A stretch of 64,000 nucleotides of DNA from a virus, in the IMG/VR virus record IMGVR_UViG_3300008050_000001, positions 1 through 64,000 of that record, one strand, 5' to 3'. Shown piece by piece: positions 1 to 64,000 of the stretch; the first letter of the stretch is position 1, and every line of letters starts with the position of its first letter. Both the position numbers and the translations under genes were made by a program. The notes under the pieces were generated by a model, which saw only the letters and a list, made by a program, of their open reading frames with translations, was not told the DNA's origin and did not search any database.

Positions 1-10
1 AGAGGTGAAG

Positions 11-892
11 ATGTTGAGTCAAGAAGAGGCAGATTCCATTATTGATACAATCAATGAGAGAGCGACTGAGGTTAGGCAACTAATCATCACGATAGGTTCT
101 ATCCTTGCACTTCTCATGCCCGCTGTCGAAATGGTGGGTATTCTCGACATTACACCCTACGGTCAAGGCGACGACGAATGGATAGGCGATGATGATTGGG
201 AATGGGAGGATGACTTCGAGTGTGGAGATGGCTCTATGATTGAAGCATCTCTTGTTAATGATGGCTACAAGAACTGTCGGGATGGTTCTGACGAACCCGA
301 AGATGAGTGGTATGATTGTTCCACCGAAGAGGTGTGGTCCGAAGAAAAGGAAGAATGGTGCGAAGAAAACGAAGAGGAAGAACCCGATATTGTTTATGGT
401 TGCACAGACCCTGATGCTCTAAACTACGATGAAGAAGCATGGGAAGACGACGGCTCTTGTGAGTTCGAGGAAGAAGAAGAAACATGGGGTTGCACAGACC
501 CCGATGCTATCAACTATGACCCATACGCAGATTATGATGATGATTCTTGCGAATACGCAGAAGATATAGAAGATGATTGTTATGTTCAAATGTGGGATGC
601 GTATTATGATTATAACAACGAAACCGATAACATCACTATTCATTGGGATGCAGACCTAAGTTGTGATGATGCACCACATAACCTAACAGTTATTTGGACT
701 TTGTATCATAATGATACTGGAAATTGGTCGGGTATTCAAGAGGAACACACCTATGAAACCTATTATCAGAATTGGGATTATGTGAATATAACATTCGCTG
801 TTCCCGAAGGCCGATACGATATTTTCTCCACCTTTAGATTCAATGACGAATATACAATTGGAACGGATTGGTTCGATGTGGAGTTATTGTAA
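11..892 (+). CDS. Membrane-anchored acidic ectodomain protein with LDLa-like and GCTDP repeats
   Basis: About 293 aa. A single hydrophobic segment lies near residues 24-45. It is followed by a very acidic Cys-rich region: an LDL-receptor class A-like stretch (FECGDGS..NDG..CRDGSDE) and two GCTDPDAxNYDxxAxxDDxSCEx repeats of the kind found in surface proteins of marine bacteria and MGII archaea. The C-terminal third looks beta-rich with several N-x-S/T sites. Acidic repeats of this type usually bind calcium (inferred). The ATG at 11 follows AGGTGA closely; an in-frame GTG at 5 is possible. It overlaps the holin-like gene by one base. It could be a host-surface or virion adhesion protein; function is unproven. 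Confidence 0.7.
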   Translation: MLSQEEADSIIDTINERATEVRQLIITIGSILALLMPAVEMVGILDITPYGQGDDEWIGDDDWEWEDDFECGDGSMIEASLVNDGYKNCRDGSDEPEDEWYDCSTEEVWSEEKEEWCEENEEEEPDIVYGCTDPDALNYDEEAWEDDGSCEFEEEEETWGCTDPDAINYDPYADYDDDSCEYAEDIEDDCYVQMWDAYYDYNNETDNITIHWDADLSCDDAPHNLTVIWTLYHNDTGNWSGIQEEHTYETYYQNWDYVNITFAVPEGRYDIFSTFRFNDEYTIGTDWFDVELL

Positions 893-1113
893 TGACTGAC
901 GCTCTATCTGCATTATCCATGGTTGAGGATTACGGACTTCCATTAGTCCTACTATTGGGTTCTATCTATGCTCTATACAGATTCATGGTATTCGCTCTTT
1001 ACGAAGTGAAGAACGAGTTTGGAGCGCATCACAGAAAGGCGAAAGAGGATATGCAAGAAGTCAAGATACTACTTGCAGAAATCAAGACTCTACTAAACAT
1101 GAGGGAAAAGTAG
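892..1113 (+). CDS. Small holin-like membrane protein (BhlA/UviB-like architecture)
   Basis: 73 aa. One transmembrane helix (about residues 14-34, rich in L, V and I) is followed by a charged amphipathic helix rich in K and E, the plan of BhlA/UviB holin-like proteins. The start ATG at 892 shares a base with the preceding stop (TAATG), suggesting coupled translation. Holin function is inferred from architecture only. It could instead be a minor membrane-associated virion protein. Confidence 0.5.
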   Translation: MTDALSALSMVEDYGLPLVLLLGSIYALYRFMVFALYEVKNEFGAHHRKAKEDMQEVKILLAEIKTLLNMREK

Positions 1114-1114
1114 T

Positions 1115-2551
1115 ATGGCTGACGAACAACAGGTTTATGAAACAGGGGCAGATTCACAAAGTATGGGTTGCGGTTGCGGTTGTTCCGGTGATAAGGCTCT
1201 TGCGGAAGAAGTAGGACAGGATACCTTCGATAACGAGCAAGAAGCAAGAGAAAGAGCGGAAGAACTTGGATGCAATAGTATACACAGCCACGAAGAAGAC
1301 GGAGCAAGGGTTTATATGCCTTGCAGAACCCATGAAGAATATATTGAGAAGACTCAAGATTCACAAGCAGTAGAATCCTATACAGACGGCGATACTTGCC
1401 CTGTTGGGGAAGAAATGAAAGATGGGAAGTGCCAACCTATAGCGGTCACATTAGAAATTGACTTAACTTCTGTAGAAACAAGCGTTGTAGCAGAAGACGG
1501 TAAGTCTGTTATTACAATCAAAGGAGTTGCATTCCATGATGGCTTCAATAAGAATGGTTGGGAAATCAGCGCAGATTTGGCGGAAAATGTTGCTAAGTCT
1601 ATGATTCAATCCGACATTACACTCAACCATCCTTCTGTGAAAAACGGAAGATTTAGCCGAAATATGGATGGTGGCGTAGATGAAGCAGTCGTGGGAATAA
1701 TTACTGATGCTTATGTTCATTACAAGGAAGGAAATACCTTTGAAGTTGGTTTTACTGGAGATATTGTAAGAGAAGAACTGTTTGCTAGTTTGGAGTCAGG
1801 TCTTTGGTTGAGAGAGGGTTATGGCGTTAGTATCGGTGGAACTGGTATTCCTGATGATACAATAGAAGCAGAAAATGGTAGAATGATGTTTACCTTTTCT
1901 ACTAACTTTGACTTCGACCACTTGGCTATTGTGCATAAACCTGCATATCCCGACGCAAAAATTACCTCCGTTGAGCGAAAAGAAGTAGAAATCTCCGCTA
2001 CGGTTAAATATGACTGCGACAGTAGCATTGAACATCCCCAAGGGAAATTGATTACTATGAGTGAGGAAATAACACACACAGAAGTTGAAGATAACTCCGC
2101 AGAGATGGAAGCCCTACGAGCAGAGAAGATTCTGCTTGAGGCTCAAGTCGCGGAGTATGAGAATGAGAAGGCCGCAAAAGCAGAGGCCGAGAGAGCCGGC
2201 CTTGTTGAAGAGGCAACTTCTCTTGGTATGAAGGGTCACGATGACCTCTCTACTGATACTCTACGAGGACTGATTGCTTCATGGAACGAAGCACACCCAG
2301 TCGTAGAGGAAGAGGAAGTAGTTATGGAGCCAGTAGGCGCATCTGTAGAAGATGAGCCAGTTGCTCCAGCAACACCAGTTCAAGAAACCGATGTTGTAGC
2401 GAACTTCCTTAACCAAGAGCGCATGGAAACACCAGTAAGTGTGTATTCTGCGGCTTACAATACATGGGTTTCCGCATGGAACCGCACACTCACACCGGCT
2501 GAGTCACAATTTAGGGCTAAGTCGTTTGAGCAAATTAGGAGTGATAACTGA
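1115..2551 (+). CDS. HK97-type prohead protease fused to scaffold
   Basis: 478 aa. The first 100 residues are Cys-rich (GCGCGCS) and unassigned. Residues about 115-290 resemble HK97-family prohead proteases: a LNHPS segment (candidate catalytic His about 172), a YGVSIGG segment (candidate Ser about 239) and a closing AIVHKPAYPDAKI block like the family's VxxPAxPxA ending. Residues about 310-390 are a Glu/Ala-rich coiled coil typical of scaffolds, followed by a Pro/Val/Glu-rich linker and a conserved-looking tail. It would assemble and then process the procapsid. Its position just before the decoration and capsid genes fits. The catalytic residues are assigned by eye. Confidence 0.75.
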   Translation: MADEQQVYETGADSQSMGCGCGCSGDKALAEEVGQDTFDNEQEARERAEELGCNSIHSHEEDGARVYMPCRTHEEYIEKTQDSQAVESYTDGDTCPVGEEMKDGKCQPIAVTLEIDLTSVETSVVAEDGKSVITIKGVAFHDGFNKNGWEISADLAENVAKSMIQSDITLNHPSVKNGRFSRNMDGGVDEAVVGIITDAYVHYKEGNTFEVGFTGDIVREELFASLESGLWLREGYGVSIGGTGIPDDTIEAENGRMMFTFSTNFDFDHLAIVHKPAYPDAKITSVERKEVEISATVKYDCDSSIEHPQGKLITMSEEITHTEVEDNSAEMEALRAEKILLEAQVAEYENEKAAKAEAERAGLVEEATSLGMKGHDDLSTDTLRGLIASWNEAHPVVEEEEVVMEPVGASVEDEPVAPATPVQETDVVANFLNQERMETPVSVYSAAYNTWVSAWNRTLTPAESQFRAKSFEQIRSDN

Positions 2552-3012
2552 TGCTTTACGAAGGAAAAACGCCAAGAAACATTGAATTAGAAGATTCCAC
2601 CGTGATTTACGGTGCTGGAAAGATATTGAAGGCTGGTTCAACCGCCAACCACGCAGACCTGTGCAGTAATGGTGCAGTCGCTGTAGGAATTACGGTTGCT
2701 TCATCCAGCCGCGAGGGAGCAGATAACGCTCTCGACACTACCGGAGCGACTGTTTCGTATGTTCCAATGGGCGGAGTCCTAATGGTTCAGGCAGACGCTT
2801 CTTCTACTTTCGACTTTGGCGACACCGTTTACGCAGGGGCAAGTGGCCTTGCGTCAGATTCGTCTTCAAGCAGTAAGAAGGTCTTGGGGCTATATGTCGG
2901 AGATTCCGCACACGCCGCAACCGCACTTGCCGCCCCACTATCGGGCGACACAGCCTCAGCAACTGAGGGTGCTATGATTGCTGTTGATACACACGGAGCG
3001 GCAATTGCTTGA
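2551..3012 (+). CDS. Capsid decoration / DUF2190-like protein
   Basis: 153 aa, Ala/Ser/Gly/Thr-rich and predicted beta-rich, with no Cys cluster or signal peptide. Its pattern (opening EGKTPRNIELEDST, central VPMGGVLMVQAD, then FGDTVYAG) resembles the DUF2190 family of small head proteins coded between the protease/scaffold and the major capsid gene. The start ATG overlaps the preceding stop (TGATG). It probably binds the capsid exterior or helps fold the capsid protein; role inferred from family and position. Confidence 0.7.
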   Translation: MLYEGKTPRNIELEDSTVIYGAGKILKAGSTANHADLCSNGAVAVGITVASSSREGADNALDTTGATVSYVPMGGVLMVQADASSTFDFGDTVYAGASGLASDSSSSSKKVLGLYVGDSAHAATALAAPLSGDTASATEGAMIAVDTHGAAIA

Positions 3013-3024
3013 GGGGTTGATTAA

Positions 3025-3927
3025 ATGGTAAAGACACTAGATGAGATTTTGAATGTAGAAGCCGCAAGTGGTCCATTCGGACCGGGGAACGCAGTTATGG
3101 AGCAGACGCTTCGTGACTTTATTCAACTACAATCTACTTTGATTGCAGTTGGAACACAGGTAGTTGGTGTGCGAACAGTAGACTGGCTAACCTTCAAGTG
3201 GTATACTGGAGTTGATGGAACTTTCACATACCCACTCGATGATAACGCAGTTGTTGACCCAACTCACATAGGCACACAGTCTTACGAGGCTAACCTACTA
3301 AAGGGTCAGGGCCGAACTGTTTTCCTTGATTCAACCCTACTAAGGGGAGAGTCCTTTGAAACAATGGACCGCCAGCAACTCGCAATTGTTCGCAACCGCG
3401 CAGATGTAATAGACGACCTAATCCTTGAGAAGTTGATTGATGGAGCAGGTCAGTCTGTAGCAGTCACCGCAGGTAGCGAGTGGGATACCGCAACTGAGGA
3501 TGCAGAGGCTAACATCTTGTCTGCTATGGATAAGATTTTCGAGAATGGTCGCGTAAGCGGCGATGAGCCTCTTGCTCTAATCGTTCCAGCCAAACTACGA
3601 AGCACATTGCTTAACACAACCCTTTATGGAAATGTTGTTGAGTCGCTTTCGGACCACTTGGCTCGAATTGCTAACCTAACTGTTTACTTTAGCCGCAACG
3701 CAAGATTGGCTGATACCGCTCTACTGATGGTTCCCGGTGCAGAAACCGGCGAGTTCTTCCAGTATAACGGTGCTGGTTTCATGGAAACCGAACTCACCCG
3801 TCTACCCGGAGTCGGCTACGATTGGATTCTAACTGGATACATGGGCTGTGTAATCCACGAACACCAAGACGGAGCGGCAAGCGGCACAAATAACCGCATC
3901 TGTAAGATAACCAACATTGCCGCATAA
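3025..3927 (+). CDS. Major capsid protein, HK97-fold type
   Basis: 300 aa. It lies directly after protease-scaffold and decoration genes, the classical place of an HK97-fold major capsid protein. The length suits the family without a long delta domain, the scaffold being carried by the protease gene. The alternation of helical (spine-like, ADVIDDLILEKLIDGAG) and beta segments and the C-terminal FMETELTRLPGVGYDW region with a late basic/aromatic patch agree. GGTTGATT precedes the ATG as a ribosome site. No closer family can be named from sequence alone. Confidence 0.8.
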   Translation: MVKTLDEILNVEAASGPFGPGNAVMEQTLRDFIQLQSTLIAVGTQVVGVRTVDWLTFKWYTGVDGTFTYPLDDNAVVDPTHIGTQSYEANLLKGQGRTVFLDSTLLRGESFETMDRQQLAIVRNRADVIDDLILEKLIDGAGQSVAVTAGSEWDTATEDAEANILSAMDKIFENGRVSGDEPLALIVPAKLRSTLLNTTLYGNVVESLSDHLARIANLTVYFSRNARLADTALLMVPGAETGEFFQYNGAGFMETELTRLPGVGYDWILTGYMGCVIHEHQDGAASGTNNRICKITNIAA

Positions 3928-3952
3928 GCGCAATGAAAGTTAATTACAGGTG

Positions 3953-4024
3953 ATGGTTAGTATGGTATGCGAAAACACCGGATATTGCCTTCTTTGTGAT
4001 GGCGTATGCTTTTTGAGGGATTGA
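3953..4024 (+). CDS. 23-aa cysteine-rich microprotein
   Basis: A complete reading frame in the gap between the capsid gene and the next gene. Its ATG directly follows ACAGGTG, the GGTGAT-type ribosome site used widely here. The product has four cysteines (VCENTGYCLLCDGVCF; spacing C-x5-C-x2-C-x3-C), a possible zinc knuckle or disulfide motif. The next gene starts four bases after the stop. Its size makes chance hard to exclude. Confidence 0.4.
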   Translation: MVSMVCENTGYCLLCDGVCFLRD

Positions 4025-4028
4025 TAAT

Positions 4029-4265
4029 ATGGTTGACGATTTTATCCTAAGTTATTCTGCTCGCAAACTTGGTCGAGATTTGACCAAGAGCGAACTTGAA
4101 GAGATTGAAGACTTCATCACACGCAGACAGGTTAGAGATTGGGCGGCGGCTAAGGCTAAGAGCCAAACCCCAAAGAGAACATACAAGAAAAAGGAGAGTG
4201 TAAAAGATGAGCAGAGCATCGTTGACGAGTCAGTTGAGGAAGAAGCAGATACCAGTTCCGAGTGA
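4029..4265 (+). CDS. Small charged head-region protein
   Basis: 78 aa. An N-terminal helical part (SYSARKLGRDLTKSELEEIEDFI) resembles a short DNA- or protein-binding helix pair. A Lys-rich middle and a highly acidic tail (DESVEEEADTSSE) follow. The 3' end overlaps the next gene by 59 bases in another frame. Its position after the capsid gene suggests a head or neck accessory role. No family recognised. Confidence 0.6.
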   Translation: MVDDFILSYSARKLGRDLTKSELEEIEDFITRRQVRDWAAAKAKSQTPKRTYKKKESVKDEQSIVDESVEEEADTSSE

Positions 4266-4527
4266 GCCTACGGTTGCTAACTTGGAGCATAGGCTCAACA
4301 ACTGGGAAGAAGGTCACGGTTGGCTTATCCGTCTTATACGAAGACCAAGAAGAAGTGGTCCTCAAAATATGCTTGCTACAGGGTTTACCTATTGGATTCC
4401 AAATAGCGAGTTCGCCCGACAAATTGTTAAATCAGGCGAAGTATTCTTGATGGGTAGAACTGCCTCTTGTCCTAAAGATGCGGTTTTCTTGGATATACCA
4501 CTCAATTTCAACACAGAAGAGGAATGA
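4207..4527 (+). CDS. Head-region protein of unknown function
   Basis: 106 aa. A strong ribosome site (AAGGAGAG) precedes the ATG inside the end of the upstream gene. The N-terminal half is basic (SLTSQLRKKQIPVPSEPTV..LEHRLNNW, resembling a short SAP-like helix-extension-helix). The C-terminal half looks beta-rich. Its stop overlaps the next start (ATGA), so it belongs to the head-completion operon. No family recognised. Confidence 0.6.
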   Translation: MSRASLTSQLRKKQIPVPSEPTVANLEHRLNNWEEGHGWLIRLIRRPRRSGPQNMLATGFTYWIPNSEFARQIVKSGEVFLMGRTASCPKDAVFLDIPLNFNTEEE

Positions 4528-4529
4528 TA

Positions 4530-4919
4530 ATGGCTATTTCGGTGACTAATAATCAAATTAGAGATTTGCTGAATAGACCTAAGGGATTGAATGAGGGAAC
4601 AATCTCTGAGTATATTACAATTAGAACAAATCAAGTAGTAAAAATGGCGAGAGGAACAGACTACAATGTATCCACTTATGCGGTTAGTGACGCAGAAAAG
4701 TCGGATGCTATCAAATACCTAGTTTGTTGTGATTGTCTAAGGGTGCTGATAGATACAGCCCCAATGTATGTGCCTGAGAATGAGTTTAGACAACAGGACA
4801 TAAGGTTGAGAACTCAATTAGAAACTATGCAAAAACAGGCTAACGAAGTCCTTGCACTCATAGCGGAAGAAGGCGGAACTGCATTCTACACGACACAGAG
4901 TAGCACAAGGATTGAATAA
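4530..4919 (+). CDS. Probable head-tail connector/adaptor
   Basis: 129 aa, mainly helical, with two adjacent Cys (VCCDCLRVL) in the middle and a long amphipathic helix ([18 protein letters not shown]). Size, helical content and position between capsid and fibre genes fit the gp6-like adaptors that dock under the portal. An ATG at 4524 overlapping the previous stop is an alternative; the ATG at 4530 has better spacing to GAGGA. Family membership is inferred. Confidence 0.5.
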
Positions 4920-4921
4920 GC

Positions 4922-6475
4922 ATGGTTAATTTCTATTGGTATCCGACAAGCGGCAATGATGCTGATACATTAGCCAATTGGAATACTACCGCAGGGGGCG
5001 GAGGTTCAGCCCCTGCTGATTTAGCGGCTCTGAAAGCCGGAACTTTGATATTTACTGGTAATACAGACGAAGTTAATTTTAACTTAACTGACTCTGATGG
5101 TATCCATATATTGGAAGATTGGGCTAAATCGGGTCCTGTTGCACACGCTTTTAATTTAGAAGCAAATGTGACTACTAACCACCTTATCCTAAAGGGTGGT
5201 AAAATGGTAGTAGCAGACCCATATACAATTACTGTAGATAGTGCTAATGCGATACAAACGAGCAACGGAACTCTTATTGAGTTCGGAGGTATATTCGGTT
5301 ATTATGGAACTGCGAGAGAAAAATTAACCTTTGATATGAGAAACGGAACTGGTGGTATCCTTCGCTTTGATGATGGTTTATATCCTAATGTGACCGTCAC
5401 AAGTGGTAGTTTTTCTGCCGAACACATCACTACTGCAAGCACTCATGGTAAAGTAGATTTCTACAGTCTTAATTTTACGAGCGGTGCATTATTGACTGAA
5501 ACAAGCGCGGCTTCATATTCTAGCAACGATAGTGATAAATCATTCTATTTAGCAACCAGCGAACTCACTATAGCAACCGCCTTTTTCCATTGTGGTCTTT
5601 CTCAATGGACTTTTCAAGGAGAAACAAGTGGGTTTTTTGAGATTCCATCTAATGGTAATGTTGAGTATTATGGTAATGCTGGTGCTTTTAATTATTCATG
5701 TCGTTCATTAACAATTGATACTACAGAAAATGGTGCAGGTTCTAAGGCAAGGATTGGGAAAGGAGCAATTCTCAATTTAGAATACTTGAAAATAGAATCA
5801 GGGGCAGTATTAGCCGCAACAGATGGTGGTTTAATTTACTGTTCAAGCGCACCAAATATAGAAGGGTCTTGGGCTTTCAAGCAGACTGCTACTGGTGTTT
5901 ATATCCCCATAGATGATGATATTATGATAGGAACAGGACATGGTGGAACAGGCAAAACAACATTGGGTCTTAGTAATCAAGTTCTTAGAGTAAATAGCGG
6001 TAGAACAGGCTTAGAATGGGCTACTGTGACTTCCGGCGGCCCTACTGGTTCTACAGGTCCTACCGGACCGGCCGGACCAAGTGGGCCGGAAGGCCCCGCT
6101 GGACCAACAGGACCATCCGGTCCTACTGGGTCTACAGGAATAGCAGGGCCAACTGGACCTACTGGTCCTACAGGGCCTACTGGAGCGGATAGCACAGTTG
6201 CTGGCCCTACTGGGGCTACTGGTTCTACAGGGCCAACTGGACCTACTGGTTCAGTAGGACCCACAGGACCAACGGGTCCTTCGGGTCCAACAGGTGTTGC
6301 TGGCCCTACTGGTTCATCAGGGGCTACAGGCTCTACAGGTCCAAGTGGACCAACTGGTCCTACTGGTCCTACTGGAACAGTAGGGGAAGGTATGTCTATT
6401 ATTGATATTGGGTCATTAGTCACAGACGGAACAGATTGTTCGACCATCATATTTGGTGAAATAAACACAAGTTAG
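4922..6475 (+). CDS. Collagen-like virion fibre protein 1
   Basis: 517 aa. Residues 1-330 are a beta-rich domain with many short strands (possible beta-helix). Then comes the phage-fibre linker [21 protein letters not shown]. About residues 370-485 are uninterrupted Gly-X-Y triplets, mostly GPT, GPS and GPA. A short C-terminal head ([10 protein letters not shown] onwards) probably starts trimer folding. It lies immediately before a second, much larger collagen-like gene and near a 2OG-Fe(II) oxygenase. Likely receptor binding or head fibre. Confidence 0.8.
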
Positions 6476-6510
6476 AAATATCATTGACGAGTAAAGAGAG
6501 GTAGATATAG

Positions 6511-12693
<6,183 letters not shown>

Positions 12694-12697
12694 TTAA

Positions 12698-13315
12698 ATG
12701 GCCTCAATTAACTTAGGTGTTGTTGGTTGTATAGCCGCAAGCGCGGCGGGGTTTTCAACGCCAGCGCAGACTATTGCTACTACTTCTACGGGTAATTACG
12801 ATATGGCTTTTGAAGTCCACCCAACAGGAAATGTTTGGCCTAACCATAATGTTTGGCCGGGTGGAAAAATGGATGGTTCTCAGTTTACTCAAACCGGGAA
12901 CAAAGAATCTACCGGAAGTATGAATTGGTCCACCGGGAGTTTGAACCTGTGGGCTAGCAGTAGTTATGGGGCCATACAGTTGTATAGTGGCGGTTATGCA
13001 AGACACAGCCTTTCAAGTCCTTCCTATACTTGGGAAATCTTGGGGGTATCTTCCAGTCTGAGTAATGGGGTCACTTTAGCCCTCAGTCCTAGTGTGCAAT
13101 ACAAGACAGTTCAAGATTGCACAGGCATTAACGATACCGCCTCATCTACAGGGATATGCACCGGTGACCAAGTGAGCCTTACCTTTGGTGGAGGTCGTGG
13201 TGGTATTCTTTACCCTGCGGCCGGTGATACTATGGAATGGATAGTTAAAATGACTCTTAATACGAATGTTAATCTAACATTCTCTTCTAAAGTAGACATA
13301 ACATGGGTGGCTTAA
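12698..13315 (+). CDS. Beta-rich structural protein after the fibre gene
   Basis: 205 aa, rich in Ser, Gly, Thr and aromatic residues, without long helices. It looks like a beta-sandwich capsid-surface, fibre-tip or fibre-assembly protein. Two Cys near residues 141 and 153 could pair. GGTGATTAA precedes the ATG and only four bases separate it from the giant fibre, so co-expression is likely. No family recognised; a fibre-cap role is a guess from position. Confidence 0.6.
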   Translation: MASINLGVVGCIAASAAGFSTPAQTIATTSTGNYDMAFEVHPTGNVWPNHNVWPGGKMDGSQFTQTGNKESTGSMNWSTGSLNLWASSSYGAIQLYSGGYARHSLSSPSYTWEILGVSSSLSNGVTLALSPSVQYKTVQDCTGINDTASSTGICTGDQVSLTFGGGRGGILYPAAGDTMEWIVKMTLNTNVNLTFSSKVDITWVA

Positions 13316-13876
13316 ATGAGTAGAATAGAAGTAAATATCCCCGAAGGAGTATTGGGTGATTATGAGGTTGCTCACTATACATCAGAAACAACAGATAATA
13401 TGTGGAACATCTATCTAACGATGAAGAACGAAACCCATGCTTCTCATACAGTTCTACTCAAGGCAGGTTGCCCTATGCCTATCATGCAAGACTCAGAAGC
13501 AGAATACAATGAACATCAATGGTTATGGGATAATGCAACAGGAAGAGTATTAGTGGGTGGTCTTGGTTTAGGTATGATTCATCAGGCGTTAATTGATAAC
13601 CCAAATGTTGAATCGGTCACAATTATAGAGTCAGAACAAGATGTAATAGATTTAGTGTGGGAGCATTGTGCAAAGAATGACTCTTTCACATTGGTGGTTG
13701 CAGATTTTGAAACATGGGAACCACCCGAAGGTTCAGATTTTGATACTGTTTGGGCTGATACTTGGTTAGTAGATAATCCTATTACATTGAAGGAATATAA
13801 TGAGTTAATTATTAGTAAATACTCACATTTTACCGCTAACATTGGATTTTGGGGTGTAAACCAACCCAATGTTTAA
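13316..13876 (+). CDS. Methyltransferase-fold (spermidine-synthase-like) protein
   Basis: 186 aa. The segment VLVGGLGLGMIHQAL matches the glycine-rich SAM-binding motif I of class I methyltransferases. VTIIESEQDVIDL matches motif II (acidic residue binding ribose). FDTVWADTW resembles motif IV. The arrangement is that of the spermidine-synthase-like branch. The first 70 residues may be a lid. It starts at the base after the previous stop and precedes a dioxygenase gene, so the pair may modify a virion protein. Substrate unknown. Confidence 0.65.
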   Translation: MSRIEVNIPEGVLGDYEVAHYTSETTDNMWNIYLTMKNETHASHTVLLKAGCPMPIMQDSEAEYNEHQWLWDNATGRVLVGGLGLGMIHQALIDNPNVESVTIIESEQDVIDLVWEHCAKNDSFTLVVADFETWEPPEGSDFDTVWADTWLVDNPITLKEYNELIISKYSHFTANIGFWGVNQPNV

Positions 13877-13900
13877 TACCTACCAACTTTAGGTGATATT

Positions 13901-14452
13901 ATGAGAAAACACCCTGCTTGGATAATGTGGGAAGCGGAGTTGAGCGACGAAGAATGCGATTTTATCATTGCATCCGGCCAAACCTTGGAACCACAAAACG
14001 CAAGGACATTTAAGGACCAAGATGACCCTAACAGAAAAACACAAGTTAGATGGATTCACCGTGATAAGTTTCCCGGCATTTTAGATGTAGTAGATAAGTA
14101 TGCAAGAGAGGCTAACAAGCACTTTAAGTTGCATATAACAGAACTTCCTTATCTTCAATATACTGAATACAAAGACATAGGGCATTTCTATGGCGACCAC
14201 CATGATGTAGATTGGGATAGAGATGATGGATTACATAGAAAAATATCTGTTGTTATCCAATTATCAGACCCTAAAGATTACGAAGGGGGGGAGTTTTCCT
14301 TTATGACTACACAAAACCCTGATTCCGAAGCGGTTAAGAAGCGAGGAACAATCATAGCATTTGTATCATATTATGACCACGCAGTATCTCCCATTACAGA
14401 AGGTAATAGGAATAGTTTGGTAGGATGGTATGAAGGACCTAGATGGTGTTAA
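13901..14452 (+). CDS. 2OG-Fe(II) oxygenase, prolyl-4-hydroxylase/PiuC-like
   Basis: 183 aa. The double-stranded beta-helix signature is complete: FYGDHHDVD gives the HxD iron ligands (H100, D102), YYDHAVSP the distal His (H160), and NRNSLVGW the Arg (R170) that binds 2-oxoglutarate. KISVVIQLSDPxDYEGGEF is typical of the P4H/PiuC-type family. AGGTGATATT precedes the ATG. It hydroxylates a side chain, probably of a protein, using O2 and 2-oxoglutarate. Two Gly-Pro-rich collagen-like genes lie about 1-9 kb upstream in the same transcription direction, making fibre hydroxylation an attractive but unproven role. Confidence 0.85.
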   Translation: MRKHPAWIMWEAELSDEECDFIIASGQTLEPQNARTFKDQDDPNRKTQVRWIHRDKFPGILDVVDKYAREANKHFKLHITELPYLQYTEYKDIGHFYGDHHDVDWDRDDGLHRKISVVIQLSDPKDYEGGEFSFMTTQNPDSEAVKKRGTIIAFVSYYDHAVSPITEGNRNSLVGWYEGPRWC

Positions 14453-14453
14453 T

Positions 14454-14621
14454 ATGAAAGAAGGAAAAATAGTATACCAACCACCCGAAAAGTGCTATAC
14501 AAGAGTTCTCATAGAAGAAACCACACATGGCTACAAAATCTATAGAGCAGGTGAAGATGGCCCATTTACAGTAATTCCACATTCCGCAGTTAAGGAAATA
14601 CAATACAAGGGGGGTGAATGA
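14454..14621 (+). CDS. Small hypothetical protein
   Basis: 55 aa, starting two bases after the dioxygenase stop. It looks like a small beta-barrel (YTRVLIEETTHGYKIY..FTVIPHSAVKEI). The ATG at 14454 is preferred because an in-frame start at 14430 would lie inside the dioxygenase gene. It overlaps the next GTG start by eight bases. No family recognised. Confidence 0.55.
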   Translation: MKEGKIVYQPPEKCYTRVLIEETTHGYKIYRAGEDGPFTVIPHSAVKEIQYKGGE

Positions 14622-14931
14622 TATACAGATTTATGGAGTAGAGTTAGAGATATGGCTTGGATTGGCCGCCGCAGTAGGCGCAGGTGCAATATGGGGCCTT
14701 AAGAAGTATCAACAAATCAATGCTGATGGTAAGATAACACTTGATGAAGTTCTTGGAGCAGTAGAAGAAAGCGAAGAGTTCGCAGACAAAATAGTTGATG
14801 CCGCAGAAGATTTGGAAGAGGCTCTTGAAACCAAGAAAAAGGCTGAGTTAATCGCTATCGCTAAAGAAAAGGGTCTTTCTACTACCGGAACTAAAGCCGA
14901 TTTAATCGAGCGTATTTCCGGTGTTGAGTAG
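14614..14931 (+). CDS. Membrane protein with C-terminal SAP-like motif
   Basis: 105 aa from a GTG start next to GGGGGTG. Residues about 11-27 are hydrophobic (WLGLAAAVGAGAIWGL), then an acidic helix (DEVLGAVEESEEFADKIV). The last 30 residues match the helix-extension-helix of SAP/Rho-N-type nucleic-acid-binding motifs (KAELIAIAKEKGLSTTGTKA). A membrane segment plus a DNA-binding motif in the tail region is unusual. It may hold DNA or a complex at the membrane, or be a spanin/holin-like protein. Confidence 0.6.
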   Translation: MNDIQIYGVELEIWLGLAAAVGAGAIWGLKKYQQINADGKITLDEVLGAVEESEEFADKIVDAAEDLEEALETKKKAELIAIAKEKGLSTTGTKADLIERISGVE

Positions 14932-15309
14932 ATGTTAAGTTCAGACTATTGGGAAGATGAACAGGGCGGTGTCTTGTTTCTCTTCTTGATATGTCTACTT
15001 ACCATTACTGCAAGTTCATTATCCCCTTACAAGCCGTCAGGCTTGATATTTACGGATGATTGCTATTGGGTAGAAGGGTATGTAGTAGATAAATACTACG
15101 AAACAGGCTATTTAACTACTGATTATTACATAGTGTTCAATGGAACAGCAAATAACGAAACTGATTTTGAAGGAAGCGTTTATACGACCTTCCCTACATA
15201 TTTCATAACGCCAGTAGGTTATCATATCGAGGGGGGCGAGTTTTGCGAAGTTCAGACAGTAAGGGAGTGGATTCAGAGCGGGAACCTAACCCTGACTTTA
15301 GTAGAGTAG
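14932..15309 (+). CDS. Single-pass membrane protein
   Basis: 125 aa. Its ATG directly follows the previous stop (TAGATG). A hydrophobic helix at about residues 14-32 (VLFLFLICLLTITASSL) is followed by a predicted extracellular, Tyr-rich beta domain with two Cys and several N-x-S/T sites. Topology suggests a signal-anchored surface protein. It sits among other small membrane proteins and may take part in lysis or egress. No family recognised. Confidence 0.55.
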   Translation: MLSSDYWEDEQGGVLFLFLICLLTITASSLSPYKPSGLIFTDDCYWVEGYVVDKYYETGYLTTDYYIVFNGTANNETDFEGSVYTTFPTYFITPVGYHIEGGEFCEVQTVREWIQSGNLTLTLVE

Positions 15310-15491
15310 AATGGAGATTACACCGTTTAGAAGAGAGGGTTATAGCAATGGCTACCACGATACAGAATATACAGTATGAAAAGTTGGTTAAATATGACCG
15401 GCAGATTGATAGGTCAGCGACCCTAATGAACAGAATAGTGTGGGCCTTAAGGCTCTGTGCATTATGTTTCTTAGTGGGTGTGTTTCTTTGA
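15243..15491 (+). CDS. XhlA-like coiled-coil/membrane protein
   Basis: About 82 aa from a TTG start; a GTG at 15267 after AAGGGA is an equally good start. A coiled coil (WRLHRLEERVIAMATTIQNI) leads to a C-terminal transmembrane helix (IVWALRLCALCFLVGVFL), the plan of XhlA-type phage lysis accessory proteins. It overlaps both neighbours. Lysis function is inferred from architecture. Confidence 0.5.
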   Translation: MRSSDSKGVDSEREPNPDFSRVEWRLHRLEERVIAMATTIQNIQYEKLVKYDRQIDRSATLMNRIVWALRLCALCFLVGVFL

Positions 15492-16027
15492 GTTATTACT
15501 GTTCTAATTCTGATGTGGGCCAAAGATTGGGCCTTGATTCTGCACAAAGAAGCAGGGCCGCTACAAGACTAACAAGTGCTATTAGAAGGGCTACAATAGA
15601 CATAGACCAAGCCTTTAGAGATTACGGAAGAGATGCACCAAGCAGAGAAATAGGCGAAACCACCTTGAATGGGGCAGTTGCCGCAGGTGCTACAACAGTA
15701 GTTTTGACTGATGGTGCTTCTTTTGCTTCTGCTGGTAATGGAAATATAGATGGAGATTCATTCGCATGGACTGGTAAATCTACACATACCTTAACTGGAG
15801 TATCAGGAATATCCGCAGACCATTTATCCGGCGTAGCCGTTCAAGAAGGAGAGTTTGCTCATGTTATTAGAGAGATTTGCGCTGATTTGGCCGCCTCCTA
15901 CTACTTGGAAGATGACTCTGTGTTTCAGCAAGGTGGTTTAAGGGATGGTGGTTTGAGAACCAACACCCTAAGGTCAAGAGGTAATGATTCTCTAACTCGT
16001 TTAGCCCACCTTGGAAGTGTTGACTAA
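15488..16027 (+). CDS. Head-completion/neck adaptor with inserted beta domain
   Basis: About 179 aa from a TTG start overlapping the previous stop (TTGA). The helical N-terminus (RLGLDSAQRSRAATRLTSAIRR) and C-terminal helices (FAHVIREICADLAASYYL) resemble DUF1320/gp6-like connectors. Between them is a Gly/Thr/Ala-rich beta insertion of about 65 residues. An upstream in-frame ATG at 15440 lies deep in the previous gene and is less likely. It starts the neck-tail cluster. Confidence 0.5.
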   Translation: MSYYCSNSDVGQRLGLDSAQRSRAATRLTSAIRRATIDIDQAFRDYGRDAPSREIGETTLNGAVAAGATTVVLTDGASFASAGNGNIDGDSFAWTGKSTHTLTGVSGISADHLSGVAVQEGEFAHVIREICADLAASYYLEDDSVFQQGGLRDGGLRTNTLRSRGNDSLTRLAHLGSVD

Positions 16028-16755
16028 TGCCGTATACCCGCCAATTAGCCCCTTATCGCCGCCGTAGTGGTGGAGCAAACATGGGTTCTGCGTTGCAGTT
16101 TAGAGTAGGGTATTACGATAGAGGACTTATCAAAGCCATAGAAGACTTAGATACTGAAATAAATGATTCAAAACAATGGTTAGCGTATGAGATTTGGGGT
16201 TATTTGAAATCAGAGGTAATACCTGCGGCCCAAGTGCAACTCAAAAAGAAAGACCCCCAAACATGGAATAAAACGCTACCACCAACAAGACAATTCAAAG
16301 CAAGTAAGAGCATCTACAGAAGAGTTGCTGACTCTTTAGATGCAGAGGTTATGCCTGATGGAATAGTAAGGGCGGGTTCCTTCCCTATTCCTTACGGTGT
16401 TAAGGGCCAAAGGCAACCCGAAAATACAAAGAAAACCATTGCTCAAATAGTAAAGCGTGGTATGAGTCCATTCACCTATAGGAAAAAGGGTAGATTAACC
16501 AGCCTACCACCTACTGTAAGGTCATCTGTTAGATACGGAAACCTAAAGAAGGCGGCCGGTGTAAACCCATATAGCGTAATGAGTTCATTACCAATGTCGT
16601 TAAAGGGCAAACACCCCGGATTTACAGGTAGAAAAAGATATGATTATACTGCCTTTATGGAAAATATGATTAGGCAAGATTTCAGAGAAAAGTGGATACC
16701 AAGACGACTTGAGTTCTTGGGAAGCGCATTAGGATTTAGAAGTGGAAGTGTGTAG
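16027..16755 (+). CDS. Neck/tail-completion protein (HK97 gp10-like position)
   Basis: 242 aa, basic and rich in Arg, Lys and Tyr (TRQLAPYRRRSGGANM, FTYRKKGRLTSLPP). It overlaps the previous stop by one base. In long-tailed phages the gene between adaptor and tail terminator is the head-closure or HK97-gp10-like tail protein, and size and charge agree. No diagnostic motif is visible, so the name rests on synteny. An internal ATG at 16081 is a possible start. Confidence 0.5.
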   Translation: MPYTRQLAPYRRRSGGANMGSALQFRVGYYDRGLIKAIEDLDTEINDSKQWLAYEIWGYLKSEVIPAAQVQLKKKDPQTWNKTLPPTRQFKASKSIYRRVADSLDAEVMPDGIVRAGSFPIPYGVKGQRQPENTKKTIAQIVKRGMSPFTYRKKGRLTSLPPTVRSSVRYGNLKKAAGVNPYSVMSSLPMSLKGKHPGFTGRKRYDYTAFMENMIRQDFREKWIPRRLEFLGSALGFRSGSV

Positions 16756-16756
16756 A

Positions 16757-17842
16757 ATGGCTATATCAGATAGAACTCATTATTGGACCAGTAGAACTAA
16801 TTTATCAGACCCAAGTAGTGCTAACGGGGCAAACAATATAGATTGGACTCGAACTGCTGGAGATGCTGGAGATGGTTCAGCAAATGATAATAATTGGAGA
16901 ATAGTGAGTGGTTCGGGAGGCCAAACATGGAAGGTAAGTGCCGAAAGTAGCAACACTCTCGTTGCTAGTTTTGTCTATGTTGCTAAACCGGATGCTGATG
17001 AAGTCGTTATGGCTATTGATAATGGAACCCATAGAGCAGAAGTGCAAATAGCAAGTAGCAACGAGCAAATTAAATTAGTTGGTGCTACTACTGCTACCAA
17101 ATCAGATTTGGATTTAGATGCAAGCGAAGATTGGTCTGTTCCTGTTTTGCTTAGGCTTACCTTAGACTCTAGCGGTAATGCTAAACTGTATTTTGACGAC
17201 ATTATAGAGGATGATGATGCAAATACGCACTATTTGAGCGTCACAGGCTCTTCATCTAGTAGTAATGGTGTTTATTGGGGCAACACTACAGGAACTTTAG
17301 ATTGGGAACTTGTTTATTGCACTACACATGGCGCATATTCGCCCGATGAAATGGATATTAGCGATTTTGTGACTACATCTTTCATTAGAACTGGGTTATC
17401 TGTAGTAGAAGTTCTCAAGAACTCTAAGAGATTCTTCATTAAGAACCATGTGACCCCTTCCTCTATCATTTATGGCTATGATTTATCTAGTGGTATGGTA
17501 AGTAGGCTTACGCCGCCCACTATTCATGTAGTTATTACTACTTCTGCATCCCCCCAATTCAATACTTTGGCTGGAGCAAACACAGAACAAGATTATACTA
17601 TTGATTTGTATGTGACTACAAGAGGAACAGATTACAAAAACGCATATAGATTAGGTCTTTCTATCTTAGGAGAATGTTTTGATGAATTGTATACTAAGAC
17701 TGGTTTAGAGGGCAGTATTGATTCCTTAATTGGGTATAATCTCACATTTGATTCAAAAATGGATGAAGATGAGGTGGTTTGTATCCACCAACTTAATTTA
17801 TCATACATGAAAAGAGTAAACATGACTCGTAGAGAGATATGA
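16757..17842 (+). CDS. Tail terminator-like protein with N-terminal LamG-like domain
   Basis: 361 aa from the ATG at 16757. Residues about 30-205 look like a concanavalin/LamG-type beta sandwich (LVASFVYVAKPDADEVVMAI, LRLTLDSSGNAKLYFDD). Residues about 210-360 resemble a tail terminator (PPTIHVVITT, DYTIDLYVTTRG, RLGLSILGECFDELY) in the usual place before the tail tube gene. Fusion of a glycan-binding-type sandwich to a tail-completion protein is uncommon. Confidence 0.5.
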   Translation: MAISDRTHYWTSRTNLSDPSSANGANNIDWTRTAGDAGDGSANDNNWRIVSGSGGQTWKVSAESSNTLVASFVYVAKPDADEVVMAIDNGTHRAEVQIASSNEQIKLVGATTATKSDLDLDASEDWSVPVLLRLTLDSSGNAKLYFDDIIEDDDANTHYLSVTGSSSSSNGVYWGNTTGTLDWELVYCTTHGAYSPDEMDISDFVTTSFIRTGLSVVEVLKNSKRFFIKNHVTPSSIIYGYDLSSGMVSRLTPPTIHVVITTSASPQFNTLAGANTEQDYTIDLYVTTRGTDYKNAYRLGLSILGECFDELYTKTGLEGSIDSLIGYNLTFDSKMDEDEVVCIHQLNLSYMKRVNMTRREI

Positions 17843-17892
17843 TAACAGTTAAATATCACAGGCTAAGTGTATTGGTTTAGAGGCGACGATAC

Positions 17893-18939
17893 ATGACGAC
17901 ATTCGCAAATAGATATGTAGCAGTTGGGAAGGAAGCGACCTATGGAACCCCCGTCAGCGCAACCGCATACGGTGAAGTTGATGATGAAGGATTCCAAGAG
18001 TCTTTTGATGTTCTACAACGCTCAGATATGAACAGATATGGAACGCAAAAGGCAATTGATTCAAAACATTATGGTGATGGGTCCTTTTCAATGCCGCTAC
18101 AACCTGATAGATTCACGATGATGTGTCTACACGGTCTTTTCGGCACACACACCCCCGGCGGAACTCCCGGAACTAATGATACTCTTACAGAAATAAGCAC
18201 AGGTATGCTTAACTCTTTCACCTTTAGGGTTGGTAGAGATGAAAAGGAGTTCATGTATGGTGGTCAGGCTATTGAGAGTTGTTCGATTAGCGCATCCGTT
18301 GGCGAATACGCTATGATTTCCTTTAACACAACTGGTATGCGAAGCAACTTTAGTCTAGCAACCGGAGCGGCAGTAGCCCCCGGCACTTTAGCAAGTCCTA
18401 CTTATGATTATACCGGAGATGCGGCACACTTCGTAGGTGCTTTTGTTAATTTCGAGGGAGCCGCATCTACTTCCGCTTATTCCAAGTTGGTTCAAAGTAT
18501 TTCTGTTGATATTAAGACAAACAGAGATATTGATAATTCATATAATTTGGGAGATTCTACCTGCACACGCAATCCACCCTTGGGTCTGAGAGAGATTTCA
18601 GGAACAATTACTTTCCATAAGAATGTTCTAAGCGGAGATATAGCGGCTAACGAACCTGATTTCGTTAATCTACTAACTGGAGATTTGGTAAATGGAAGCG
18701 CGGCCGCGCCAGCCATTTCAATGCTCTTCTATGTAGATGCAAGCAACCACATTCGTTTAGATGTTCATAAGGTTCATTATGAGGCCCCACAGACAAGTGT
18801 AAGCGGTAGAGATAGTCAAACAATGTCGGTCAACTTCATGGGATTGTATGACGAAACGGAAACAGAGATGGCTAAGATTACCTTCTCATCTGCATCTACG
18901 GCCTTCACAGGTGGAGCAAAAGTAGATTTGGATGCGTGA
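17893..18939 (+). CDS. Major tail tube protein
   Basis: 348 aa, beta-rich. It begins with a phage tail-tube-like opening (FANRYVAVGKEATYGTP), which is common in long-tailed virus tube proteins, and ends with a strand-rich segment. It lies between the tail terminator and the tail chaperone pair, the standard tube position. A 50-base gap upstream contains TTAAATAT (about 17847), a candidate TATA element for strong expression. The length allows an extra surface domain. Confidence 0.75.
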   Translation: MTTFANRYVAVGKEATYGTPVSATAYGEVDDEGFQESFDVLQRSDMNRYGTQKAIDSKHYGDGSFSMPLQPDRFTMMCLHGLFGTHTPGGTPGTNDTLTEISTGMLNSFTFRVGRDEKEFMYGGQAIESCSISASVGEYAMISFNTTGMRSNFSLATGAAVAPGTLASPTYDYTGDAAHFVGAFVNFEGAASTSAYSKLVQSISVDIKTNRDIDNSYNLGDSTCTRNPPLGLREISGTITFHKNVLSGDIAANEPDFVNLLTGDLVNGSAAAPAISMLFYVDASNHIRLDVHKVHYEAPQTSVSGRDSQTMSVNFMGLYDETETEMAKITFSSASTAFTGGAKVDLDA

Positions 18940-18949
18940 AGGTGATTAG

Positions 18950-19135
18950 ATGGGAGCCATAACTGCCGCAAGCAACTTAACAGTCAATACCATTATTGGC
19001 TCGCATACTGGCTTAGGGGCAAGTGTGCAAACCTTCCTTAGGACACTTTCAAATGGTGATATTATTCACGATATTACCATCGTCAAAAAGGCCGCAGGTA
19101 ATAATTACATTGCGTATATTACCTACGAAACATGA
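18950..19135 (+). CDS. Small tail-region protein
   Basis: 61 aa with GAAGGTGATTAG before the ATG. It is hydrophobic/Thr-rich and predicted beta (SHTGLGASVQTFLRTLSNGD, NNYIAYITYET). No transmembrane helix or Cys. Placed between the tail tube and chaperone genes. No family recognised. Confidence 0.55.
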   Translation: MGAITAASNLTVNTIIGSHTGLGASVQTFLRTLSNGDIIHDITIVKKAAGNNYIAYITYET

Positions 19136-19178
19136 GATTAGTTAGAGAATAGATTAGAATAGTAAAGAGTGAGAAGAT

Positions 19179-19532
19179 ATGCCTGTATTGAAAAAAGAAA
19201 TAGAACTAGATGATGGAAGCAAGGTCTTGGTGCGCCAAGTATCAGGGCTTGAACGATTAGCGTTAGATGCGAAGCAAGCAAGAGTGTTTCGCTCAATGCG
19301 TGAGTTTGGGGCTAACCCCCTAGACTGGTCAGAAGACCAACAAATGCAATTCGCAGAGGCTTTAGATGAAGCAGACTGCGGCCCCGCCGCTCAAATAGCG
19401 AATTGGGTTCCACTATGTATTCTCTCGGAAAATGTCGATGTTAATGATTTAACTTCCTCAGAACTACAAGAAATCCTTAGATTTGTTAGGGGCGACGATG
19501 AAGGGGGCGGTATCCCTTTGTCGAGTTCCTGA
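19179..19532 (+). CDS. Tail assembly chaperone, G-like
   Basis: 117 aa. It lies between tail tube and tape measure genes, where long-tailed viruses code the G and GT chaperones. The protein is helical and acidic (LERLALDAKQARVFRSMREFG, SSELQEILRFVRGDDEGGG). Near the 3' end is the heptamer CCCTTTG in the 0-frame phase for -1 slippage; the -1 frame is open into the next gene. It presumably coats tape measure protein during tail assembly. Confidence 0.65.
   Translation: MPVLKKEIELDDGSKVLVRQVSGLERLALDAKQARVFRSMREFGANPLDWSEDQQMQFAEALDEADCGPAAQIANWVPLCILSENVDVNDLTSSELQEILRFVRGDDEGGGIPLSSS
19514..19520 (+). promoter_or_regulatory. Probable -1 programmed frameshift site (CCCTTTG)
   Basis: The heptamer fits X_XXY_YYZ (C CCT TTG) in the G reading frame (ATC CCT TTG). 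After a -1 shift the codons GTC GAG TTC CTG lead without a stop into the ATG-initiated T frame at 19532, giving a fusion of about 213 aa. Position 12 bases before the G stop and location between tube and tape measure match known G/GT systems. Efficiency cannot be judged from sequence. Confidence 0.6.
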
Positions 19533-19819
19533 TGGTAGCCCCTGCGTTATGTTCTTCATTCAAAGGCGTTTTGCCGAGCGAATTAAGGATGAAATACTCA
19601 CAAGAGGGGGGCAGACACATGATGGAAATAGATTTGGCGGTAGCATCTGAAATCTCCGAAAGAATCGCAGAACAAACCGACCAAGATTCCCCTGCCGCCG
19701 CTTCAAGGAAGGCTACAAAGGCCGTTCATAGGCGAAATCAACGCAGAGCGGCCACGATAGATGGTAAGGGCTTAGGGGAAGCGTTAAATGAGGCGTTTGG
19801 TAATATGGAGAATGATTAA
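19532..19819 (+). CDS. Tail assembly chaperone, T part
   Basis: 95 aa if started at its own ATG, which overlaps the G stop (TGATG); more likely also made as the C-terminal part of a G-T frameshift product. The sequence is helical with a basic Ala-rich C-terminal half (AASRKATKAVHRRNQRRAATID) suited to binding an acidic tape measure segment. It ends two bases before the tape measure gene. Confidence 0.6.
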   Translation: MVAPALCSSFKGVLPSELRMKYSQEGGRHMMEIDLAVASEISERIAEQTDQDSPAAASRKATKAVHRRNQRRAATIDGKGLGEALNEAFGNMEND

Positions 19820-19821
19820 GT

Positions 19822-22800
19822 ATGGCTTCACGAACAGGCTCGGCAAGAGTATTCTTCGAGGTAGTGGGTTCTTTTCAGGCTCAAAGGCTACTCAAAGATG
19901 TTGAATCCACTTCAACGGTCATGCAAGCAATCTTACTCGATGCCGCAGGGGGTGTTGTAGAAGCAGTCCAGTTCGCAGTAGAAGGAGTTAGCGACTTAAT
20001 CCAAGAACAAATTGATTCTTTCTATGCTTTTGAAGAGCAAATGATTCAAGTTAGAAAGTTCTATCAAGGTGGAGCAGAAGATGTGCAGTTCTTTGCCGAT
20101 GAATCAAAAAGACTTGGAGAAACCTTTGCTTTTAGCGGTGCAGAAGCACTCAGAGCCGCCGCTAATATGGCTCAAATGAAGTCTGTTTTGGGTAGTAAAG
20201 AAGCAGTTATTACAGGAACAGAAATGGGTCTTCTCTTTGCTGAAATAGGAAACATGGAAACCCAAGAAGGAATGAAGAAACTAACAAGCCTAATGCAACA
20301 AACACAATTCCACATGGGCGGGATGACTAAGGCACAGTATGACCTATTAGATGCCGAAGAACAAGCAAACATTATTCGTGGGAACACAATAAGGGTTCTT
20401 GACCAACTAAACACTATTGAGAACTCAAGCGTTGCTACAATGCAAGACATGACTTTCGTTCTCAACCAATTCGCATCTCAGGCTAATCTTGCTGGAGAAA
20501 CAATGGGAAGTATGGCCGCATTAGCCGCTATGCTACTTGAGGCTGGAGAAGAAACAAGCAGAGCGGGAACTGGTCTGCGTATGATATTCTCCCGATTAGC
20601 AGTAGACGGTGGAGATGCCTCAATAGCGTTAGCCGAGGTTATACCGCATTTAGAAGCACAAGAAATAGCAATGATGAGCCTAACTGATATTATCACAGAA
20701 CTTACTCCTTACTACAAAGACTTATCAGACCTTGAAAAGATTAGATTAACACAAGCAGTAGCCGGAAACAGACACTATGTTAAATTACAAAAGTTGTTGG
20801 AAAACCAAGAACGGTTGCTAACTCTAAATGAAATGGCCTATTCGGGAGCCTATACTGCGGCAGACGAGTTCGCTAACAGGCAAGCATCAGATGTTTTCAA
20901 AATTGATAAGGCAAATGCCGCTATTGAGAACCTAAGAGTAGAAGTGGGAGAGAATCTTGTTGATGCTTACATTAGGGCAATGGGGCCGCAATACTATTTC
21001 CTACAGGGTCTTGAGAAGATAACCGATGAACAAACTAAGTTCATGGGTATTGGCGTTGGGAAAAGAATGAACACCTTTATTGGTAATTTGATGTTTCTTG
21101 CTGAAACAATGCAACAAATGGAAGTTCCAATTAACTTCCTTATGGGAATAGGAAATATCTTTGTATCTATGAAAACACTCCAAGTTATCCTCAAACAAAC
21201 TAACCAAATGGAAAATATGCACACAGAAGCCTTCCAAAGAAGGTTGTTTATGAGAGAACAAGATGCCGCTCTAAGAAAGAAGTTCGCTCACGAAGAGATT
21301 TTAGCAATCAAAGATATTCAAGCCGCAGAGTTCGGTAGGATGAACCAAACCATCCAACGAATTAACATACAGAAAGCAAATGCGGCCAGTTCTAAAGCAA
21401 GCCATGAAAGGGCTATCCTTAGGATTCACGAAGAAGTCGTAGCAATGGGCCAAATAGACAATTACAAGAAACAACTTAGAAGCAATGAGTTGATGAAGGA
21501 TAAAGAGTATAGATTAGAGAAAATAGCCGAACATAATGAAATGTTGATTATGAAAGATGGGGAAGCACAAGCACTAATGCGGATTCGCACAATCCAAGAA
21601 CAAGTAATGAAGGGGCAACTTGACTACTATACTCTTGGGGCTGGTTTTAGAGCAAATCAACAAAAGGAGCAAAGGCAGTTCCTAGGCCACATTCAAAGAG
21701 AAGCAGATTACTTAGCAAACCATGTTGTTTTGTTTACTGAGTTAAGTGACGAAGAATTAAACCACTTAGCAATAAGACAACAAGGAAACAACGAGAGGAT
21801 GCTAACTGAGCAACTGTTGTTAGGAGAGGCAAGAAGGAGAATAGAACTTGATGATTTATCCGAAGAAGAAATGATGAATACTCAGACCGAAATAACCATG
21901 AGAAAAGCAAACATTCAAGCCTTAGGAGAAGAAAGAGTAGGTATTGAAGGTCTAATAAATGCTAATGACCAATTAGGACAGAGAAACCGAGCAACTGCAC
22001 TAACCCTAAATACTTTGGAACACCACATGGAATCATTAGGTGATGAAGCAAACCTTCTAACTGCGGGATTCCTATATTTTGCTGAAACTCAAGAGTATGT
22101 TCAAAACCAAATGTTCGGAACCGCCGAAGCCGCGAAAACTTCGGTAAATAGTATGATGACTTCTATGAACGGTTTACTTGGTATGACTGCTATGTTCACA
22201 CATAATCAAGATTTAATGAACGCTTCTCTAATAGGTGGAACAATTGTTAATGCGGGTGCGAGCGCATCTATGTGGGCTGTGGGTAAATCCGCCGAAGGTA
22301 TGGCCGCAAGAGCAATTTTAGCAAGAGGGGCTATGATTGCTTTAGGCGGTGGAATAGCCGCAATAGTGGCGTTGGGTATTGGTTCGTTGCTTTGGAAAAA
22401 GTTTAAGCCTGATAATGACTTTGTGAATGATTTAGAGGCGGTAAATGATGTGACGAAAAACCTAAATCAATTCCATACTACACTTACAGACCTATCAAAG
22501 AAAGGTGATGTTCGGATAGACGAGGCTCTTTTGGGTGGAATTACTTTCAATGACTTAAGAAAAGATGCAGAACTAACTGCTTCGTCGCTTGCTGGATTAC
22601 AAGGCCAGTATGATTATTACAAGGAGTTATCAGAAGATGTTAATAAATACACCGAAGCAGAACTAATTGCTTTGGAAACAAAGGCTGGATATTACTACAG
22701 ATTAACACAAGAGGTTAGCGCACTAAACGATGCTCATGTTTCTTTAGCAACGACAGAAACGAGATTAGCAAGTCAAGCGTTTTTGTATACAGGTAAAAAG

Positions 22801-23400
22801 CATAGTGGAGCAAGGACCGCAGAGCAATTATATGACGAAAGGTTTTGGAGTGATGAGTTCAAACAATTTGAATCCGTTGACCAAGAAACCAAAATCCAAG
22901 CCATATTGGATGGTATGTATGATGAATACCCTGAATACCTAGAACGGTGGTTCAACGCAGACTATTGGAGTATTCCGGGTTATGACTTTTTCTTTGCTAC
23001 AGAAGAAGAAATGTTAGCAAAATTAGTAGAATTAAATGGTCACTCCTTCGACCAAGTAAAGGCAGATGCCGAAGCCGCCGGACAAGCGGTGCATGACTAT
23101 TATTCTGATTTATTGATTTCTGTTGGGGATAGTGTAGGTATGTTTGGTGACGCAACAGGAACTGCTTTAGAGGCCCTTAATGAGTTTGATAACAAAAGAG
23201 AAGAGTTATTTTTCGGCAACCAAGCACAATTCCAAGGGGCCATTTACAGACAAATTACTCAAGGTGGCGTAGAGAGTTTGCTACATCGTGTCGAGATTAT
23301 GCAAACCAATGTGTTTAACGGAGTGACCTTAGATGAAGCAATAGAGAGAGTGTCCGAGGGGGTAATAACAAGCCTACGAGGACAAGGTGTGCCTGTGTGA
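19822..23400 (+). CDS. Tape measure protein
   Basis: 1192 aa, mostly helical. The N-terminal 300 residues have the conserved tape measure pattern (EEQMIQVRKFYQG, FSGAEALRAAANMAQ, GETMGSMAALAAMLLEAGEETSRAGTGL). Long coiled coils occupy about residues 470-740. A hydrophobic stretch near residues 825-855 (MIALGGGIAAIVALGIGSLLW) may insert in the membrane during DNA entry. Located right after the chaperone pair and before the hub gene. Its length would predict a tail of roughly 180 nm if about 1.5 A per residue applies. Confidence 0.85.
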   Translation: MASRTGSARVFFEVVGSFQAQRLLKDVESTSTVMQAILLDAAGGVVEAVQFAVEGVSDLIQEQIDSFYAFEEQMIQVRKFYQGGAEDVQFFADESKRLGETFAFSGAEALRAAANMAQMKSVLGSKEAVITGTEMGLLFAEIGNMETQEGMKKLTSLMQQTQFHMGGMTKAQYDLLDAEEQANIIRGNTIRVLDQLNTIENSSVATMQDMTFVLNQFASQANLAGETMGSMAALAAMLLEAGEETSRAGTGLRMIFSRLAVDGGDASIALAEVIPHLEAQEIAMMSLTDIITELTPYYKDLSDLEKIRLTQAVAGNRHYVKLQKLLENQERLLTLNEMAYSGAYTAADEFANRQASDVFKIDKANAAIENLRVEVGENLVDAYIRAMGPQYYFLQGLEKITDEQTKFMGIGVGKRMNTFIGNLMFLAETMQQMEVPINFLMGIGNIFVSMKTLQVILKQTNQMENMHTEAFQRRLFMREQDAALRKKFAHEEILAIKDIQAAEFGRMNQTIQRINIQKANAASSKASHERAILRIHEEVVAMGQIDNYKKQLRSNELMKDKEYRLEKIAEHNEMLIMKDGEAQALMRIRTIQEQVMKGQLDYYTLGAGFRANQQKEQRQFLGHIQREADYLANHVVLFTELSDEELNHLAIRQQGNNERMLTEQLLLGEARRRIELDDLSEEEMMNTQTEITMRKANIQALGEERVGIEGLINANDQLGQRNRATALTLNTLEHHMESLGDEANLLTAGFLYFAETQEYVQNQMFGTAEAAKTSVNSMMTSMNGLLGMTAMFTHNQDLMNASLIGGTIVNAGASASMWAVGKSAEGMAARAILARGAMIALGGGIAAIVALGIGSLLWKKFKPDNDFVNDLEAVNDVTKNLNQFHTTLTDLSKKGDVRIDEALLGGITFNDLRKDAELTASSLAGLQGQYDYYKELSEDVNKYTEAELIALETKAGYYYRLTQEVSALNDAHVSLATTETRLASQAFLYTGKKHSGARTAEQLYDERFWSDEFKQFESVDQETKIQAILDGMYDEYPEYLERWFNADYWSIPGYDFFFATEEEMLAKLVELNGHSFDQVKADAEAAGQAVHDYYSDLLISVGDSVGMFGDATGTALEALNEFDNKREELFFGNQAQFQGAIYRQITQGGVESLLHRVEIMQTNVFNGVTLDEAIERVSEGVITSLRGQGVPV

Positions 23401-26400
23401 TAAACATGAGAACTACAGATGATGATTTTAGCGTATGGTTGGTAGGATACTATGACGACTTCCAGTCATGTAGGTCTATAGCAGATGACCTTAACGACGC
23501 AAGTAAGACGACCCCTGACCACACACTAACGCATCATGGAAATCCCATGAACGGCCATGCCTTACTCAACCCTACCTTTCGTTATTCCTATCCTGATAGA
23601 GCGCAAAGTGCTTCTTATCTTTCTGCTGATGATTCTTTTTCTTCCGCTCAGTTATTTGCTACAGTTGCTAAAAAGGCAGATAGCAACGACGGACACCACG
23701 AATGGCTAACTCTTGATTTAAGCAAGAGTAAAGCAAAGAGATGGGAAGGTAGAGCGCAACTACAATATCCTGACTCAAGAAGAGGAACAAGACAAAGGTT
23801 CAATGGTGCGGCCGGTGATTCCTATGAAGCATTTGTGAATGGTAATGATACTTTGGGAACATATTACGCCCCACTCAAAGCAATGGATTCTACGGCAGGT
23901 AGGTCGAGAGTGTATGAATCAGGGGCTAAAGACAATGACGGGGATATGTTCGAGGGAGCGGGAGCGCACCTAAGAGTAGAAACAGAAGGACATTTTGCAT
24001 CCCATTCTGTGTCTTTAGCAGGGGTTCTAATGGGTGAAAGAATGAATACTGCCTATGCAAGCAGGGCTAGTGCTACAAAGCATCTATTCCCCCTTAAATC
24101 CCCCTCAGGTAAGCCATTCTTAGTATCTAAGTTGTATGGAACAGGAACAGGTAAACATAGAATCCTAAATTATGATGGTCCTATGAGATACCAAGGTTTA
24201 GGAGATACATTCACCATTCGTATAGCATCACACGCAATGGGGGGGTGGACTGATGCTCGATATACTCTTAATTTGGGATACAAAAAAGCAGATGGGTTTA
24301 ACAAAAGCACTCAAGTGTTTGGTAGCAATCCGTTGCTATCTCTTGATATATCAACCAGCCACCTAAATTACAATAGCGGAAATTATTTGGAAATAGACAA
24401 CTATACTGCGGCGGATAACGATAGCCAATGGACTGATATAGATGTTGTTTTGGATTTTTCCGCTAATACCTACAAAGCATACGCTGACGGCTCTTTGATT
24501 AGTAGTGGTTCATTTACTAACAATTGGTCTGCATCCGACATATATGGTTGGTCCTTAGATGTAAATTGTGCTGGAACTATGCCTCAAAATGTAGGAATGA
24601 TTACCTGTATTGATAGGGCTTCTCTTTACATTAGTTTAGGTGATGCAGTAGAAGATACGGATTACACTCCTTTACATCAAGTTCAGATTAACAATACAAG
24701 TGATGCTCTTTCAACGGCATTGGTCACTATTTTAGATGACGATAATAGATTTTCCGTTGCTCCGTTGCTATCTTCTACTGGGTTTGAAGAATGGGGCGTG
24801 GTAATTTTCAAAGGAAATCTAAATAGGCCCGTATGGTGGGGAACATTAACAGGTATAACACACACACAAGGAAGCAGAAGAAATACATTAGATACCCAGT
24901 TTCTAGCAGAAGAAAGGTATGGCTTGCTTGATAGACAACTTCCTATTTGGGAAATGGGGCAGTCTACATATTTATCACAAGAAGGCCACTTAGCACTTAA
25001 CACTAAGATAGAGAAGAGGTATAACCAAGTCAAGAATATGGGAGATATTTTGAATACTGGTGCATCAAGCCTTAAGTTCCTGAACTCTACTATTGGGTTT
25101 GTTAATTCTGACTTTGCAGAAATAGAAAAACAAAGAACTTCTCTTAATTCCTCGCATCCTATTCAAATGTATATCAACGAAGATGTAAGCGGGCCAAATA
25201 GTGCAGAGAGAGAATGGGATGGTTTCGATTCACCGAAATATATGCTAACCGATGTAAGATATATCCAAAACCCTACTGGGAACTACCAACATTACATTGT
25301 AGATTCAAGCGCATATTTGGTTGGTAGTAGTGGGGTATCTGCTTCCGACCAAGTTATGGTCACACACACTAACACAACCGGAACTACTAATGTTTTCACC
25401 ATAGATTCAATAATTAGCAAGAGCAGAAGTAGCGATGCCCCTGATGAAACTCCTACTTCTTACAAAGCAATTAAGGTTTCAGACAGTAGTAGAAGAAACC
25501 TAACCCCTAATGCGTTATGCACACAATATACATGGATTAGTAGCGATAAAGTCAATACTACCAAGAAGATGTTGCGTTTTACTACTGCTTCTGCACACAA
25601 TCTTTCTTTGGGTGATGAGATTTTATTTGGTTCTGTAATAGATTCTTCAAGTAATAACGAAATAGTAAGCGGTAGTTTCTTATTTGATGGTGGGAGATAT
25701 AGAGTGTTAGGGGTTCCTACAACAACCACCTTCGATATAGAAGTCACTAATATGAATATAACGGAAGTAGCCAGCACAACCAATTTTGGGAATGCTAACT
25801 ACCGCTTGCCTATCTTAGATGAAGACCATAACGATTATGGGGTCACAGATAACAACTTACATATCATAGGTAAACAACAAACAGATTACTACACATCAAA
25901 GGCTGATAGAGCAAGTAGAAATGTTCATACTCGCTGGATGAGAGATATTTCTGAATCGTTATGGTTCAAATCTAAGTTCGGGATTATCTCTAAGGATTGC
26001 TACCATAGCGCAGGTAAATCTACCATTACGAATAATCCAGTTTCCCCTAATGAAGAATCGAATTATTCGCCTGATACTTCTACTATGGTTGGTATTTCTA
26101 CTTTCACTACAGATAGCACCACTCTTACTTGTGATGACCCCGCTATTTGGTATTGGAATGTAGTAAAGGGCAAAGCGGGGATTTTAGATGTAATTAACCC
26201 CGATACTTTAGAACGAGATACTGTTCTCTTCAATGGAACTACTGCGCCTAGTAATGCCGCGCTTACATACATTCAATTTAATGGCGGTTCTTTCGTTAGT
26301 ATTGGGAATAAGAATTGGCGTAATGGGTTTCAAGTTAGCAACGAACTTATCAAACTGTGGGATATTGTAGTTCATACTGGTTTTGATGACTGGAGATTGA

Positions 26401-29400
26401 ATGGTGTATTCCAAGTAAGCGGTATTTACTCGCAGGGTAGTGGGGTCACTAAGTATGCCGCAGTTAGAATAGAAGGCTTTGATAGCAAATCAAAGGATAT
26501 TAACGACTCTACATCTCCTTGGTTTAGCGACCCTGATAAATTATGGCCTATTTTGGGTAAGAAAACCACTACTACTTTCGACAATTTTACGGTGTATGAG
26601 TATACGAATACCATAGGTAGCCCTACAACTAATAACACTAACTACAATGTTTCACCTACTGTGGTATCCTATGCTTCAAAGACAGGTCTTGTGCATTATG
26701 GTTCTTACACAATAAACAATGTGAAGGGGCAAAGGAAGGATTGGACTCAGGGAGATTTTCTTTACAGATATAGAAAGTTAGACGAAAGCAACGGCTACAA
26801 ACACCTTTGGTTGCTATGGAGGGATATGAGAAATGATGGTAATGCTGATGCTAACGGAGGATACAATGTAAGTGATTTTGGTTTAATGCTTCCTACTATT
26901 GAAAATTACAATTTGAATATCGCTTTTGCTGAACAGTTTGACGAAGATGGAGATAACACCGCCTTTATTACTTTGAAAATAGGAGAGGAACTTGATATAT
27001 GGAACATAGATGCTGATGTAGAACCATATAGTGGGGGCGATTGGTCTGATTTAGCAAATGCTTCTGATACATACAAGATAGCAGACCTAACTGGAACTGG
27101 TAGCAACCCATATTCTGATTGGAAGAATAAAGGTGGTTCTTTCTTAATTATTGATGCAAGCAAGTTCTTCAATTTGAATACCGAAGCAAGCAACGGGAGG
27201 CCGGGGTATGATGTTGGAGGCATAGCACATTTTAGTGATTACGATATTCCTATTGCTGGAACCCCATACTTATTGGATAACTATTGGAAATATGCCGTTG
27301 CTAATTACCAAATTAGCGGAACTAATTTAGCCGGAACTACTACTACTAACATAGCAAACCACCCAAACCAATTTAACTTCCTAAATGATGCTACTGCGTT
27401 AGCAGAAGATGGTATTAGTGGTAATCAAACAACATTAGCCCTCGAAGATGCTACTCATTTCAATTTAGGTTCAGGTGTTGACGGGTATGGTGTAATTTTA
27501 GCAACGAAGAAGAATGAACAATATCTATATGCTCTTAGATGGAATGGAGTAAGTGGAAATACACTAACTAATGTATATGTTCAGGGATATGGTGATGCAA
27601 ACACAGACCCTGTAAGCATACGAGCATTCTTAGATGAAGATTCAGGACTTTGGTCTGACGGTAGCCAAATACAAATCCTGTTCAATGATGAAGATAGCAC
27701 CGTAGACGGTTATGATTCAATAGTTGTTTACAATACACCAGCCGCACTATATGGTCTAAGGTTGCTAATGAACTTGGAAGGTTTTGTAGAAGATAAAAAC
27801 ATAGGAACATATTTTGAAAGTGATAAACTCAGGCTCTTACAAACCATTGCTACACTAGACAGTTGGACTCGAAACTCTCATCTTAATGGTTTAGCAGATA
27901 TTAACAATGTGCCTATCACAAAAGATATGACCACAACCCAAGTTGCTCATAGTGGAACTGATTATGAAGATTATGGAAGCGTTAGCGACTTAAGAGCAAC
28001 CACCTTTGCGGGGGGAGTTGATATTGCGAGAAGAAATAGTGGCTCAGGTTCAGGCGGCACAACTAAGACCTTTACAAGAGTAGTAGGAAGGGATGGTAGA
28101 TATGACTACAGACCAGCCTACAATACTGGTATTACCCTAACAAGAAACAATATGAAAAACGCTAACCTAACTATAGAATCAACTGGTATTATCACAAATG
28201 TTAGGGCTTATTACGATGGTAATAAATCATTTGTAGATTACCCTACACCAACAACAGGTTTAGAGGCAAGATGGAAAATAATAGATTTATCAAGAGTGCG
28301 AAGCAAAACAGAAGCATTAGCATTAGCGAAGAAAGAATATGATATGAACCAAACAAGCGCATTCACGGTTAATGTGGACCTAATAGGTAGTGGAACAGAA
28401 ACAGATGCTTTGTTTTCAGGAGGCAAACATGGGTATATTGCTGACCCCGCAGTCGTCACATTAGATTTGACCGGATATAAACAGTATGCTTGTTCTTGGA
28501 CTTCTCTATTCGGTGGTATCCCATATCCGGGAATGTGTAATGCCTTAGATGGTAGATTTAGTCGTGCAGATGCTGGAACTGCGGTGGTAAGTGCTGTATT
28601 TAATGATAGAACCACACCTTTCGCAATCAATTTAACTCCATTAGGAACTAACCAAACAGTAGGGAATAATGGTAAGTTGAAATGGAGAACTTCTACAAAC
28701 ACTATAGATTGGTTTAAGGACTCTCTCGATGTTTCTGCTACGGCAAGCCACGCATTAGGCGACCCTGCTTTGTCTGTTAATCAAAACAAAGTAATTACCT
28801 TAACAGGAAGCGGTCACTCAATAACACTTTATGTGACCAGTTTACATGGTATTTCAGATACCCAAGAAAACATAGAATACATTAGGACATATAATGCTGA
28901 TGAATCCTACTATAATTACGGGTCAAGAAGTTTATCTCATGCTATGCAAATAGTTCATATCCCAAAAGATGTTCCAAGCGTAAGTGCTAATTGGGGGTCA
29001 GAACTAAGGATGGGAATTAGTGTAGCAAGTGGAACAAGTGCCGATGATGCGGTCTTTACTGTTCGCGCAATAGATTATTCCTTTGCTAATACTGGTTCCC
29101 CTTCTCAGTTTACCCCTACATACAAATCAGATAGTTCAGTAAGTGTTTTCGGTAGTGGTTTTTATGAATTAGCATTCCCGTCTACCTATGGCGCACCAGC
29201 AGGTTCTAAAATGATTATTTCGGTAAATGCAGAATACCTAAGAGCAATTTTACGAAACAGATGTGGCGACCAAATCAAAAATGCTAATAACATTCCGGGC
29301 CTTTCAACATTCACCGGAAACGACGCAAGGTCATTATACCCACTAGGTTTTAGAGAATACCAAAACGAAGGTGGTATATCAGATGTTGATGATAGGCTAA

Positions 29401-30386
29401 TATGGTATGCTCCGAGATTACATATTGTTGATGATATGAACTATTACCCATCTACAAATCTAACAATAACAGACGCTAATTTGGACTTAGCATCTCAAAG
29501 TATGGTAATAAACTCGATAGCATATAGTAGAAGCCACCAAACAGAACCCACTCTAAAATTATCATTAGAAAGAAATGAATCTCGCTTCAAGAAAACATTA
29601 GCATCCCTATTCAAAGATGGTAAGCCTAAAACCGGAGTTCAGGATGGCGAAGGACAACAAATGTTCCAACCTTCACAACCCCAAGGACAAGGCCCAACCT
29701 CTCCTAACAAAGAAGGAGGAAGGAGAGATGGAGGCCAAAGTATCAACACCTTTAGTTCGACTACTATGGCTAGGCTTACTGGTAAAACAGAGTTCACAGG
29801 GGATAACACAAGTAGCGAAGCCGAGTGGGGTATACTTGGTCAAAAGAAGATAGGTAAATCCTCTTCTGCTAATAGCACTATAGACGGATTCGATTCCATA
29901 GTAAGTGGTAGTGGTAGCGTTAATTGTAGTGATGGGTTCGTATTGCCGGGAGTTTACATTACTTCTGATGGAGCAGACAGAACAGGGCTAAAACACGAAC
30001 AAACATTTTCTGTTAGAATACCAAGTGATGCCTTAGATTCCTATGTGACTATCAAAGCCAAAGCAACTCTTGATGGAACTAAACAAACAACAGCACAAAA
30101 CGCAGTTATGACTATCAAAGTAGAGTCCAAAGAAAGCAACTATTACTCTACTACTACCAAGACTATTGCTTCCGGCTCTACTGATAGGAAGGAGTATACT
30201 CTGTTCTCTGAGAACATAAAGGGAGCAATTGCTGGTAGTAATCTCAAAATAACAATCAGTAGAAATCCCGGAAGTGGTAGTGATACTGCTAAATACAGAG
30301 CATTGAGAATACATAATGTATCTCTTGCTACAAGAAGGGCAACAAACCCCTCTATATCACAGGCTAAGAAGTTCAAGCCCTATTGA
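23397..30386 (+). CDS. Very large tail hub/tip protein
   Basis: 2329 aa from a GTG overlapping the tape measure stop (GTGA); an ATG at 23406 is an alternative. After a signal-less N-terminus, residues about 260-420 form a LamG-like sandwich (DIDVVLDFSANTYKAYADG). Then comes a hub-like part (PLHQVQINNTSDALSTALVTILDD). Residues about 1600-1670 contain RSKTEALALAKKEYDM..AFTVNVDL, typical of tail hub/fibre-tip proteins. The C-terminus is a Gln/Pro/Gly linker plus a beta domain. Size and place immediately after tape measure agree with a central tip protein that contacts the host. Confidence 0.7.
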   Translation: MINMRTTDDDFSVWLVGYYDDFQSCRSIADDLNDASKTTPDHTLTHHGNPMNGHALLNPTFRYSYPDRAQSASYLSADDSFSSAQLFATVAKKADSNDGHHEWLTLDLSKSKAKRWEGRAQLQYPDSRRGTRQRFNGAAGDSYEAFVNGNDTLGTYYAPLKAMDSTAGRSRVYESGAKDNDGDMFEGAGAHLRVETEGHFASHSVSLAGVLMGERMNTAYASRASATKHLFPLKSPSGKPFLVSKLYGTGTGKHRILNYDGPMRYQGLGDTFTIRIASHAMGGWTDARYTLNLGYKKADGFNKSTQVFGSNPLLSLDISTSHLNYNSGNYLEIDNYTAADNDSQWTDIDVVLDFSANTYKAYADGSLISSGSFTNNWSASDIYGWSLDVNCAGTMPQNVGMITCIDRASLYISLGDAVEDTDYTPLHQVQINNTSDALSTALVTILDDDNRFSVAPLLSSTGFEEWGVVIFKGNLNRPVWWGTLTGITHTQGSRRNTLDTQFLAEERYGLLDRQLPIWEMGQSTYLSQEGHLALNTKIEKRYNQVKNMGDILNTGASSLKFLNSTIGFVNSDFAEIEKQRTSLNSSHPIQMYINEDVSGPNSAEREWDGFDSPKYMLTDVRYIQNPTGNYQHYIVDSSAYLVGSSGVSASDQVMVTHTNTTGTTNVFTIDSIISKSRSSDAPDETPTSYKAIKVSDSSRRNLTPNALCTQYTWISSDKVNTTKKMLRFTTASAHNLSLGDEILFGSVIDSSSNNEIVSGSFLFDGGRYRVLGVPTTTTFDIEVTNMNITEVASTTNFGNANYRLPILDEDHNDYGVTDNNLHIIGKQQTDYYTSKADRASRNVHTRWMRDISESLWFKSKFGIISKDCYHSAGKSTITNNPVSPNEESNYSPDTSTMVGISTFTTDSTTLTCDDPAIWYWNVVKGKAGILDVINPDTLERDTVLFNGTTAPSNAALTYIQFNGGSFVSIGNKNWRNGFQVSNELIKLWDIVVHTGFDDWRLNGVFQVSGIYSQGSGVTKYAAVRIEGFDSKSKDINDSTSPWFSDPDKLWPILGKKTTTTFDNFTVYEYTNTIGSPTTNNTNYNVSPTVVSYASKTGLVHYGSYTINNVKGQRKDWTQGDFLYRYRKLDESNGYKHLWLLWRDMRNDGNADANGGYNVSDFGLMLPTIENYNLNIAFAEQFDEDGDNTAFITLKIGEELDIWNIDADVEPYSGGDWSDLANASDTYKIADLTGTGSNPYSDWKNKGGSFLIIDASKFFNLNTEASNGRPGYDVGGIAHFSDYDIPIAGTPYLLDNYWKYAVANYQISGTNLAGTTTTNIANHPNQFNFLNDATALAEDGISGNQTTLALEDATHFNLGSGVDGYGVILATKKNEQYLYALRWNGVSGNTLTNVYVQGYGDANTDPVSIRAFLDEDSGLWSDGSQIQILFNDEDSTVDGYDSIVVYNTPAALYGLRLLMNLEGFVEDKNIGTYFESDKLRLLQTIATLDSWTRNSHLNGLADINNVPITKDMTTTQVAHSGTDYEDYGSVSDLRATTFAGGVDIARRNSGSGSGGTTKTFTRVVGRDGRYDYRPAYNTGITLTRNNMKNANLTIESTGIITNVRAYYDGNKSFVDYPTPTTGLEARWKIIDLSRVRSKTEALALAKKEYDMNQTSAFTVNVDLIGSGTETDALFSGGKHGYIADPAVVTLDLTGYKQYACSWTSLFGGIPYPGMCNALDGRFSRADAGTAVVSAVFNDRTTPFAINLTPLGTNQTVGNNGKLKWRTSTNTIDWFKDSLDVSATASHALGDPALSVNQNKVITLTGSGHSITLYVTSLHGISDTQENIEYIRTYNADESYYNYGSRSLSHAMQIVHIPKDVPSVSANWGSELRMGISVASGTSADDAVFTVRAIDYSFANTGSPSQFTPTYKSDSSVSVFGSGFYELAFPSTYGAPAGSKMIISVNAEYLRAILRNRCGDQIKNANNIPGLSTFTGNDARSLYPLGFREYQNEGGISDVDDRLIWYAPRLHIVDDMNYYPSTNLTITDANLDLASQSMVINSIAYSRSHQTEPTLKLSLERNESRFKKTLASLFKDGKPKTGVQDGEGQQMFQPSQPQGQGPTSPNKEGGRRDGGQSINTFSSTTMARLTGKTEFTGDNTSSEAEWGILGQKKIGKSSSANSTIDGFDSIVSGSGSVNCSDGFVLPGVYITSDGADRTGLKHEQTFSVRIPSDALDSYVTIKAKATLDGTKQTTAQNAVMTIKVESKESNYYSTTTKTIASGSTDRKEYTLFSENIKGAIAGSNLKITISRNPGSGSDTAKYRALRIHNVSLATRRATNPSISQAKKFKPY

Positions 30387-31099
30387 TTAGGCTCATAATC
30401 CTCTCTAATTGAGAGTATTCTCTCAGCAGTAGGGTTGCTAATCCCCCTTACTTTTGTAAGAGCCTTCTTGTTAGTCTTCTTCAACAGCAGATTTCTCAAA
30501 GAACCGAACTCCTTTAGCAACGCATGAGCAGAATCTAATGTGACTCCGGGTATTGTTGCTAACATAACTGCCCTATAATCCTCAGAAAAATCTCCACTTC
30601 TTCGTATCCTTTTCTCGGTTGCTATAGCCTTGCTAATTGTTAATTTGGTATGTGATGTGACTATCCAATCTACATAGTCTTCCATAGTAGCGAACTCTAT
30701 GTATCTAACTTTGGGGAAACGAGCATACAGATTCAATTTGAAATTACGAATAACACCCTTCATCTTCATTACTTCTTGAGCAACCGTTTTCTTGGTTGTT
30801 CCTCTTGTGAAATAAGGCTTCAATTGGCTACCATATACTGCTAAAATGGGGTATTCGTATGCGTCGCATAGGTCTGCTAATTGTTGGGTTAGATTTCTAT
30901 TCCTTCCTATACCCAAAATAGAGCGGTATAGGTCATTTATTTCCTTTGCTTCTACACCCCAACTACCTATCACATAGTCACCCGTTGCTAATCGTTTTAC
31001 CTTACCAGCACCCTTGCTGGTGTTATCAGCATCACCTAATCTACCTAACAACAGATGTATGAGTGCGGGGTTCTCTCTGTCGTCTATGTAGACTACCAC
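30380..31099 (-). CDS. XPF/ERCC4-type nuclease with helix-hairpin-helix
   Basis: 239 aa from a GTG start. The N-terminal opening VYIDDREN is ERCC4 motif I. GDYVIGSWGVEAKEINDLYRSI matches the catalytic GDY..ERK..DL pattern, with EAKE in place of ERK. The C-terminal 70 residues hold helix-hairpin-helix DNA-binding motifs (TIPGVTLDSAHALLKEFG, KVRGISNPTAERIL). It would cut branched or flap DNA during replication or repair. It converges on the tail hub gene with a seven-base overlap, closing the late block. Confidence 0.8.
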   Translation of the reverse strand: MVVYIDDRENPALIHLLLGRLGDADNTSKGAGKVKRLATGDYVIGSWGVEAKEINDLYRSILGIGRNRNLTQQLADLCDAYEYPILAVYGSQLKPYFTRGTTKKTVAQEVMKMKGVIRNFKLNLYARFPKVRYIEFATMEDYVDWIVTSHTKLTISKAIATEKRIRRSGDFSEDYRAVMLATIPGVTLDSAHALLKEFGSLRNLLLKKTNKKALTKVRGISNPTAERILSIREDYEPNQ

Positions 31100-31135
31100 A
31101 CTACTGCGACTTTATTACGCCTTAATCAATAGTTG

Positions 31136-31243
31136 CTAATCTCCGCAACAACCGACTACTTTTGTTTTACAGTTCAGACACGCTTTGGAGCCATGAACTT
31201 CCACAAACCCTCTCATGCTTCCGCAAAAGGGGCAACTTTGCAT
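31136..31243 (-). CDS. 35-aa zinc-ribbon microprotein
   Basis: Complete frame between primase and nuclease genes: CPFCG near the start, CLNCK in the middle and a final CC pair, i.e. a CxxC...CxxC zinc ribbon. An in-frame GTG at 31276, overlapping the primase stop, would add 11 residues. The invariant-looking Cys layout makes chance unlikely. Possibly a DNA- or protein-binding adaptor. Confidence 0.6.
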   Translation of the reverse strand: MQSCPFCGSMRGFVEVHGSKACLNCKTKVVGCCGD

Positions 31244-31265
31244 TATTCTACATTCTTCTGCTTCT

Positions 31266-32273
31266 CTAATTACCACAATACCAACAACCTTTACCGTCGC
31301 ACAAATTATTCTTTCTATACCAAACCGGCGACGGGTAGCGTTTGTATTTCAGTAGCGACTTAACTGCTTTTCGGGTCACGCTTGCCTTGTAGTCAGACCA
31401 GTTCAATGTAGATATGAATGAGCAAATCTCATCCTCGATAAATTGCGTTTGTTCGGCCGTTAAGTCCTCAGGGTCAGCATACCACCTAAGGGTAGCCGCC
31501 ATGTGTTGGCCGAGCGCAACACGCACATGATGAGGGGGATTAGACACCCGTATAGCCCTCTCTAAGCAGGTAGGGAGGGGAACACTACCCTGAGAGGGTT
31601 CGAGGTCGTCAGGGAGCGTTGTAGAGGCTTCTGTGGGTGCTTCAAACAAATGTTTGTTATCCCTACACCACTTGGTAAGACTGATTCTCTCAGCCAATGG
31701 AACCCCATTAAAAGGATTAAGATTACTCAGGTTTGGGTCAGGTAATTTTGGTATCTTGTAGCCGAAGGGGTCTTGAGAAAACGCTCTTGCGTCAATTGTG
31801 ACCGCCCACCTACCCCTTTTGGGGTTATATGTATCGGGAACTCTTGCTAACTTCTCAGGATAACCTACGCCATCTAAGGACACTAAACCTTCGGCCATCT
31901 TCTTTTCATAAGCATCTAACTTCGTAGCCCAAGCCCTACCAATTACTGGCTTATCAAAGAATTGGTGAACATGGAATCCTCTTCCCGTAGCAACGGCCCT
32001 AACATCTCCATCCAAACGATTTATCAAATTAGCAACATCACTTTTCACTTGGTCCATAGTTAGATTATTTGTAATATCAAAATCCCACCAAGCCCTATCC
32101 ATAATTGCTGAATCATAATCTACCTTTCTATCGTCAAGCAGGTTATCAAACGCATACAGACTGGTGTATGTGGATGATAGGTTTCTAAGCCTGTTGATAT
32201 ATTGGTTGAAATCGTTTTCTGTAAGGCACAAGGCTCTCTTCAATCCTATTTGTCGGGGAAAAGATAGCAACAT
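31266..32273 (-). CDS. Archaeal-type primase, PriS-PriL-like fusion
   Basis: 335 aa. The N-terminal half is an archaeo-eukaryotic primase catalytic domain: WWDFDI gives the DxD metal site and AVATGRGFHVHQFF the (S/T)GRGxH nucleotide motif. The C-terminal 110 residues match the PriL iron-sulfur domain: PTCLERAI, PPHHVRVALG, and a final Cys cluster (LCDGKGCWYCGN; C325, C330, C333) with C near 226 as fourth ligand. It would synthesise primers for the family B polymerase. Such fusions are known from some archaeal plasmids and viruses; here both domains are short. Confidence 0.8.
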   Translation of the reverse strand: MLLSFPRQIGLKRALCLTENDFNQYINRLRNLSSTYTSLYAFDNLLDDRKVDYDSAIMDRAWWDFDITNNLTMDQVKSDVANLINRLDGDVRAVATGRGFHVHQFFDKPVIGRAWATKLDAYEKKMAEGLVSLDGVGYPEKLARVPDTYNPKRGRWAVTIDARAFSQDPFGYKIPKLPDPNLSNLNPFNGVPLAERISLTKWCRDNKHLFEAPTEASTTLPDDLEPSQGSVPLPTCLERAIRVSNPPHHVRVALGQHMAATLRWYADPEDLTAEQTQFIEDEICSFISTLNWSDYKASVTRKAVKSLLKYKRYPSPVWYRKNNLCDGKGCWYCGN

Positions 32274-32275
32274 GA

Positions 32276-32434
32276 TTAGACCACCCTTGTTTCTATTACG
32301 CCTTCATGCCCGCAAATAGAACATCTAGCCGTGATAACTTCTAAAGTTGGGTTATCTTCTTGTCCGGTCACTTGAACATACGATTGTATGTTCTCAAAAT
32401 CTGCTGAGTCGCATTCTTCACATTGTATCGTCAA
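32276..32434 (-). CDS. 52-aa zinc-ribbon protein
   Basis: TTG start inside the end of the Cas4-like gene, preceded by AGGTG. The product opens MTIQCEEC and later has CSICGHEG, a CxxC...CxxC ribbon, then VIETRVV. It ends three bases before the primase start, so it is translated between the two. No closer family can be named. Non-AUG start lowers confidence slightly. Confidence 0.65.
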   Translation of the reverse strand: MTIQCEECDSADFENIQSYVQVTGQEDNPTLEVITARCSICGHEGVIETRVV

Positions 32435-33302
32435 AGGTCACACCTGCTATTTCTTCTTCACAGGACATATTGAAAGAACACCATTGAGGGCATCTCCAAT
32501 CATCCCAATTCATCTCCCATTCGTGGTTCCTGATGCGCTCAAGAAAAGCCTCGAAGCGGGATTCAAAGGATGATACACTTCTCTTATTAACTTTTTCTAC
32601 CAAAGTAATGCCGGCTTCCTTGCCTACCCAAACAGTCTTGCTTTTCTTCGATAGGAGAGATTGTAATAATTTTGAATCTGTTGCGTCGGGAAGAACATAG
32701 ATAAATCGAGTTGCTAACTCCCCATCCATGTCGTTGAGAACCATCCTATAGAAGCACAATTCCTTTCTAGTCTTGGAGATTTTACTTTGGTTGCTATTCC
32801 CTGTTTTCAATTCGAGTATTGCTAAAGTTCCATCTTCGTGCCTAACTACACCATCAATCATACCTGTGATAACAATATCATATTTTTCGTTGTAATAGAT
32901 ACGCTTCTTTTCTGCTTCTACTGGGGGGAAATGTTCGATACCCCATTCTTCTAATCTTCGTTGCTCTAATTGTGCTAATGTTTCAAACACTTCATCCTCA
33001 GGGAATAAGGGTATTAAGTGGTGTTGACCATCCCATGTTTCGTAGAAATCTTCTAACCCTTGATGAACATAGGTTCCCCTTACCATTGCGTCGCTTGGCG
33101 GCATTCTTAGGTCCTTTAGTATCACCTTATCCCAATAGTATTGACGAGGGCAATACTCGTAATTCATAAATGATGACTTAGATACTCTTAGGACCTTACC
33201 CTCGTCTGTGGGGTCATAGGAAGATAACTCAGACAACTGCTCGTCTGTTGCACATTTCATACAAATCCCAGTATCGGGATGAATAACACAATCACAAGGC
33301 AT
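32418..33302 (-). CDS. Cas4/RecB-family exonuclease
   Basis: 294 aa. PD-(D/E)XK motifs are visible: RGTYVHQGLEDFY (motif I His), GMIDGVVRHEDG (motif with Asp), LAILELKTG (E-x-K) and FYRMVL (QxxxY-like). Cysteines in YEYCPRQ and near the C-terminus (CPQWCSFNMSC) fit the Cas4/AddB-type iron-sulfur cluster. An extra N-terminal CxC...CMKC is present. It processes DNA ends for recombination or replication; common in archaeal viruses without CRISPR. Spacer 33303-33383 upstream holds only a GCATATA-containing AT stretch, possibly promoter. Confidence 0.8.
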   Translation of the reverse strand: MPCDCVIHPDTGICMKCATDEQLSELSSYDPTDEGKVLRVSKSSFMNYEYCPRQYYWDKVILKDLRMPPSDAMVRGTYVHQGLEDFYETWDGQHHLIPLFPEDEVFETLAQLEQRRLEEWGIEHFPPVEAEKKRIYYNEKYDIVITGMIDGVVRHEDGTLAILELKTGNSNQSKISKTRKELCFYRMVLNDMDGELATRFIYVLPDATDSKLLQSLLSKKSKTVWVGKEAGITLVEKVNKRSVSSFESRFEAFLERIRNHEWEMNWDDWRCPQWCSFNMSCEEEIAGVTFDDTM

Positions 33303-33383
33303 TTGGATTCCTCTTACACGGATTGCATATATTTTTTTCTCTCGCGTATAGAACTACCGAACAGATAGAACATAACCTATCGG

Positions 33384-33668
33384 TCATTCTTCCTCTTCCT
33401 TCTCATCTATATTCTTACCACAGAACCTACATTGTAATGTATCAACTTCCATACCCTCTATCAGAGGGATATTGTTCAAAGAACCGCAATTAACACAATT
33501 TGCTTGCCTTAATTTTCCTCTCTCCTTTAGGTCGTGTAGTAATAAGGTAGATACGATATTACACTCGGCAAGGACTACCTGTATTCCTCTATGTAGGTTT
33601 TCAATTTGGCTTTGTATATCAGCAACATCGTTGCTAAGTTCTCTTGTTGTTTTTCTTCTACTCATCAC
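33384..33668 (-). CDS. Coiled-coil plus zinc-ribbon protein
   Basis: 94 aa. A coiled coil (DVADIQSQIENLHRGIQVVL) is followed by CVNCG and CRFCG, a zinc ribbon, and an acidic tail (DEKEEEE). Start overlaps the upstream gene by 11 bases. Architecture suggests an oligomeric nucleic-acid-binding or adaptor protein working with replication proteins; unproven. Confidence 0.65.
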   Translation of the reverse strand: MMSRRKTTRELSNDVADIQSQIENLHRGIQVVLAECNIVSTLLLHDLKERGKLRQANCVNCGSLNNIPLIEGMEVDTLQCRFCGKNIDEKEEEE

Positions 33669-33939
33669 AATCTCTCCATTCGTATGTCCTATACATCGAA
33701 GTGTTCCCAGTAATACCCTTTACCTTAACATGACCAACTGGTTGTATGAATCTACTTCTGCTGAACTTACCTGATAAAGTGGCGGCACAACAACGCATCC
33801 TCTTCGCGTAGTAGACATTCTCTCTTAGCCAACTTTCTGCTTCTACAGAAGTAAACGGCTTATGGTTTCTTTCTTCCCACATTTGGCGAATCCATTTCAA
33901 GGCCCACCATCTTTCCATTCTGCCTTCCAATCTCTTCAT
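33658..33939 (-). CDS. Winged-helix-like small protein
   Basis: 93 aa from ATG at 33939. This start is preferred to the ATG at 33963 because a GGGTTTATA element lies 29 bases upstream, as at several other genes; the longer form would overlap the PolB stop (ATGA). It is basic and helical (EAESWLRENVYYAKRMRCCAA), ending with a wing-like beta hairpin. Similar in plan to six other small wHTH proteins here. Possible transcription regulator. Confidence 0.55.
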   Translation of the reverse strand: MKRLEGRMERWWALKWIRQMWEERNHKPFTSVEAESWLRENVYYAKRMRCCAATLSGKFSRSRFIQPVGHVKVKGITGNTSMYRTYEWRDCDE

Positions 33940-33959
33940 AACCCTATCACCATGCTTGT

Positions 33960-36197
33960 TCATATAAACCCAACAGTTGGTAATCTATGTAGGGCATTGT
34001 ATATTGGTTGTATATCCCACTCAGCCAATTCGTAAAAGGGTTCTATCTTCTTTACTACGAACCTCTCTAAAATATGGTAATGCCCCACAGTAGCAAAGCC
34101 CTCTACATCATTTGGTTCATTAAAAGCAATGTATTTTCCGTTGCTATCTAAGGTCAATAAGAAGGTGCTTCCTTGGCGATAACCCTTACCGAGATTATCA
34201 TTAGCCCACTTAGCACCTGCTGACGCACCCGACAAAACCTTGTATCTACTCAGGTCCTTTTTGAGTTCCGTTTTCATACACAATTCTTCTATAGGATATT
34301 TTTCGGCCAACACATCTTCGATTATTTCCACTATCTGACGAGTCACATAACCTTGGTCGGAACCTAACAGTATAGATTTAATCACATAGGTTAGCAAGTT
34401 CTTGACGAGAGGGAACATCTTTGCTTGTTTCAGTTCAATCCCCTTAACATATAGTTCAGTATCATGGGTCTTACCGTCAGACCATTCCACCAAACCGGCA
34501 TACCTATTCTTCGCTTTTAGCAACATAGCAGAACACCATTTCTCGAACTCGCACACAATAGGACTCATTGCTTCGTTCAGTTCAGCAGTCAATAGCAACC
34601 CTATTTCGGGGTTTGGAACAACAACAAAGGCAGAATCTGTGTGCGAATACAGGACTTCGTGGCCTCTGTTCTCACATTCTGTTCTTAATCTTTTGAGAGT
34701 CATCCGAGATGTGTATGTGATAGCCGCCGCTACCTTCGGGTGATAAAGCCCATATTTTGAATCCCCTGCCGCACCATACAAAGAAGCAACCAATGATTTT
34801 GTAGCAAATTGTAAAGCATCATAGCGACTTCTTTCTTCGTCACTTTTAGCAAGCCTAAGTTGTTCTTTGTATTCTTGCCTAAGAGTAGTCATCTTATTCA
34901 TTTGTCTAAGCAACAGACTTGGTTTACCTTGGCTAAAACATACGCCGTTTCCACAATCCTTACCGTTGCTATCTAATGTTTCGTGTCCTATGTTGTGTAA
35001 ATCAACATTAGAATGATACATAGCCTGTATGTCTAGGATAGCAACATTCTCATATACGCCAGCATTGCTAATTTCTATTGATGCTCCATCATAGGGTTCA
35101 TAGTCGAATTGCGGTTTGGTTGGTATTCTTAGGTCAAAGTCCTTATCTCTCAGAGCAAGAACAGTTAGAATCTTAGTGATAAATGGGGTGGTTCGTATAT
35201 CGCAACCAACGATATGTTGTATAGCCGTGTAATGTTCTATACAATTATTCAATGAGTTCAATTTAGGCAACAATTTCACATCTTGGATAGCATACGATAG
35301 GTATGTTCCAAAGTCAGAGTAATATGTATCGTGTCCGTCTGCTAACTCTACCTTTGTTTCACCCAAACACTCAGAAGCGACCGTTGCTAACTTCTTATTT
35401 GGTAGTTGTCCGTTCTTCATTACCCATAATCTTGTGAATGATAACATCATATCAACTACATTGATACCACCTATTGGTTGCGCCCACTCACCAAAGGTAT
35501 ACCTAATCCTATTGATAGGGGATAGGCTTCTTGGGTCCAACCCGTTTGCTTGGAATCTCTTAATGATTTTTTGAATATCCGCATTAACCACATTCCAACC
35601 AGTAATTATGTCGGGGTCTTGTTTCTTAAGGTGTTTAGCAAATGCCCTTAGCATGGCCTTTTCGTCTTTGAAAGCAATCGCTGGCTTGCTAAGATTGAGT
35701 TCTGTTAAACCGTCAGGGTGATTAAAGCAAGGAAATGTATCATGGTATCCCGCCTCGTAGTCGGGATGAGTAAAGAATACGAAGTAGTCGTTGCTAAAAG
35801 TATCATAGACAACCATGATTGTTAGTTTCCCCGTATTAACAGACCATTCGCAATCCAAATACCAAGTTCTATGGTTGTAATTGTCGGGTAATAACCCGTT
35901 CTCTGCTAACGCTCTGTTTACATACGGTATGTTTGCTTCCCATGTTTCTAAGTGGGGGAAGGATTGTCTTATCTCATAAATGTCTTCGGGAGTATGGGTA
36001 TATACCTTAGTTAGTGATTGACCATAGACCCCCTTATGCCCTGTTTCGTAGCGCAAAACCCCATTGTGTTGTAGGGGAACTGCATTATCTTCTACATAGA
36101 AGAATGGTTGGCAGATATGTTCCTCTGTTATCCGCTTTCCGTCTTCTTGCCGTCGTCGGATAGTGATTTTATTACGGCCTTTGCGCTCAATTATCAC
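33960..36197 (-). CDS. polB: Family B DNA polymerase
   Basis: 745 aa from a GTG overlapping the upstream gene. Proofreading motifs: LDCEW (D115, E117), GWNVVNADI (N205, D207), YAIQD (Y302, D306). Polymerase motifs: A ILDIQAMYHS (D389), B KSLVASLYG (K467-G475), C YSHTDS (517-522). Motif C has His where most enzymes have the first Asp of DTD; the catalytic second Asp (D521) remains. Short for the family, lacking long N-terminal extensions. It is the replicase, working with the clamp and loader coded upstream in the same block. Confidence 0.92.
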   Translation of the reverse strand: MIIERKGRNKITIRRRQEDGKRITEEHICQPFFYVEDNAVPLQHNGVLRYETGHKGVYGQSLTKVYTHTPEDIYEIRQSFPHLETWEANIPYVNRALAENGLLPDNYNHRTWYLDCEWSVNTGKLTIMVVYDTFSNDYFVFFTHPDYEAGYHDTFPCFNHPDGLTELNLSKPAIAFKDEKAMLRAFAKHLKKQDPDIITGWNVVNADIQKIIKRFQANGLDPRSLSPINRIRYTFGEWAQPIGGINVVDMMLSFTRLWVMKNGQLPNKKLATVASECLGETKVELADGHDTYYSDFGTYLSYAIQDVKLLPKLNSLNNCIEHYTAIQHIVGCDIRTTPFITKILTVLALRDKDFDLRIPTKPQFDYEPYDGASIEISNAGVYENVAILDIQAMYHSNVDLHNIGHETLDSNGKDCGNGVCFSQGKPSLLLRQMNKMTTLRQEYKEQLRLAKSDEERSRYDALQFATKSLVASLYGAAGDSKYGLYHPKVAAAITYTSRMTLKRLRTECENRGHEVLYSHTDSAFVVVPNPEIGLLLTAELNEAMSPIVCEFEKWCSAMLLKAKNRYAGLVEWSDGKTHDTELYVKGIELKQAKMFPLVKNLLTYVIKSILLGSDQGYVTRQIVEIIEDVLAEKYPIEELCMKTELKKDLSRYKVLSGASAGAKWANDNLGKGYRQGSTFLLTLDSNGKYIAFNEPNDVEGFATVGHYHILERFVVKKIEPFYELAEWDIQPIYNALHRLPTVGFI
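33963..33971 (-). promoter_or_regulatory. TATA-like promoter element GGGTTTATA
   Basis: On the minus strand GGGTTTATA overlaps the last codons of PolB. Its TTTATA begins 29 bases before the ATG at 33939. One of seven identical copies. Confidence 0.55.
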
Positions 36198-36507
36198 GCT
36201 TCACCCTTCCTCTTCTTCTCGTTGCTATTCCATGCTTCTTAAGCCATAGATTGATAGTCATTGGAGATACAGCGTATTTGAGAGCAAGGTCTTGCATTGT
36301 TTTTCCTTGTTCCTCATATAGTGAACGAAGAGTATCGGCATCCCTATACCCCCTATCTCTATTGTCTTGTGCGTGGCCGGATATGTTGACTACGAAGGTA
36401 GTTCCGCATGAACATAGGATAAGATGACTAGATGCACCAACGCCGCACGATATGTCGTATCGCATATCCTTATTACAAGCACTACATCTAAACCTCAACT
36501 GGAACAC
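36187..36507 (-). CDS. Zinc-ribbon plus helix-turn-helix protein
   Basis: 106 aa. N-terminal ribbon: CSACN and later CSCG. C-terminal part is a helix-turn-helix (LRSLYEEQGKTMQDLALKYA, VSPMTINLWLKKHG) with a basic tail. It overlaps PCNA upstream and PolB downstream, so it is co-translated with the replication core. Likely DNA-binding regulator or homing-type helper; function unknown. Confidence 0.7.
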   Translation of the reverse strand: MFQLRFRCSACNKDMRYDISCGVGASSHLILCSCGTTFVVNISGHAQDNRDRGYRDADTLRSLYEEQGKTMQDLALKYAVSPMTINLWLKKHGIATRRRGRVKRDN

Positions 36508-37327
36508 CTACCTGTAATACCAAAGCATCACCATCACTAAACACTAACACATAATTACCTCCATAATCCCTCATGTCGTAGATATACAACCTAATGTCCT
36601 CCCCAAAGACGGGAAGTAGGTTTTCTAAACCACCACCGAACCTAAAGGGTTCCGTTGGTGGATGGTGGGCATGAACAATAGTAGAAGTCTGTCCTTTCAG
36701 CGCATTACCAGTCCTAATGATAGTGCAACCCGCTTGTTCTTGCATACTACAACTTGACTCGTTTTGCCCGTTCAAGTTAGCAACCGACAAAGCATCAACC
36801 AACACATCTCTTTTCAGATTGATAATACATACGGGGCTGTGCTTCTTTCCCTTGGTATCGGTGTAGATAGCCATATTCATATCAAACCGGCTTGCTATTC
36901 CGATTGCATCTTGGTTTTGTTTTATGATTGAATTACGAGAAGAAGGGTAAGCCTTTGCTAAAGGTGAAGACATGAATGTTGTCTGCCTTTTGTTTGAGTA
37001 AATTAGCAATTTACCATTAGGTTTGTGTGATAGGTATACAATATCACCGTGTGTTTTCAAAGCCCCTATTACATCATTCAGGTTGGGAATACACAATTCG
37101 CATTCAACTGCCGGTTCCTCCAAAGCAATTGGTATATTATGCACACTTGTTATTCCGTCTTTGACTCCGCTCACAATGTTAGCAATCTCCGGCCCGACCT
37201 TAATGATACAAGCATAGCATTGCGGTTGCTTTGTGCCGCCAACAAATGTTATCCTTCTTGCGGCCTTTAGAGCATCTTGGAGAGCCTTATTCCTAAACGC
37301 AACATCATTGTTTTTTCTTCCGCTCAT
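36488..37327 (-). CDS. PCNA-like sliding clamp
   Basis: 279 aa from ATG at 37327. It lies among PolB, RFC and primase genes. Two-domain clamp features: IPNLNDVIGALKTHGDIVYL (interdomain region style) and beta-rich C-terminus closing with the acidic and hydrophobic edge (YGGNYVLVFSDGDALVL). It is longer than cellular PCNA (about 245 aa), with an inserted loop. A GGGTTTATA element begins 29 bases before this start, arguing against the upstream in-frame ATG at 37351. Recruits polymerase and nucleases to DNA. Confidence 0.7.
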   Translation of the reverse strand: MSGRKNNDVAFRNKALQDALKAARRITFVGGTKQPQCYACIIKVGPEIANIVSGVKDGITSVHNIPIALEEPAVECELCIPNLNDVIGALKTHGDIVYLSHKPNGKLLIYSNKRQTTFMSSPLAKAYPSSRNSIIKQNQDAIGIASRFDMNMAIYTDTKGKKHSPVCIINLKRDVLVDALSVANLNGQNESSCSMQEQAGCTIIRTGNALKGQTSTIVHAHHPPTEPFRFGGGLENLLPVFGEDIRLYIYDMRDYGGNYVLVFSDGDALVLQVGVPVEV

Positions 37328-37616
37328 ATATACCTCTCTCCCTATCGCCATATAAACCCCTATACTGTGGTTTTATCTCGTATAGGTTTCTTTGAGAGTT
37401 AGTCTTTGCGCGAATCACCTTGACTTCTTTCATTCTCGACACTATCGCACCGACCTTAACGGCCGATATGTTAGCAGACCGCCGAGAGTTCCTATTGATT
37501 TTGGGGTCACGGTGCTTTTTGATTATATCAACTATCGTTCTCGCGGGGATTGGTTTATCCACGGTAGAAAGAGCAGTAATTATCCATCGTTTTACGAAAT
37601 AATTACGCCTCGTCAT
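37305..37616 (-). CDS. Winged-helix DNA-binding protein
   Basis: 103 aa from ATG at 37616 (an ATG at 37622 is as likely), overlapping the end of the RecA-like gene with AGGAAGAGG upstream. Helices (WIITALSTVDKPIPARTIVDIIKKHR), recognition helix (VKVGAIVSRMKEVKVIRA) and a wing are visible. Basic throughout. Its 3' end overlaps the clamp start region, so it may autoregulate the replication block. Confidence 0.6.
   Translation of the reverse strand: MTRRNYFVKRWIITALSTVDKPIPARTIVDIIKKHRDPKINRNSRRSANISAVKVGAIVSRMKEVKVIRAKTNSQRNLYEIKPQYRGLYGDRERGIYERKKKQ
37351..37359 (-). promoter_or_regulatory. TATA-like promoter element GGGTTTATA (PCNA)
   Basis: Minus-strand GGGTTTATA; TTTATA begins 29 bases before the clamp ATG at 37327, placing transcription start at or near the ATG. 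AGAGAGGTATAT lies between as a ribosome site. Confidence 0.6.
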
Positions 37617-38580
37617 TAGCATCCTCTTCCTTCTTGCCGTTGCCCCAATGCAAGAAAGGAAGCCCATACCATGTGACCTGACCATCATTTACAGTAAGCA
37701 CATCATGTGTTGTGCCTAGGTATTCTTGATGAAGACCCTTCATTTCACTAACGGTTGCTCTAACAACCCACTCGTTGCTATTTAGGCTCTTATCAGACCT
37801 AACCCCTGCCGCTAAGTCGCCCTTTTTGCTATATCGAGTAAGCCATATCTGTTGAGAAAACAACCTCTTTGTTCCGTTCTCCCATTCGGGGGCTTCACCA
37901 ACCTTAGTCAACCCCTTTTGGCCGTTCCCAATATCCATGTATTCCTTTACATCTTTCAGATGGAAGGTATAGCCAACGAAGGGAACTTGAAGTTGATGCG
38001 CTCGGTTGATAACATCACGGAACAGTTGGTTTCTTGTTCGCCACTCCTTCTGATTGAAAGCATCCCCCTCTTGCTCTATGACTCCCCTTCTGAGAAGAAC
38101 CTCAGTCATACTGAACTCACACCACTTGAGGAAGGTCGAGCAACCATCTATGATTACTGCCCCTACATCTCCCTTTCTGCTCTGTTCACCTAAGATACGC
38201 ATGAACCAACTCATCTTATCAACCAAAGCAACCCAATTAGTTGAGTTATCTTCGTTGAAGATGGAGGCATCAGCCGCATCATAGATGGGGATGACCTTTA
38301 TTCGGTTGTTATTTGGGTAGTTCACCATAACAGTCTGCGACGCGCTATTATCAATATCCAAAATGATAATGTCCTTGTCGGTATTGTTGAGAGCCATATC
38401 AATTAGCAACCCTGTTTTGGCGGTGTTTTCTTTACCAACCGCCGCTATTCTAACTGGGAATTGATTGACCTTTGATTCAGTCAGTAGACCAGTATAGTAT
38501 TCCTTGTTGTAGGTAGTCCTTTCTTCAATAGGCTTCTCCGTAGAGGAAGGAACGGCTTGACCCCAAGACATTACTCCCAC
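37603..38580 (-). CDS. RecA/RadA-like P-loop ATPase (Sak4-like)
   Basis: 325 aa. Walker A variant AVGKENTAKTGLL. IIILDIDNS and later GAVIIDGCST (Walker B). VPFVGYTFHLKDV at the usual L2-adjacent strand. The short single-domain plan resembles the Sak4/RadA-like ATPases of phages and magroviruses that act with an ssDNA-binding protein. The RPA-like gene lies directly upstream with a ten-base overlap, supporting joint work in strand annealing or repair. Confidence 0.7.
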   Translation of the reverse strand: MGVMSWGQAVPSSTEKPIEERTTYNKEYYTGLLTESKVNQFPVRIAAVGKENTAKTGLLIDMALNNTDKDIIILDIDNSASQTVMVNYPNNNRIKVIPIYDAADASIFNEDNSTNWVALVDKMSWFMRILGEQSRKGDVGAVIIDGCSTFLKWCEFSMTEVLLRRGVIEQEGDAFNQKEWRTRNQLFRDVINRAHQLQVPFVGYTFHLKDVKEYMDIGNGQKGLTKVGEAPEWENGTKRLFSQQIWLTRYSKKGDLAAGVRSDKSLNSNEWVVRATVSEMKGLHQEYLGTTHDVLTVNDGQVTWYGLPFLHWGNGKKEEDANDEA

Positions 38581-39794
38581 CCCTCTACTTCATCGGAGGC
38601 CCCTTCGGTTGCCTCTTCCAATGGAACTTCGGCCGGCTTTAGATTATCCATAACACACCAACCTGTAATACTCATTCTACCGTCACCATCTCTACCCATC
38701 CATGCTTGACCGACGGCCATAACAGTTGAGCCTACCCCAAAGTCAATGTATTTTTCCTGTGACTTTGGTATCCAAAGGTCAATAGGCATAGATAGACTGG
38801 TGTAATCCAAATCACCCAAAGTCACTACAAACCCTCCGTTATCCTGAGGGTCAATGTGTAGAACCTCTAAGCGAACTGCACACAAAGCATCCCACTTTTC
38901 CTTTTCACCGAGAGAACCAACATACTCTTCTATCGAGTCAAGACCCTCAAGAGGGGTGACTCCTAAGTCTAATAGGTTCCATTCGTGGGGAGGGGAACCA
39001 AACATGGTTGCTACTTCGTGGTCATCAGTCCATGTGCTAAGGTCAGCCTTTAGGTAAAGTCTGTCGTTGTTAGCGTTTGCCTTACCTGCGATAAACCCTG
39101 TAGTTAGTGTTGGGAAGGAAGCCCTACTCAACTTACCACTTGCATAGACCTTCATTAGAGAAGGCTCATTATCTGTTCCCTTCTTCCTTCCTAAGAATGT
39201 TGATACTCTTTCAGGTTCTGAAAGCGGCCTTGGTTGACCGTATTTGTAATTAGCATTCCCATTAGGGAATGTAGGCATGGTGTTATTCCATACGCAAGAG
39301 AACAGGGTTCCATCGTTCAAAGTCATGGTGTGCTTAGGTAAATTAGCAACTGTAGATTGGGCTGTCTGCCCTGCTTCAAAGGGCAACTTAGCAACGAGGC
39401 TAGGGTTCGCAAGGCGCGTATACCCACCATCACCCATACGGGTGTAAAGAATCACCTGTCCGTTAGCAACTAAGTTCTCCCTACCGCCGGCATCCAAACC
39501 ATTGAGTATTCCCGCAGTCTTATTGTAGGCCATTTCAGCAAAGTCCTTTGCTCTCGGCACACTCAAGAATACTCCTTCATACTCTTCAAGTCCACTTCTC
39601 GACAGGGCCATTGACCTCTTCCTTACTGTGGAAGAAGCCATCCTCAAACACAAAGTGTTTGCTTCCTCGTCGGTCTTACCTGCCGCAAGGAAATTAGCAT
39701 GGTGGTCAATCTTGACCGCTTCATGCGCTTTCATCAGTTCTTCACTTGTGCAACCTATGTTGGCCGCAATCTTCTCAATCATTCCATCTAACAT
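38571..39794 (-). CDS. RPA-like single-stranded DNA-binding protein
   Basis: 407 aa. N-terminal helical region (about 1-90), then at least two OB-fold-like beta regions; the last (VGSTVMAVGQAWMGRDGDGRMSITGWCV) is typical of RPA strands. Acidic C-terminal tail (EEATEGASDEVEGWE) like those that bind partner proteins. AGGTGAGATAG precedes the ATG. It would cover ssDNA at the fork and interact with the adjacent RecA-like ATPase and primase. Confidence 0.65.
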   Translation of the reverse strand: MLDGMIEKIAANIGCTSEELMKAHEAVKIDHHANFLAAGKTDEEANTLCLRMASSTVRKRSMALSRSGLEEYEGVFLSVPRAKDFAEMAYNKTAGILNGLDAGGRENLVANGQVILYTRMGDGGYTRLANPSLVAKLPFEAGQTAQSTVANLPKHTMTLNDGTLFSCVWNNTMPTFPNGNANYKYGQPRPLSEPERVSTFLGRKKGTDNEPSLMKVYASGKLSRASFPTLTTGFIAGKANANNDRLYLKADLSTWTDDHEVATMFGSPPHEWNLLDLGVTPLEGLDSIEEYVGSLGEKEKWDALCAVRLEVLHIDPQDNGGFVVTLGDLDYTSLSMPIDLWIPKSQEKYIDFGVGSTVMAVGQAWMGRDGDGRMSITGWCVMDNLKPAEVPLEEATEGASDEVEGWE

Positions 39795-39799
39795 CTATC

Positions 39800-40753
39800 T
39801 CACCTATCTGTTGTAATCTGTCCTAAATCCCATCTCCCTATAAACCCCCTACAAAGCATCGTGCAAAAAGCCCACTTCACTATATCCTCTTGAACGCCAT
39901 TGATACAATCACGCTCACAAATGATAGCGGCTTCTACAACCTTCATCTTGGATTCAGGAGTTGCGTCGGAAGAAATAGCAAACGAGAATACTTCTCGGAT
40001 AACCTTCCGTGTGTCGTAAGGACTTAGCAACCTAACTGCTGACTCAATGTCCTTATCTCGGAAACACATTCTCAGAAACAATTTGTAATCTAATTGTGAA
40101 TCCCCCATTGCTAAAGTGAATCTATCTCTATCATCTACATGAACACAAGACATAGCCTGTAGTGCGTTTATAGCACTCCGTAAATCTCCTGTATGTGCTT
40201 TAGCAATCCTGTTGATACATATTATGTGCTTCTCGTCAATAGGTATACCCTCGTCTGTTGCTATTTCTAGTAGTGTCGATACCATCCAATCTATGGGGAT
40301 GGGTCGGAACCTCTTTACCGAACATCTCGATTGTATCCAAGGTGATAACTTGCTAATATCATTACAAGTCAAAATGAACACACCATCTGCATTCTCTATT
40401 ACACCTTTTAGTGCGGATTGGGCGGCGGTTGTTAATTGGTCTGCCTCGTCTAAGAGATAGACAGTCTTCGCGCCCACATTGCACAAAGGGATGATTTCTT
40501 CTTCAATGAACTCAATACCTCTCATCTTCTTTGTTGAAGCATTGAACTCATGTATAGGCCACCCTATTTCTTTAGCAAATGCTCTCGCAACTGTGGTCTT
40601 CCCTGTTCCGGCCTGTGGGCTGTAGAAAATATAGTGTTGGGGGGATACTTCGCCTTCTACTACTGATTGTAGTTCTGCTATAATTGCATCTTGCCCTGCT
40701 ACATTCTCAAGATAAGAAGGGCGGTATTTTTCCGACCATACTGTTTTCAACAT
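39800..40753 (-). CDS. Replication factor C small-subunit-like clamp loader
   Basis: 317 aa. W(S)EKYRP opening, Walker A QAGTGKTT (49-54), Walker B VYLLDEAD (102-105), sensor 1 LTCND, and the arginine-finger motif SRC (142-144) are all present, followed by the collar region. It loads the clamp onto primed DNA. Only a small-subunit type is visible, so it may form a homo-oligomer or use a host large subunit. It is one base from the kinase gene upstream. Confidence 0.9.
   Translation of the reverse strand: MLKTVWSEKYRPSYLENVAGQDAIIAELQSVVEGEVSPQHYIFYSPQAGTGKTTVARAFAKEIGWPIHEFNASTKKMRGIEFIEEEIIPLCNVGAKTVYLLDEADQLTTAAQSALKGVIENADGVFILTCNDISKLSPWIQSRCSVKRFRPIPIDWMVSTLLEIATDEGIPIDEKHIICINRIAKAHTGDLRSAINALQAMSCVHVDDRDRFTLAMGDSQLDYKLFLRMCFRDKDIESAVRLLSPYDTRKVIREVFSFAISSDATPESKMKVVEAAIICERDCINGVQEDIVKWAFCTMLCRGFIGRWDLGQITTDR
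39839..39847 (-). promoter_or_regulatory. TATA-like promoter element GGGTTTATA (RPA-like gene)
   Basis: Inside the 3' end of the clamp-loader gene. TTTATA begins 50 bases before the ATG at 39794, so the transcript would have a leader of about 20 bases that contains AGGTGAG. Confidence 0.45.
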
Positions 40754-41368
40754 TCACTCAACCTTCTTGATTTCTACTTGGTTATTTAGCAACCAATCAG
40801 TAGTCCATCTTTGAAGGGCCTCTTGGTCACTAAGGCTACTATCTAACGCTAATGTGTGGTGTGGTAGCATACTCTCTGCTATTGTTAGGTTATCGGGGTC
40901 AAGTGCATTTTCGCTTGGATGCTCTAATGCGGCCTCCGAAGCACCACGACGAAGAAGGGTTTGCGTATCACATACGAGTCTAACGATAAATCCGCCATTT
41001 TTGATAATATACTCTACTTCGTTTGGGTAGCGCACATCATCAATGAATATCACCTTCTTATCAGAGAAGTTCTTTCTAACATCTTTAGAAAGTTGTTCTA
41101 CCCAATAATCCTTGCTGATTAGCACTCTTTTACCATGACCAAACGCCTGTAAGATAGGTCGTATTGTTCCTTTGTCGGCGGCTTCTTGGGCCATAAGGTG
41201 TGCGTGGGGGTCTGTGGTGTGACCGAAGAAGGCTTCGGCAACTTCCTTTCTAACATATTGTGCAAAAGATAGAACTGTGCTGTTGTTATTGTAGGCTAAG
41301 ACATTAGCAAGAGTGGATTTACCGCTTCGCATCTTTCCTGTTATTCCAATAATTACTGGTGTCGTCAT
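40754..41368 (-). CDS. Deoxynucleoside monophosphate kinase-like P-loop protein
   Basis: 204 aa. P-loop ITGKMRSGKST, then the dNMP kinase hallmark VIFIDDVRYPNEVEYI and the lid-like region RLVCDTQTLLRRGA with ALEHPSE, as in T4 gp1-type enzymes. It phosphorylates dNMPs to supply replication. Leaderless or short-leader expression is suggested by a TATA-like element 31 bases upstream. Confidence 0.8.
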   Translation of the reverse strand: MTTPVIIGITGKMRSGKSTLANVLAYNNNSTVLSFAQYVRKEVAEAFFGHTTDPHAHLMAQEAADKGTIRPILQAFGHGKRVLISKDYWVEQLSKDVRKNFSDKKVIFIDDVRYPNEVEYIIKNGGFIVRLVCDTQTLLRRGASEAALEHPSENALDPDNLTIAESMLPHHTLALDSSLSDQEALQRWTTDWLLNNQVEIKKVE

Positions 41369-41392
41369 ACCTCTAAGGGGGATAGTTGCTCC

Positions 41393-41794
41393 CTATAAAC
41401 CCTTAATACAATGAAGACAGATATTACTGTCTTTGGGGAAGATTCTGTGTCTTCCACATTGAGGACACCTTTCTGCTAAGGTTCTCTCTTGAGCGGTCAT
41501 ACAAGACATTGGCCTCGTTTGTTCTATATCTTCTCGGTTGCTAATCAAATCACGCTTAATGTCGAATACCATGTGTTTTGTTTTGTTCCCGTTTAGTTTC
41601 TCTACCTTAGCAAAGCCTACTGATTCCAATTGAACATTCTTAGCAAGCACACTCGAAAGGCTGTTATCGCTCGGAACCTCTCTGAGAGAGCGTAATTTAG
41701 CAAGTTTTTCTGCTATTTGTGTCCTTGTTAGAGGCCCTTCTACGAACAATATATCCACGACGAGCCGACGCAACCGCCTATTGTTCGCACTCAT
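41393..41794 (-). CDS. Winged-helix protein with C-terminal zinc ribbon
   Basis: 133 aa. wHTH at residues about 5-80 (LVVDILFVEGPLTRTQIAEKLAKL) and a ribbon at the end (CPQCGRH..CLHC). Likely a DNA-binding transcription factor of TFB/TFE-like size. Similar domain plan to other wHTH proteins here but with its own metal site. Confidence 0.65.
   Translation of the reverse strand: MSANNRRLRRLVVDILFVEGPLTRTQIAEKLAKLRSLREVPSDNSLSSVLAKNVQLESVGFAKVEKLNGNKTKHMVFDIKRDLISNREDIEQTRPMSCMTAQERTLAERCPQCGRHRIFPKDSNICLHCIKGL
41394..41402 (-). promoter_or_regulatory. TATA-like promoter element GGGTTTATA (dNMP kinase)
   Basis: Overlaps the stop of the upstream gene (AAG GGT TTA TAG); TTTATA begins 31 bases before the kinase ATG. 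The reading phase differs from other copies, pointing to DNA-level conservation. Confidence 0.6.
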
Positions 41795-41822
41795 CTACCA
41801 CAGGCAGTTAATTGCGAGTATA

Positions 41823-41996
41823 TTATTGGTTGTTGAACGAAGATACCCAAGTCCACTCTTCTGTAGTGGGGGATTCTCCGCTACCGACAATACCTCTAAG
41901 CCAAATACGGAGTAAACCAACGCCGAGAGGGATGAAGAAATACGATATAGCAACTATCCAAAACGCGACCCAACAAGCCGCCGCACTTGCGGTCAT
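41823..41996 (-). CDS. 57-aa membrane protein
   Basis: ATG overlaps the preceding stop (ATGA). One long hydrophobic helix at residues 5-33 (ACWVAFWIVAISYFFIPLGV) and an acidic/aromatic tail (ESPTTEEWTWVSSF). The opposite-strand frame across the same DNA lacks such features. Role unknown; it may anchor a replication or host-takeover complex at the membrane. Confidence 0.6.
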   Translation of the reverse strand: MTASAAACWVAFWIVAISYFFIPLGVGLLRIWLRGIVGSGESPTTEEWTWVSSFNNQ

Positions 41997-42637
41997 ATAG
42001 AATCCTCCGTTTGTATTGTCTTCTTTACTCCTTTAGGTATCAAATCAGGAGCAACTTCTCTCAACTCATTAGCAACCTCTTGTGAATTGCGTATTATGAA
42101 GTCAATATACTGGTCGGATTCTCTAAACAAAGGATGAGAAGTTGGTTTTGTTTTCTTCCCTCCTACTTTAGCAACCTTAGGGTGTGGCTTAACACCAAAC
42201 GCTACCAAGGCCCTTACATATTCATCAGGTAAAACCATGTTTGCCTTAGCAACCAAGTTCCAAAGCCGGTAATCTCTGATGTTAGAACAAGCCGCTAAAA
42301 GGTAGGGTATAGGAACCCTCTGTAGTCGCTTTAGCAACATATCCCTCTGTGGGAATCTATAGATGCCCGAAATAGTTGTGTTGAAGTTCTCCTTTCTTTC
42401 TTCCCAATCAACAACAACATTCCCCCCACTACCAAATGTTGGTTTTCTATTAGGTGTAATTACCAACCTATACTCAACAGAGGGTGCTAAATCAATTGCT
42501 TCTTCTAAGGACATATTGCCGCTTAGAGCGTATGTGACCCCCGCCCCTGTGGGGGGATACTTAAGTCTACCCTGCATATAGACAGTATCGCTGTCTGTAT
42601 ACCTATCAGGCTTGTTCGTGTAGATAACCACGCCCAT
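41993..42637 (-). CDS. Hypothetical protein
   Basis: 214 aa. N-terminal half beta-rich (VVIYTNKPDRYTDSDTVYMQG, EYRLVITPNRKPTFG); C-terminal half helical and basic (KVAKVGGKKTKPTSH). No Cys cluster except one, no membrane helix. It overlaps the wHTH gene upstream by 32 bases. No family recognised. Confidence 0.6.
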   Translation of the reverse strand: MGVVIYTNKPDRYTDSDTVYMQGRLKYPPTGAGVTYALSGNMSLEEAIDLAPSVEYRLVITPNRKPTFGSGGNVVVDWEERKENFNTTISGIYRFPQRDMLLKRLQRVPIPYLLAACSNIRDYRLWNLVAKANMVLPDEYVRALVAFGVKPHPKVAKVGGKKTKPTSHPLFRESDQYIDFIIRNSQEVANELREVAPDLIPKGVKKTIQTEDSI

Positions 42638-42866
42638 TCTCTGTCCTCCTGTAGATTTTCTTACCTAACTTTTTTCTCGATTCTACCACGCCTTTAGCCT
42701 CAAACCCAGTTAGTATTCTCGACACCGAGAATACTGTTAATCCACCTCTCGGTTGAGTGTTCAACTGTGATGCTAAGTCTAATAATTCACCTGCTGTGAA
42801 CCATTCACTTCTCGCCCATTGTTTGACCGCCGCCGCGACCGCCTTCCGCCTATATGTCTTCGTCAT
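42606..42866 (-). CDS. Winged-helix DNA-binding protein
   Basis: 86 aa from ATG at 42866, chosen because a GGGTTTATA element begins 30 bases upstream; longer starts at 42887 and 42980 exist. Pattern SEWFTAGELLDLASQLN..VFSVSRILTGFEAKGVVESRKK is a clear wHTH with wing. Likely viral transcription regulator. Confidence 0.65.
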   Translation of the reverse strand: MTKTYRRKAVAAAVKQWARSEWFTAGELLDLASQLNTQPRGGLTVFSVSRILTGFEAKGVVESRKKLGKKIYRRTENGRGYLHEQA

Positions 42867-43140
42867 CAGTTGGTGAGAATGGGTCATGGCTATAAACCCA
42901 TCCCATGAATCTGCTCCATTGGGATTGAGAAAGGCCCCATATCTCTCTAACGGCCGACGCTGATACTCGGTATCTACCACTATACCATTGGTAGCCTCCC
43001 AAATGTAGGATACAAACTAACCCATCCTCTACCATCCTTTCTACTATCTTAGGGAACTCTGATTTGGGGATGGGGCGAGCAATCAGTTGGTTGAAGTGTG
43101 GCCTCCATCTAATCTTTTCTCCGGCCTCTCTATTCACCAT
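42850..43140 (-). CDS. Hypothetical wHTH-like small protein
   Basis: 96 aa from ATG at 43140, with GGAGG nine bases upstream, overlapping the zinc-ribbon gene before it. Basic and Trp/Tyr-rich (KIRWRPHFNQLIARPIPKSEFPKIV, ERMVEDGLVCIL), suggesting helix-turn-helix plus wing. Function unknown. Confidence 0.55.
   Translation of the reverse strand: MVNREAGEKIRWRPHFNQLIARPIPKSEFPKIVERMVEDGLVCILHLGGYQWYSGRYRVSASAVREIWGLSQSQWSRFMGWVYSHDPFSPTDDEDI
42891..42899 (-). promoter_or_regulatory. TATA-like promoter element GGGTTTATA
   Basis: Inside the 3' part of the upstream gene; TTTATA begins 30 bases before the ATG at 42866. Confidence 0.55.
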
Positions 43141-43294
43141 AATAACACGCCTCCTTCCCTTCACAATCATGGAGGGGGTTTTGTATCTCCGCTCCACAAT
43201 GCTTACAGACGCAAGCGCACCAGTAGTCGTGCGCGAATGTTGCTAACTGGTTGCATTTATCACAAATGATGAACATAGCAGATGGATTCATCAT
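43130..43294 (-). CDS. 54-aa zinc-ribbon protein
   Basis: ATG overlaps the upstream stop (ATGA). CDKCN, CACVCKHCG and DCEGKEAC give seven cysteines, enough for one zinc ribbon plus an extra site. An ATG further upstream in the same frame would invade the upstream membrane protein gene. Function unknown. Confidence 0.6.
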   Translation of the reverse strand: MMNPSAMFIICDKCNQLATFAHDYWCACVCKHCGAEIQNPLHDCEGKEACYYGE

Positions 43295-43428
43295 ATCCAC
43301 CCAAATACTTTCGCCAACACAACCAAAGACAGGATGATGTTCACCGCTGACCCGACAGTTCGATATAGAGCCAGTCGCGCAAAACGCTCTTCGCACCATT
43401 GTTCGGTTTCACTATCAAGGCCATTCAT
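43291..43428 (-). CDS. 45-aa membrane microprotein
   Basis: ATG overlaps the preceding stop (ATGA) and its own stop overlaps the next ATG, a chain typical of this block. Charged N-terminus (SETEQWCEERFARL) and a C-terminal hydrophobic helix (AVNIILSLVVLAKVFGW). Probably tail-anchored. Function unknown. Confidence 0.55.
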   Translation of the reverse strand: MNGLDSETEQWCEERFARLALYRTVGSAVNIILSLVVLAKVFGWI

Positions 43429-44045
43429 TCAACTACCTCGAACTCTACATCTATAGTAGGGGCTTTTAGTGCCGCTAATCGCAACTCCATTTGATTTAGC
43501 AACGCAGGTTCATCACGCAGAACATCTACCAGCACACCCATAACACCGTTGATTTGTTGGTGGGCTAATAGCAACTGTGAATCAACCCCAATTTCCTTTT
43601 TCAATGTTCCAATGAGTTTGAGATTGGTATTTGCCGCCGCTACCAGTTTCGTTGCCTCGCCAATCCATTCTCTTGAAATCCCTTCTTGGTCTTTCTTTTG
43701 TTCCCACTCATCTAACCATGATTGAATACGAGAGAAAACATCTTCCGCCATTTCTAAGGTAGTAATGCTTTCATCACGCAACTTCTCTATACGACCCGCC
43801 TCTTCGGGGTCATATTCTATGTGTTCATTCATGTGTTCGGTGATAATACCACTCGCCCACCCATACTTTTCTTCCAAATAAGAGGGGGATTGAGTGCCTT
43901 TAGCAACGATATATTCTATGTCTTTTCTTTGGTTGTGATTGCACAGGGGGCATTCGGGGCTTTCTAACACCCATTTTAGCACCTTGATTGTTTCAGGGTC
44001 CTCTTCATAGGCCAACCTTTGCTCTATCAACCACTTTGATTTCAT
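43425..44045 (-). CDS. CxxC-HTH DNA-binding protein, possible small terminase
   Basis: 206 aa. Residues about 30-75 have the pattern CPLCNHNQRKDIEYIVAKG..YLEEKYGWASGIITEHMNEH, a known CPxC-H-x2-R plus helix-turn-helix arrangement found in phage terminase small subunits and resolvase-like regulators. The rest is a long helical, acidic region (oligomerisation). It lies far from the large terminase at 62.6 kb, so the small terminase role is only a proposal. Confidence 0.55.
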   Translation of the reverse strand: MKSKWLIEQRLAYEEDPETIKVLKWVLESPECPLCNHNQRKDIEYIVAKGTQSPSYLEEKYGWASGIITEHMNEHIEYDPEEAGRIEKLRDESITTLEMAEDVFSRIQSWLDEWEQKKDQEGISREWIGEATKLVAAANTNLKLIGTLKKEIGVDSQLLLAHQQINGVMGVLVDVLRDEPALLNQMELRLAALKAPTIDVEFEVVE

Positions 44046-44048
44046 AAC

Positions 44049-44150
44049 CTATTCCTCTTCCCTACACCTTTCACATATTCCTATCCACAAATCATAAGTA
44101 TGATTTTCACAATCTTTGTTTCCGCATTTTTTTGCTATTCTTCCGCTCAA
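44049..44150 (-). CDS. 33-aa zinc-binding microprotein
   Basis: TTG start two bases after the upstream stop. Contains CGNKDC and CERC, a CxxxxC...CxxC layout, then an acidic end. One of several tiny Cys-motif proteins threaded between larger genes. Non-AUG start and size limit certainty. Confidence 0.4.
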   Translation of the reverse strand: MSGRIAKKCGNKDCENHTYDLWIGICERCREEE

Positions 44151-44152
44151 GT

Positions 44153-44356
44153 TTATTCCTCTTCATCGGTAGTTTCGCTCTTTGCTAAATTAGCAAGTGT
44201 CTGCAAAACCCCTATGTATCTAATTCCTTCGAGTGTTATATCAAGGCTAAGGTTGCCGTTTTCGGGGTCTATTCCGCAGTCCAATATCCTTGCTTTACCA
44301 AGGCAGTTATCTCTTGAAGACCACCTCGCAAACATAATCCATTTCCTATCGCTCAT
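44153..44356 (-). CDS. Small hypothetical protein
   Basis: 67 aa, start overlapping the wHTH stop (ATGA). Predicted beta (KARILDCGIDPENGNLSLDI) then helix (GVLQTLANLAKSE) and acidic tail. No family recognised. Confidence 0.55.
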   Translation of the reverse strand: MSDRKWIMFARWSSRDNCLGKARILDCGIDPENGNLSLDITLEGIRYIGVLQTLANLAKSETTDEEE

Positions 44357-44613
44357 TCCTCTTCTTCCCCCATTGCTAATTCATCTGCTAATGACCATAG
44401 GCTAATCGAATCTCTAGTCATTCCTACAACTACAAACCTCTTATCAATTCTCAATAACTGTCCTAACTCAGCCACGCTCGGCCTTCCGTGGTATTTCTTA
44501 CCTCTACTATTGCGAACATTATCTATGAGTTCTATAGTGGTTGTTGGACCTGTGTTTAGCAGGTAATTCAAACAAGATTGGATGAAATGGACCCTTTTTC
44601 TACGCATTACCAT
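44353..44613 (-). CDS. Winged-helix DNA-binding protein
   Basis: 86 aa; an ATG at 44607 is also possible. HFIQSCLNYLLNTGPTTTIELI forms helices 1-2, RPSVAELGQLLRID the recognition helix, RFVVVGMTRDSISLW the wing. The layout matches the wHTH at 46674-47039. Overlaps the MCM-like gene by 14 bases. Confidence 0.65.
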   Translation of the reverse strand: MVMRRKRVHFIQSCLNYLLNTGPTTTIELIDNVRNSRGKKYHGRPSVAELGQLLRIDKRFVVVGMTRDSISLWSLADELAMGEEEE

Positions 44614-45943
44614 TACCCCATGTAGCGAACTCGTCGGGTTCCGGCGGCTTCTCTCCTATACGACAAGCAACCCCCCTTCTTCCTCTTTTACCAACTACCT
44701 TCGGGGTATATTCTTCATACCAAGACTCCCCCACAAGGTTTTCCTCTACCCACCTCTTAGCACTTTGATAATCACCGTTGGTGATTATTTTAGCAATCTC
44801 CTTTAGCATAGTAGACTTTGGTATTTCTTGACCCCAATACATGGACTTAATCAGAGCAACATCAGCATCCATAACTGTCCTTCTCATTGCTAATGATTGT
44901 GATAGGATAAGTGAAAGCCGCTCATCAATATCAACGAGCAATGGTTTCCCTCCTTCGTAATCGGGTTGCATCATAGCATATCCAATTGCTAATCTTCTAA
45001 ATAGGTCTGCTTCAAAGGACCTTACAGTATCTCGTAAAACCCATTCCTCGAACTTAGGGGAGAATGATACACTCGTTGGTGGAGTTAGTATAGCCTCTTC
45101 CATGCGCTTGAAGAACCACGCTCTCATTTCCATAGCCTGTGTTGCTAAATCCGCTCTCTCTGATGGAGTCATGCGAGCCTGTTTGTTTTGTGCTATCTTG
45201 TATTCCAACTCAATTGTAGGGGTCATCTCAATCTCTATGATGAAGAACCTACGGTCAAGACCCGACTCTAACTCAAACCTTGCAGGTTGCGTTCCCGCCC
45301 AACAAGTGTAGCGGGTGTTGTATCTAACCCAACCATGCCTCATACCCTTGTTTACTCTCCCACTATCAAGACTTGTTAGCAACTGGTTCTTCATATCCAT
45401 ACTATGGTCTTTCTTTGTAGCATCTGTTAGGGATGAGAACTCTTCAAACCCAAGGAACCCGCCGCATAACTCTCTTGCTACAGGTCTTCCGGCAACATAA
45501 CCATCCTCATTTACGCTACCAAATAATCCCGCCTCTGTGATAGAGTTAGCACCTATCATAGTCCTAAACCCAACACCATTGAACCCTTCGGGATTCCATA
45601 GTAGACCAGTTCCTTCTGCTAAGAATAAATCAATCAAAACATTCTTTCCTGACCCTTTCTTTCCTCGCATAAGGATATGCACTCTTGTGTCTGCAAGCCT
45701 ACTCATAGGTGTGTATATTGGGTTGTTTTCATGTCGCAAAGGACAATTGGGGATTGAGAAATACCCATCAACGGGGTTCTCAACTGTGAAATCGCAACGA
45801 GAGCATTTGTTTATTGCATTGAATATGTGCGCCCCCACACTACAAATGAAGATTGGTAATTTATCATCAACTGCTACATAGTGGTTAGAATCACAGAACG
45901 ACTGCAACTCATTGAATATGTCCGTCTTACTCTCGTTAGCCAT
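44600..45943 (-). CDS. MCM-like AAA+ replicative helicase
   Basis: 447 aa from ATG at 45943 (TGATG overlap with the upstream stop). N-terminal zinc site (KCSRCDFTVE..NCPLRH), Walker A GKKGSGKN, Walker B GGFLGFEEFSSLTD, sensor/Arg finger region AGTQPARFELESGLDRRF. C-terminal helical and wHTH-like tail. The set and order fit minimal viral MCM helicases. Walker A has Asn where Ser/Thr is usual (GSGKN). It would unwind DNA ahead of PolB. Confidence 0.7.
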   Translation of the reverse strand: MANESKTDIFNELQSFCDSNHYVAVDDKLPIFICSVGAHIFNAINKCSRCDFTVENPVDGYFSIPNCPLRHENNPIYTPMSRLADTRVHILMRGKKGSGKNVLIDLFLAEGTGLLWNPEGFNGVGFRTMIGANSITEAGLFGSVNEDGYVAGRPVARELCGGFLGFEEFSSLTDATKKDHSMDMKNQLLTSLDSGRVNKGMRHGWVRYNTRYTCWAGTQPARFELESGLDRRFFIIEIEMTPTIELEYKIAQNKQARMTPSERADLATQAMEMRAWFFKRMEEAILTPPTSVSFSPKFEEWVLRDTVRSFEADLFRRLAIGYAMMQPDYEGGKPLLVDIDERLSLILSQSLAMRRTVMDADVALIKSMYWGQEIPKSTMLKEIAKIITNGDYQSAKRWVEENLVGESWYEEYTPKVVGKRGRRGVACRIGEKPPEPDEFATWGNGNA

Positions 45944-46677
45944 CAAGTAAACATACCTCCAAGCCCCGAATCTGCTTCAAGCATCTCGCCCATATCCCAC
46001 TCGGATTCGTATTCATCATAAGAATCTTGCGCCTTATCTATGTCTACAGGCAGTTCTATCATAGAGAACAAGCCCACCCCATCAGCAAACATTTGTTGAG
46101 TCATTATTTGGTCTATGCTTGCTCGGAAGAAGACAATAGTAGCATCAATCCCTCTTCGGTCTGCTAACCACGCGCTCACATACGCGAACATCGGAAGTAT
46201 CTCATCAGTTAGGCTCCTGTATTGCTTGCTAAAATGGGTAGATTCGCTTTCGCTCTTTACTAGATACTTCTTTGGCTCCGCACAATAAATAGTAGATGTT
46301 GCTATTATCACAGAAGGAATAGATGGTTGCTCTGATACACGGTCCAATACTGACTCTACCGTTTCTCTAACAATAGGATAACCAAACAACCAATGATTGC
46401 CTCCCCCTATTGAATGAAAGTCACGGAAGTTGATAACTAATGTTTTGCCGTGTTGGTAAACCACAGTTCCGAAATCAGAATCAGTATCAAAGAAAGGCAT
46501 AACTCGACCCAGTTTGGATAGAACAGTAGCAATCCTGTTTCCCTCTTTCTCTATGTTGTCGGTTAGGATAGTGGGGATAGGGCATGGTTCTTGGGCGCAC
46601 ACAACAACTATTCTTGTTATCTCGCCCTCTATTTCCTTCTCCCAATAAATATCTACATCATTAGCACTCTCTCTCAT
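45943..46677 (-). CDS. Unknown partner of the MCM-like helicase
   Basis: 244 aa. Mixed alpha/beta with a Rossmann-like rhythm (ITRIVVVCAQEP, KTLVINFRDF, SVIIATSTIYC, DATIVFFRAS) and an acidic Gly-rich tail (EMLEADSGLGGMF). No P-loop. Translation is coupled to the helicase, suggesting a helicase loader, Cdc45/GINS-like factor or inactive nuclease. The identity cannot be read from sequence. Confidence 0.6.
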   Translation of the reverse strand: MRESANDVDIYWEKEIEGEITRIVVVCAQEPCPIPTILTDNIEKEGNRIATVLSKLGRVMPFFDTDSDFGTVVYQHGKTLVINFRDFHSIGGGNHWLFGYPIVRETVESVLDRVSEQPSIPSVIIATSTIYCAEPKKYLVKSESESTHFSKQYRSLTDEILPMFAYVSAWLADRRGIDATIVFFRASIDQIMTQQMFADGVGLFSMIELPVDIDKAQDSYDEYESEWDMGEMLEADSGLGGMFT

Positions 46678-47039
46678 TGTATCATCTCCTTCATTGCTTT
46701 GCGTAGCATTAGTGGGTATTTGTGTATGGGCCTTTTGGAAGCAATTGCTTTAGCGGCCGCTTCTTCCAAAGGAACAGCACCCCACAAATTAACCTGTCCT
46801 ATTGTTGGTATATACACTAGACCTACGGGTCGAAATAGAACACTTGTAGCCATAACTGCCGCTAACCTTCTTGAGTTAGTTCCATGATTCTGACCACGAA
46901 TCTGTTTGTTCGTGTGGTAGGGGCGGGCATTAAAGCGACGCGCTAAGGCATCAGCAGTTGCCGGCCCTTCATCCTGTATTATCCTGTAAACAGTTTGTTG
47001 TAATCTCTTTGTTTGACCTGCTCTTCCGCTACCCATCAT
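46674..47039 (-). CDS. Winged-helix protein, paralogue of 52703-53083
   Basis: 121 aa (an ATG at 47036 is as good). wHTH GPATADALARRFNARPYHTN..SRRLAAVMATSVLFR with wing, then a C-terminal segment PLEEAAAKAIASKRPIHKYP..LRKAM that closely resembles the end of the protein at 52703-53083. A TATA-like element lies 28-31 bases upstream. Regulator of viral transcription is the likely role. Confidence 0.7.
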   Translation of the reverse strand: MMGSGRAGQTKRLQQTVYRIIQDEGPATADALARRFNARPYHTNKQIRGQNHGTNSRRLAAVMATSVLFRPVGLVYIPTIGQVNLWGAVPLEEAAAKAIASKRPIHKYPLMLRKAMKEMIQ

Positions 47040-47061
47040 ACCTATGGTATGTGGCTGTCCG

Positions 47062-47070
47062 TATAAACCC
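47062..47070 (-). promoter_or_regulatory. TATA-like promoter element GGGTTTATA
   Basis: TTTATA begins 28 bases before ATG 47039 (31 before ATG 47036). Unlike other copies this one lies in true intergenic DNA. Confidence 0.6.
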
Positions 47071-47074
47071 GCTT

Positions 47075-47220
47075 ATTCTTTCTATTGTTTCTGCTCATTT
47101 TAGACCATATTACTGCGGAGCAGTATCACCTTTTTTCTATTCTTTCTATTGTTCAAGGGGTATATCAGGGAGTTATACTAATGTATATTCCCTAAATGTC
47201 CTATAGAGAATAGAAAGAAT
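47075..47220. repeat. Intergenic repeats ATTCTTTCTATTGTT
   Basis: The 15-mer occurs directly at 47075-47089 and 47139-47153. The inverted 12-mer AATAGAAAGAAT is at 47209-47220. TACTGC-GGA-GCAGTA (about 47110-47125) forms a short hairpin. These sit in the 199-bp gap 47040-47238 immediately upstream of the 46674-47039 promoter. Likely operator or regulator sites. Confidence 0.5.
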
Positions 47221-47238
47221 TAGCAAATCGCTTTACTG

Positions 47239-47997
47239 CTAAGTTGTAATTTGGTTTTTCTTTTCTTCCAATAACTGAAAGAATAACTCATTCTCTAATA
47301 TATCGACCTCTTCGTCAAACATCCCGAACCTTAGGTTTTGGTGACCCAAAACATCCTCTACCTTTGCTAACTCATCCGATGTTCTTACTGCATACATTTG
47401 CGCTTCGTCTATCTTGTTGAATACCTTGCCCTTTAGGGGTCTAACGCCATAACCTATCGTATAAACAAAGTATTTGTTGGTGCATTTGCTTTCTAAGATA
47501 GCAACATAATACCTTGTAGCGTCAAAAAGAGTCAGTTCCGACATTCCTGTGTATTCCTTACTGGCTATCGGTATGTTGCTAAGTGGCTTCTTGATTGCTC
47601 TTGCTAACCCATTATCTTCTATCTTGAACCCAACAAAGGCTTCATCACTCTCTACTAAGAACCATCCAACCTCTTCTAAGAAGGACATTGTTTCTGTATC
47701 GTAGAACTCATATCCTTTCATAACCGAATTGATTGGTATTCTTGGTAAATTAGGCTGGATTGCGTCTAAGAACTCCCATACAGCACTATAACCAACCAAT
47801 TTTAGCAATGTTTCCCCACATCTAAGGGTCAAATAGGGTGAGAATCTGCGCCTCTTTCTTTCCTCTCTTGGGTTGTTTATCTTTCTCCATGCTTTGAAAT
47901 CTACAACTTCTATCAAATCCGGTGTTGTGAGTAGGAAGTTCCCACCGAATAGCAACGGGTGTCGCATATACCGAGTAGGTATCTGCGGATATATCAC
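47239..47997 (-). CDS. Hypothetical protein
   Basis: 252 aa from a GTG; an ATG at 47967 is an alternative. Basic N-terminal part (NNPREERKRRRFSPY), mixed alpha/beta, no Cys motif, with an acidic Glu-rich end (DEEVDILENELFFQLLEEKKN). First gene after the accessory block, with 216 bp of intergenic DNA upstream. No family recognised. Confidence 0.6.
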   Translation of the reverse strand: MIYPQIPTRYMRHPLLFGGNFLLTTPDLIEVVDFKAWRKINNPREERKRRRFSPYLTLRCGETLLKLVGYSAVWEFLDAIQPNLPRIPINSVMKGYEFYDTETMSFLEEVGWFLVESDEAFVGFKIEDNGLARAIKKPLSNIPIASKEYTGMSELTLFDATRYYVAILESKCTNKYFVYTIGYGVRPLKGKVFNKIDEAQMYAVRTSDELAKVEDVLGHQNLRFGMFDEEVDILENELFFQLLEEKKNQITT

Positions 47998-48213
47998 GGT
48001 TTGCCTATCTGTTGTTCTTCTATGAGCCGTTTTTTTTTCGCTCTCATAGGAATCTAAAGGTGGGGGATAGCAACGGGCGCAATTGTCTAATCTCTCTCCG
48101 ACCCTTCTTGGCTTATCCTACTTTTATACGGCTCTGCGGGATGCCGTCATCCCTATACTGCGGGTAATTAGTTCCGCATTTAGATTTACACCGAACATGG
48201 TTTAGGTTTTGGG
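47998..48213. other. Intergenic region with poly-T hairpin and TATA-like site
   Basis: No convincing gene (a 24-codon frame only). 48020-48049 can pair as CTATGAG/CTCATAG around a loop with nine T. GTATAAAA (minus strand, about 48122-48129) could be the promoter for the gene ending at 47239. Confidence 0.4.
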
Positions 48214-48420
48214 CTAACACCTTGATAGCACATAGAGTGCTTTCGTTAGCCACGCCAGTTCTTTAGTTGCTATTCCCCCTTTTTGTGTGGTGGTAGTAGA
48301 GAAGGAGCGACTCTTGACGAAAGACTTACTGAAACAATGTGTGACTAACAATCGGCCTTTTCTGCTCATGTCCAAAGCAAATACGGCCCCTCGGTTAGTT
48401 ATGATAGCAACCTTCTCCAA
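48214..48420 (-). CDS. Small hypothetical protein
   Basis: 68 aa from a TTG preceded by GGAGGTAG. A GGGTTTATA element begins 39 bases upstream. Mixed composition (KVAIITNRGAVFALDMSRKG) with Ser/Thr-rich middle. No family recognised. Confidence 0.45.
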   Translation of the reverse strand: MEKVAIITNRGAVFALDMSRKGRLLVTHCFSKSFVKSRSFSTTTTQKGGIATKELAWLTKALYVLSRC

Positions 48421-48430
48421 CTACCTCCAA

Positions 48431-48637
48431 TTATTCCTTGGTTTGGTTCTCCCTATAAACCCGTAAGCAATCGGGGCATTTTTGTCGCAGGTGTGTTAGT
48501 GAATCGTCAAGGTATTCCTTTGGAAAAGTTGACTCATAGTCTTGCATCTTTTCATTCCATTTAGAGTCATATTTGAATCCACAAATGGGGCCGTTCCCAC
48601 TATCAAAATGTAGCAACGGTGGCTCGCCTTTACTCAT
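48431..48637 (-). CDS. Small Cys-containing hypothetical protein
   Basis: 68 aa, ATG overlapping the upstream stop. One CPDC motif and a single earlier Cys (ICGF), a possible half zinc site like HNH-associated or TRASH-like fingers. Acidic-to-basic change along the chain. Function unknown. Confidence 0.55.
   Translation of the reverse strand: MSKGEPPLLHFDSGNGPICGFKYDSKWNEKMQDYESTFPKEYLDDSLTHLRQKCPDCLRVYRENQTKE
48454..48462 (-). promoter_or_regulatory. TATA-like promoter element GGGTTTATA
   Basis: In the 3' end of the gene at 48431-48637 (read there as CGG GTT TAT AGG), 39 bases before the TTG at 48420. Confidence 0.45.
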
Positions 48638-48932
48638 TCAACCACTCCATCTCAAACAACTTTGGCCTTCGGCGGGTATACCTTTCTCGTTGGCTATCTT
48701 CCATAGCCGCCCATACTGCGTTAGCACAAGTTAGACTTGGGTCTGCTAAGACGCTACTTGCTATTTGAACAGGTGCTGATACGATGCTTCTCGCTATTAC
48801 CCAAACGCCTATCTTGTCTAATAGACAAAACCATTCCTCTTCCGAATAGGTGGCGTTGCTTTCTTCATACCTAACTAATACTTCACTACCACGGATTTTC
48901 TTTATCTTCCCGTTCTTTGCTATGTATAGCAA
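48630..48932 (-). CDS. Hypothetical protein
   Basis: 100 aa. N-terminal beta (LYIAKNGKIKKIRGSEVLVRY), then a hydrophobic helical stretch (VWVIARSIVSAPVQIASSVLA) and basic end (RERYTRRRPKL). Followed after 28 bases upstream by the next gene. No family recognised. Confidence 0.55.
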   Translation of the reverse strand: MLYIAKNGKIKKIRGSEVLVRYEESNATYSEEEWFCLLDKIGVWVIARSIVSAPVQIASSVLADPSLTCANAVWAAMEDSQRERYTRRRPKLFEMEWLNE

Positions 48933-48960
48933 TCCATTAGTTGGTAATACCTGATACTTC

Positions 48961-49338
48961 TCATACTTGCTCAGGTGAGAACCCCTCCCATTCTAAGGCA
49001 TCTCCGCTAATAATCCAATCTTCGTAAGCAAGTTCTTCTGCGTAATCATACACCGAAGTTAGCAACCTATCCCCTTCTCTCTCAGGAATACCTGTGTCTT
49101 CCCATACCTCTCTCCGAGGCTCGCGTTGGCCGTCATACCCAGTATACCCAGTTAGCACCCATAGTGTGCCTGTATCTCTGTTCGTATCATACGCCAAATG
49201 TGTTTTATCCCATCCATGCGAGCGCATGAAGTCCTCAGCCATACCATCCCATATTTCTGCGGTCCACTCCATCCTTTCATCGGCCATTTCGTAATACCAA
49301 ATGTGTTCTAGCAACTCATCTGTTAGTGTTCCTTTCAT
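48961..49338 (-). CDS. Acidic hypothetical protein
   Basis: 125 aa, very rich in Glu, Asp, Trp and Tyr (HIWYYEMADERMEWTAEIWDG). ATGA overlap with the microprotein gene upstream. The high negative charge resembles DNA-mimic anti-restriction proteins, but no such family match can be claimed. Confidence 0.55.
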   Translation of the reverse strand: MKGTLTDELLEHIWYYEMADERMEWTAEIWDGMAEDFMRSHGWDKTHLAYDTNRDTGTLWVLTGYTGYDGQREPRREVWEDTGIPEREGDRLLTSVYDYAEELAYEDWIISGDALEWEGFSPEQV

Positions 49339-49487
49339 TCCGCTCGTTCCTCCGCCTCTTTTGTGATAGCGTTTAGCAACTTTGTTGCTCTTGACTTAAT
49401 GGCCTTGGATGCGCTCGCGCTTGCTAAGTGCTTGCAGACCTGCCCCATATCTCGCTCTGCTTGAAAGTAATCCCAATCACTACTCAT
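49335..49487 (-). CDS. 50-aa helical microprotein
   Basis: ATG overlaps the end of the upstream gene and its TGA overlaps the next ATG. Ala/Lys/Glu-rich helix (HLASASASKAIKSRATKLLN), starting with an acidic aromatic stretch. No family recognised. Confidence 0.5.
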   Translation of the reverse strand: MSSDWDYFQAERDMGQVCKHLASASASKAIKSRATKLLNAITKEAEERAE

Positions 49488-49746
49488 CTACTATCCCAAC
49501 TCCTTCGTCTTCACCATTGACTATCTCAATTGGTATTCCGAGCGATTGAACTATGCGCCATTCGCTACCATACACGGTGAAGATTGTTCCACTCTTCATG
49601 TGTATATCCACCAATGTTGCTTCGGTGTTCTTCGAGTTGGTTGTTATTGCGCTAACATCATCCAACCGCAGGTAAGTGCTACCGCTCGTTGTTTTGATAG
49701 GCCCAATAAGGCTTCCTCTTGCTATTTTTCTTTCGTTTCTATCCAT
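49480..49746 (-). CDS. Small beta-rich hypothetical protein
   Basis: 88 aa from ATG at 49746, with AGAGGA before it; a longer frame from 49815 would overlap the HNH gene. SM-fold-like strand pattern (GSTYLRLDDVSAITTN, TLVDIHMKSGTIFTVYG) and an acidic end. Function unknown. Confidence 0.55.
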   Translation of the reverse strand: MDRNERKIARGSLIGPIKTTSGSTYLRLDDVSAITTNSKNTEATLVDIHMKSGTIFTVYGSEWRIVQSLGIPIEIVNGEDEGVGIVDE

Positions 49747-49768
49747 GTTCTCATTCCTCTGTTTGTCC

Positions 49769-50314
49769 TCATTTATCACCCGTCGGGGGATGGGATATAA
49801 ACACTCCATCCACATTGTAGGGTAAATCTCTAATGTCTGTATCTGTTAATGCAGGGTGCGTTAGCAAGTGACTTATGTTTAGCAACCACGCATCGCCGTG
49901 AGAACGGAGGGTATGCTCTTCCATTGCTCGGTTGATGTAATCCTCTACTACTTCTTTCGACAGGCAGTTCACCTTTGCTAAATGTCTAATGGTTCTGCTT
50001 CCGGCCCCTACAGAGAGGCTTCTGCCTATGTGCTTCGCTTGGTGGCAAAGCGGGCATAATGCCTGTAGCCTTTGTAGTGTCTGAATCCTATGCTCGTCGT
50101 CGTATGACCATACTTCGTGGGCTTCTACTCGGTGCTTTCTACCCTGTGCTAATCCGTCGCTACCGCAAACCTCGCATTGGTAGTCTGCCTCTTTGTATGT
50201 TGCTGTTCGCAACCTATCCCATGTGCAACCTCTAAGCAGACCCCTTAGGTTGTTTCCATAGGAGTTGCTAGGTATCAATTCGATACTCAATTTTACTGTG
50301 TCGTGGTCTACCAT
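49769..50314 (-). CDS. HNH endonuclease
   Basis: 181 aa. Zinc/HNH signature: CEVCGSDG, HRVEAHEVWSYDDEHR, LQALCPLCHQAKH. Residues about 45-105 make the beta-beta-alpha-metal core, with an arginine-rich N-terminal approach (LRGLLRGCTWDRLR). The C-terminal part is helical. It could be a homing-type nuclease, a packaging-associated nuclease or a defence against co-infecting DNA. Overlaps the upstream gene by seven bases. Confidence 0.85.
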   Translation of the reverse strand: MVDHDTVKLSIELIPSNSYGNNLRGLLRGCTWDRLRTATYKEADYQCEVCGSDGLAQGRKHRVEAHEVWSYDDEHRIQTLQRLQALCPLCHQAKHIGRSLSVGAGSRTIRHLAKVNCLSKEVVEDYINRAMEEHTLRSHGDAWLLNISHLLTHPALTDTDIRDLPYNVDGVFISHPPTGDK

Positions 50315-51141
50315 CTTACTACCTCGTCGTCATTCTCATCTGAATCAGGGTCTATCTCTGCCTCGTTCTCAAAATGCCTTTGGAAGGCGGTAGGCATAAA
50401 CCTCTTGCCCTCATCTTCCTCCATAATCTTAGCAATCTCTTCTTCGATATACGGCTCTGCATCTTCGCCCTTTGGCCTGTGCCTTGCTCGCCCACCCATT
50501 GGGCCTAGGTTTTCGTGTAGGAAGGCAAGGAACTGCTCGCATTCCTTTGGTATGTGTTCCTCATCAATAGCAACGAACCCGCGAGCATCCAATATGAATC
50601 CGCTTATCCCTGCTTTTGCGAAGTTCTGTAGAGTTAGTTGCGAACAGGCTAACTTTGTTTCAAACGCAATATCAAGTGCTGTTTGTTTGTCGTATGTCTT
50701 TGGTTCGCCTTCTACGATTTGAGCAACCATAGGTCGTATTAGCAACTCTTCGTCAGGTATGCTCTCTCCAGTATGTGATGTTATGACTGCATTTTCATAT
50801 AGTCGTGTGGAGTAGTGCATGATGAAGGATTCAGGATATACATTGTCCTCGTTGCGTATCATTTCGTATGCCCTATCAATTAGCAAGTGAACCTGCCTAA
50901 TTTGGGTCATGCTTAGTGCGTCTGCTATTGCCGAATGTAAAACATTAGGTTCATTTCTGTTAGTCTTCATAATGAACAAACCATCTACAGGGTCTAATGG
51001 TAAACCAATGTGATGTAATGTCTGCATTAGTTGAACCAAATACCCATAGGCTGTGCGCTTGTCCTTCATGCCGTCGTCGTATGACGATACCAGTTCATCA
51101 ATCCATTCCTTTAGCAATTCTAATTCCTTTGGTCTTTCCAT
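50308..51141 (-). CDS. Hypothetical protein
   Basis: 277 aa from ATG at 51141 after GGGGGAATAAAT. Mainly helical (YLVQLMQTLHHIGLPLDPVDG, RQVHLLIDRAYEMIRNE) with an acidic C-terminal end (DEDEGK..DPDSDENDDE). No metal motif. It follows a second unknown gene and precedes the HNH gene. No family recognised. Confidence 0.6.
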   Translation of the reverse strand: MERPKELELLKEWIDELVSSYDDGMKDKRTAYGYLVQLMQTLHHIGLPLDPVDGLFIMKTNRNEPNVLHSAIADALSMTQIRQVHLLIDRAYEMIRNEDNVYPESFIMHYSTRLYENAVITSHTGESIPDEELLIRPMVAQIVEGEPKTYDKQTALDIAFETKLACSQLTLQNFAKAGISGFILDARGFVAIDEEHIPKECEQFLAFLHENLGPMGGRARHRPKGEDAEPYIEEEIAKIMEEDEGKRFMPTAFQRHFENEAEIDPDSDENDDEVVRW

Positions 51142-51143
51142 AT

Positions 51144-51869
51144 TTATTCCCCCAACCACTCCATCATATCATCTGACCCTAATATAGAGGCCATAATCCT
51201 CTCTAAAGCCTTGATTGGGATATGCTTTGCTATTTCCATCATCTCTTTCATTTCGGGTTCAAAGTCTTGCCCTCTCACGCTTGCTATTACCCCTCGTTCT
51301 ATCAAACCGCGAAGTGCCTCTGTGTTATGGCCTTCGGCCTCTAATTGAATCATAATTGGGTTATCATTGACTTCCAAATTAGCAATGACCTCGGTAGCAT
51401 TGAGGAAGAACGGGCGATAATCCTTAGCCGGTATGAACTCTGTTCTTTCGTCATCCTTTGGTATATATCTGCAAATGAGAACTACTCTACCACGAACAAA
51501 ATGTTCCTTTAGCAACTCCTTCTCCTTATCTTGATTCCAATGTAGAAGAAAACAACCTAAGTTGTTGTTGTAAGGTGTTCGGAAGTCATCTTGATTGCTA
51601 AGATTGTATAGGGTTCCACACACCTCTAATCTCGAACCATCCATAGGATGGGGGAATGTTTTGGTGTTGTGAGCATCTGTGCTTGCTATCTGTGCTTCGC
51701 CTGTGTGGAAGTTGCATAGCATCTTCTCTATGGCCCAATACTCGTCAGGGTATGTATGTTGTAGATGTTCGGTCCAGTCCGTATCTAACGGGTCTTCCGC
51801 CCATAAGCCATCTATAGGAACAGGCTCAGTCTTCTCTGTGGATAACACCCATGCAGTCAGGTTTTCCAT
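51144..51869 (-). CDS. Hypothetical protein
   Basis: 241 aa, acidic, with Trp-rich N-terminus and mixed alpha/beta centre (RLEVCGTLYNLSNQDD, HFVRGRVVLICRYIPKDDE), then a helical C-terminus. No motif recognised. It abuts its neighbours and is probably co-translated. Confidence 0.6.
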   Translation of the reverse strand: MENLTAWVLSTEKTEPVPIDGLWAEDPLDTDWTEHLQHTYPDEYWAIEKMLCNFHTGEAQIASTDAHNTKTFPHPMDGSRLEVCGTLYNLSNQDDFRTPYNNNLGCFLLHWNQDKEKELLKEHFVRGRVVLICRYIPKDDERTEFIPAKDYRPFFLNATEVIANLEVNDNPIMIQLEAEGHNTEALRGLIERGVIASVRGQDFEPEMKEMMEIAKHIPIKALERIMASILGSDDMMEWLGE

Positions 51870-52172
51870 TCACTCAGCCCCCTCTTCCAACATATCTCGG
51901 ATTACCTTTCTTGATTCCTCAGGAATGGAGTTCACTATCCTATCCATTATCTCATCAATTCCGGTTCCTAGTTCTCCGAACTCCTTGCTAACTTCCCCCA
52001 TCGGTTGAAGTCCATCTCGTAATACTGCAAGGGCCTGTAGTGTTCTTACCAATGCTACGGTCAACTCGGCGCAATCGTTTATCAACGACTTCACTAATGC
52101 AAGCGTCGCATCGGGGCTAAGTCCTTTCGCTTTCTCTAATATCTCGTTTAGTATTCTCTCTTCATCATTCAT
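51870..52172 (-). CDS. Helical hypothetical protein
   Basis: 100 aa, almost entirely helical with heptad-like Leu spacing (LALVKSLINDCAELTVALVRTL). Ends one base before the gene at 51144-51869. Could form a coiled-coil oligomer. No family recognised. Confidence 0.6.
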   Translation of the reverse strand: MNDEERILNEILEKAKGLSPDATLALVKSLINDCAELTVALVRTLQALAVLRDGLQPMGEVSKEFGELGTGIDEIMDRIVNSIPEESRKVIRDMLEEGAE

Positions 52173-52249
52173 TCAATCACCGCTTCATCAACTACTAGGG
52201 CCACGACCTCTTTAAGCCCATCGGTAAATCTCTCGTAGGAGCGCATCAT
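52169..52249 (-). CDS. 26-aa microprotein
   Basis: ATGATG start overlaps the upstream stop (ATGA), and its stop overlaps the next gene's ATG region. Sequence MRSYERFTDGLKEVVALVV then acidic end; one amphipathic helix. The precise fit between two genes supports it, but 26 codons can occur by chance. Confidence 0.35.
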   Translation of the reverse strand: MMRSYERFTDGLKEVVALVVDEAVIE

Positions 52250-52629
52250 TCAAGCCTCCTGTCTGCATACCTATTGCCTTGCCGCCCGACTACCTCATTA
52301 AACCAATCGAACAGGCTTGTTCCGTAGAGGGCCGGCGCGACTCCTGAGCAGTCGGATAGCACCCAATTATCATCCTCTCTAAGGGGTGTAAAGCAATATC
52401 CATCTGCTACTTCTTCCTTGTTTATGGTGAACGGGAGGCGGATTTGGTAAACAATCTCCAAGTTGGAACCCCAAGGTTTGGTATATGCGAATAGCGTTTG
52501 ACGCTGTAGTGAGAGTCGCGTCAATGCTCCTATCATTCCCATCCTGTCTATCTCCGCGATTGCGCGGAGTATCGTTTGCTTGCCTTCTGTCCTTCCAATT
52601 TCTATTGTGTGTCTGCTTGTTGCTTTCAT
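52246..52629 (-). CDS. Hypothetical protein
   Basis: 127 aa. Beta-rich (TIEIGRTEGKQTILRAI, LEIVYQIRLPFTIN), ending in a basic region. Tightly packed: ATG overlaps the preceding microgene stop. No family recognised. Confidence 0.55.
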   Translation of the reverse strand: MKATSRHTIEIGRTEGKQTILRAIAEIDRMGMIGALTRLSLQRQTLFAYTKPWGSNLEIVYQIRLPFTINKEEVADGYCFTPLREDDNWVLSDCSGVAPALYGTSLFDWFNEVVGRQGNRYADRRLE

Positions 52630-52706
52630 TCCTTAACCTCCTTACAAGAGTAAATTGCACAATAACCGATTGATTGTTTGCACTTAGGGCAAATAGCAAC
52701 GGTCAT
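52626..52706 (-). CDS. 26-aa zinc-binding microprotein
   Basis: ATG overlaps the wHTH stop (ATGA) and its TGA overlaps the next ATG. Four Cys: CPKC near the start, then C-x4-C (GYCAIYSCK). The perfect slotting between genes and Cys layout argue for a real product. Confidence 0.5.
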   Translation of the reverse strand: MTVAICPKCKQSIGYCAIYSCKEVKE

Positions 52707-53083
52707 TGTTCCCCCAACTCCTTTTCTATTGCTTCCCTTAGGAAGGAGGGGTATTTGGTGAGTGGTGATTTAGCAAGAATCGCTTTGTTTACCACTTCCT
52801 CTATCGGGCGAGCCGCCCATACTCTGTGTTTGTTCGTATCTTTGTCGTTGCTAACACACTCAAACAGAATGCTACGACGCATAATGTTCCCTAATGTGCT
52901 TGCATTCGGTAGGTTCCCTGCACCTACCTTTGCCCTTACATACGGCTTCTTCCCATCCGTAGTATACCCACCTTTGAATGCCGTCTTATACCAATCAATT
53001 ATTTGGATAGCAGTTGCTTCTTTACCGCCGCTTAACCAATCGTAGATTCGCGTTTGTAGCAACCTATGTCTGCCTCTGCTCAT
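52703..53083 (-). CDS. Winged-helix protein, paralogue of 46674-47039
   Basis: 126 aa. Helices and recognition helix (ATAIQIIDWYKTAF, NASTLGNIMRRSILFE) with a long wing. The tail ARPIEEVVNKAILAKSPLTKYP..LREAI aligns with the end of the 46674-47039 protein. Probably duplicated viral regulators that bind related sites. Confidence 0.7.
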   Translation of the reverse strand: MSRGRHRLLQTRIYDWLSGGKEATAIQIIDWYKTAFKGGYTTDGKKPYVRAKVGAGNLPNASTLGNIMRRSILFECVSNDKDTNKHRVWAARPIEEVVNKAILAKSPLTKYPSFLREAIEKELGEQ

Positions 53084-53226
53084 TCCAATCCCACCTGTGT
53101 TCGTATTGCATCAAAAGCCGCCCATTTTGTTATGTGACCATTCTCATATCTCATTATGATAGTTCTAATTCTGTTGAGTCTATCATCAGGATTACTATAT
53201 GTGTAATCATTCACTTCGTCACTCAT
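53080..53226 (-). CDS. 48-aa hypothetical protein
   Basis: ATG at 53226 follows AAGGAGGG at good spacing; an ATG at 53232 is too close. Helical, Arg/Asp-rich (PDDRLNRIRTIIMRYENG). TGA overlaps the next ATG. No family recognised. Confidence 0.55.
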   Translation of the reverse strand: MSDEVNDYTYSNPDDRLNRIRTIIMRYENGHITKWAAFDAIRTQVGLE

Positions 53227-53386
53227 TTTCATCTCCCTCCTTATCGGTCCTTGTGAATGCTAATTCTATCTTCCCATCTCGATATTCTATATCGACATTT
53301 AATTTCTGATGGGGGGCTGTCCTTGCTAACTCTGCGTCTATCTCCTTTCGTATCAACTTCATTACGCTCTTTGGTAATCCCTTCAT
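53219..53386 (-). CDS. 55-aa hypothetical protein
   Basis: ATG overlaps the upstream stop (ATGA). MKGLPKSVMKLIRKEIDA then beta hairpin (KLNVDIEYRDGKIELAF) and acidic tail: a small alpha-beta fold. Its composition is far more protein-like than the competing frame starting at 53390. Confidence 0.6.
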   Translation of the reverse strand: MKGLPKSVMKLIRKEIDAELARTAPHQKLNVDIEYRDGKIELAFTRTDKEGDENE

Positions 53387-53682
53387 TCATCTTCCCCCTC
53401 GATTTTATCTGCATCTGTGTTCCTCATCCACTTAGCAACCCATGTGGTTTTCGTCACAGACACTTCCCTGTGTGTGTCTTCGTTAAGCCACCTCATCTGT
53501 TGGTTGCTACTATGCTCGTCATAGTGAAAAGAGGATGCTACTTTGAACCCACAATGAGGACATTCGCCCATGATGATGATGTTATCGTTGGCTTCGCCGC
53601 ACCCATCTACATTGCTATAACCCAACCTGCACTCAAAGTCATGTTCACATACAGGACATATCATTGGGTGGCTTGCGGTCAT
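53383..53682 (-). CDS. Zinc-ribbon hypothetical protein
   Basis: 99 aa. CPVCEHDF and CPHCGFK form a ribbon with a loop containing DGCGEAND. Long acidic/aromatic C-terminal part. Could bind nucleic acid. ATGA overlaps on both sides. Confidence 0.6.
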   Translation of the reverse strand: MTASHPMICPVCEHDFECRLGYSNVDGCGEANDNIIIMGECPHCGFKVASSFHYDEHSSNQQMRWLNEDTHREVSVTKTTWVAKWMRNTDADKIEGEDE

Positions 53683-53921
53683 TCCTCTTCACCCCTTGGT
53701 AATCGGCTATATTCCATTTGGTAAAACATACCTTCTTCATCTCCTTCTAAAATTATTTCTTTTAGCAATTCTTCTGCCCTTGCTTTCAATTCATACGCAA
53801 GACAGGTTTTACACCAATGCGATGTATCATAACACATTTGCCCGCCTACCCAATGTCCTGTTATTTCCTCTTCAGTTGCTTCTGCTTCTCCACAGCCTAA
53901 ACAAACATAGGGCACTCTCAT
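53679..53921 (-). CDS. Zinc-binding hypothetical protein
   Basis: 80 aa. CLGCG then CYDTSHWCKTC, four or five Cys for one zinc site, followed by an acidic helix (ARAEELLKEIILEGDEEG). Part of the overlapping run of small genes. No family recognised. Confidence 0.6.
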   Translation of the reverse strand: MRVPYVCLGCGEAEATEEEITGHWVGGQMCYDTSHWCKTCLAYELKARAEELLKEIILEGDEEGMFYQMEYSRLPRGEEE

Positions 53922-54331
53922 TCCTCTTCACCCCCATGGGGGCATTCGTGGATAGGATGCGTCTTATCCAAATGGGCTTGAATGCTATGTGTTGGTAAAA
54001 CAGTATCACATAGTGTGCAACGAACATCTGTAATCGAGTAGTTAGCAAGGTCGTTATCAGGATGATTCCAAATACCATTCTCTGTGACTGCTACCACATC
54101 TCCTACGATGTGTGCGTCGCATAGACCGATAGCATTTAGCAACAGGTTCGATTCTAAACCTTCGATAAATCGGCCTTCCTCATTAACATAAATCGTGATG
54201 CCCTCCCATTGCACATAGGATTGGGGCAAAGGCTCAATTGGCCCACCTACCGCGCTCTGCATCTCTTCAAGAGATGGGTCTTCGTTCATTGCTATTGCTT
54301 CTCCTTGTGTTGTTATTCTTTCGTATATCAT
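53918..54331 (-). CDS. DUF3846-like protein with C2H2 finger
   Basis: 137 aa; an internal ATG at about 54289 is possible. Residues about 18-85 match DUF3846 (SLEEMQSAVGGPIEPLPQSY, NEEGRFIEGLESNLLLNA, HIVGDVVAV). The C-terminus has CTLCDTVLPTHSIQAHLDKTH, a C2H2-type finger, and CPHGG. DUF3846 is common in mobile elements with unknown role. Combination with a finger is unusual. Confidence 0.75.
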   Translation of the reverse strand: MIYERITTQGEAIAMNEDPSLEEMQSAVGGPIEPLPQSYVQWEGITIYVNEEGRFIEGLESNLLLNAIGLCDAHIVGDVVAVTENGIWNHPDNDLANYSITDVRCTLCDTVLPTHSIQAHLDKTHPIHECPHGGEEE

Positions 54332-54552
54332 ATTACACGCACCTCCTTTGTGTCGTGGTATTCCCCGCCTTCCTGATATTCAGGTAGTGCCTCATGCGCC
54401 TCTGCTGTCGTGTTGCTATCCGTGGAATAGCGACCGTGGGGTGCATCCCAAACCACTTGTTTTGCTATCTTTTCTGCTTCCTCTGCGCTTTCTGCTTCCA
54501 CTAACAATTCGCTAATCAATATCTCACTCACTTTACATACATACTTCGTCAT
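54328..54552 (-). CDS. DpnD/PcfM-like small protein
   Basis: 74 aa. KYVCKVSEILISELLVEAESAEEAEKIA resembles the ferredoxin-like core of DpnD/PcfM C-terminal domains, frequent in phages and plasmids near nucleases. The remainder is acidic. ATGA overlap on both sides. Role unknown. Confidence 0.6.
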   Translation of the reverse strand: MTKYVCKVSEILISELLVEAESAEEAEKIAKQVVWDAPHGRYSTDSNTTAEAHEALPEYQEGGEYHDTKEVRVI

Positions 54553-54941
54553 CTTCTTCCCCCCTTGTAGGCGTTCCTTGTGTGTTCCTCATACCATTTC
54601 CTGTCTGAGTTCGCCTTCTCAATGAATGCTCGGTTGCGACTTATGCAAATGCCGTTATCCTTGCATTGGCTCCATGCCTTACGCCCACAGGTAGGTTCAG
54701 GACAGTCAACTAGGAACTGGAACATAACAAAACCTCTGCTATTGCATATCGAATGATATGCTTCGTTTGCCTCTCTGAAAATAAATCCATTGGCTTTCTC
54801 TTCCTTTCTGCTTTGCTTCTCTATCCTGTTGCTAATTGCCTTCACCTTCGGTGAAGAAGAACGACTCACCTTGGGGCGTTCTTTCTTCTTTCCTCTAATC
54901 GTGGCTATTACTCCTTCAAAATCAAAATCAAATAACTTCAT
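54549..54941 (-). CDS. Hypothetical basic protein
   Basis: 130 aa from ATG at 54941 (ATGA overlap). Lys/Arg/Ser-rich N-terminal half (KKKERPKVSRSSSPKVKA), then CPEPTCGRKAWSQCKDNGICIS: a Cys cluster like phage zinc-binding modules (CPxxxCxxxxxxxC). Function unknown. Confidence 0.6.
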   Translation of the reverse strand: MKLFDFDFEGVIATIRGKKKERPKVSRSSSPKVKAISNRIEKQSRKEEKANGFIFREANEAYHSICNSRGFVMFQFLVDCPEPTCGRKAWSQCKDNGICISRNRAFIEKANSDRKWYEEHTRNAYKGGRR

Positions 54942-55282
54942 TCTTCCTCTTCCTCCTTGTGTATGTTCACCCACAAACACTCAACTCCGTTGCTAATCAC
55001 GGCGTTTGGTGATTCGTGAGCGAGATGGAAAATATACGACCCGTCGGACCTTATCGCCCAATCAAGGACAGGCACATGAATGCCCCCATGTTCCTTAGGT
55101 AGTCTGACCGTATCTACGGCGTGTGGGCCAACATACACATCTTCGAGAATGAAGACCGCTCCTAAGGCAGGTTCCCATCTGCCTGTATCTACAATTGTAA
55201 GTCCATGTTCATTGAGAAATGCATCGAACTTTTCTTCTGCGTCTGCTTGTCTTTTTCTTTTCTCATCCAACCCAACAGTCAT
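54938..55282 (-). CDS. Hypothetical protein
   Basis: 114 aa. Charged helical N-terminus (DEKRKRQADAEEKFDAFL), beta-rich middle, and a Glu-rich end. ATGA overlaps. No family recognised. Confidence 0.6.
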   Translation of the reverse strand: MTVGLDEKRKRQADAEEKFDAFLNEHGLTIVDTGRWEPALGAVFILEDVYVGPHAVDTVRLPKEHGGIHVPVLDWAIRSDGSYIFHLAHESPNAVISNGVECLWVNIHKEEEEE

Positions 55283-55740
55283 TCCTCTTCACCACCTGCA
55301 TACGCATTCCTAAAGGCTTCAAGCCTTGATGCTACCACATCGACATTACATGGGTCACAACACCTTCCATTGCTAAGTGGTTGAGCATTATGGCCGTAGC
55401 CATGGTAGCCTCTCCCGCAAAGCGAGCATATCTGCTCATCCTCGGTTGCCCTACGCCTACCTGAGATTGCTAAATCGTCTTCGTTGATTCTCCAAACATT
55501 TGAGATTGAATCCAACTCTGTTGTATCGAAATAACCCGCTTCATCATAAAGCCCCTGCACATAGCCGAAGGCCATGCCGTCTTCTAGCAACTCTGTTGCG
55601 AACCAATACCAACCGGTCATTGATTCCCAACCCGCTAATACGGGTATAGGGTCGGGAAGGTGAGGGTCGGGGTCAGCGGAACCCTCACGCATAGGTAGCA
55701 CAAACAGACGGCCATTGATGGTGTCGAGCCGAAACGACAT
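55279..55740 (-). CDS. DUF2958-like protein with zinc site
   Basis: 153 aa from ATG at 55740. Residues about 1-100 match DUF2958 (WYWFATELLEDGMAFGYVQG, AGYFDTTELDSI). C-terminal CSLCGRGYHGYG and CCDPCN add a zinc ribbon. DUF2958 proteins are common in conjugative plasmids and phages with undefined role. Ends in ATGA overlap with the next gene. Confidence 0.75.
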   Translation of the reverse strand: MSFRLDTINGRLFVLPMREGSADPDPHLPDPIPVLAGWESMTGWYWFATELLEDGMAFGYVQGLYDEAGYFDTTELDSISNVWRINEDDLAISGRRRATEDEQICSLCGRGYHGYGHNAQPLSNGRCCDPCNVDVVASRLEAFRNAYAGGEEE

Positions 55741-55742
55741 AA

Positions 55743-56207
55743 TTAGCAACCCCCCGCTCTGTCTGCTTCTGTGTGATTGTATGCCTGCCTCGCAAAGACC
55801 TCAGCAATTGTTTGTAGCCACTCATCTCTGCCTGATGCGGTCAAGTCGTTTGTGTGCTTGTAGCCCTGCAAGTCAATGAATACGCACCAAAGGTAGTGGT
55901 CAAGACCACCGTCGGGATTTTCGCAAGCCGAGCCAACTGCCCTTGCTATTTCTGAATCTCTGTTCTCTGCGTTGCCTGTCGAAGACACATTAACCCATGA
56001 CCTGAAACCTTCGGTCCATGCCTCTTGTAGGAACATCAAACCCGCAGGGGCTGTTGCTTCCTCTTTCTGTAGGTTTACAGAAACAAGCGTAGGGCCGGCC
56101 ACAAGGCCCTTCCTGACCTCGCCCATGAGAACATCTCCGAACTCATCTATCATAGGTGGAGCATCCATCTTATCGACCTTGAGATAACTCTCGCCGTTGT
56201 GTTGCAT
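55743..56207 (-). CDS. Hypothetical protein
   Basis: 154 aa from ATG at 56207. Mixed alpha/beta, one pair of Cys at the centre (ACENPDGGLDHYLWC). Trp-rich helix (EAWTEGFRSWVNVSS). The stop codon lies in GGGGGTTGCTAA. No family recognised. Confidence 0.55.
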   Translation of the reverse strand: MQHNGESYLKVDKMDAPPMIDEFGDVLMGEVRKGLVAGPTLVSVNLQKEEATAPAGLMFLQEAWTEGFRSWVNVSSTGNAENRDSEIARAVGSACENPDGGLDHYLWCVFIDLQGYKHTNDLTASGRDEWLQTIAEVFARQAYNHTEADRAGGC

Positions 56208-56209
56208 AC

Positions 56210-56560
56210 TCAAACACCCCCCACAGCGCAATCGAAGTCGTCTATGTAGTCGCCAATGCGAGTTCGCCAGTTGCTAACTTCCACAGCGTCGGGTTCATCT
56301 GCTGAAACCGCGTCAAAGTAGCCTTCTAAGGCCCATAGCAAGTCATTTCCAACCCTCGCCATTCTATTTGCTCTGCTAATTGCCGCATCTCTTTGGAGAA
56401 GTAGGCCCTCGTAATCCCTTGCTCGTTGCCTTCGTAATTTGCGAGCCTCCTTCCGCTCTTGCCTAAATGCGGGGTCGGGAGGGGAGCGAGCATCAATCTC
56501 GCTACCCAATTCGTCTATCGTTTTTCCATCAATCGTAATATCCATCATGTCGTCGGTCAT
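56210..56560 (-). CDS. Hypothetical protein, first gene of accessory operon
   Basis: 116 aa. Acidic start, Arg-rich helical middle (FRQERKEARKLRRQRARDYEGLL), acidic C-terminal helices. It is the promoter-proximal gene of the run down to 48214. TTAAATA (minus strand, 56598-56592) lies about 35 bases upstream as TATA box. Confidence 0.6.
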   Translation of the reverse strand: MTDDMMDITIDGKTIDELGSEIDARSPPDPAFRQERKEARKLRRQRARDYEGLLLQRDAAISRANRMARVGNDLLWALEGYFDAVSADEPDAVEVSNWRTRIGDYIDDFDCAVGGV

Positions 56561-56591
56561 GTTCGGTTCAATCGGTCCGTGGTCGGTGTCC

Positions 56592-56598
56592 TATTTAA
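56592..56598 (-). promoter_or_regulatory. TATA-like box for the accessory operon
   Basis: Minus-strand TTAAATA, about 32-38 bases before the ATG at 56560, placing the transcript start some 8 bases upstream of the ATG. Confidence 0.5.
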
Positions 56599-56949
56599 GT
56601 CCATGGTTCAAAATCGGCCAACTCACCTGCTTACAGGCGGTTGCCTGACTTGCTCATCTGCCGGTGTGATGTGGCTATGCGGTTGCCTATGTGTAGGTGA
56701 GCGTAGGTGTATAGGCGAAGGTGTCTGCTTAGGTCTGACTAAGCCCGTTGCTATGTGTAGAGGGTGTATCTTGTATCTCAATACAAAGTGATGAGATACG
56801 AAGATTGGATATGTATGCTTAGGTTTACGCCAGTAAATAGCGAGAGCCGGCCCAAAGGTCGTTGTGTTTGTTCGCATGATTGCGAGAGTTGGTTGATTCT
56901 CCCCTACTTGGTGGAATCTTGGCGACAGGGCCATTAGCGGTTGCTAATT

Positions 56950-56984
56950 CCACTATGAATAGAAGTTCCTTCTATACATAGTGG
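56950..56984. repeat. Inverted repeat with TTC triloop
   Basis: Arms of 16 (CCACTATG, one mismatch, ATAGAAG) around TTC. Read on the minus strand the loop is GAA. Confidence 0.7.
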
Positions 56985-56995
56985 GTATGGTTTCT

Positions 56996-57050
56996 TACTT
57001 GGCCGCTTGGTATACTTGGTCGCTTGCACTTGGTATACTTGGTCGCTTGG
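56996..57050. repeat. Three iteron-like direct repeats
   Basis: TACTTGG(C/T)CGCTTG occurs at 56996-57009, 57013-57026 and 57036-57049; a perfect 21-nt duplication covers 57006-57026 and 57029-57049. Confidence 0.7.
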
Positions 57051-57259
57051 TTAGCGCACACGCGCAAACCCTTAATTTATCAAAAATAAATTAGGACTTT
57101 TCCCACGCTTTTTCGCAAGTTCTGATTGTGATATAGTCTTCTCACCGGCTTTGCATTAACCTCGGTTTCAAAGGTTCTTGCTAGCCGGTGCTAGACCGCA
57201 GAGCCGGACATGGGCTTAGTCCACTAAGAGGGTGGCCTAATCCCCCTCTAACGCGCACG

Positions 57260-57284
57260 GAATAGGTATCGAAGATACCTATTC
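57260..57284. repeat. Perfect 11-bp inverted repeat with GAA triloop
   Basis: GAATAGGTATC - GAA - GATACCTATTC. The longest perfect stem in the region, located between the iterons and the gene end at 57398. Confidence 0.75.
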
Positions 57285-57342
57285 GTTGCTAACTGACCTT
57301 GCTTTCGCTAGGGTTCGATTTGAAATGGTTGAATCCACCAAA

Positions 57343-57366
57343 CCGAGAGGGCTTTAGCCCCCTCGG
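57343..57366 (-). terminator. Hairpin downstream of the AAA/VWA operon
   Basis: CCGAGAGGGCT-TT-AGCCCCCTCGG: 11-bp arms with one mismatch, 31 bases after the stop of the minus-strand gene at 57398. No long T tract follows, so termination is tentative; it may instead protect the transcript end. Confidence 0.4.
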
Positions 57367-57397
57367 AATGGCTTACGAATGCCGATTTTGGCCTGAA

Positions 57398-57673
57398 TCA
57401 GGACTCATCCTGAGATAGCAAGTCTACGACTTGGTTTGTGATTGCTTGCATATCCTCATCGGTGATTTCTTCACCACGGTGCATGGCTTCTATCATAGCA
57501 AACGATTCTTCGGTTAGAGCCTGAGAAGGCTCATCCTCAAGACCTTCGTTCTTGTAAAGGCTGTAAAGTAGCACTTTAGCAACGAACTCCCTTGACTCGA
57601 CCTTAGGGTCGAGGATTTGCGAGATTAAGTCAGCAATCATAGCAGTTGGATATGTAATATCATCTTGTAGCAT
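57398..57673 (-). CDS. Small acidic protein of the AAA/VWA operon
   Basis: 91 aa from ATG at 57673, overlapping the VWA-like gene stop (TGATG). Helical and acidic (ADLISQILDPKVESREFVAK, GEEITDEDMQAITNQVVDLL). Translation coupling suggests it works with the upstream ATPase and VWA-like proteins, perhaps as adaptor. No family recognised. Confidence 0.6.
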   Translation of the reverse strand: MLQDDITYPTAMIADLISQILDPKVESREFVAKVLLYSLYKNEGLEDEPSQALTEESFAMIEAMHRGEEITDEDMQAITNQVVDLLSQDES

Positions 57674-58689
57674 CAATACTCACCCCCTGCTTCGCTACCA
57701 TCGGTATAGTGAGCAAGAGCCTCGGTCATCTCGGCAACCATGTGCTTCATGGCGTTCCTTGCTGATATGCTTCCAGCCGGCCAGCCCTTCATTACATGAC
57801 CTCGGTCAAGCCCTATCATCCGTAGGACTTCCGCCTTCTCATCGTCGTTGTAGTCAACATCGGGATAGCCTAGCCCCATTGTGTGGTCAGTTGGGCCTAA
57901 GGCCCTCATCATGGTGAAGATGCCGGTTCTAAAGAACCATGAAGATGAGCCGGAACCCATCAGAGCATCATTGAAGGGGTCCGAAGTGTCCTTCAATTTG
58001 TAGGCGTAGAAGCCATTTCGATAATCGCCACGGTATACACCGTTCCCTCGGTTAGCAATCCACACTTCAAGATTGAAGCCGGCATCACTCAGAGCCTCGG
58101 TAATAGCAACGATAACGGCCATAGCCGCCGCTAGAACATCGGCTCCGACATTACAAGACGCTGAAAGCGGCAAAACAAGAGCGATTGACTCCCTCGGTGC
58201 TTTGCTTCTTACCCTTCGGCGGCCGAATGGTTCACCATTTAGCAAGCGGAAGGCATTGACCTTGCAGGGCATTGACTCCACATTTCTCCAACGCCGAGTA
58301 AACTCGCTTAGGTCTATCTGAGCAATCTCTTTCAGAGCATCTTGCCGGAACTTGACCATCAGGTCAATGTCTGCCTTTCGGAATACTCCGTATTGACCGG
58401 ACATTTTGGCCTCGGTGATGTGCTTCTTGTCGCCTTCAATCCCTTCGGGCCTTCCGACCCAACTAAGGTCAACTTCGTTGGTTAGGGGGTTCTCAGCACC
58501 GGTATACTTGCCGTTGCTAATCGTTTCACTCATCAACCGGAGGTTGTCCGGTCTGAGGAAGTCAGCCACTTGATGGCTCTGATGAGCCACAAAGCAACGG
58601 GCATCGAATACTTCGCTAACGAAGGTCGAAGCCTGATTGACTCTGTTTACCTCGGAGAGGTAGGATTCAACTTCTTGCTTATCCATCAT
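57673..58689 (-). CDS. VWA/CobT-like partner protein with degenerate MIDAS
   Basis: 338 aa. The centre (SIALVLPLSASCNVGADVLAAAMAV) aligns with the first strand and DxSxS loop of CobT-type VWA domains, but the Asp is replaced by Pro (PLSAS). GYPDVDYNDDEKAEVLRMIG resembles the later SDGxP..D..L part. N-terminal half is helical. In cellular systems a VWA protein pairs with a MoxR/CobS AAA+ ATPase; that partner is coded just upstream (35 bases). Metal binding is doubtful; the scaffold role may persist. Confidence 0.6.
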   Translation of the reverse strand: MMDKQEVESYLSEVNRVNQASTFVSEVFDARCFVAHQSHQVADFLRPDNLRLMSETISNGKYTGAENPLTNEVDLSWVGRPEGIEGDKKHITEAKMSGQYGVFRKADIDLMVKFRQDALKEIAQIDLSEFTRRWRNVESMPCKVNAFRLLNGEPFGRRRVRSKAPRESIALVLPLSASCNVGADVLAAAMAVIVAITEALSDAGFNLEVWIANRGNGVYRGDYRNGFYAYKLKDTSDPFNDALMGSGSSSWFFRTGIFTMMRALGPTDHTMGLGYPDVDYNDDEKAEVLRMIGLDRGHVMKGWPAGSISARNAMKHMVAEMTEALAHYTDGSEAGGEY

Positions 58690-58715
58690 TTCACCTCCTT
58701 TCGTAGAAAGGTGAA

Positions 58716-58736
58716 GGAGCCGTCTTAGACGGCCCC
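58716..58736 (-). repeat. Hairpin over the ATPase stop codon
   Basis: GGAGCCGTC-TTA-GACGGCCCC, 9-bp arms with one mismatch. The loop (TTA; minus strand TAA) is the stop codon of the AAA+ gene. It may tune expression of the downstream VWA-like gene. Confidence 0.5.
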
Positions 58737-60455
58737 CTCAACTCTCGATTCAACAACCGTAGGTTCGATGTAGTTCTCGTTTGCATCCATAACTTCGTTA
58801 GCATCAAGGCCAATCATCCGAAGGTCATTCTCATTCCAGTCAGCAAGAGCCTCAAGGAAGGCTTGACGGACTGGGAGTCCGTGGACTTCCGTCATTGCAT
58901 AAGCAACTTGGAGATGCCGAGGGCTAATGATACGCTGAATGTTTGCGTTGTTCATCTTCTCCCTTGCATCAATCAATAGGTTCCGTAGTTCAGCATTGGG
59001 GCAAAAGGACTTCTCAAGTGCCTCATCATATCCCCAGTTCACTATGCCTCCGGCAAATCGGTTCAGAGTAGCACCGTCTAACTGGTTAGCGGCATTGTAA
59101 GTTCGGTTCCCACCATGACCAAAGGTATTAGCGGTGCAAATGAAGACGGAGTCTTCATGGCGGGTTGCTACTGTGCCGTCAGGAAGAGGCCAACTTGAAC
59201 CGGCTATAGCCGCATTTAGAGCAACGGCAGTTCCACTTGCTAATCTGTCGAACTCGTCGAAGACGATGATTCCACCACGCTGATACGCTTCCACGACTTT
59301 TGATTGAGTATATACTGGAAGTCCATCGGAGATGTTTGGAACAGTAGCCCCAGTAATCTCGGTAGGTAGCATCTCTTCATTACATGAAACAATGACTATT
59401 CCAGCATCAGGGTTATCGGCAAAGCCGCCCTCTGCTCTTGGTATCTTTAGCAATGCTCTCAAAATCTGCTCTGCACCGAAGGTCTTTCCACTTCCGGCAG
59501 GGCCTACAAGTAGACTGTTTATTCTGCGGTTCTGAACAAAGGTTCGACAGTTGCGAAGCAGTCTGAGGAACTTGTTGTGTATCATCTCTTCAAAGACTAC
59601 CTCAGGACTCTCAAGAGTCGTTAGCCTTAGTGGGGCTGAGGAAGCAATATCTCTGACCTCTTGGGTAAGTTCGGAGAACTTGGTTGCTAATTCAGCATTG
59701 TGAACTTGGGTGAAGTTCCTTCCCCACTCTCTAAGTGGTGCTTCAATCAGGCCGAAGATAGCAGAACCTTCCGCTGAAATCTGAGGCGTGGCCTTTGGCT
59801 CAGGTGTAGATTCAGGTTGAGGGGTAGGTGTCTTTTCCTCAGGTTGAGGTTCAGGACTTGGCCTACCTTCGGTGTAGTGAGAAGCGAACTCCCTAGGGAA
59901 CTTCCTACCTTCGGTATCAGGCTGATAGCACTCATTGAGTCCGTTAGGAGTTCCATGACCTAGGGTCAAGTTTGCTAGTCGTGGAGTGTATAGACCCTCT
60001 ACGGCATGAGTATAGACAATCAAACGGTTCGCTTCAACTGGATTGCCGGTTGACCTCCGTCTAACCGCGGGAACCCTTCGGTCAGTTATGGCGCAGTCAA
60101 TATGATACCACGCCGTTGCTTTCTTGCTTCCCCTTCGGGGTTGAATCAATACATTGACCACTTCGTGACCTTGCATATCCTCATCACAACAAGGGCAAAG
60201 TGAGGACTTCTCGGCTTTCAGCCGATAGGCCCCACTATACTGACCTCTCATTCGCTCTCTTAGCAACCTTCTATGCGAAGCATCAACCATTCCTAGAGTG
60301 AAAGGAACTGCTGAAAGCAATGTTATTGCTAACTGCACCCAGTCACCACTTAGGGATGGCTCTACCTCGCTAAAGACCGTAGGCAGTAGAGCAAAACCTA
60401 CGGTCAGGGCAATCATCATTATCGGCATCAGGACATTTCGACTTCTCGACTCCAT
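58725..60455 (-). CDS. Membrane-anchored MoxR/CobS-type AAA+ ATPase with zinc finger
   Basis: 576 aa from ATG at 60455. Two hydrophobic helices (about 9-27, 39-57). A Cys/His finger at 87-121 (CPCC..WYHIDC). A Pro/Glu/Thr-rich linker (200-225). AAA+ domain 275-575: Walker A GPAGSGKT (318-325), Walker B GGIIVFDEFDRL (D400, E401), sensor 1 TAN (441-443), Arg-rich LNRF. The closest families are MoxR/CobS-like ATPases that remodel or load metal into partner proteins. Membrane anchor plus finger is unusual. Probably acts at the cell membrane with the VWA-like protein. Confidence 0.75.
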   Translation of the reverse strand: MESRSRNVLMPIMMIALTVGFALLPTVFSEVEPSLSGDWVQLAITLLSAVPFTLGMVDASHRRLLRERMRGQYSGAYRLKAEKSSLCPCCDEDMQGHEVVNVLIQPRRGSKKATAWYHIDCAITDRRVPAVRRRSTGNPVEANRLIVYTHAVEGLYTPRLANLTLGHGTPNGLNECYQPDTEGRKFPREFASHYTEGRPSPEPQPEEKTPTPQPESTPEPKATPQISAEGSAIFGLIEAPLREWGRNFTQVHNAELATKFSELTQEVRDIASSAPLRLTTLESPEVVFEEMIHNKFLRLLRNCRTFVQNRRINSLLVGPAGSGKTFGAEQILRALLKIPRAEGGFADNPDAGIVIVSCNEEMLPTEITGATVPNISDGLPVYTQSKVVEAYQRGGIIVFDEFDRLASGTAVALNAAIAGSSWPLPDGTVATRHEDSVFICTANTFGHGGNRTYNAANQLDGATLNRFAGGIVNWGYDEALEKSFCPNAELRNLLIDAREKMNNANIQRIISPRHLQVAYAMTEVHGLPVRQAFLEALADWNENDLRMIGLDANEVMDANENYIEPTVVESRVEGAV

Positions 60456-60491
60456 CAACCATTCGCGCAGGCACTCGCACTAAAACCTACC

Positions 60492-60505
60492 GTTGCTATA
60501 GCAAC
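60492..60505. repeat. Perfect 14-bp palindrome GTTGCTATAGCAAC
   Basis: Two abutting inverted copies of GTTGCTA, the heptamer over-represented throughout the window, 37 bases upstream of the AAA+ gene start. Confidence 0.75.
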
Positions 60506-60569
60506 TTCATACGCGGTTTTAGGCCATCTCGACTTGACTCAGGTTTAGGGCAACCGAAAAATTATGCTG

Positions 60570-60637
60570 GATTAACTCAGAGTTAATCTGCACACGGATA
60601 TGTTTCAACTGGATAATCAAAGATTATCCATTTGAAA
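60570..60637. repeat. Two adjacent inverted repeats
   Basis: GATTAACTC-A-GAGTTAATC (60570-60588, perfect 9-bp arms) and a second stem 60603-60618/60622-60637 (TTTCAA, one mismatch, TGGATAATC; loop AAA). Confidence 0.75.
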
Positions 60638-60672
60638 TCACACATCACGATTTCTCAGCGCGGTTCCACGCG

Positions 60673-60689
60673 GGTTGCTGAAAGCAACC
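60673..60689. repeat. Inverted repeat GGTTGCT-GAA-AGCAACC
   Basis: Perfect 7-bp arms, GAA triloop, and arms related to the GTTGCTA heptamer. Confidence 0.7.
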
Positions 60690-60867
60690 TTCACACGCAG
60701 AACCATAGGAGAATGCGTCAAGTCCTCCATTTTTCCGAACCACTTAGAGGCGGTATGTGGCTCACGCAAGACCCTGCTCGCGCACATGGGGCTTCTGATG
60801 ACCCTCCTGAGCGTATGTGCGCCGTCTTCGCGCCTAAGTTCATCGGTTTTCGACCCCTTCTCCAATT

Positions 60868-60900
60868 CTACCTCCCTAAAGTCTGACTTTAGGAAGGTAG
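60868..60900. repeat. 33-nt hairpin with 16-bp arms
   Basis: CTACCTCCCTAAAGTC, a single T, then its complement with one mismatch. A strong extruding structure in DNA or RNA. Confidence 0.75.
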
Positions 60901-61120
60901 TAGCCGGACCTAAAAAAGTCCTAATAACTTCGTGACTTACAGTCAATATCTGATTAGAAAGAAGTTGAATTGCTGACCAATCGGCCTCAAATCTAAACAA
61001 CGGGGCAAGGTTTCGCCGTAGAAGCCACCTTGACTATATGTTCTGAGGACTAACCCCCTTCACCTTCGGTGCTTCCTTAAGTCAAAAAAAGTTTGAAGAA
61101 CTCCAACCTTAATAACAAGA

Positions 61121-61137
61121 CTCTATCGAAGATAGAG
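61121..61137. repeat. Inverted repeat CTCTATC-GAA-GATAGAG
   Basis: Perfect 7-bp arms with the recurrent GAA triloop. Confidence 0.65.
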
Positions 61138-61213
61138 AAAAGAGATTAAAATTAGCATTCGGCTCGAATCTCAAACAGCCTACGGCTGAAATTGCCGTTG
61201 CTAAAATCGGAGC

Positions 61214-61471
61214 CTACGGCTTCCTCTTTCCGATTGCTCCATTTGGAATCCTGATAACTCTGTTATCAGAATCCATCTCTTCAACCAAAATGAGGCATTG
61301 AGGACCACCTTTGGTGAAGTTCATCGGAATCTCAGGATTGCTACGCAAATTGCTGAGGATTCTCAGACCTCTTTTGATTTGGTCTAAAGACCAAATATCC
61401 TCCTTTCGTCGTCTTACGACGAAGTAGACATTCACCATTCTCACTTTTTCCAACTTCTCATCTCCATTCAT
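61214..61471 (-). CDS. Small basic hypothetical protein
   Basis: 85 aa. Alternating strand/helix (VNVYFVVRRRKEDIWSLDQI, PQCLILVEEMDSDNRVIRI), basic ends. Its DNA contains three further perfect stems (61251-61269, 61377-61396, 61405-61423), an unusual load for a coding region. No family recognised. Confidence 0.5.
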   Translation of the reverse strand: MNGDEKLEKVRMVNVYFVVRRRKEDIWSLDQIKRGLRILSNLRSNPEIPMNFTKGGPQCLILVEEMDSDNRVIRIPNGAIGKRKP

Positions 61472-61485
61472 TCACTTTCCCTCCT

Positions 61486-61995
61486 TCAATCGTAGATTGA
61501 ATCAACACTACTCCAGTCATTCAGAAAATTGTCCTTTTCGGCTCGCAGTCTTTCGATTTCGTCTTGTTCAAATGCTTCCATTATTTCAGCCCAATCCTCG
61601 TCGGACTCAATCGGACAATCTGTGCAAGAATCGACGGTTATTGATGGGTCATTGTCGTGGTAAATCATGGTTTCTAGGATGAGTTCGGTAGCCTCTGAGT
61701 CTAGCGTTTCTAGGTCAACAATCGTGGTCCATGCAATCACTACATCTCCTTCATCGTCTTGAAATCGGCAGAGCAGAATTGCGTCTTCTGAGGTCGGGTC
61801 ATCGTCATTGTAGACCTTTAGGTCTAGTATGTCGAAGTGAGGCCATCGGTTGACGGGTATGTCGAACCAATAGCCCTCAGAGGGAAGAAAAATTGCTCCC
61901 TCATCGGGTGGTCTTTCGGATATTGGAACCCTAAAGGGTTCCACATCGTCGGCATTTTCGGGTATATCGTCGCTCCAGTTCGGCATTTTAGCCAT
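61486..61995 (-). CDS. Acidic hypothetical protein
   Basis: 169 aa from ATG at 61995; ATGs at 62013 and 61986 are alternatives. Strongly acidic with Trp (IPENADDVEPFRVPI, YNDDDPTSEDAILLCRFQDDEGD) and a helical acidic C-terminus (EIMEAFEQDEIERLRAEKD). Overall charge resembles DNA-mimic proteins. An inverted pair at 61925-61942 lies inside. First gene left of the divergent promoter region at 62.0-62.25 kb. Confidence 0.6.
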   Translation of the reverse strand: MAKMPNWSDDIPENADDVEPFRVPISERPPDEGAIFLPSEGYWFDIPVNRWPHFDILDLKVYNDDDPTSEDAILLCRFQDDEGDVVIAWTTIVDLETLDSEATELILETMIYHDNDPSITVDSCTDCPIESDEDWAEIMEAFEQDEIERLRAEKDNFLNDWSSVDSIYD

Positions 61996-62217
61996 GTTCA
62001 ACCGTAAGCACATGAGAACTTCAACTTATGGTCAACCCAAAACAGGCTCTCAGTCCATCGGTTTTGGTCGTTTTAGCAACCGAAATAGCAAGCAAAAATT
62101 GCCGCCAAAAATTGACCCCTCGGTGAGGTGGTTGGTCGCCAACCCCCTTTCAAAATATACAATAATTTTTTTCAAAACCGCTAAATCCCCCATAAACAAT
62201 ATAAAACTTACATAATC

Positions 62218-62225
62218 TTAATAAA
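62218..62225 (+). promoter_or_regulatory. TATA-like box TTAATAAA
   Basis: In a very AT-rich stretch (62155-62250), 32 bases before the ATG at 62250, the spacing of a leaderless archaeal promoter. The same stretch may serve the minus-strand gene. Confidence 0.55.
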
Positions 62226-62249
62226 TCAAACGAATACTCGTTAATCTAT

Positions 62250-62573
62250 ATGCCTAAGAACCGACAATTGAAGAATGTAATCATGGGCCACCACATCGTG
62301 GATGGCGGAGTGGATACCGCAGACCTATCATCAGCAGTCACCGCAGTTTTAGCGGATTATGCAGTCGAGAAGACTACTGCTGGCGGAAGTGCTACTGAGG
62401 CCATAACCGTCACAGGCGTGTCTACATCTTCTAAGATAATTGCTACACTTAAGGATGACGGGTCAAACAATGTGACCATCAAGACCGCTAAGGCTACCGG
62501 CGCAAACACCGTGACTGTTGTTTTCTCCGCAGACCCCGGTAATGATGCGATAGTTGCTATAGCCGCATTCTAA
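62250..62573 (+). CDS. Small beta-rich protein, probable virion component
   Basis: 107 aa. After a basic start (MPKNRQLKNVIMGHHIVDGG) it is Ala/Thr/Val-rich beta (EAITVTGVSTSSKIIATLKDD, NTVTVVFSADPGNDAIVAI), like small capsid-stabilising or fibre proteins. The only plus-strand gene on the right side, with its own TATA-like box. Its end overlaps the convergent terminase end. Confidence 0.6.
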   Translation: MPKNRQLKNVIMGHHIVDGGVDTADLSSAVTAVLADYAVEKTTAGGSATEAITVTGVSTSSKIIATLKDDGSNNVTIKTAKATGANTVTVVFSADPGNDAIVAIAAF

Positions 62574-64000
62574 AGTCTGAACCTCACATAACGAGAGTTC
62601 GCATCCCTATGAACGGTAGTTGTAGGTTTATCCTTAGATGCACCCCAACCACCAACCGATGCAGAGTTGCCTACCATAGGAGAATCATTACCCCCCTTAC
62701 TTTGGAACTGGTCTATAGCGTGAGCCAAAGCCATAACAATATCGTTATGTCTACCCTTGTCTACAATAACGCCATTATCCCAAGCATGGGTTTCTAATTC
62801 TTCTAACATTTCATTCATTACCTTTCTCGTATGGTCATTACCATAGGGGATAACAACTTTACCTTGTTCAAACCAAGACCTAAGCCTCATTAGTAGAGAT
62901 TGCTTAAGAACTCTATTCTGAACAGGGCTTGCTCTATAATCAACATTGGCTCCCTTATTTCTTATGAGAGCCTGATATAATCTTTGGAATCCGGCAGACT
63001 CAGCCGCAAAAATAGGGTTTCTGTAAAGTGTGCATAATCTAATGATTTCTTCTACTTGTTTAGTAGGTTCAAAGTCATTATGTCGCCAAATATCTACTAT
63101 GTGTAAGAAGCCCTCCTTATCTTGACGAACTATTACCATAACGCTATAGTCCTTGCCGATACCATGAGAAGGGTCAAAACCAATAACATATCTGCCGCTA
63201 TGCAATTTTTCATGTTCTAAGGTAGCATCCATGTTAAGATGTTGTCTTGTTAGTCGAGAGGGATATACCGCAGAGTCATCATCAACAACCCTACATAGGT
63301 ATTCTTGGGAAAACGCTAATTCACCCATAGCAACTCTCTGTTCGAGTAAGAAGTCTACACTTCTATATTCAGGCCATAAGCAAATAGGCTCTATATTCTC
63401 AGGGTCTTTGGCCCATTCATCATAATTGATGATACTGCCCTTCTTCCAAGACTTCCAAGCCTCATTGTTTAGCATTTCTGTGTGGTATAGGTCAGTTAGA
63501 GCCAAAGGTGTTCCTACTACAAATATAGATGTATCAGGACTCAACATAGGAGTTAGTTTCTTACGAAACCAATTTCTAACTACTTCATCAGACATATCTG
63601 CTGAATCGTCTAACACATCGTCTAAAATGATACGCGCAGGGTGTTCTCCACGAATAGCAGAACCTACAGATGATGCCTTAATCCAAGAACCATTAGTTAG
63701 ACGCAACTCCCACTTACCACCGCGCTTCTCATCTAACAATTTAGACAAATCGGGATGCCTTCTCAAATCTTCTCTAATCTCTTCAAGCCTGTTAGCGGCT
63801 AATTCTTTACTGGCCGAAAAGAGCCATGTAGTAAATGGTTTATTACGCCACTTCTCAAAAAGAAGGGAATGTAAAGCCTTAACTCTTAGTGTAGTTGATT
63901 TACTGTGGTCACGCGGAGCAATCAATAAGACGCGATGAACTGCCGCGCCCTTTCTATCATTGAATAAATCAAACCACTCACTAATATGTTCGCCCCAAGT
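62570..64000 (-). CDS. terL: Terminase large subunit, 5' end outside window
   Basis: At least 476 aa; the frame stays open to the window edge. ATPase: Walker A-type IAPRDHSKST and Walker B RIILDDVLDD. Nuclease: GFDPSHGIGKDYS (first Asp), FAAESAG, and KGRHNDIVMALAHA (last Asp). It pumps DNA into proheads and cuts it. The bases before IAPRD code an in-frame leader (SEWFDLFNDRKGAAVHRVLL), so the apparent start at 63925 is not real. Confidence 0.9.
   Translation of the reverse strand, partial: TWGEHISEWFDLFNDRKGAAVHRVLLIAPRDHSKSTTLRVKALHSLLFEKWRNKPFTTWLFSASKELAANRLEEIREDLRRHPDLSKLLDEKRGGKWELRLTNGSWIKASSVGSAIRGEHPARIILDDVLDDSADMSDEVVRNWFRKKLTPMLSPDTSIFVVGTPLALTDLYHTEMLNNEAWKSWKKGSIINYDEWAKDPENIEPICLWPEYRSVDFLLEQRVAMGELAFSQEYLCRVVDDDSAVYPSRLTRQHLNMDATLEHEKLHSGRYVIGFDPSHGIGKDYSVMVIVRQDKEGFLHIVDIWRHNDFEPTKQVEEIIRLCTLYRNPIFAAESAGFQRLYQALIRNKGANVDYRASPVQNRVLKQSLLMRLRSWFEQGKVVIPYGNDHTRKVMNEMLEELETHAWDNGVIVDKGRHNDIVMALAHAIDQFQSKGGNDSPMVGNSASVGGWGASKDKPTTTVHRDANSRYVRFRL

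Follow-up and report, generated by a model that had tools for sequence, protein, structure and literature searches.

Several described systems pair a MoxR-type AAA+ ATPase with a VWA protein, among them NorQ-NorD and CbbQ-CbbO. The VWA domain of NorD plugs the NorQ ring, and its MIDAS, dispensable for binding to the ring, is required for the client (PMC9976466). A finger of the VWA domain inserts into the ring pore; ATP turnover twists NorD, and force reaches the client through NorD (PMC13036017). VWA proteins without the MIDAS Asp are on record in MoxR systems (PMC7159879). Viruses carry such pairs as well. The p618-p892 pair of Acidianus two-tailed virus (ATV) has been studied experimentally and acts as a chaperone in the development of the tail (PMC4124505), and a MoxR-vWA pair of jumbo phages is proposed to act in virion assembly (PMC7824862). 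Archaeal tailed viruses encode cobST, proposed to complete a cobaltochelatase (PMC8651126), and CobS and CobT are also listed for magroviruses (PMC10160649).

The stretch analysed here (the window) comprises 64,000 nucleotides of a 68,614-base IMG/VR virus record (IMGVR_UViG_3300008050_000001). Its minus strand encodes an operon of three coupled genes, A, B and C, at the location given in the original prediction (Table 1). A and B are spaced by 36 nt, B and C overlap by 4 nt, and this arrangement of the open reading frames bears out the predicted coupling. Strong Shine-Dalgarno sequences precede B and C, and none is obvious for A. The record also encodes a tailed-virus terminase, a family-B DNA polymerase, a clamp loader and an ERCC4 nuclease. 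The polymerase is nearest to those of haloarchaeal tailed viruses (~23% identity). No close relative was found among the named phages of the phage collection, and a search of GTDB genomes with the ATPase alignment, as a link to a host, returned no relative. We infer that this is probably a magrovirus-type tailed virus of marine archaea, the hosts of magroviruses being Poseidoniales. Elsewhere, positions 6511-12693 encode a 2060-aa protein with long collagen-like GPTGPTG repeats, and a shorter second one lies at 4922-6475.

Table 1. Features of the A-B-C operon and its surroundings. Positions are those of the window, except for the arrays of sister viruses.
Feature	Position	Strand	Details and evidence
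Gene A: MoxR/CobS/NorQ-type AAA+ ATPase, 577 aa	58725..60458	-	TTG at 60458; relatives share the ATG start at 60455
Predicted membrane helix 1, ~residues 9-28	60375..60434	-	Hydropathy peak 2.1-2.4; AlphaFold2 helix 2-28, low confidence
Predicted membrane helix 2, ~residues 40-58	60285..60341	-	Hydropathy peak ~1.7; alignment
PARP-like zinc finger, C88-x2-C91 ... H119-x2-C122	60093..60197	-	Invariant ligands; profile match to PARP1 zinc fingers
AAA+ core	58812..59597	-	Walker A GPAGSGKT (319-326), Walker B D401-E402, sensor-1 N444, R467, R514, helix-2 insert
Gene B: DUF7192, predicted degenerate VWA co-chaperone, 338 aa	57673..58689	-	Pfam DUF7192; model; NorD VWA top PDB match
PLSAS, equivalent of MIDAS DxSxS, Asp to Pro (P174)	58156..58170	-	hhalign
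Gene C: acidic protein, 92 aa, translationally coupled to B	57398..57676	-	Conservation in 4 viruses
Terminator-like hairpin behind C	57343..57366	-	Alignment; T run follows in L012, L092
Non-coding structured leader upstream of A	60456..61213	-	Fold z = -5.7; compensatory changes
Leader hairpin 1, 15 bp in window, tip TCAGA conserved	60868..60900	-	Both-side changes 9/15 pairs; 100% paired
Leader hairpin 2, GGTTGCT-TTC-AGCAACC (L012: GATATTC-TTTA-GAATATC)	60673..60689	-	
Leader hairpin 3, TGGATAATC-TTT-GATTATCCA	60610..60630	-	Both-side changes 6/13 pairs
Leader hairpin 4, GATTAACT-CTG-AGTTAATC (L012: AAATACCT-GCTA-AGGTATTT)	60570..60588	-	Both-side changes 3/8 pairs
Leader hairpin 5 / palindrome, GTTGCTATAGCAAC (L012: GTCTAGTACTAGAC)	60492..60505	-	Alignment
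Hairpin arrays in terminase-ATPase gap	L103:5144-7443; L098:3783-7737; L107:3111-7530		Perfect hairpins 23; 34; 33

Judged from its sequence, gene A encodes a MoxR/CobS/NorQ-type AAA+ ATPase in which every catalytic motif is present. It matches Pfam AAA_5 (1.1e-13) and phrog_249 (2.4e-32), a family of phage ATPases labelled 'porphyrin biosynthesis'. A profile of 36 relatives matched CobS (1e-21) and CbbQ/NorQ (1e-15) in the PDB, where the large multi-domain midasin scored highest through summed repeats. Within these 36 sequences G319, G322, G324, K325, D401, E402, N444, R467 and R514 are invariant. A fold search of the PDB with the predicted structure returned CbbQ2 (3.3e-12) and NorQ (5.5e-12) at the top. 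Walker A and B, sensor 1, the arginine finger and the sensor 2 residues are present and the best fold match lies in the MoxR clade, so that family, motifs and fold all agree with the class first proposed. One candidate relative, L114, was rejected as a chance DNA-pattern match.

The N-terminus of protein A has two hydropathy peaks (residues ~8-28 and ~40-58), and shuffling the protein gave two such peaks within the first 70 residues in 3 of 5000 cases. The hydropathy of residues 1-60 therefore supports the two membrane helices that the original prediction placed at residues 9-57. A net positive stretch, RRLLRERMR, directly follows the second. Two N-terminal peaks also occur in the viruses L011, L092 and L112, and the L012 ATPase has one clear peak and one at 1.58, the first being weak. 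Across all five carriers of this clade (these four and the window) the hairpin has diverged in sequence and kept a similar hydropathy; no other fetched ATPase has it. The hairpin is thus predicted from hydropathy and conservation, AlphaFold2 giving helices at residues 2-28 and 39-54 with low confidence. A two-helix N-terminal membrane hairpin ahead of an AAA+ motor is also the layout of FtsH, but protein A belongs to the MoxR clade and is without a protease domain.

A long Pro-rich linker and a zinc finger separate the predicted anchor from the motor. The ligands C88, C91, H119 and C122 are invariant down to 35% identity, in keeping with the zinc finger first proposed. Its profile matches the two-finger chain of PARP1 at 1.3e-6 and each single finger weakly, at ~0.15. 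Pfam zf-PARP has no match in the window and one of 0.0075 (17.4 bits, below the cut-off of 39.3) in the relative L025. The ATPases of sister viruses (36-42% identity) keep the zinc ligands and the DUF7192 partner and are without the anchor. In these viruses the terminase is 61-62% identical and the order terminase-ATPase-DUF7192 is retained.

Gene B belongs to Pfam DUF7192 (PF23822, 9e-11, 42.1 bits against a curated cut-off of 27). Its AlphaFold2 model (pLDDT 77, pTM 0.79) supports a degenerate VWA-like fold with moderate statistics. The best Foldseek match in the PDB is the VWA domain of NorD, which is statistically modest (E 0.024, probability 0.77). Among viral models DUF7192 proteins come first, followed by phage CobT/VWA proteins at E ~1e-3. 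The VWA assignment draws on this fold and one hhalign match, because a PDB sequence search with the DUF7192 profile found nothing. That match, of 64 columns only, aligns LPLSASC of B with VDDSGSM in a viral VWA protein that has its MIDAS. A search of the named phages with B by tblastn likewise found nothing, although the family profiles did match. The VWA-like partner of the original prediction is upheld at this level, and the replacement of the MIDAS Asp by Pro is correct but not peculiar to this virus. DxSxS is retained in none of 52 DUF7192 members, and we rejected MIDAS loss as a novelty for this reason. We also rejected B as a direct homolog of CobT: it has neither DxSxS nor a Pfam CobT match, and hhalign to a cyanophage CobT-type protein failed. 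Another viral ATPase (L108:5480-9042) adjoins a VWA protein whose DDSGS site is intact, a MIDAS-bearing contrast to DUF7192.

Gene C encodes the small acidic protein that had been described (21 D+E versus 5 K+R), with no membrane segment and no Pfam or PHROG family match. It is conserved in four viruses at 45-84% identity, and no copy was found outside the anchored clade; sister viruses carry a different ORF after B. The triplet is present in relatives, its absence from which the original prediction had named as a refutation.

The A+B pair itself is widespread. When 80 IMG/VR loci were picked by their ATPase and nothing else, 79 had DUF7192 as its neighbor; these 80 are the best of 136, a choice that favors close relatives. 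Profile drift is not the cause, since the first-round profile already caught nearly all of them. The same holds for seven of eight phage records, and records with the pair include Acinetobacter, crAss-like, Lactobacillus, Staphylococcus, Sinorhizobium and Rhizobium phages. The phage pair of a phrog_249 ATPase and phrog_1909 (DUF7192) is homologous to A+B, adjacent, on the same strand and equally without MIDAS, but it has no membrane hairpin, another third gene and usually no zinc finger. Several of these other phages have replication or nucleotide genes annotated nearby (primase, Holliday junction resolvase, helicase, clamp, kinase). The claim that no described system has this build was therefore too strong. 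Viral MoxR-VWA and CobS-CobT pairs are published and ATPase-DUF7192 pairs are common in phages, so that the pair is not new. Specific to this lineage (the virus and its closest relatives) are just the anchored form and gene C.

NorQ-NorD and CbbQ-CbbO are the best structural matches to A and B, in the AAA+ core and in the VWA-like fold, but NorD retains its MIDAS and acts on a host enzyme, and NorQ/CbbQ have no membrane hairpin. We consider, with a probability of about 60%, that A and B form an ATP-driven remodeling chaperone on the NorQ-NorD/CbbQ-CbbO/CobS-CobT plan, in its DUF7192 form, held at the host membrane and acting on a viral client. The hairpin would sit in the membrane with both its ends and the ATPase in the cytoplasm, holding the ring at the inner face. 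By analogy with NorD on NorQ, B may dock on the ring of A, and ATP turnover would twist or pull B and pass strain to the bound client. With the MIDAS metal ligand lost, B would grip its client without metal bridging, using its N-terminal half, possibly together with gene C. A viral complex of replication, packaging or virion assembly is the most likely client, since phages infecting very different hosts carry the pair, several of them with replication or nucleotide genes annotated beside it, which makes a host respiratory enzyme less likely.

A narrower role in virion maturation is possible but unlikely. A and B would then act specifically on tail or capsid proteins, remodeling them at the membrane ahead of release, as p618-p892 serves tail development in ATV (PMC4124505) and as was proposed for the jumbo-phage MoxR-vWA pair (PMC7824862). 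ATV is likewise an archaeal virus (archaeal being inferred here) with a MoxR ATPase and a VWA partner. It is, however, of an unrelated type. The operon adjoins the terminase, but this gene heads a leftward cluster that also holds replication genes, no virion protein lies directly beside the triplet in the window, and the neighbors in several unrelated phages are those of replication and nucleotide metabolism.

Remodeling of the host envelope or respiratory complexes, or exit from the cell, had been proposed for the triplet. Membrane anchoring of A would also fit a client in the host membrane, and NorQD and RavA-ViaA target membrane or respiratory complexes (PMC9976466; PMC3893208). Yet an anchorless form of the pair is spread over phages of unrelated hosts, and none of our data suggest a host target or point to respiratory complexes, lysis or exit; we regard a role in host remodeling as quite unlikely.

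It is very doubtful that A and B are auxiliary cobalamin genes, a viral CobS-CobT that completes cobaltochelatase with a host CobN, a role that has been proposed in archaeal tailed viruses (PMC8651126), the two genes also being listed for magroviruses (PMC10160649). The pair shares with CobS-CobT and viral cobST a two-gene layout and a CobS-like ATPase, CobS being among its best PDB profile matches. Against this, the model of A fits NorQ/CbbQ best, B lacks MIDAS and any Pfam CobT match, and CobN was not found in the virus record. The same pair also occurs in Staphylococcus phages, and their hosts are not known as cobalamin makers.

The operon is preceded by the hairpin-rich leader of the original prediction, confirmed by its fold z-score (-4.4 in L012) and by compensatory changes. 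Five viruses share conserved hairpins in the 545 nt that precede A. Both sides have changed in 12 of 35 pairs and, for hairpin 1, in 9 of 15, although few sequences from two clades amount to few independent events. Pairing reaches 98-100%, and shifting the partners by 1-3 columns lowers it to 34-50%. Sister viruses have a wider interval here, with 2.3-4.4 kb of hairpin-packed non-coding sequence separating terminase and ATPase. Counting perfect hairpins of at least 8 bp, the arrays hold 23 (L103), 34 (L098) and 33 (L107), a density of 7.5-10 per kb, and many of the loops are TAAA, TTTA or TTC; shuffled sequence gives 0.1-0.4 such hairpins per array, and upstream coding stretches contain 0-4. 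G-U (22) and A-C (21) mismatches are equally common when leader and array hairpins are pooled, so that these counts do not mark the array as coding-strand RNA, and it may act as either RNA or DNA. Neither leader nor arrays match Rfam, and such a dense conserved array between terminase and ATPase is not mentioned in the literature searched.

Five of nine long contigs from this group of viruses (L097, L099, L100, L105, L106) end within the non-coding region upstream of the ATPase, either as assembly breaks at hairpins or as true genome ends. A second hairpin-rich non-coding stretch lies behind C (56938-57397), with the terminator-like hairpin and a GAATAGGTATC-GAA-GATACCTATTC stem. The motif GTTGCTAW occurs 96 times on both strands of the whole window (4.1 expected, sd 2.1) and occupies every reading frame without an in-frame stop. 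The close relatives L011, L095 and L096 share this enrichment; the sister clade does not, and has different 7-8-mers enriched (AATCGCAA, TTCGCAAA). It looks like an iterated DNA motif of the HIP1 or uptake-sequence type.

A DNA-linked role, in which the PARP-like finger binds structured DNA such as the adjoining hairpins and fixes viral DNA at the membrane so that it can be replicated or packaged, would draw on the PARP1-type profile match, on the presence of the finger in clades that also have a hairpin-dense region beside the gene, and on the replication neighbors annotated in other phages. Single-finger matches are weak, however, and most other phage ATPases of the family have no such finger, which leaves this role highly unlikely. 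We give very little credence to a single system of anchored ring and hairpin array, in which the array (reaching 4.4 kb and 33 perfect hairpins in the sister virus L107) would be a replication, packaging or terminus element, bound by the finger and tethering viral DNA to the membrane via the MIDAS-less MoxR-VWA motor.

The membrane-held remodeling chaperone with a viral client is thus our preferred explanation. New here are the predicted membrane hairpin of the ATPase, its PARP-like finger, the link by fold between DUF7192 and NorD, and the hairpin array beside the operon, for which a partial literature search found no earlier description. Despite its wide spread in tailed viruses, the ATPase of the pair is usually annotated as 'porphyrin biosynthesis' and its DUF7192 partner as 'unknown'. 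Recognition of the partner as a NorD-like VWA protein that lacks the metal site speaks against the cobalamin label in common use and opens the way to a direct biochemical test. The anchored form hints at where the machine may work.
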